From the IMG/VR virus record IMGVR_UViG_3300032088_000119, positions 1 to 20,380 of that record: a stretch of 20,380 nucleotides of DNA; one strand, written 5' to 3'. Positions 1 to 20,380 of the stretch are shown one piece after another. The stretch comes from a virus. The notes beneath the pieces are model-generated. The model saw nothing but the letters and a program-made list of their open reading frames with translations. It did no database searches and was not told where the DNA came from. The translations under genes and the position numbers were made by a program. Within the stretch, counting starts at the first letter, position 1, and the number at the start of each line of letters is the position of its first letter.

Positions 1-3000
1 CTTCTGCTCTATATTTTGCTCCAGTAAAGGCCGGCTTAAAGTTTTCTGCTCCACCGGTTCCTGATTCGCCCCTCATATAGCCAAGCTCTCCTGCGCCTCC
101 TTGAGACTTAGCTAAATCTACTGTGTTTCCTCTGGAGCCTATCGATATACCCTTTGGAGTACCTCCTCCTGCTGCGCTTGAACTGCCTCCTTGATATTGT
201 GATGAAGCAATAGTTGATAAAGTTTTTGCACCCATTGCAACTACAAGGCCTGCAAGCATTCCACCTACAATCACGTTTGCGGGAGGGGGTAAGAAAGCTG
301 CAGAGCTATATGCTTCAAGAGCACCTGTTGCAGTAGCAATCACAGTTTGTGCCATTTTCATTTTCTTTTGTTGCTCAAATGCCTTACGTGCTGCTGCGTC
401 TTTCTTCTTCTCTAGTCCTTTAATTTTTTCTACAGAAGCTGCTGATTTTCCATCTCTTTTCTGCTCTGCGGCGATCTCACCATCAATTGCTTTAATTCTT
501 GCATCGGAAGATGCTTTCTGCATACTACCTACCATGGAAAGCACAGAACCAACAACAGCTAAGCCTGCGGATACTTTGTCTGCGGCACTTGATCCTGCAG
601 CGCCAAACTCCATCATAGCTATATTTAGATTGCCTATACCTTCCATGGTAGCGCCCATGAGCTCGCCTTCGGGTCCGATCTTTCTAAAGTCTTCTGCGAT
701 AGCAAACATTTGTTCTGAAAGTTCTGCTCGTGAAGCAGCAGTATGAGCCTCGTTAGCTGATTTTAAAGCATTTGCTGCCGCTATTCCCTCTGCCGATGCC
801 TTCTCTGTGTCAGTTACAAATTTATCTGCTTCGTCTTGCAGCTTCTGTATATTCTCTAATCGTGCTGTGCTTTGAACCTGATTTCGTGCTCCTGTAGCTA
901 CAGTAGCGGATCCAGTTGCTCCTTCGAACTTGTCGATACTAGCCATTCTTTTATCAAAAATAGCTTTTGCTATATCCAGTCTTTCTTTTTCAATTTCTAA
1001 TAGCTTTTTGGCTTTTGCTAGTTTATCTGCTTCTGTCTCACCAGTTATTTTTCCTAACTCAAGTTGTAGATCTACAAGCCTTTCTCGCCTTGACTCTTGT
1101 TGTAAAGAGAAAGCAAGTTCAGTATCCCCAAAAGCTTCTGCTCGTGAAGCTCGAAGATCTAAAAAGTCTAATTCTACCTGTCTTGACTCTCTTCGTGCTT
1201 GCTCTACTAAAGCATTTTCTCTATCTGTATCTGCTTGTTCTCTTTCTCCAAACTCTGCTGTTACAACATTTGTTGCTGCGGTTCTAGCAGAACTAATTAA
1301 TCCCTGAGCGGCCGTTATAGAGGCTATTGCATTAGCGTGATCGTCTTCGCTAATCTTGTTTTCAATCTTTAATCGATTAAGTTTTGCTTCTTCTAATGCG
1401 AACTGATTTTTTAATAAGTCAAACTCAATTCTTACTGCTTCTTTTGCAGCTTTTTCTTGTCTGCTTCTTAAAGATTCGCCTTTATCATTTAATTTAGTTT
1501 CTTCTGCAACTCTTTGTCTATGTAACGCAAGCTCATCTGCAGCACTCGAGCCAACTCCTTGAGTTGCTCGGAGATTGTCTCGTGTTCGTTTCGCTTGAGC
1601 AGTTTTAATATCAAGAATCTTTTGTTCAGATGCAAGAATTTTATTTGTAAATCCAAGAGATTGCTTTTGTTGGTTTAAGTTGGCTTTTTCAATTAAAAAG
1701 CTATCTTCACTTGTAGCGTTAATTTTTTCTTTGACAGTATCTATTTGTTCTTGTACTTTTTTAACTGCCTCTGCATTCTCATTATTTCCATTTTCGAGAA
1801 GAGTTGTTTTCTTCAAAGATTCTAAACGTTTTTTCTCGCTTTCTAAACTCTGTTTTGCAAAACTAAGTTCAGTTGCTTTTAATGCGCCATTGTTTGCTGA
1901 AAGCCTGCTCAGCTCTTTTGCAATGCCCGACTGCCGCTTACTCTGCTCTTTTAGTGTTATTTGAGTATCAAGCTGTTTTTGATATTCTTTTCTAATACGC
2001 GCTATCTTAGAGCCCAACGGTATCATTATTCCATCTTGAATTCCTAGAGCGGCATTCATATTATCTATCATTTTTACATCAGCATCACTTACTATAAACC
2101 CTTGTCCTGGGTTTTCTAATCCTGCTGCTGCTGTATACGCTGAGTTAATAGAATTTTCTATAGCTGTAAATGCATCTATGTACTCTGCTCCATGTCCTTT
2201 TTGTTTTGCAGCATTTCTGGACATCAGTGTGCCCAGCTCTACAATACTGCCATTTACTGCTTGAACTTCTGCATTTAATTTTACAGTAGGATCTGCATTA
2301 AACATCTCTTGCAAAACATTGGCATCAATACTATCGTCTCCTATATCTTTAATTGCCTGATTCAATCGGTCAATTTCTACTTTGTACTTCTTTGCTCCTC
2401 CAGCTAAAGACATTCGAACTACTTGTTCTGCAAGCATTTTCTTTGCTACCTCGGCGCTCACTTGGCTACCTTTTTCTACCGCGGTATTATAGACACTAGT
2501 CGCATTTCTAAGGCCCATTGTTGCTGAGATATATTGTCGAGAATTTTTTCCATGCAGTCTCAGCATTTTATCTCTTTTTTCTTCTGCTTCTATTTGGTTT
2601 TCTCTTAATTTTGTGAGTCTTTCTATATCTTCTTGCTTTTGAGCATTAATTACTTTATTGACCCCAGAAGCTACTTGTTGCATTAAACCTGCACGCACCT
2701 TAAGTATTGCATTATATTTCTCTTCTTCTGTAGTTAAAGTTTTTATTTGCTCTGTTAACTGCATAGTAATTTCGCCAGTTACTTTTAAAGATTCACTTAC
2801 TTCATCAGCAGCTTTTGCTGCTTTTCCTTTATCAAAGAGCTTACCTATTAGAGGGGCAAGAAGGCTTACAGCAAATAAAATCTGTCCGACAATAGGGATC
2901 ATATTTAAAAGAGCAGACCCCATTAACGTTGCGGCACCTGCAGCAGCTCGAGCACTTACAGTAAATGCCTTGATGCTAAATCCAAGCTTTCCAAAGTTTT

Positions 3001-4444
3001 TTCCTACCTGCTTTATTTGAAGTCCTGAATATCGAGCAGCCACAGAGAGCTTCTTGAAAGCTCCGTCTGCTTTATCCATTTCTTTAAGACCTCTGCCAGT
3101 AAGACCTGTTACAGCAGCCTGTCTTTTTGCTCCTGCACCCGCAGCACCTGTAGTATACTTCTGCTTTTCTGCATCTCGAAGTCCTTCCATGGCAAGTCTT
3201 TGTTGTACTATTGCTTCAGTTTCTGCCTTGTAGCGAGCGAGCGCCTCCCCACTATACTTTACGTTTTGCTTATTTCTTTGAGTCTCTGATATTTTTAGTG
3301 CAGTAATAGACTTTTTTAAATCTCCTGCGGCTACTTTTCCAGACTTAAATGCGCCCTCCAGTCCTTGTACAGACTTAGGAGAAAGAGAAAAATCTAAATT
3401 CTTAACAACTGTTTGTGCCGCTTTATACTTTTCAGAAATAACCTTCGTAGCTTTATTCGCCATAACCGCAGCTTCTGCTGCTATTTGTTTTTGTTTTGTA
3501 ATTAGTTCCCCGAGAGCAGGAGTTATCTGCTTAATAATTGTAGAGCCAAACATTAGCATCGCAGCTAATAGGCCACCCGGACTTTCAGCAAGAAAAGTAA
3601 CTAGAGGTTCGATTGCGGAACCTAGCCCTTGCATAATCGTCTTCGTTAGATCGGCAAAAGATGCGGAAAGTTTATCATAGGGGTTTGCATCTACGGAGTT
3701 GGCTACTAAATCAAACTTTTTACGTCCTTGTTCAATAGTTGCATTAAGGAAAGCCTGTTGCTTTTCAAATCTAGTTAAAGAAGTTACTGTTTTTCCTAGC
3801 TCATCGGCATAGGCTTGGGACGCTTCATCGAGACGAACAAGAATACCTAATTCATCAAGAATTTCTGGTTCTAGTTTTGCTGTACCTTTTACAAGTCGAG
3901 TAAGTGCATCTCCCATATCCCTTCCAAGAGCTAAAGAGGCACCCTTAGCAACTCTTGTTAGATCTTCAAGCTGACCTACGGAAAATCCTGCACTCATTGC
4001 AAGTGCGGTCGATTCCATAGCTTGTTGCATAGATACTGCAGCACCTGTGATCTCTCGTATCTCGGATGCTACATAAGGAAGATTTTGTCCAGCTGCAAAA
4101 CCAACTCGTTTTAGGCCTTCTTCAAGTTGTTGCACTGCAGCAGCTCGCTGTAGAGCGCCAAATGCAGCTGTAATTGCGAATACGTTAGCAGCTAAAGTGG
4201 CATAGGCAGGAACAAGTCCAGAGCCAATAGTCTGTGCTTGTTTAGAAAAACTTTTAGTAGTATTCGCACCTAACTGCGCAGTACCTTTTTCAAGTTTATT
4301 ATAGTTGTTTCTCTTTTTACTTAAACCGTCAGTACTTTTGCCAAGCTTATCGGTTTCTTTCGCTGCTTTTTTTGCATTCTTTGCAACGACGTCAAGAGAA
4401 CCATCATCCCCTACTTTAATAGTTAATTTAACTTGATTCGCCAC
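1..4444 (-). CDS. Tape measure protein, partial (C-terminus beyond window)
   Basis: Sets tail length and probably helps DNA pass the host envelope during ejection. One open frame runs from a GTG at 4444 off the left edge (at least 1,481 codons); I checked the frame near positions 20, 350, 1010, 2090 and 3040 and it stays open. The N-terminal part (about residues 60-250) has the Ala-rich helical character of phage tail tape measure domains. Long charged coiled-coil stretches fill roughly 3.0-0.8 kb. Hydrophobic segments lie near 3560-3620 (SPGGLLAAMLMFG), 2830-2940 (IPIVGQILFAVSLLAPLIG) and 240-300 (ANVIVGGMLAGLVVAMG). The GTG overlaps the TAG of the preceding chaperone gene by one base (TAGTG), which suggests translational coupling; its own Shine-Dalgarno is weak. 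At about 1.5 angstrom per residue this predicts a tail of at least 0.2 micrometre (family rule, inferred here). Confidence 0.9.
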   Translation of the reverse strand, partial: MANQVKLTIKVGDDGSLDVVAKNAKKAAKETDKLGKSTDGLSKKRNNYNKLEKGTAQLGANTTKSFSKQAQTIGSGLVPAYATLAANVFAITAAFGALQRAAAVQQLEEGLKRVGFAAGQNLPYVASEIREITGAAVSMQQAMESTALAMSAGFSVGQLEDLTRVAKGASLALGRDMGDALTRLVKGTAKLEPEILDELGILVRLDEASQAYADELGKTVTSLTRFEKQQAFLNATIEQGRKKFDLVANSVDANPYDKLSASFADLTKTIMQGLGSAIEPLVTFLAESPGGLLAAMLMFGSTIIKQITPALGELITKQKQIAAEAAVMANKATKVISEKYKAAQTVVKNLDFSLSPKSVQGLEGAFKSGKVAAGDLKKSITALKISETQRNKQNVKYSGEALARYKAETEAIVQQRLAMEGLRDAEKQKYTTGAAGAGAKRQAAVTGLTGRGLKEMDKADGAFKKLSVAARYSGLQIKQVGKNFGKLGFSIKAFTVSARAAAGAATLMGSALLNMIPIVGQILFAVSLLAPLIGKLFDKGKAAKAADEVSESLKVTGEITMQLTEQIKTLTTEEEKYNAILKVRAGLMQQVASGVNKVINAQKQEDIERLTKLRENQIEAEEKRDKMLRLHGKNSRQYISATMGLRNATSVYNTAVEKGSQVSAEVAKKMLAEQVVRMSLAGGAKKYKVEIDRLNQAIKDIGDDSIDANVLQEMFNADPTVKLNAEVQAVNGSIVELGTLMSRNAAKQKGHGAEYIDAFTAIENSINSAYTAAAGLENPGQGFIVSDADVKMIDNMNAALGIQDGIMIPLGSKIARIRKEYQKQLDTQITLKEQSKRQSGIAKELSRLSANNGALKATELSFAKQSLESEKKRLESLKKTTLLENGNNENAEAVKKVQEQIDTVKEKINATSEDSFLIEKANLNQQKQSLGFTNKILASEQKILDIKTAQAKRTRDNLRATQGVGSSAADELALHRQRVAEETKLNDKGESLRSRQEKAAKEAVRIEFDLLKNQFALEEAKLNRLKIENKISEDDHANAIASITAAQGLISSARTAATNVVTAEFGEREQADTDRENALVEQARRESRQVELDFLDLRASRAEAFGDTELAFSLQQESRRERLVDLQLELGKITGETEADKLAKAKKLLEIEKERLDIAKAIFDKRMASIDKFEGATGSATVATGARNQVQSTARLENIQKLQDEADKFVTDTEKASAEGIAAANALKSANEAHTAASRAELSEQMFAIAEDFRKIGPEGELMGATMEGIGNLNIAMMEFGAAGSSAADKVSAGLAVVGSVLSMVGSMQKASSDARIKAIDGEIAAEQKRDGKSAASVEKIKGLEKKKDAAARKAFEQQKKMKMAQTVIATATGALEAYSSAAFLPPPANVIVGGMLAGLVVAMGAKTLSTIASSQYQGGSSSAAGGGTPKGISIGSRGNTVDLAKSQGGAGELGYMRGESGTGGAENFKPAFTGAKYRAE

Positions 4445-4830
4445 TATTTCTTTCTCTTTAGCTTATCGTGCTCCCTCTTTAGTTGCTCTTGGGACTTTTT
4501 GATAGCTCTTGAATCCAAAAACTGTAGTATTTCTAAAAAATACTCTGGATCTTGAATCTCATAAATTTTCATATAGGTTGAAAGATTTGTATAATCTTTT
4601 CCTACAAATCCAATATCAGGGTATACTCTATCTCCTAAACTATTGAACGTATTCATTGCATATACCATTATATCTGGTAAGTCCTCCCAATCGGGAGGTA
4701 TTTCTGAATCTTTTGGCTCTTGTTCTAGCTGTTCCATCATCGTGAAGTATTTATCACGAGTCATGCCAGTATCAAGATTTCTGAACATCCTTTCCAGCCT
4801 TTCTAGAGCTAGTCTTTTTTCCGTCTCCAC
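4444..4830 (-). CDS. Tail assembly chaperone, T-like frame (probably made by frameshift from the G-like gene)
   Basis: A 128-codon frame lying between the G-like gene and the tape measure, the position of gpT in lambda-type tail modules. It overlaps the G-like frame by 59 bases. Its only early start is a GTG at 4830 with a poor ribosome site, and the frame is closed upstream by a TAG at 4840-4842. It is therefore more likely read as a C-terminal extension of the G-like protein than on its own. The shared stretch contains an A6 run on the minus strand. The T-like frame is +1 relative to the G-like frame, so a +1 or -2 slip is needed; the fusion would be about 259-260 residues. The protein is acidic, then ends in a Lys-rich helix (KREHDKLKRKK). 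The role is assigned from position and frame arrangement, not from sequence recognition. Confidence 0.65.
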   Translation of the reverse strand: METEKRLALERLERMFRNLDTGMTRDKYFTMMEQLEQEPKDSEIPPDWEDLPDIMVYAMNTFNSLGDRVYPDIGFVGKDYTNLSTYMKIYEIQDPEYFLEILQFLDSRAIKKSQEQLKREHDKLKRKK

Positions 4831-5224
4831 GAAAATTCTCTAAATCAAAGACTACCTCGTTGAGCCAAGTATCAAATTCAGTGGAATTAGTTACAAGAAT
4901 CTCTGCGTTATCTTCAGAGAATTCTACTTCGGCATCGGGCTCTTGACCATCAGTATTAATGAGGATCAGGGTCTCTAGATGCTCAATAGTTAGTCCAGAC
5001 CATCCTTTAAGAGTTGCTTTTGCAAATTCTTTAACGAACTTTTCTTCGTCTAAGTTTTCCATAATCTGTCGAGATTTACGATCAAACTTACTTGATGTAC
5101 ATCTCTTTCTTAGGCCGGTAAGTTCTTTTCTTGATAGATTTGCGACCTCTACTTTAAAGCCGTCTAGTCCTGGAAAATCCATCCACACAGACTTACTATC
5201 GACCATTAATTTTTTTAGTTCCAT
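4772..5224 (-). CDS. Tail assembly chaperone, G-like
   Basis: A 150-aa acidic, mostly helical protein lying directly after the tail-tube-like gene and before the tape measure. That is the canonical slot for the gpG chaperone, which in lambda-like phages coats the tape measure before tube assembly. The ATG at 5224 is preceded by a perfect AGGAGG seven bases upstream, and this site overlaps the stop of the previous gene. The C-terminal tail (residues 130-150) is rich in Lys, Ser and Gly and carries the codons GGA AAA AAG, the probable slip site into the next frame. The similarity is in length, charge, order and overlap; I did not recognise a diagnostic motif. Confidence in the tail-chaperone role is moderate. 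Confidence 0.65.
   Translation of the reverse strand: MELKKLMVDSKSVWMDFPGLDGFKVEVANLSRKELTGLRKRCTSSKFDRKSRQIMENLDEEKFVKEFAKATLKGWSGLTIEHLETLILINTDGQEPDAEVEFSEDNAEILVTNSTEFDTWLNEVVFDLENFRGDGKKTSSRKAGKDVQKS
4815..4822 (-). promoter_or_regulatory. Candidate programmed frameshift site (GGAAAAAA run) in the G/T-like overlap
   Basis: On the minus strand the zero-frame codons are GGA AAA AAG ACT. The downstream frame reads GAA AAA AGA CTA. A -1 slip at the A AAA AAG heptamer would hit TAG two codons later (GAC TAG), so it cannot give the long product. A +1 or -2 slip on the six A residues enters the T-like frame. Shifted G/GT fusions are established for lambda (-1) and for Mu-type tails (-2); that this site is used is my inference from the frame geometry. 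Confidence 0.55.
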
Positions 5225-5236
5225 TTATTGACCTCC

Positions 5237-6127
5237 TCAGTCAGTTGTATAATTAAGTTTTGTTGCTAAATTGGGAACGTTTTCTGTCATTCTCCAATCA
5301 TAATTTTGAGTATATACTGTACCAGCGCCTACTCGATTAGTAAAACTACAGGTTGCTGGACCCATTTTAAAACCTCTAAAACTAGAAGTAGCAAAGTTCC
5401 CATGTCCTGCTTGAATTGTCAGACTTGCGTCTGTGTCCCACTGTTGTGTATTTGCTACACTTGAATCAGTGAGATATTGAGTAATCGAACCGGCAAGTAT
5501 TCTCTTGGAGAGCGTAAAGGTGCTAGGATACATTGTGTTTCCCGCATTAGTGACTGTAAGGGCGTTATTAACAGTGGTATATGGAGTCCAAGAAATTTCA
5601 TTCTGTAACTCAATAGACACGCTTACTACACCGTCTAGTGTACTCCCATTTAAGGTTACACCTAGTTTGGGAATAACGTATGACATTGTAGCACTTCTAT
5701 TTTGAAGTGAGCCTGTTAATGTCGCTCCTCTCGTCAGTTGTGACGCTTCTCCTTGAACTTGTATACTCAGGGGTCGAGATTTCTCAATTCCGAAACTCCC
5801 ATTTGTCATTACAGCGGTTTCAAGTTTAAACGTATCTACTGGCGTTTTTATAAATAGATCAAAAGAAGCATAGTCTAATAATCTATCTCTTACAACTGTA
5901 AAATCAGCTTCAGTAATAGCTGACACAGTGAAAGAAAAGTTTGCTGCGTTGGCTTTAGTAATATTACTCGCTTCAAATACATTATTCTGAGCGTGTAAAG
6001 TTCTAACCGGATAACTTTCTTCACTAAACGTTTGACTAAAAGAAATGTCTTGTACGTCTAATCTGTATCTAAGTCCTCCAGTTACTATAAATACTTGTGC
6101 TTCTCTTTTAAAATTATAGCTTGGCAT
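5237..6127 (-). CDS. Second tail-tube-like / minor tail structural protein
   Basis: A 296-aa protein rich in Ser, Thr, Asn and Val, predicted mostly beta, with no signal peptide. It lies after its own promoter and before the tail chaperones, the usual place of the major tail tube protein, yet another tube-like gene (6272-7579) sits immediately upstream. Its N-terminal QDISFSQTFSEES is reminiscent of LDGFSFSQATNSSE in that upstream protein, which hints at paralogy. An upstream in-frame GTG at 6160 would add 11 basic residues. I prefer the ATG at 6127, because the residues before it (AASLKRKNK) look like untranslated leader and the sigma70 promoter lies just upstream. It may be the main tube subunit, a minor tube variant or a tail-tip decoration. 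Confidence 0.6.
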   Translation of the reverse strand: MPSYNFKREAQVFIVTGGLRYRLDVQDISFSQTFSEESYPVRTLHAQNNVFEASNITKANAANFSFTVSAITEADFTVVRDRLLDYASFDLFIKTPVDTFKLETAVMTNGSFGIEKSRPLSIQVQGEASQLTRGATLTGSLQNRSATMSYVIPKLGVTLNGSTLDGVVSVSIELQNEISWTPYTTVNNALTVTNAGNTMYPSTFTLSKRILAGSITQYLTDSSVANTQQWDTDASLTIQAGHGNFATSSFRGFKMGPATCSFTNRVGAGTVYTQNYDWRMTENVPNLATKLNYTTD

Positions 6128-6174
6128 TTTGTTTTTTCTCTTAAGAGAGGCAGCTCTCACTTTTACTAATGTAT

Positions 6175-6203
6175 AGTATAGTTCACAGGAGAAGAAAAGT
6201 CAA
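6175..6203 (-). promoter_or_regulatory. Sigma70-type promoter P3 (TTGACT-N17-TATACT)
   Basis: Reading the minus strand, the -35 box TTGACT (6198-6203) and the -10 box TATACT (6175-6180) are 17 bases apart. Upstream (6204-6221) lies ACCTGTTAAAAATAATTC, nearly the same as the element in front of the two other promoters of this window. It sits between a strong terminator and the 296-aa tail gene, so it would restart transcription for the chaperones and tape measure. Confidence 0.85.
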
Positions 6204-6226
6204 GAATTATTTTTAACAGGTATAAG

Positions 6227-6250
6227 AAAAAGGGGCCGAAGCCCCTTTTT
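6227..6250 (-). terminator. Rho-independent terminator with UUCG loop after the tail tube gene
   Basis: The minus strand reads AAAAAGGGGC, TTCG, GCCCCTTTTT, then CTTATACC. It is a 10-bp stem closed by a UUCG tetraloop and followed by a T tract. It lies about 20 bases after the TAA of the 435-aa gene. The stem is symmetric and could also work in the other direction, but no genes are known on the plus strand here. Confidence 0.9.
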
Positions 6251-6271
6251 GCAAACTCATTTATATCTAGC

Positions 6272-7579
6272 TTAGGAAGCGTGATAAGTAAGTGAGATTT
6301 CGTTCTTCTCATCAATTGTTGAAGGAAGTGCCATAAAGTTCGACTCAAGAGAAATAACATCCTCAATAGAGTGAGTAGGTACTTCAATGTGACAAGTAGG
6401 CATTGATACCTCTAGTCGTGGAGTACCACTTGCACCACCGATCTTGAAAGTAAGAGCGAAAGAGTTAGTAACTACGTTAGTAATACTACGCAAATCATTA
6501 AAGAAGTCTGCAGAAGCATTAACAGTTCCGGTATCCTCTGTTAGATAACAGGTGAATGAGCCAGAAACTGCACGAGTACCTGTAACGTGACCGATAGGCA
6601 CGTTTACAATACCGAGTTCTTCTGGAGTAATGTAACTAATATTGTTAGAAACTGTAATGTTTCCTCCAGTAAGAGTTACACTATAACTTGCTTGCAGCTC
6701 ATCAGTACCATCAGAATCGGGGTCCTGGGTTGTAGGGGTAATGGTTAACTGAGTTAGTCGGTTACGAATAAAGTTATCAGTATCTGTAGTACCCTCATTA
6801 ATATAAGGACTTGCTGCCTCATTACCATTAGTAACATTAGTCATTACATACAAACGAGATCCGTCATTACTGTCTAACCACACATCCCCAATGGCCATAG
6901 TACCACCATCTGCTGTAGTATCTGTATGAATAGGCAAAGAATTATCTTGGTGAGTACTTCCTGTGAAGTCTACAACTTCTGAAGAGCTACCCGACCAGCC
7001 GATAGTAGCAATACCATCAATATCAAAATCAAGAGATGCTTCGTTTACAGTAACATCCTTAAGTTTCATAACTTTACGGTTTGCATCACCCAGTACAAAA
7101 TACACATTTGCTGTACCAAGAGTAGAGCTGTTTGATGCTGCAAAGCTAAATGAAGCACTGTTTGTAGCTGGAGTATTTACTGCTACAGGACCGCTTCCTG
7201 CATCGTCAAAGTCAAAATCACTACCAGAATAGTTTTTTGCCCCTGCCATCAAAGCCCATAACAGTTCTTCTACTGCGTGAACTTGAGTAGCATCGTCTGC
7301 TCGTCCTGCATTTGCAGCACTATAAGTAGTGCCTCCTGCTGCTTTAAATGGTCTTACATATGTTGAGAAAGACCACTCACCTGGAGCCAAAGAGTCATTA
7401 AATGCTCTTCGTCCACGCCGTGATACACCTGCGGAAGATTCCATTTCTGCCAACGTAATCTCACTTGAGTTAGTAGCCTGAGAGAAACTGAATCCGTCCA
7501 AAACAGGTACTTCCCATACATAACCATCAAACTCGATGTACATTTTCGAGTCGCGACTAAAATATAGTTGTTGTGCCAT
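6272..7579 (-). CDS. Major tail tube protein (probable)
   Basis: A 435-aa structural protein of long beta-rich stretches full of Ser, Thr, Asn, Gly and Asp. The N-terminal segment (residues 1-45: MAQQLYFSRDSKMYIEF, then a DGFSFSQATNSSEITLAEM run) resembles the start of siphovirus tube proteins. The middle (about 120-290) is a low-complexity Asp/Ser/Thr/Asn region that may be an inserted or surface-exposed domain. The end (about 365-435) returns to tube-like strands. It is longer than a typical tube protein. The ATG at 7579 has a good AGGAGA site nine bases upstream. It follows the tail terminator gene, as in HK97- and lambda-like tail modules, and is closed by a strong terminator, consistent with high-level expression. 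It is not a sheath as far as I can see. Confidence 0.75.
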   Translation of the reverse strand: MAQQLYFSRDSKMYIEFDGYVWEVPVLDGFSFSQATNSSEITLAEMESSAGVSRRGRRAFNDSLAPGEWSFSTYVRPFKAAGGTTYSAANAGRADDATQVHAVEELLWALMAGAKNYSGSDFDFDDAGSGPVAVNTPATNSASFSFAASNSSTLGTANVYFVLGDANRKVMKLKDVTVNEASLDFDIDGIATIGWSGSSSEVVDFTGSTHQDNSLPIHTDTTADGGTMAIGDVWLDSNDGSRLYVMTNVTNGNEAASPYINEGTTDTDNFIRNRLTQLTITPTTQDPDSDGTDELQASYSVTLTGGNITVSNNISYITPEELGIVNVPIGHVTGTRAVSGSFTCYLTEDTGTVNASADFFNDLRSITNVVTNSFALTFKIGGASGTPRLEVSMPTCHIEVPTHSIEDVISLESNFMALPSTIDEKNEISLTYHAS

Positions 7580-7640
7580 AGTTTTCTCCTATGTTCCTTG
7601 AAAAGACTTGGACGTGAACGTTTGTTCGTGCCAGAATTTT

Positions 7641-8093
7641 CTAATAACGAACCTCAACTAAAATTTCTCCAACTCCGAGAGGTTCTAATACACCTTCATC
7701 AGTATCTATACTAACTACAGTGATTTGTTGTACATTGAACAGATTATTTTGAGGATCCGAATATTGTAGATTCGAGTTTTCTTCAATTACTGTTTCAACA
7801 TCTTCCATTAAGGCGTTAAGTGCATTTTGAGCATTTTCTTCATTTACGTAACAACGAATTGTTATGGATAGAAAACGATCTTTGTACCCTCCACCTTGAT
7901 ATTCTCTTGTTTCACTTCCTGCATTTAAGTGTATAGCAGGAAACTCTTCTACTTCATCCCAAAACTTTAGAAAGGGATGAACATTGTTAGCCACATCTTG
8001 GAGCATTGCACCAGAGCCGTCAATGGTTTTTAATACTTCTACTAGAGCGTCTAAAATATTCGCACGCCTAGATGTGTATGTTCTTGCTACCAT
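7641..8093 (-). CDS. Tail terminator / tail completion protein (gpU-like)
   Basis: A 150-aa protein with an N-terminal helix (RRANILDALVEVLKTI), then alternating strands and a second helix (NAQNALNALMEDVETVI), ending in VGEILVEVRY. This layout fits lambda gpU-type tail terminator proteins, which cap the tail tube and join it to the head. The position, between the large connector and the tail tube gene, agrees. The start ATG overlaps the TAA of the previous gene by one base (TAATG), with AGGAG upstream. The assignment rests on fold impression, size and order. Confidence 0.7.
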   Translation of the reverse strand: MVARTYTSRRANILDALVEVLKTIDGSGAMLQDVANNVHPFLKFWDEVEEFPAIHLNAGSETREYQGGGYKDRFLSITIRCYVNEENAQNALNALMEDVETVIEENSNLQYSDPQNNLFNVQQITVVSIDTDEGVLEPLGVGEILVEVRY

Positions 8094-9451
8094 TATACTC
8101 TCCTAGTATAAAATCTTCCTAGTGCTAGTTCTGAGGCTATTTCTCTTATAGATCTATCAATAAGTACCCTGGGGTCTCTATCTATGCTAGAGAATCTTGA
8201 TCCACTAGTACTTTCAAATACAGAATAGGGATCCTTTTGATAAGTATACCCAATACTCGGGAAACCTTTCTGGGTATTAACTACATCTGTAACTCGTGTA
8301 CTGCTTGCAAATCTTCCCGATCTATAGTTTAAAGCCGGGTCTCCCATATTTTTAGCAACCGTTCTTGGTAGCTTTTGATTTATAAGAGCTAATAACTTTA
8401 AAGGGGAGGAAGCAACACCCTTTTTTACTTTTCGTTTTTGGGTACTAGCTAAAGCTGCTCCACCGCCTTTCTTTAAACCTGACTGTACAACATTTCTAGA
8501 CTTTCGTTTCTTTATGGGCTGTTTTGTTTGTGTTTTTTTACCCTTTACATTAACATTTTCATCTAGAGTTATTGCTACATTTTTTGTTTTTGCAAAATCA
8601 CTTGTTACTTTTTTCAATAACTTTTTTCGCTTAATATCTACAAAACTATCTGAGCCAGGAAGATTCAGTATTCTTGTTCCCTCTTCCGTCAGTATTTTAT
8701 TGGCCCCATCTACTAGTTCTCTTAGCTCTTTCTTACGTCCTTTTGTTGCGAAACCTTCTTCTATGTTTCCATACTTAGAACCAATAAATACTACCATTTT
8801 GTCTGTCTTAGTATCTCTAACAATACGCAGATCAATATCACTTGCATCTAACCAAGCTAGTACATCTTGGTACTCTATTCCGCTGACTCCCTCTAAGGAT
8901 TCTACTATAGAATCTTTTACGTGGGATTCTGCTATTCCTTCAAACTCGCTGTGCTCTAGTGCAAAGTAATTCTTTGCTTTATCTCCAAAAGACTCTCCAG
9001 CAACTTTTATTGACGCTTCGGAAACTTCTTCTGCAAACTTATCAAGTATACTGTTATAGCTTGTATACACTTGCTTATATACGTTTCTAAAATTACCATT
9101 ATCCTGCTGTGTAGCACTAAAGTATGCTACAAACTTTTCAGGAGTATCTTTAGTTACTCTACCAACTACTACACTATCATTTTCAATTCGTCTTCGAGCA
9201 TTTATTGCGATCTCTCGAATAGTTTTTTTAATATCTACTTCTGCTAAAACTTTAGTTATAGTTTTACTAGCATTCTTTTCGCCTGCTAAACCCCTTTTAA
9301 GGGTATCAGTCACACCTCTTTTAAGAGCAAATTCACTTACAACAAATACATGAGATTGACGATTAGCTTTTCTTCTTCGATAGGCAGCTACTTTTCTTTG
9401 CAGCTTTTTATCTAAATCAGTTATGAACTTTTGTTGATCGGCAATACTCAT
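8093..9451 (-). CDS. Large head-tail connector / neck structural protein (gp10-like position)
   Basis: A 452-aa protein in the slot where HK97-type phages carry a small (about 130-180 aa) head-tail joining protein. The N-terminus (1-60) is a basic helix. Residues 60-290 are a mixed alpha/beta region. Residues 290-360 are a Lys/Arg-rich linker (KRKKLLKK, KKRKSRN, QKRKVKK). The C-terminal 90 residues (from SGRFASSTRVTDV to LALGRFYTRRV) look like the conserved connector core, with RDPRVLIDRSIREIA near the end. The size suggests a fusion of an extra domain to the connector. The basic linker could touch DNA or the portal ring (inference). The start overlaps the upstream TAA (TAATG). The exact role is uncertain. 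Confidence 0.6.
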   Translation of the reverse strand: MSIADQQKFITDLDKKLQRKVAAYRRRKANRQSHVFVVSEFALKRGVTDTLKRGLAGEKNASKTITKVLAEVDIKKTIREIAINARRRIENDSVVVGRVTKDTPEKFVAYFSATQQDNGNFRNVYKQVYTSYNSILDKFAEEVSEASIKVAGESFGDKAKNYFALEHSEFEGIAESHVKDSIVESLEGVSGIEYQDVLAWLDASDIDLRIVRDTKTDKMVVFIGSKYGNIEEGFATKGRKKELRELVDGANKILTEEGTRILNLPGSDSFVDIKRKKLLKKVTSDFAKTKNVAITLDENVNVKGKKTQTKQPIKKRKSRNVVQSGLKKGGGAALASTQKRKVKKGVASSPLKLLALINQKLPRTVAKNMGDPALNYRSGRFASSTRVTDVVNTQKGFPSIGYTYQKDPYSVFESTSGSRFSSIDRDPRVLIDRSIREIASELALGRFYTRRV

Positions 9452-10041
9452 TAATAGTTTTTATACAAGTCTAAAACTCGCTTAATGTGGTCTGGAAAAG
9501 CTACATTGTTACTTTGACTTGTAGAGCTTTGATTCTGGATACTAGCGCCCCCAAGAGTTCTTCGCTCTTTGTGTTCGTCCTTTAAGTAGTAAGTAACCAA
9601 ATCAATTACAGCTAATTTAAGATCTGCAGGAGTACTTGCATACCCTGCTGTATAAACTACTTCTACAGCTGCTGGGCCTTTAGGCCAAAAATTATATCCA
9701 CCTCCACTAGTAGTTCGTAGGATACTATCAGTGTTATAATCAAAATAGTATTGATGATCCGTAGTGGTGAGAGTTTCATAAGTAGAGGCATAAGAAGACC
9801 TTTCCTTTACGCTTACAATAGAGTTAACTGGAGTTTCCGTTAACTGAACTGCATGGGTATTCCAAGTAATATTAAATGTTTCTGTTTTATTAGAAGAATA
9901 AAAATCTACTAAGCTATTACCACAATAGGTTTTTACTAATTGACTCACGGATGGAATAAGCGAGTTTAATCGCAAATCCTCTTTAGGAGATGAGATTCCC
10001 TCTGACTCTTTATATTCCGCTAATGTGATTAAATTTGCCAT
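9451..10041 (-). CDS. Head-tail connector protein (gp6-like adaptor)
   Basis: A 196-aa protein starting MANLITLAEYKESEGI, with a helical N-terminus (residues 1-45, ending near VKTYCGNSLVDFY). A beta-rich middle follows, then AVIDLVTYYLKDEHKERR and a C-terminal helix. This helix-strand-helix layout, with the phrase on tail joining near TAGYASTPADLKLAVIDLVTYYL, matches phage gp6-type head-tail connector (DNA-packaging adaptor) proteins that sit under the portal ring. It is the first gene after the capsid terminator and is translationally coupled to the next gene. The ATG at 10041 has only a weak GGAC upstream; no clear promoter is seen in the short gap, so it probably depends on read-through. 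Confidence 0.72.
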   Translation of the reverse strand: MANLITLAEYKESEGISSPKEDLRLNSLIPSVSQLVKTYCGNSLVDFYSSNKTETFNITWNTHAVQLTETPVNSIVSVKERSSYASTYETLTTTDHQYYFDYNTDSILRTTSGGGYNFWPKGPAAVEVVYTAGYASTPADLKLAVIDLVTYYLKDEHKERRTLGGASIQNQSSTSQSNNVAFPDHIKRVLDLYKNY

Positions 10042-10050
10042 AAGTCCATT

Positions 10051-10082
10051 AATAAAAACCTTGGGGAAGGTTGCCCTTCCCC
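10051..10082 (-). terminator. Hairpin terminator after the capsid gene
   Basis: The minus strand reads GGGGAAGG, GCAA, CCTTCCCC, then AAGGTTTTTATT. It is an 8-bp perfect GC-rich stem with a GNRA-type loop and a T tract, placed 17 bases after the TAA of the capsid gene. No promoter follows it, so it is likely a partial terminator that lowers transcription of the connector genes relative to capsid. Confidence 0.85.
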
Positions 10083-10099
10083 TCAGTCTCTAGCTGTTA

Positions 10100-11497
10100 T
10101 TAAGCTACTGAATCGATCTTGATACAAGGCTGATCTGTGCCTGCACCTGCGACGATCTCGTTGAAGCCCAGAGACTGGGTAGCAACGATTACACGACGCT
10201 GATTCATTACTTCGTAATCCTGCTCAACGGTTACACCGCGGAGTCGTGGGATCACGTAGTTACGTGCATATACTGCATATGCTACTGGTACGCCAGCACC
10301 TTCTGCCGCGAACTCTTCAGAAACAATTACTGGAGAACCGAAGACGGCTCCAACAGTACCAGTTACCTTGATAGCGAGTTCAGTACCTACTTCGTCAAGG
10401 CTCTGGAATGCAGAGTCACTCAACAGATCGTAGTACATATTCTGGCTTACGATGAAAGTAACATCAGAAGGGTTCAGACCGTACTTACCCATTTCCTTAC
10501 GTGCTGCAAGAAGTTGAGCACCAGTCATGGTAGAGAAGTTGCCTGAAGCTAATGAAGCACCATCAATGTCGTGCTTAGCTGTAGCGATTGCACCGTGTCC
10601 GTCAAGGCCAGAAATAGTACCGTTACCATTAAGGATAGCGGCTTCTACTGCACGACCGTGTGCACGAGCAACACCTTCGACCAACATAGGCATCAAGTTA
10701 ACAAGTACTTGCTCGTCAACTTCGTTATCCATGAACGTGCTTGAGATCAAGCGATAAGCGTTCAAGATAACTTGCTTAGGCTGGTAAGTAGCGTTTGATG
10801 CGCCACGATTTTCCAAGTTACCAGAAGTAGCGTTAGTTGCCCATGCAGCTGGGTCAACATCTACCTGGATAGGAAGAACTGTAGACTTACCGTTTACAGG
10901 AACTTCACGGAACATACGAGCTACTTTCAGCTCATTCATGATTTCCTTCTCGATCAAACGAGATACTTCCTGGTCGATATCTGCAGCGTTGCTTGCATAA
11001 TCGATACCAGCTTTCTCTTGGATATCGCCAGCAAAGTCAGTATTCCAACCTTTCTGAGTCATAACACCCAACATGTGAGCGTTCAAGAAATCTTGGCCCC
11101 ACTTGCTGATGTCAGACTTCTCTGCACGATCAGAGAATACACGCTTGGATTCACGCATTTTAGAGATCTCTTCAGACTTCTCTTCAAGATCCTTCTTATA
11201 TTGCGCAAGAATTTCACCCATGTCTGCTTCTTTAGCAGTAAGTTTTTCTTGCATATCTGCAAGAAGTCGCTCAGCACCTGACTCAACACCAGTTTTAATT
11301 GCTGATTTAACTTCTTCAGCTTGAAGAGCTTTAGCTTCTGCGTCTGCAGTTGCTTTTTCTTCAGCTTCTTGTACAGCTTTTACTTCAGCTGCTTTTTGCT
11401 CGGCTTGCTTCATTGCAATCTTTGCAGCAGTTTCCTCTGCTACCTTCTTAGCAAAAGCTTCCAAGTCGACTTCGGGAGTTTGTGTTCCTTCCGACAT
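10100..11497 (-). CDS. Nested in-frame product: major capsid protein from internal start (465 aa)
   Basis: Met202 of the fusion (ATG at 11497, MSEGTQTPEVDLEAF) is preceded by AAAGGAGACAAAA, a near-perfect Shine-Dalgarno with seven-base spacing. That is much better than the site of the full-length start. The predicted product begins exactly where the protease part ends and the scaffold-like coiled coil starts, so it would be a complete capsid precursor with delta domain. This parallels nested protease/scaffold genes such as lambda C/Nu3, but here the nested product is the coat protein itself. Its existence is inferred from the ribosome site and the domain boundary. Confidence 0.65.
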   Translation of the reverse strand: MSEGTQTPEVDLEAFAKKVAEETAAKIAMKQAEQKAAEVKAVQEAEEKATADAEAKALQAEEVKSAIKTGVESGAERLLADMQEKLTAKEADMGEILAQYKKDLEEKSEEISKMRESKRVFSDRAEKSDISKWGQDFLNAHMLGVMTQKGWNTDFAGDIQEKAGIDYASNAADIDQEVSRLIEKEIMNELKVARMFREVPVNGKSTVLPIQVDVDPAAWATNATSGNLENRGASNATYQPKQVILNAYRLISSTFMDNEVDEQVLVNLMPMLVEGVARAHGRAVEAAILNGNGTISGLDGHGAIATAKHDIDGASLASGNFSTMTGAQLLAARKEMGKYGLNPSDVTFIVSQNMYYDLLSDSAFQSLDEVGTELAIKVTGTVGAVFGSPVIVSEEFAAEGAGVPVAYAVYARNYVIPRLRGVTVEQDYEVMNQRRVIVATQSLGFNEIVAGAGTDQPCIKIDSVA

Positions 11498-12100
11498 TTT
11501 TGTCTCCTTTTGGGCAATAGCCCCATCCGGTGCGTCACTAGCTAGTAATGATTTTTCATCCTTAGCCAGAGACGGCTCGGCTAGTTCGACACTATTAATG
11601 AAAGTTTTTTTGAATTCTTCGTACTCATCAATCGAGTCAAAAGATTTCGCCAGAGAGAAAGTTGCTGCTTGATTGCAAGGAACGGATACAACCGATACTT
11701 CAAACAACTCAGCGTCCTTAATCTTTAGTCCGTCAGTTTCCGTGATATAATCAGCATCCTTGACTCGGAAACCAACAGAAAAAGCCCCAAGGATACCTTC
11801 TTTAACCAGTTCACAAACATTAGCAGGTGCTGACTTGCTAATCTTTGCTTCTAACTCCAGGCCATTCTCTGTTACTTTAAGGCCTGTAGCTCGACCGATT
11901 GGTCGATCATAGTCGTGATTGAAAAGAATAATAGGGTTCTTTTCGAAATTTTTAAGTCCTCCTTTTGCCCATGCTTCACCAGAGATAGAATCTCCTGCAC
12001 GATCAAAATCAGACGTACTTGCCATACCGCGAATCATTACACTTCCATCTTCAGAAGCGTGTGATTTAAAAGTAGACGTTAGATTGAATATTTTTTCCAT
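10100..12100 (-). CDS. HK97-type prohead protease fused to major capsid protein
   Basis: A 666-aa fusion. Residues 1-170 are an S78-family prohead protease with His62 in FNHDYDRPIGRA, Ser108 in GAFSVGFR and the acidic stretch AELFEVSVVSVP (Glu131/Glu134). Residues 200-325 are an Ala/Glu/Lys-rich coiled coil like the scaffolding delta domain of HK97 capsid. Residues about 330-666 are an HK97-fold capsid protein (PIQVDVDPAAW, PSDVTFIVSQNMYYDLL, RGVTVEQDYEVMNQRR). Maturation cleavage would be expected near residue 320. The 12100 start has a poor ribosome site, whereas the in-frame Met202 has a strong one (separate entry), so free capsid protein is probably made in excess. It follows portal and precedes the connectors, the standard head-module order. 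The DNA of the capsid part uses more C-ending codons than its neighbours, as expected of a highly expressed gene. Confidence 0.93.
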   Translation of the reverse strand: MEKIFNLTSTFKSHASEDGSVMIRGMASTSDFDRAGDSISGEAWAKGGLKNFEKNPIILFNHDYDRPIGRATGLKVTENGLELEAKISKSAPANVCELVKEGILGAFSVGFRVKDADYITETDGLKIKDAELFEVSVVSVPCNQAATFSLAKSFDSIDEYEEFKKTFINSVELAEPSLAKDEKSLLASDAPDGAIAQKETKMSEGTQTPEVDLEAFAKKVAEETAAKIAMKQAEQKAAEVKAVQEAEEKATADAEAKALQAEEVKSAIKTGVESGAERLLADMQEKLTAKEADMGEILAQYKKDLEEKSEEISKMRESKRVFSDRAEKSDISKWGQDFLNAHMLGVMTQKGWNTDFAGDIQEKAGIDYASNAADIDQEVSRLIEKEIMNELKVARMFREVPVNGKSTVLPIQVDVDPAAWATNATSGNLENRGASNATYQPKQVILNAYRLISSTFMDNEVDEQVLVNLMPMLVEGVARAHGRAVEAAILNGNGTISGLDGHGAIATAKHDIDGASLASGNFSTMTGAQLLAARKEMGKYGLNPSDVTFIVSQNMYYDLLSDSAFQSLDEVGTELAIKVTGTVGAVFGSPVIVSEEFAAEGAGVPVAYAVYARNYVIPRLRGVTVEQDYEVMNQRRVIVATQSLGFNEIVAGAGTDQPCIKIDSVA
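11495..11509 (-). promoter_or_regulatory. Strong internal ribosome binding site in the protease-capsid gene
   Basis: The minus strand reads AAGGAGACAAAAATG, in frame with both products. It sits at the domain border between protease and delta/capsid parts. Purine-rich runs of this quality are not seen at the annotated start of the fusion, where the upstream sequence is GAGAACTAAT. Confidence 0.7.
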
Positions 12101-12101
12101 A

Positions 12102-12422
12102 TTAGTTCTCGTCTTTGCTCTGTACTACTGGAGCAGGCTTTGGCTTAGGCGCAGCTTTAGGAGCGGGCTTTGGCTTAGGCTTGGGTGGAGGGGGTGGAGG
12201 GTTCTCTGCCCTCTTAATCTCTGCCCACACATCAGGAAAGCTTCCTTCAAGTGTTTGTAACAGTCTGGACCAACTACCAAAATGGTTGAGTGCCATACCG
12301 GAACGAATGGGAACATCACTTCCGCATTGATCGTAATCATGCTTTTCAAGGACTTTTCCTTTCTCAAGCATAAACATACCTATTGCTTGCAAGATTTGAT
12401 TTCTCACTCGTAATCTAGCCAT
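12102..12422 (-). CDS. Small protein with proline/lysine-rich tail, unknown function
   Basis: 106 aa, between portal and protease-capsid. The N-terminal 70 residues look globular and partly helical (MARLRVRNQILQAIGMFML, then NHFGSWSRLLQTLEGSFPDVW). The last 35 are a Pro/Lys/Ala run with six consecutive prolines followed by KP/AP repeats, which should be extended and stiff. A TTG at 12482 could extend the frame by 20 residues. I prefer the ATG at 12422, which has AAGGAG nine bases upstream and overlaps the portal stop by eight bases. The position suggests a virion or assembly role such as a head accessory protein, but I do not recognise the family. Confidence 0.75.
   Translation of the reverse strand: MARLRVRNQILQAIGMFMLEKGKVLEKHDYDQCGSDVPIRSGMALNHFGSWSRLLQTLEGSFPDVWAEIKRAENPPPPPPKPKPKPAPKAAPKPKPAPVVQSKDEN
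12131..12180. repeat. Direct repeat within the proline-rich coding tail
   Basis: The 20-base units 12131-12150 and 12161-12180 share 19 of 20 bases (core GGCTTTGGCTTAGGC on the plus strand), offset by 30 bases. They encode the repeated Pro-Lys-Pro-Lys-Pro-Ala units of the 106-aa protein. They probably arose by slippage or duplication and have no separate role that I can see. Confidence 0.85.
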
Positions 12423-13620
12423 CTTCTTCTTCTCCTTCTTCTGGTCTACCGCCTTCATCTGGGTTTGCTGCGCTACCTGCAATGTTTGCAGGTACTCGAA
12501 GTTCGTCGTACCCTTCTACTGGGTCAAACCCTAAATGGCCCCTTGCTTCGTTTGGAGTAATAACCCCAGCATTTACTAATGAAGTATAGTACTGAGATTG
12601 ATCTCTTAGCTCCGGCTGAAGAGCGGGGATTTCGGTAACATCCTCTTTTAATTCAAACCCAAAAAATCTTTCGAATGAATAATTCATTTTACGAACAATA
12701 GGTAAAATTGTTTCTAAATAATACATTCGCATATTAGGTCGAATATTTGCGTTATTTCCAGAGTCCAACATTATAGGTGGAACGCCAAGCGCTTTTAAAA
12801 TAATCTTTTCATTTTCTGAAATTGCACTCTGGAAGTCTAATTCTTTAAAGTTTACATTCGCGAAAGAATCTATTTCTATTCCACCATCAAGAATAAGTGG
12901 TCGTCTTCCGCCTGCATCTGGCTTATATCGAATGCTCCAAGACTGTAACATCCTTTCCTTAATTTTTTCCGATAAAGTGTTGGGGCTTTTGAGTACTAGT
13001 CCTGGAACGGCTCCGTTCTTGAAAAAGTTATCTTGAAAGTCCCTCATTCTTTTCATGAGAATCATTGTACGAAGGGCGGGCTTTAGTCTAGAAATACCTC
13101 GATAAATTGAGTAAAAGGAATTGTCTTTAACGTGAATAATTTCACTAGGCTTATAGTCAATCCTTTCATTAAAAGTAAACTTTTCAATATAAGTGCTATC
13201 ACTAGCATGAATAACCATTTTACTAGAAGGCAAGTGATAGAGATGTACTCCGTCAAAGTACACAAAAATATTGCCGTCTAATAAATAATCAGTTACAAGA
13301 TTGCGACGAAACGTGCTAATATCTTGAAACGGATTTGGTTCTTTATTTAGGAGAAGAGAGACTCGCGATCTCTTAATCCCTTTTACCACACTCGATAAAT
13401 TCTGTATCTGAGGACCAACAGCGATTGGAATCTCTGCTGCGTCGTCCACTATAAGGTTTACACCTCTATTAACGATTTCTAAGTCTTCGTATGCCTTTTC
13501 ATAGCGGAAAGTAGACTCTCGAGAATGCTCGGTCTTATGATCAAAATACGACTGAGCAGGATTTAGTTTTTCTTCTAAATCTTGCGGCTTACGTCCTAAA
13601 ATGTTATCATACCATGCCAT
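12415..13620 (-). CDS. Portal protein (HK97 gp3-like)
   Basis: A 401-aa protein forming the dodecameric vertex through which DNA enters and leaves the capsid. It begins MAWYDNILGRK, as many members of this portal family do. The stem/clip part includes FFKNGAVPGLVLKSP. The conserved ALGVPPIMLDSGNNANI stretch is near residue 285, followed by the long helix (YYLETILPIVRKMNYSFERFF). The C-terminal EARGHLGFDPVEGYDEL and acidic tail are also typical. It follows HNH (14-base overlap) and precedes the accessory and protease-capsid genes. The length is normal for the family. Confidence 0.92.
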   Translation of the reverse strand: MAWYDNILGRKPQDLEEKLNPAQSYFDHKTEHSRESTFRYEKAYEDLEIVNRGVNLIVDDAAEIPIAVGPQIQNLSSVVKGIKRSRVSLLLNKEPNPFQDISTFRRNLVTDYLLDGNIFVYFDGVHLYHLPSSKMVIHASDSTYIEKFTFNERIDYKPSEIIHVKDNSFYSIYRGISRLKPALRTMILMKRMRDFQDNFFKNGAVPGLVLKSPNTLSEKIKERMLQSWSIRYKPDAGGRRPLILDGGIEIDSFANVNFKELDFQSAISENEKIILKALGVPPIMLDSGNNANIRPNMRMYYLETILPIVRKMNYSFERFFGFELKEDVTEIPALQPELRDQSQYYTSLVNAGVITPNEARGHLGFDPVEGYDELRVPANIAGSAANPDEGGRPEEGEEEDG

Positions 13621-13969
13621 GTTTTTCTCTTTGAATCTCTACCCAATTTTCTTGCTTCTTTGCGGTTCCAAGCCCGGGGTTTCTGCCATAGACTTTGTGT
13701 AACTGCAAATGATGCGCATGACACAAGGTAATTGTATGTTCGTATAATTCTGCCCAGTGTTCTTCTATGAATTCGTCTCTAAAAGATAAAATATTCTCTG
13801 GTAGTAACTTATTCTTTTTAACATAAGTATGTACCAAGGGACTTAGCGTATAAAAATGGTGAAAGTCTAGTTGCTTTTTTTCACCGCAAATATAACATTC
13901 AGTGCCTTTTTCATATTTATTTTTTGCTTTATCTCTTATGTATTTTACGATGTCTCTTTTCAAATCCAT
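13607..13969 (-). CDS. HNH endonuclease, packaging-associated
   Basis: A 120-aa nuclease with a CxxC pair (Cys25, Cys28), the His-His of the active motif (LDFHHFY, His37-His38), an Asn/acidic middle and a second zinc-binding set in LCHAHHLQLH (Cys83, His86, His87, His91). HNH proteins next to terminase in HK97-like and other cos phages help cut the genome during packaging. The location between terminase and portal makes that role more likely than a homing enzyme. It is the first gene after promoter P2. The predicted transcript start is only about eight bases before the ATG and there is no Shine-Dalgarno, so its mRNA may be nearly leaderless. Confidence 0.88.
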   Translation of the reverse strand: MDLKRDIVKYIRDKAKNKYEKGTECYICGEKKQLDFHHFYTLSPLVHTYVKKNKLLPENILSFRDEFIEEHWAELYEHTITLCHAHHLQLHKVYGRNPGLGTAKKQENWVEIQREKHGMV

Positions 13970-13983
13970 TTTGTATTACCGAA

Positions 13984-14012
13984 AGTATATCTAATTTGAG
14001 GTGTTATGTCAA
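13984..14012 (-). promoter_or_regulatory. Sigma70-type promoter P2 (TTGACA-N17-TATACT)
   Basis: A perfect -35 TTGACA (14007-14012) and -10 TATACT (13984-13989) lie 17 bases apart on the minus strand. ACCTAGTTAAAAATAGTAT lies immediately upstream, matching P1 and P3. The upstream element begins right after the terminase stop codon. It drives HNH, portal and the capsid genes. Confidence 0.88.
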
Positions 14013-14035
14013 ATACTATTTTTAACTAGGTGTCA

Positions 14036-15340
14036 TTAAAACCCACTGTTACTTGTTTCAAATGAGTATAGTGCATATCGTAAAGCATCCGCCATGTGCG
14101 ATGCTCTATTATGTTTTGGCTTTTCTTTTGTTAGGTTGCGATTTGAGTCCCACTGGTACTGATCTAGTGCCATCAGAGTCTCTGAGCATTTCTGGTTAAC
14201 AAATAGGCTATCGTTATCTACGATTCCTGCTACATGTGCAATTCCATCAAGTACGGATTTTTTAGCGTTGATGGTACTAAGGTCATAATTTTGTGCAAAG
14301 TCAAATCGAGTTTGCTGAGCAGCAGAATCAATATAAATATAATCAATATTCCACTTGTCAACCAAAGTTTGTATTTCCCTTGCATGGTGCTCTGTAGTTT
14401 TTTCAGCATCTAAGTACTCGTCTAGTAAGTAGTATTTTTGTTCGTCCCAGTCATATCCGATAACACAGAATGCGGTAGGATCTCTGTAACCCACATCCAA
14501 ACCAGCAAAAACATCCATCTGGTGAGTTTCCATTCCGTCACAGTTAATAACGCATTTTTGGTGATCAAAGTTCCAAACTTGTCCTTCATAGATGTTAAAG
14601 TCAGCTTCATATTCCTGTCTGAACTCAGCTTCTGACATAGATTTTCTAGCTTCCATAATGTCATTTTCAGATATTCGTGGGTTATCTTTATATGTTGCCT
14701 TAATTGAAATCCATTCGGGAAAGTCATCTATAAACCCTCTATCAAAAAATTCTGAGAACCAGTTATTACGTCCTCGTGGTGTGGAAATAAAAATTGCTTT
14801 TGAGTTACCTTTATCTAGGGTGGGGCGAAGTGCTACATTGAAAGCATCCTTTCCGTCTGCAAGTGCTGCCTCATCAAAGATAATTAAATCATATGATCTA
14901 CCTACACAAGAGTCTACTTGATTAACCGAACCCATACGTATAGTAGAGCCGTTGGATAGTTCTATTACTTTATCTTTTGCGTTGTCTTTTGTGACTTCTA
15001 AATCAAAGTGTTTGATTAAGTTTCTTTGTAGATCGAAAGAAATTTGTGAAAGAGAGTAATTGGGAGACATAATTAAAATATTAGACCCAGGAACCAACGA
15101 TACTAGCTGTCCGATAATATTTGCAATATATGTCTTCCCCTGTCTACGAGAAAGTGCAGCGCATACAAATCGATACTTAGGATTGTTAATAGCATTAATA
15201 ATTGCTACCTGGGAGGGCAAGGGTTCAATCCCAAGTAGTTCCATATACGGTTCTACTTGGAGTTTTAAGTATCTATCCTCTTGAACATAGTCGAATAAGT
15301 AATCTGACACTATATCTTGCCTGCTTATTTGAATACTCAT
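14036..15340 (-). CDS. terL: Terminase large subunit
   Basis: A 434-aa packaging motor and nuclease. The ATPase domain carries a Walker A-like SRRQGKT (residues 64-70), Walker B LIIFDEAAL (Asp157, Glu158) and the coupling motif ISTPRG (residues 185-190). The RNase H-like nuclease domain has Asp282 (GLDVGYRDP), Asp338 (YIYIDSAA) and Asp418 (HMADALRYAL). These are all the expected motifs for a working enzyme. The ATG directly follows the TAG of the 53-aa gene (TAGATG). No small terminase subunit is recognisable next to it. It ends just before promoter P2. Confidence 0.96.
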   Translation of the reverse strand: MSIQISRQDIVSDYLFDYVQEDRYLKLQVEPYMELLGIEPLPSQVAIINAINNPKYRFVCAALSRRQGKTYIANIIGQLVSLVPGSNILIMSPNYSLSQISFDLQRNLIKHFDLEVTKDNAKDKVIELSNGSTIRMGSVNQVDSCVGRSYDLIIFDEAALADGKDAFNVALRPTLDKGNSKAIFISTPRGRNNWFSEFFDRGFIDDFPEWISIKATYKDNPRISENDIMEARKSMSEAEFRQEYEADFNIYEGQVWNFDHQKCVINCDGMETHQMDVFAGLDVGYRDPTAFCVIGYDWDEQKYYLLDEYLDAEKTTEHHAREIQTLVDKWNIDYIYIDSAAQQTRFDFAQNYDLSTINAKKSVLDGIAHVAGIVDNDSLFVNQKCSETLMALDQYQWDSNRNLTKEKPKHNRASHMADALRYALYSFETSNSGF

Positions 15341-15502
15341 CTAATCTTGTCCCATTGATCTCGTTTTACTATACCGTCTACAGTATTCCATTTCTGTTAG
15401 ATTTTCTGTATCTTCCGGTTCTTTTTGGCGAATACTTTTTTTGTATTCCTCTACAAAGGCAAGAATATGTTTTGTGTCCTTGCTAGGGTTGAGTTTTTCC
15501 AT
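15341..15502 (-). CDS. 53-aa protein immediately before terL, unknown
   Basis: A short frame starting MEKLNPSKDTKHILAF and ending TRSMGQD. It is charged and helical, with no membrane segment. It starts two bases before the end of the holin candidate gene region and its TAG abuts the terminase ATG, so it fits the operon exactly. A purine-rich stretch lies upstream but at long spacing. It occupies the slot of a small terminase subunit, but 53 residues is too short for a normal one and no helix-turn-helix is evident. Function is unknown. Confidence 0.7.
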   Translation of the reverse strand: MEKLNPSKDTKHILAFVEEYKKSIRQKEPEDTENLTEMEYCRRYSKTRSMGQD

Positions 15503-15503
15503 T

Positions 15504-15815
15504 TTACTTCTTACTCCCTACGGCATCTGCTGCAAAGAATGCAGACACAAGGACTGCGATTGAAGCAAAATAAGTTGGTGCTATGTCAGCAATTAAATTT
15601 GCTGCTTGATCTAATGCAAATAGAGAGGTTAAGAAAATTCCAAAAGGATAAAGTAATAATCCTCCTAAAGAAAACCAAGCCATTTTACGAATTGCATCGC
15701 GTTGAGCATCCTTGTCTTCAAGTTCTTTTCTCTTAAACTCGAGGTACATTGCCTGCTCTTCTGGAGTAACTTCTCCGTCTCCATTTGTATCTGCTGGATG
15801 AAACTTCTCTTCCAT
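15504..15815 (-). CDS. EF-hand plus two-TM membrane protein, holin candidate
   Basis: 103 aa. Residues 9-20 form a complete 12-residue EF-hand calcium loop (DTNGDGEVTPEE: Asp9, Asn11, Asp13, Glu15, Thr17, Glu20). A charged helix (20-43) and two hydrophobic segments (about 44-66, MAWFSLGGLLLYPFGIFL; about 78-96, APTYFASIAVLVSAFF) follow, with a Lys end. Small proteins with two TM segments beside a cell-wall or envelope peptidase are typical holins. The gene is one base downstream of a Cys-His-Asp peptidase and has GAGG five bases before its ATG. The calcium motif could make pore opening depend on calcium, but that is an inference. Confidence 0.72.
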   Translation of the reverse strand: MEEKFHPADTNGDGEVTPEEQAMYLEFKRKELEDKDAQRDAIRKMAWFSLGGLLLYPFGIFLTSLFALDQAANLIADIAPTYFASIAVLVSAFFAADAVGSKK

Positions 15816-15816
15816 G

Positions 15817-16221
15817 TTAGCCTCTCAGTTTTGCTATAAGCATCTTGATTGCTACCGTAGTGGGTAGGAATCTCCAAGGATGAAATCTGTGTCCGAGCTT
15901 TTCCATTTCTCGTTTGGAGACAAACTTTTTGCTCCAGTTATCAATATACAATTTACCAAACTTAAGTACAGCATGGCCACCTCCAGTGTGTGTGGTTACA
16001 AAACAAATTTTTGCTTTAAAAGTAAATAAATGTAACCAAAACTTAAGCCATGATTTTTCGCTAATTAAGTACAATACTGTAAGAGAGTAGTCTTCGCAAT
16101 CTCCAACATAAGGAGCTTCTTTCATTATTCTCCAATGATCAGACACTTTATACTGCTCTTTATCGTATTTATACTTCCATGTTTTATTAATATGAGATAC
16201 TTCTAAATCAAACACTACCAT
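15817..16221 (-). CDS. Transglutaminase-like Cys-His-Asp peptidase (LapG/BTLCP type)
   Basis: 134 aa with an apparent catalytic triad: Cys42 in VGDCEDYSLTVLYL, His83 in GGGHAVLKF and Asp94 in LYIDNW. This spacing and these motifs match the bacterial transglutaminase-like cysteine proteinase family, which includes LapG, the periplasmic protease that cuts LapA adhesins. No signal peptide is present, so it would need a holin or would act in the cytoplasm or virion. It directly precedes the two-TM EF-hand protein, which suggests a lysis or release pair. Other roles are possible: prohead processing, or cutting host surface adhesins after lysis. It overlaps the basic 102-aa gene by seven bases. Confidence 0.8.
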   Translation of the reverse strand: MVVFDLEVSHINKTWKYKYDKEQYKVSDHWRIMKEAPYVGDCEDYSLTVLYLISEKSWLKFWLHLFTFKAKICFVTTHTGGGHAVLKFGKLYIDNWSKKFVSKREMEKLGHRFHPWRFLPTTVAIKMLIAKLRG

Positions 16222-16523
16222 TTCACCTTATCGGCCCAATAAGCTGCGCTCATTTTACCCTTTGCGATATTCTTCGCATGACGAGCCTTGAAAGAAGCTC
16301 GCTTTTTTCTCATTGCTTCCGACTCGCCGGCCTTGGGCTTCCCTGCCGTCTTAGCTCCCTGCTGGCCGAAACGAATTGTTTTAATCTTAGTACCAACCTT
16401 AGCTACTACGATATGTGACTTCTTTGCATGACCGGGTGTGCGTTTAGGTTTATTAAACCCCGCTACCTTGGCTCTTTTTACTGCTGGATGTTTTTTCCTA
16501 ACGCTTTTTCTTTTTGCTGCCAC
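16215..16523 (-). CDS. Lys/Arg-rich small protein (102 aa), unknown
   Basis: A strongly basic protein starting MAAKRKSVRKKHP, with a central KSHIVVAKVGTKIKTIRFGQQG strand-rich segment. The C-terminal motif KKRASFKARHAKNIAKGKMS then YWADKVKW resembles small basic proteins I associate with marine phages; the family function is unknown. A TTG at 16541 extends the frame by six residues, but the GTG at 16523 has GAGG seven bases upstream and gives the same MAAKRK start as a neighbour gene. It overlaps the preceding gene by 26 bases. It is probably nucleic-acid binding by charge; packaged internal protein or nucleoid protein are both possible. Confidence 0.82.
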   Translation of the reverse strand: MAAKRKSVRKKHPAVKRAKVAGFNKPKRTPGHAKKSHIVVAKVGTKIKTIRFGQQGAKTAGKPKAGESEAMRKKRASFKARHAKNIAKGKMSAAYWADKVKW

Positions 16524-16788
16524 GTCTCTTCCTCTTCGCAAACGTACTTACGTTCGTTGGCTTGCCTCCTGAATTGCCGGCGGCTCTTTTACGACGAATT
16601 GCGGACTTTCTTTGTGCTGGAGTCATAGAAGCGGCTTTAGAAGCTGGGACACATTTTGGATATTTCTTTTTACCCGACTTACTTCTTCCGCATTTTTCGA
16701 AACCCCCGCCCTTTTTAGGACGGGAGATATCAACCCACTTTTCTCCAAACCACTTTGTTAATCCACCTGGTGGTTTTACTCCTGCCAT
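16498..16788 (-). CDS. Basic DUF5872-like protein (96 aa), unknown function
   Basis: A highly basic protein with the run KWVDISRPKKGGGFEKCGRS, then KYPKCVPASKAASMTPAQR and RKRAAGNSGGKPTNV. I recognise this pattern (W-D-I, C-G-R-S, Y-P-K-C, A-G-N-x-G-G-K-P-T) as a small domain found in marine phages and in giant DNA viruses of protists, which I recall as DUF5872; the name should be checked. Two cysteines (in KCGRS and PKCVP) may bind a metal. The C-terminal tail is almost pure Lys/Arg. It has a GGGAGA site five bases before the ATG. The function of the family is not known. Confidence 0.85.
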   Translation of the reverse strand: MAGVKPPGGLTKWFGEKWVDISRPKKGGGFEKCGRSKSGKKKYPKCVPASKAASMTPAQRKSAIRRKRAAGNSGGKPTNVSTFAKRKRRGSKKKKR

Positions 16789-16817
16789 TATAGTCTCCCG
16801 GACTAACGCTTAGAAGG

Positions 16818-16979
16818 TCACTTCTTCTTTTTACCTTTCTTTTTCATTAGTGCTTTTTGAAGTGCGGGTGGAAGTTTCTTTTGAGCAGCGGTTAAACCGC
16901 CCATAGACTTCTTTTTACCCTTTCCCTTTTTAGCTGGACGTCCTCTTTTCTTTCCGTAAGTTCCTTTACCTGCTGGCAT
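16818..16979 (-). CDS. 53-aa Lys/Arg-rich mini-protein
   Basis: A short frame starting MPAGKGTYGKKRGRPAKKGK and ending in a Lys tract, with a small hydrophobic helix between (GGLTAAQKKLPPALQKALM). The GRPAKK segment resembles an AT-hook (core RGRP), which binds the minor groove of AT-rich DNA. The ATG overlaps the TAA of the previous gene (TAATG), so translation is coupled. About 40% of the residues are Lys or Arg. It is likely a DNA- or RNA-binding accessory protein; function is unproven. Confidence 0.75.
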   Translation of the reverse strand: MPAGKGTYGKKRGRPAKKGKGKKKSMGGLTAAQKKLPPALQKALMKKKGKKKK

Positions 16980-17164
16980 TACTTGCTCCCCATGCGGTAT
17001 TTACCGCCCTTGGCTTTGTAAGTCTTTACAAGCCATCCATTCGCATAAGCTGAAGGATATACAGCAAATTTTCTCTTTGTCTGTGCCTTCACTCTTGCGT
17101 AAAGTTTTTTATTCGTCGGAACTGGCTTCTTCTTCGTCGACTTTCTCTTCCTCTTCGCCGCCAT
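16979..17164 (-). CDS. 61-aa basic small protein, unknown
   Basis: A basic N-terminus (MAAKRKRKSTKKKPVPTNKK) leads into a compact conserved-looking core (LYARVKAQTKRKF, YPSAYANGWLVKTYKAKGG). The A-Y-A-N-G-W-L-V-K-x-Y-K phrase is one I associate with small proteins of marine phages and giant viruses. An upstream ATG at 17179 adds MEKQI; I prefer 17164 because GGAG lies nine bases before it. It overlaps the acidic-tailed gene by 56 bases. Function is unknown; the charge suggests nucleic-acid contact. Confidence 0.8.
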   Translation of the reverse strand: MAAKRKRKSTKKKPVPTNKKLYARVKAQTKRKFAVYPSAYANGWLVKTYKAKGGKYRMGSK

Positions 17165-17321
17165 GATCTGCTTCTCCATACCAGTTAGCTCTGCTATCCT
17201 CTTGGAGCTTATTCAGCTTCTCGGTTCCGTTTTCGTAAGCCTCTGCCTCTTCTTTAGTTGCAAAGGCTTTTTTTCCTCGCTTTGGGTCGTGGGCGTACCA
17301 CATTCCTTTATTCTCAAACAT
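17109..17321 (-). CDS. 70-aa protein with acidic tail, unknown
   Basis: The N-terminal half (MFENKGMWYAHDPKRGKKAF then ATKEEAEAYENG) looks like a small folded domain. The last 20 residues are nearly all Glu, Asp and Ser (EEEEKVDEEEASSDE). The ATG at 17321 has GGAG eight bases upstream; a TTG one codon earlier is less likely. It overlaps the cysteine-rich gene by eight bases. It lies directly upstream of four strongly basic proteins, so the acidic tail might neutralise or chaperone them, as acidic tails do for histones (inference). Confidence 0.78.
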   Translation of the reverse strand: MFENKGMWYAHDPKRGKKAFATKEEAEAYENGTEKLNKLQEDSRANWYGEADHGGEEEEKVDEEEASSDE

Positions 17322-17427
17322 CAATTATCTCCTCGTCGCAAGCACAATCATAACAGACTTCGTTAATGCACTTTTCACAGTCTTTGCCACAATGACAGTC
17401 GTGGCCGCACTTTCTACATTTTCTCAT
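17314..17427 (-). CDS. 37-aa cysteine-rich, metallothionein-like or zinc-binding mini-protein
   Basis: Starts MRKCRKCGHDCHCGKDCEKC and holds nine Cys (4, 7, 11, 13, 17, 20, 25, 28, 30) and two His (9, 12) within 30 residues, ending in an acidic tail. The arrangement is CxxC, CxC, CxxC, CxxCxC. This density means metal binding, as in metallothioneins or a pair of zinc knuckles. The ATG at 17427 has GGAG six bases upstream; an ATG four codons earlier (MEKV) is possible. It is the first gene after the strongest promoter in the window (P1), so it should be made in quantity. I do not recognise the family. Possible roles are metal buffering, zinc supply to the HNH enzyme or redox protection. Confidence 0.78.
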   Translation of the reverse strand: MRKCRKCGHDCHCGKDCEKCINEVCYDCACDEEIIDV

Positions 17428-17465
17428 AACTTTCTCCATGCAGTACTGTGCTGAATATAAATTAT

Positions 17466-17494
17466 ATTATAGAGCACATTGATTAAAATGTCAA
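17466..17494 (-). promoter_or_regulatory. Consensus sigma70 promoter P1 (TTGACA-N17-TATAAT)
   Basis: A perfect -35 (17489-17494) and perfect -10 (17466-17471) lie 17 bases apart on the minus strand. The upstream element ACCTAGTTAAAAAAATTTC (17495-17513) matches those of P2 and P3, and its first bases overlap the stop codon of the 37-aa membrane protein. The transcript start is expected near 17459, giving a leader of about 30 bases with a Shine-Dalgarno before the cysteine-rich gene. The AT-rich upstream block may act as an UP element. Confidence 0.92.
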
Positions 17495-17512
17495 GAAATT
17501 TTTTTAACTAGG

Positions 17513-17626
17513 TTATAAATAGATGAGAAGCCCTAAGACTAATCCCACATTAAAGCCTACAGAGCATACAAATATAAAGTCTCGTTTAAAACTTCTTCTC
17601 TCAAAGATCTCCTCCTTTTCTACCAT
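17513..17626 (-). CDS. 37-aa single-span membrane peptide
   Basis: Starts MVEKEEIFERRSFKRDFIFV, followed by a hydrophobic span (about residues 17-37: FIFVCSVGFNVGLVLGLLIY). A charged N-terminus then a C-terminal TM segment suggests a small inner-membrane protein with a cytoplasmic N-terminus. Its ATG overlaps the TAA of the coiled-coil gene (TAATG), so the two are coupled. Size and topology would fit a pinholin-like or antiholin-like partner, or a subunit of the envelope block; neither is shown. No terminator follows before promoter P1. Confidence 0.7.
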   Translation of the reverse strand: MVEKEEIFERRSFKRDFIFVCSVGFNVGLVLGLLIYL

Positions 17627-18105
17627 TAGTCTGCAAGAGGATTATCGAGCGCCTTTTGTAATTTATCTTCTAGGTCTGTCTCAAGCTTGTCCATTTTACC
17701 GTCTATACGGTCTTCAAGATCTCGCATTGTGTCCCTAACGTCTTTCTCAGTTTCTCGAGTAAGAGAAGAGACTTCTCGTAGCCTTTCATCAATATCTTCT
17801 TGAATGTCTTTTACGCGATTAGAAGCATTGTCTGATACTCGTTCTATACGCGTAATGTCATCCTTGAGACTGTTTTTAATGTCTCTTGTGTAATCTATGG
17901 CTTCATCAAGCTTGGTTTCAATCACAGCATTTCGAGCATCTATAGCGGACACATCGATATTCTGAACAATTTCTCGCATATCCATGTAGTCTTTATAAAA
18001 CTCAAATCCTGCCCAAGAGGCGCCGCCCAACGTAGAAAGAGCAGTTAATATTACTGCCATCTTCCCACCTTTAAATGTCATTCCTGCAAATTCAAACTCC
18101 GCCAT
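17626..18105 (-). CDS. Membrane-anchored coiled-coil protein
   Basis: 159 aa. One hydrophobic segment (about residues 15-32: KMAVILTALSTLGGASWAGF) is followed by about 120 residues of charged heptad-like sequence (TRDIKNSLKDDITRIERVSD, RDTMRDLEDRIDGKMDKLET) that should form a long coiled coil. The N-terminus (MAEFEFAGMTFKGG) lacks a signal-cleavage site, so the segment is probably an anchor. The ATG directly follows the TAA of the previous gene. Candidates are an i-spanin-like rod across the periplasm or a holin-associated protein, given the nearby lysis-like genes. The length is on the long side for a spanin. Role unproven. Confidence 0.75.
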   Translation of the reverse strand: MAEFEFAGMTFKGGKMAVILTALSTLGGASWAGFEFYKDYMDMREIVQNIDVSAIDARNAVIETKLDEAIDYTRDIKNSLKDDITRIERVSDNASNRVKDIQEDIDERLREVSSLTRETEKDVRDTMRDLEDRIDGKMDKLETDLEDKLQKALDNPLAD

Positions 18106-18549
18106 TTACTTATCATTTTCAAACTGAAGCGCTCTGAGGTTTTGTACCTCTGCTTTCAGCCTTTGCACTTCTAGCCTTTCTCTTTCTAAAGCTAGTTTGT
18201 ACAGAGTGTTACAGTTAATTCGCTCCTTGGGTTTATCAAGAGGTATCGTGATTCGAGCGTACACTCCTACATCAGAACCTCCGCCCCCGTTATAAGTAGG
18301 GGACAATTGATTATAGTCTGATTCATCTAAAATTCCCAATACTCCAAACTCAAGGTTTGTCGAAGAGCCTATAGCGTTCGAACAGTCCATGTCTCCATGA
18401 CGAAATCGATCCGACTGATAGCTCTGCGGAGCTTGGGGCATTTGCAAATTTACAGACTGTCCATAAACACTTGGCGCAAACAGTAATAAAAAACTTAAAA
18501 ATACCCAGGCTGTAATGCCTAGTCCTATGTATACTTTTCTTCCTTTCAC
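18106..18549 (-). CDS. Exported protein with C-terminal coiled coil (147 aa), unknown
   Basis: A signal peptide (basic MKGRKV, hydrophobic core ending FLSFLLLFAPSVYG, predicted cut before QS) leads into a Gln/Pro/Ser-rich segment. A strand-rich middle follows (NLEFGVLGILDES, then a GGGGS loop and VGVYARITIPLDKP) and a C-terminal helix of Leu/Glu/Arg heptads (LYKLALERERLEVQRLKAEV). Two Cys (in DMDCSN and INCNTL) could pair in the periplasm. The GTG at 18549 has GAGG six bases before it. A GTG at 18561, overlapping the previous stop as GTGA, is the alternative and adds four residues. Family not recognised. Confidence 0.75.
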   Translation of the reverse strand: MKGRKVYIGLGITAWVFLSFLLLFAPSVYGQSVNLQMPQAPQSYQSDRFRHGDMDCSNAIGSSTNLEFGVLGILDESDYNQLSPTYNGGGGSDVGVYARITIPLDKPKERINCNTLYKLALERERLEVQRLKAEVQNLRALQFENDK

Positions 18550-18557
18550 GGAAGACC

Positions 18558-18938
18558 TCACTTAATTTTTGAACAAACCTTAGATGATATCACACTCTTT
18601 TGTGGGTTACCCGCTTCTAACATAGATCTAGTACATATATACGTAGCTTTAGCATCAAAGGGGATAAAGATCTCGATATCCTTTCTTTCCATATATTTTA
18701 ATCTAAACGTTCGCTCGTTGGTTATGAAAGGTACCGGATTCCATTCGGAATCAGTTACCTCTACTTTATAATACTCGACATCTACTCTTCCATTCCACAT
18801 TTTTACTGTTGTTTGATAAACATTTGGAACGTATGATTGTTCGAGTTTCGGATATGTTGGCAAAAGCTCATGGGCCCAAAGGGACCCACTCGCTGCCAAC
18901 AGGAAAAATACTACAAAACATTTTAAAGTGGAATGCAC
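18558..18938 (-). CDS. Exported beta-rich protein, faintly pilus-chaperone-like
   Basis: 126 aa with a clear signal peptide (HSTLK, then CFVVFFLLAASGSLWA, cut before HELL). The mature part is strand-rich: YQTTVKMWNGRVDVEYYKVEV, then WNPVPFITNERTFRLKYMER and KDIEIFIPF. The phrase PFITNERTFRLKYMERKDIE is reminiscent of the N-terminal Ig domain of pilus chaperones (a Pro-Phe strand then a Phe-Arg-Leu strand), but the protein is only half their length and lacks a second domain. Cys in TYICTRS and SKVCSK may pair. The GTG start has GGAGG four bases upstream and overlaps the previous gene by 16 bases. Function is unknown. Confidence 0.7.
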   Translation of the reverse strand: MHSTLKCFVVFFLLAASGSLWAHELLPTYPKLEQSYVPNVYQTTVKMWNGRVDVEYYKVEVTDSEWNPVPFITNERTFRLKYMERKDIEIFIPFDAKATYICTRSMLEAGNPQKSVISSKVCSKIK

Positions 18939-19420
18939 TCAGCCTCCACTACAGCAGTGTATGTTCCTGCTGGAAAAGATTTTGTAGAACCGTAATCTGC
19001 TGTAGAAGCCACCGTAAACCAGGTACTACCAGAAACAGTTAATTCATATTCGTGTGAATTATTGTATTCGACTTTATTCGTATCATAATCTGACATATTA
19101 GTGTCAGATACTTCAGAAACTGTTACATCCCCAGTCCAGTTAACTACGTCGTCGAGAGAAGGTGCTGAACTAAACTCAACGGGATGATCGATCACAGCTT
19201 TATAATAGTCTGCAACCAATACATCATAACGAATAATAGGCTTTACTCCACCTGATGTAGGTGTTGTAGTAAGTTGGTAAGGATTAGGGTTACCATATAC
19301 TCCTGGTGTTTCAGATATAATAATACACTTAGAATCTACGTTACCGATAATCTCTGTACTTGCGAAGGCGCCTGTTGCTAGTAAAGATGTTGCAAGGGGC
19401 ACGATTAATTTATACATCAT
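18923..19420 (-). CDS. Exported beta-rich protein, faintly pilin-like
   Basis: 165 aa with a signal peptide (MMYKLIVPLATSLLATGAFA, cut before STEI). The mature part is Thr/Ser/Val-rich and predicted all-beta (TGDVTVSEVSD, HEYELTVSGSTWFTVAS). It ends in an alternating strand AGTYTAVVEAECIPL. Two Cys (32 and 162) lie at the two ends of the mature protein, as in pilins held by one disulfide. An AGGAGA site lies four bases before the ATG and the start overlaps the preceding stop (ATGATG). Pilin-like, tail-fibre-like and surface-decoration roles are all possible. Confidence 0.72.
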   Translation of the reverse strand: MMYKLIVPLATSLLATGAFASTEIIGNVDSKCIIISETPGVYGNPNPYQLTTTPTSGGVKPIIRYDVLVADYYKAVIDHPVEFSSAPSLDDVVNWTGDVTVSEVSDTNMSDYDTNKVEYNNSHEYELTVSGSTWFTVASTADYGSTKSFPAGTYTAVVEAECIPL

Positions 19421-20286
19421 TTCGTCTCCTGTTGGTTTAACTCATATTGAGCGTTAACCATCTGCTGGTGAAGAAGCTGTTGGGCGAGATTACTTCTTCT
19501 AGCCTTTCTGTTGTCTTGTATATTCCCGCCATCCAAGATCAAACTTTCTAAATATTCTCCGCCCTCTATGGTACTATAATACGTTGTGGGGAGAACTTTA
19601 GATGTTAAAGCCAAAGCAAGTGCTTCAGCCACTGGGTCTACTAGGCCTGGGTTATTACCATCTCCTAGTAGGGTCTCGAGAGCGTCTTGCACAGCATTTT
19701 CTCGTTGTCGTCTCTTACGATCTTCCTCTTCTTGCTCTTGGTCGATCTGTGCCTTTTGCTCTAATTGTTCCAGTACAAGATCGTCTTGTAAAGGATCGTA
19801 TATATCAATTTCTGGAATTTCGATCGGCTCTTCATAGCCGGGACAGCTTGGATCCGATTGTGGATCAAAACAAGTATCATATTTGTAGGTATAAATTACG
19901 GAGGGGTCTACTACGGAGCCTTCTCCATCTATCTCAATGGAGCCAGGGCCCCAGAGGGTTGCAGAGAGGTTAGGAAAAACAAAAGACTTATTTATAGTAT
20001 TACCTGGAAGTCCTGACCAGTCATCTGCATTTCGAAAAACGTAACCATTGCCGTCTGCGTATTCATTTTGTACATAAACAATCATGTCCGTTTCTGGATC
20101 TTTGACTGCGGTGTACTGGTATACTAAGCCGTTTACTTCTAGTCCTGCTTGTTGGGGTAATATGTTTGTCATCACCCAGTTCAGTCCTATCTGAGCTGCA
20201 TTATTTGTTGAGCCGTAAACTTCCTCAGAGGAGGAGTAAGAGGGCCACAACAGCAACAATGCTACTGCCCATGAGAGTTTTTTCAT
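19417..20286 (-). CDS. Exported protein with Gln/Glu-rich helix (289 aa), unknown
   Basis: A signal peptide (MKKLSWAVALLLLWPSYSSS, cut near SEE) is followed by a beta-type region (about 22-135), with a small Cys pair in YDTCFDPQSDPSCPGYEEP. A charged helix (LEQLEQKAQIDQEQEEEDRK) comes next. The end is Gln/Asn-rich (AQQLLHQQMVNAQYELNQQE). The ATG at 20286 is chosen; a GTG one codon earlier is also well placed after AGGAG. The first 62 bases are also the end of the upstream gene in another frame. I recall similar proteins with the CFDP-SDPSCPGY stretch in uncultured marine phages; no function is known to me. It heads the exported block. Confidence 0.75.
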   Translation of the reverse strand: MKKLSWAVALLLLWPSYSSSEEVYGSTNNAAQIGLNWVMTNILPQQAGLEVNGLVYQYTAVKDPETDMIVYVQNEYADGNGYVFRNADDWSGLPGNTINKSFVFPNLSATLWGPGSIEIDGEGSVVDPSVIYTYKYDTCFDPQSDPSCPGYEEPIEIPEIDIYDPLQDDLVLEQLEQKAQIDQEQEEEDRKRRQRENAVQDALETLLGDGNNPGLVDPVAEALALALTSKVLPTTYYSTIEGGEYLESLILDGGNIQDNRKARRSNLAQQLLHQQMVNAQYELNQQETK

Positions 20287-20380
20287 CACTTGTGAACTCC
20301 TTCTTCTCTTCTTCGAGAGGCTCAGGTTCGGAATCAGTATCTACTTCCCAAGCTGCTCTTGCTTCTGCTCCAATTAATCC
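20225..20380 (-). CDS. C-terminal part of an unknown gene ending in a hydrophobic segment
   Basis: An open frame enters from the right edge and ends with TGA at 20225 (51 residues visible). It reads GLIGAEARAAWEVDTDSEPE, then an acidic/basic stretch (LEEEKKEFTSDEK) and a C-terminal hydrophobic run (SIVAVVALLLLL). The TGA lies inside the signal-peptide coding region of the next gene, giving a 62-base overlap in different frames. The protein could be a tail-anchored membrane protein. Too little is visible to name it. Confidence 0.55.
   Translation of the reverse strand, partial: GLIGAEARAAWEVDTDSEPEPLEEEKKEFTSDEKTLMGSSIVAVVALLLLL

Follow-up and report, generated by a model that had tools for sequence, protein, structure and literature searches.

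A conserved Cys9His2 mini-protein carried by diverse, mostly marine phages: a candidate metallothionein-like accessory protein

INTRODUCTION

Bacterial metallothioneins bind zinc very tightly and function in zinc buffering (PMC10612145). One of them, SmtA, binds four zinc ions in a Zn4Cys9His2 core (PMC10119931). A literature search, with most subscription journals outside its coverage, found no account of a phage metallothionein. In the present study, we analysed a viral stretch of 20,380 nucleotides, IMG/VR record IMGVR_UViG_3300032088_000119 (positions 1 to 20,380; hereafter the window), which carries a very short gene for a protein rich in cysteine and histidine. We describe its conservation, its relatives in other phages and the reading that we favour, in which its product is a small metallothionein-like protein.

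RESULTS

A short Cys/His-rich gene in the window

The gene and its ribosome-binding site are located as follows.

17314..17427, minus strand: Cys9His2 mini-protein of 37 aa, member of a conserved family
17430..17437, minus strand: Shine-Dalgarno sequence GGAGAAAG, with GGAG 6 nt before the ATG; a GGAGA-type sequence is kept in relatives

The encoded protein, MRKCRKCGHDCHCGKDCEKCINEVCYDCACDEEIIDV, consists of 37 residues, with 9 Cys, 2 His and an acidic tail. Its cysteines are spaced CxxC-x3-CxC-x3-CxxC-x4-CxxCxC, and the 11 Cys and His positions are packed into 27 residues. The initial annotation had both the coordinates and the spacing right, and left the minus strand unstated. In 300 dinucleotide shuffles of the window, no comparable ORF appeared (an ATG ORF of 25-80 aa, either with at least nine Cys or with the spacing pattern), while the real window contains exactly one. 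A second in-frame ATG lies upstream at 17439, adjoining the Shine-Dalgarno region, and would give a 41-aa form. Since this ATG is not preserved among the relatives compared, while the GGAG-type site before 17427 is kept, translation likely starts at 17427, giving the 37-aa form.

Searches of the reference collections returned no matching family for the protein in Pfam, PHROGs or NCBIfam, and Pfam gave no hit even with E values of up to 1 allowed. A PDB sequence search up to E 10 yielded no metallothionein among its matches; the weak top neighbours were mostly nucleocapsid knuckles (E 1.4-10, not significant). An AlphaFold2 model of the peptide had low confidence (pLDDT 67, pTM 0.32), and a fold search with it gave no useful match.

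Presence, selection and promoter among close relatives

Close relatives were collected from IMG/VR as terminase homologues. Within the window's own lineage, the Cys gene is optional: it is present in all eight loci with a terminase at least 94% identical and enough upstream sequence (one of these, L002, is identical to the window sequence), but in none of the six relatives at 90-91% terminase identity and in none of those checked at 81-85%. The cysteines are conserved in the relatives, and the frame is free of stop codons in every close relative. Among the six distinct alleles of the window lineage, pN/pS is 0.11, with silent changes falling inside Cys and His codons; these alleles are under purifying selection. 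The tiny gene, which the initial annotation took to be too short for routine gene callers, is a genuine, overlooked, conserved and so far unnamed gene, and its putative metal-ligand residues are preserved.

Two further features define its position in the operon.

17466..17494, minus strand: sigma-70 promoter TTGACA-17-TATAAT, matching 12/12 positions; every close relative with the Cys gene has identical hexamers
17109..17321, minus strand: 70-aa protein with an acidic tail, from the gene that follows; counted from its ATG, 8 nt are shared with the end of the Cys gene

The promoter is the top-scoring one of the region scanned and lies on the same strand as the Cys gene, with a 17-nt spacer. The distance from promoter to ATG is 38 nt, and is the same in all close relatives carrying the gene. 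In the 90-91% relatives that lack the Cys gene, the perfect promoter stays and runs straight into the homologue of the 70-aa gene. At family members in other lineages, no such promoter was seen. The proposal that the gene stands first behind the strongest promoter therefore holds for its lead position and for the perfect consensus, but the promoter is not specific to it, and the idea of a promoter made for the Cys gene was rejected. Because the promoter is retained in the gene-less relatives, we regard the Cys gene as an optional lead gene and the promoter as independent of it.

Several other features of the minus strand of the window were observed. A second near-perfect promoter (11/12; 13984-14012) lies directly before the HNH gene and is kept in relatives. 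Downstream of the Cys gene and the 70-aa gene, a run of small, very basic, lysine-rich proteins occupies 16215-17179, and the same operon encodes a transglutaminase-like cysteine proteinase at 15817-16221 (Peptidase_C93, above the Pfam cut-off). At 10100-12100, a single 666-aa ORF appears to fuse the prohead protease and the major capsid protein, which are two annotated features in the T5-like Vibrio phages that resemble this ORF.

A wider family with a conserved ligand set

Homologues were gathered in three pattern scans. The first used the nine-Cys spacing alone, followed by frame analysis, and left at least 17 clean loci, every one of which has both histidines although these were not demanded; the frame analysis removed most matches of the Cys-only scans as simple repeats or antisense frames. 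The second scan, with CxxC-x-H-x-CHC-x3-CxxC, raised the set to at least 93 distinct proteins. Across the 93 distinct homologues among the matches listed, conservation reaches 100% in each Cys/His column but the last, and this includes C25 and C28, which lie outside the search pattern. The last ligand position in this set is Cys in 65 and His in 13, the rest being mostly Asn. The third scan, in which no His was demanded, revealed a subfamily with Cys replacing His9 and with His12 kept; one possible member (L377) is without His12. In all, at least 112 distinct members were collected, with the signature CxxC-x-[H/C]-x-CHC-x3-CxxC-x(1 or 4)-CxxC-x-[C/H].

In the combined set of 112 among the matches listed, position 9 is His in 90 and Cys in 22, and His12 is invariant because the set was defined with CHC. 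The segment after C20 is either x4, with N-[DE] conserved, or x1. Apart from the N-[DE] of the long-loop subfamily, the commonest residue in the non-ligand columns reaches only about 25-60%. All lineages have the same rigid spacing over residues 1 to 17, which the search patterns themselves had demanded. The family medians for these 112 matches are 9 Cys, no aromatic residues and a net charge of -3, and 79% of the members are acidic.

Genomic contexts and distribution

The Cys gene was found in at least eight genomic contexts, a number that is approximate because clusters of neighbouring genes served to define the contexts.

Context 1: head of the terminase/portal/capsid operon (the window)
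Context 2: T4-like baseplate order gp5 - PAAR protein - Cys - gp25 - gp6
Context 3: contigs whose PolB shares 45-50% identity with that of large-genome phages
Context 4: HTVC023P-like contigs, after a 215-aa protein
Context 5: portal - Cys - protease, the portal 56-57% identical to those of HTVC111P-type phages
Context 6: downstream of the ribonucleotide reductase small subunit
Context 7: near a second portal type
Context 8: beside virion structural genes

As an accessory gene, it has been acquired by many phage lineages, in which its position differs. We call it marine on the basis of its pelagiphage and marine T4-like relatives. In the T4-like contigs (L121, L230, L256 and others), the protein preceding the Cys gene carries the PAAR motif (phrog_281), and the gene following it is the baseplate gp25.

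In a search of 50,697 records of cultured phages, the sole significant match was in the SAR11 phage HTVC023P (Pelagibacter phage, MN698239.1). This member, at 29074-29200, fills an unannotated gap between gp44 and gp45, and its frame and the end of gp44 overlap. With most members as queries, tblastn gave nothing significant in phages, probably owing to masking and short length, while only one longer short-loop member gave a significant match. A similarity to gp79 of Mycobacterium phage Serendipitous was discarded as a chance match. Infection by HTVC027P induces iron and sulfur genes (PMC12753301); a tie between this induction and the Cys gene was rejected, as tblastn had no match in the HTVC027P record.

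The 215-aa neighbour (L226:1662-2339, L231 and others; cluster 0) bears the PHROGs label 'ferredoxin' (phrog_3704), and seems to correspond to 'PurM' of HTVC023P. Neither name is backed by a Pfam domain or a PDB relative, and a low-confidence structure model gave only poor Tudor-like matches (TM about 0.24). In two lineages, a member of this protein family lies next to the Cys gene, with the gene order of one lineage reversed in the other.

In 84,980 cellular species genomes, the strict pattern found no convincing small gene. The matches were simple repeats or implausible frames, with the exception of one archaeal ORF (L359:2522-3643, from a Methanomethylophilaceae MAG), and a cellular origin was rejected on this pattern search. 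This ORF has long His/Cys-rich stretches and contains the exact family signature, CEKCGHACHCGKKCPECGCDDCEC.

DISCUSSION

A metallothionein-like reading of the family

The conserved ligand set strongly implies that the Cys protein binds metal, and we hold this to be very probable. Cys and His exchange within the conserved columns, which therefore behave as metal ligands, and the non-ligand columns are nearly free, suggesting that metal binding itself, rather than a recognition surface, is the selected property. Metallothioneins as a class are smaller than 10 kDa, with about 20-33% Cys arranged in CxC and CxxC pairs and with few or no aromatic residues. The window protein falls within this size, has 9 Cys in 37 aa (24%), with a CHC, three CxxC and a terminal CxC, and contains a single Tyr. 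All of the class features visible in a sequence are present, and formation of a metal cluster is predicted from them.

We consider it fairly probable that the ORF encodes a phage-borne, metallothionein-like accessory protein, acting as a metal buffer or store. This reading is favoured because the 11 ligands exceed the requirement of two simple zinc sites, because the ligand inventory is that of SmtA, and because bacterial metallothioneins bind zinc tightly. From the same evidence, we infer the identity of the metal, its stoichiometry and the buffering role. The 11 putative ligands would suffice for a metal-thiolate cluster of two to four ions, most likely Zn(II). As hydrophobic residues are few, the capacity for a hydrophobic core is near zero, and the fold would probably form around the bound metal. 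Since the gene is flanked by a strong promoter and by the start of the terminase/portal/capsid operon, the protein would be expected to be produced in quantity with that operon. It may then buffer or hold zinc, or a different soft metal, during infection, for instance metal that host proteins and ribosomes have released or that phage metalloproteins need.

Alternative explanations

Several observations count against a metallothionein-like buffer. The sequence searches matched no known metallothionein family, the low-confidence AlphaFold2 model gave no useful fold match, and the ligand spacing includes that of a perfect CCHC knuckle. The rigid spacing of the first 17 residues, maintained in all lineages although demanded by the search patterns, also resembles that of a folded zinc module more than that of a loose thionein. 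Because of this rigid spacing, the main rival is a small zinc-finger adaptor for host takeover, which would bind a protein of the host or of the phage (RNA polymerase, a nuclease or the ribosome) and in which zinc would be structural only. The four ligand pairs (CxxC, [H/C]xCHC, CxxC and CxxC) would suit two structural zinc sites, and the moron-like spread would suit a host-interaction gene. However, almost no non-ligand residue is conserved across the family, and the 10-11 conserved ligands exceed the eight that two structural zincs require. We therefore judge the adaptor unlikely.

The initial annotation had also raised a zinc-knuckle nucleic-acid binder, which would act on phage mRNA or packaged DNA in the manner of the retroviral nucleocapsid. 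The ligands C4-x2-C7-x4-H12-x4-C17 do reproduce the exact CCHC spacing, and the weak PDB neighbours are mostly such knuckles. The PDB similarity lacks significance, and there is no Pfam zf-CCHC match. Residue 11, directly before the His, is always Cys, whereas in a CCHC knuckle this residue is usually Gly. Furthermore, seven further ligands are conserved, and the basic flank is replaced by the predominantly acidic character described above. Given the charge, the extra ligands and the missing profile match, a knuckle is quite improbable.

A dedicated metallochaperone, serving a particular phage metalloenzyme or a metal-tipped tail protein, would agree with the T4-like members, which sit between the PAAR spike-tip gene and gp25, with other members placed directly after the ribonucleotide reductase small subunit, and with the recurrence of the 215-aa family beside the gene in two lineages. 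No partner is common to all of the contexts, however. For the window, delivery of zinc to the HNH enzyme had been suggested; this was rejected, because relatives without the Cys gene keep the HNH gene and because the contexts of the family vary widely. We regard a metallochaperone as very improbable. Finally, a disulfide-rich secreted or toxic peptide would be small and cysteine-rich as well, but the odd number of Cys, the invariant histidine, the Cys/His exchange and the lack of a visible signal peptide make it exceedingly improbable.

Returning to the metallothionein-like reading, it is possible, though we put it forward tentatively, that these genes form the first recognised family of phage-encoded metallothioneins. 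It would be a metal-buffering viral gene, apparently absent from the genomes of cells, that is passed among marine phages of unrelated kinds (T4-like, T5-like, pelagiphage podovirus types and large-genome PolB phages) and gives control of zinc in the infected cell. If so, metal handling would be a widespread part of infection by marine phages that has been overlooked, its genes being too short for most annotation and missing from the reference libraries searched, and phage biology would be tied to the zinc, iron and copper chemistry of the ocean.

Comparison with known systems

The one clear family member in a cultured phage is the HTVC023P ORF (29074-29175), which is of the short-loop subtype and is 71% identical over 34 residues to a query from a related contig (E 5e-9). 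Its loop before the last CxxC is three residues shorter, and its ninth ligand is Asn. Small hypothetical proteins from the baseplate neighbourhood of Pelagibacter phage HTVC008M (AGE60383.1; KC465899.1, 30276-30398; CxxCGHxxHCG...CxxCRCxxC) and from the baseplate region of the SAR11 myophage Mosig (Mosig_00110; MT647606.1, 90375-90512; 51% identical to the HTVC008M protein) have fewer ligands and a long loop as compared to the family, and are possibly distant cousins. With the retroviral CCHC knuckle (zf-CCHC), the Cys protein has in common C-x2-C-x4-H-x4-C at C4, C7, H12 and C17, to which it adds the conserved Cys11, Cys13, Cys20, Cys25, Cys28 and His/Cys9.

By the tests made, the Cys protein lies outside the SmtA/BmtA sequence family (Metallothio_Pro), having neither a profile match nor a match to the solved SmtA. 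SmtA of Synechococcus elongatus PCC 7942 has 56 aa, as against 37 aa here, and differs in ligand order and spacing; the Cys protein, moreover, is carried by phages and not by chromosomes. The two proteins are alike in being small and Cys-rich and in their Cys9His2 inventory, and these nine Cys and two His, the putative metal ligands, are conserved in the long subfamily.
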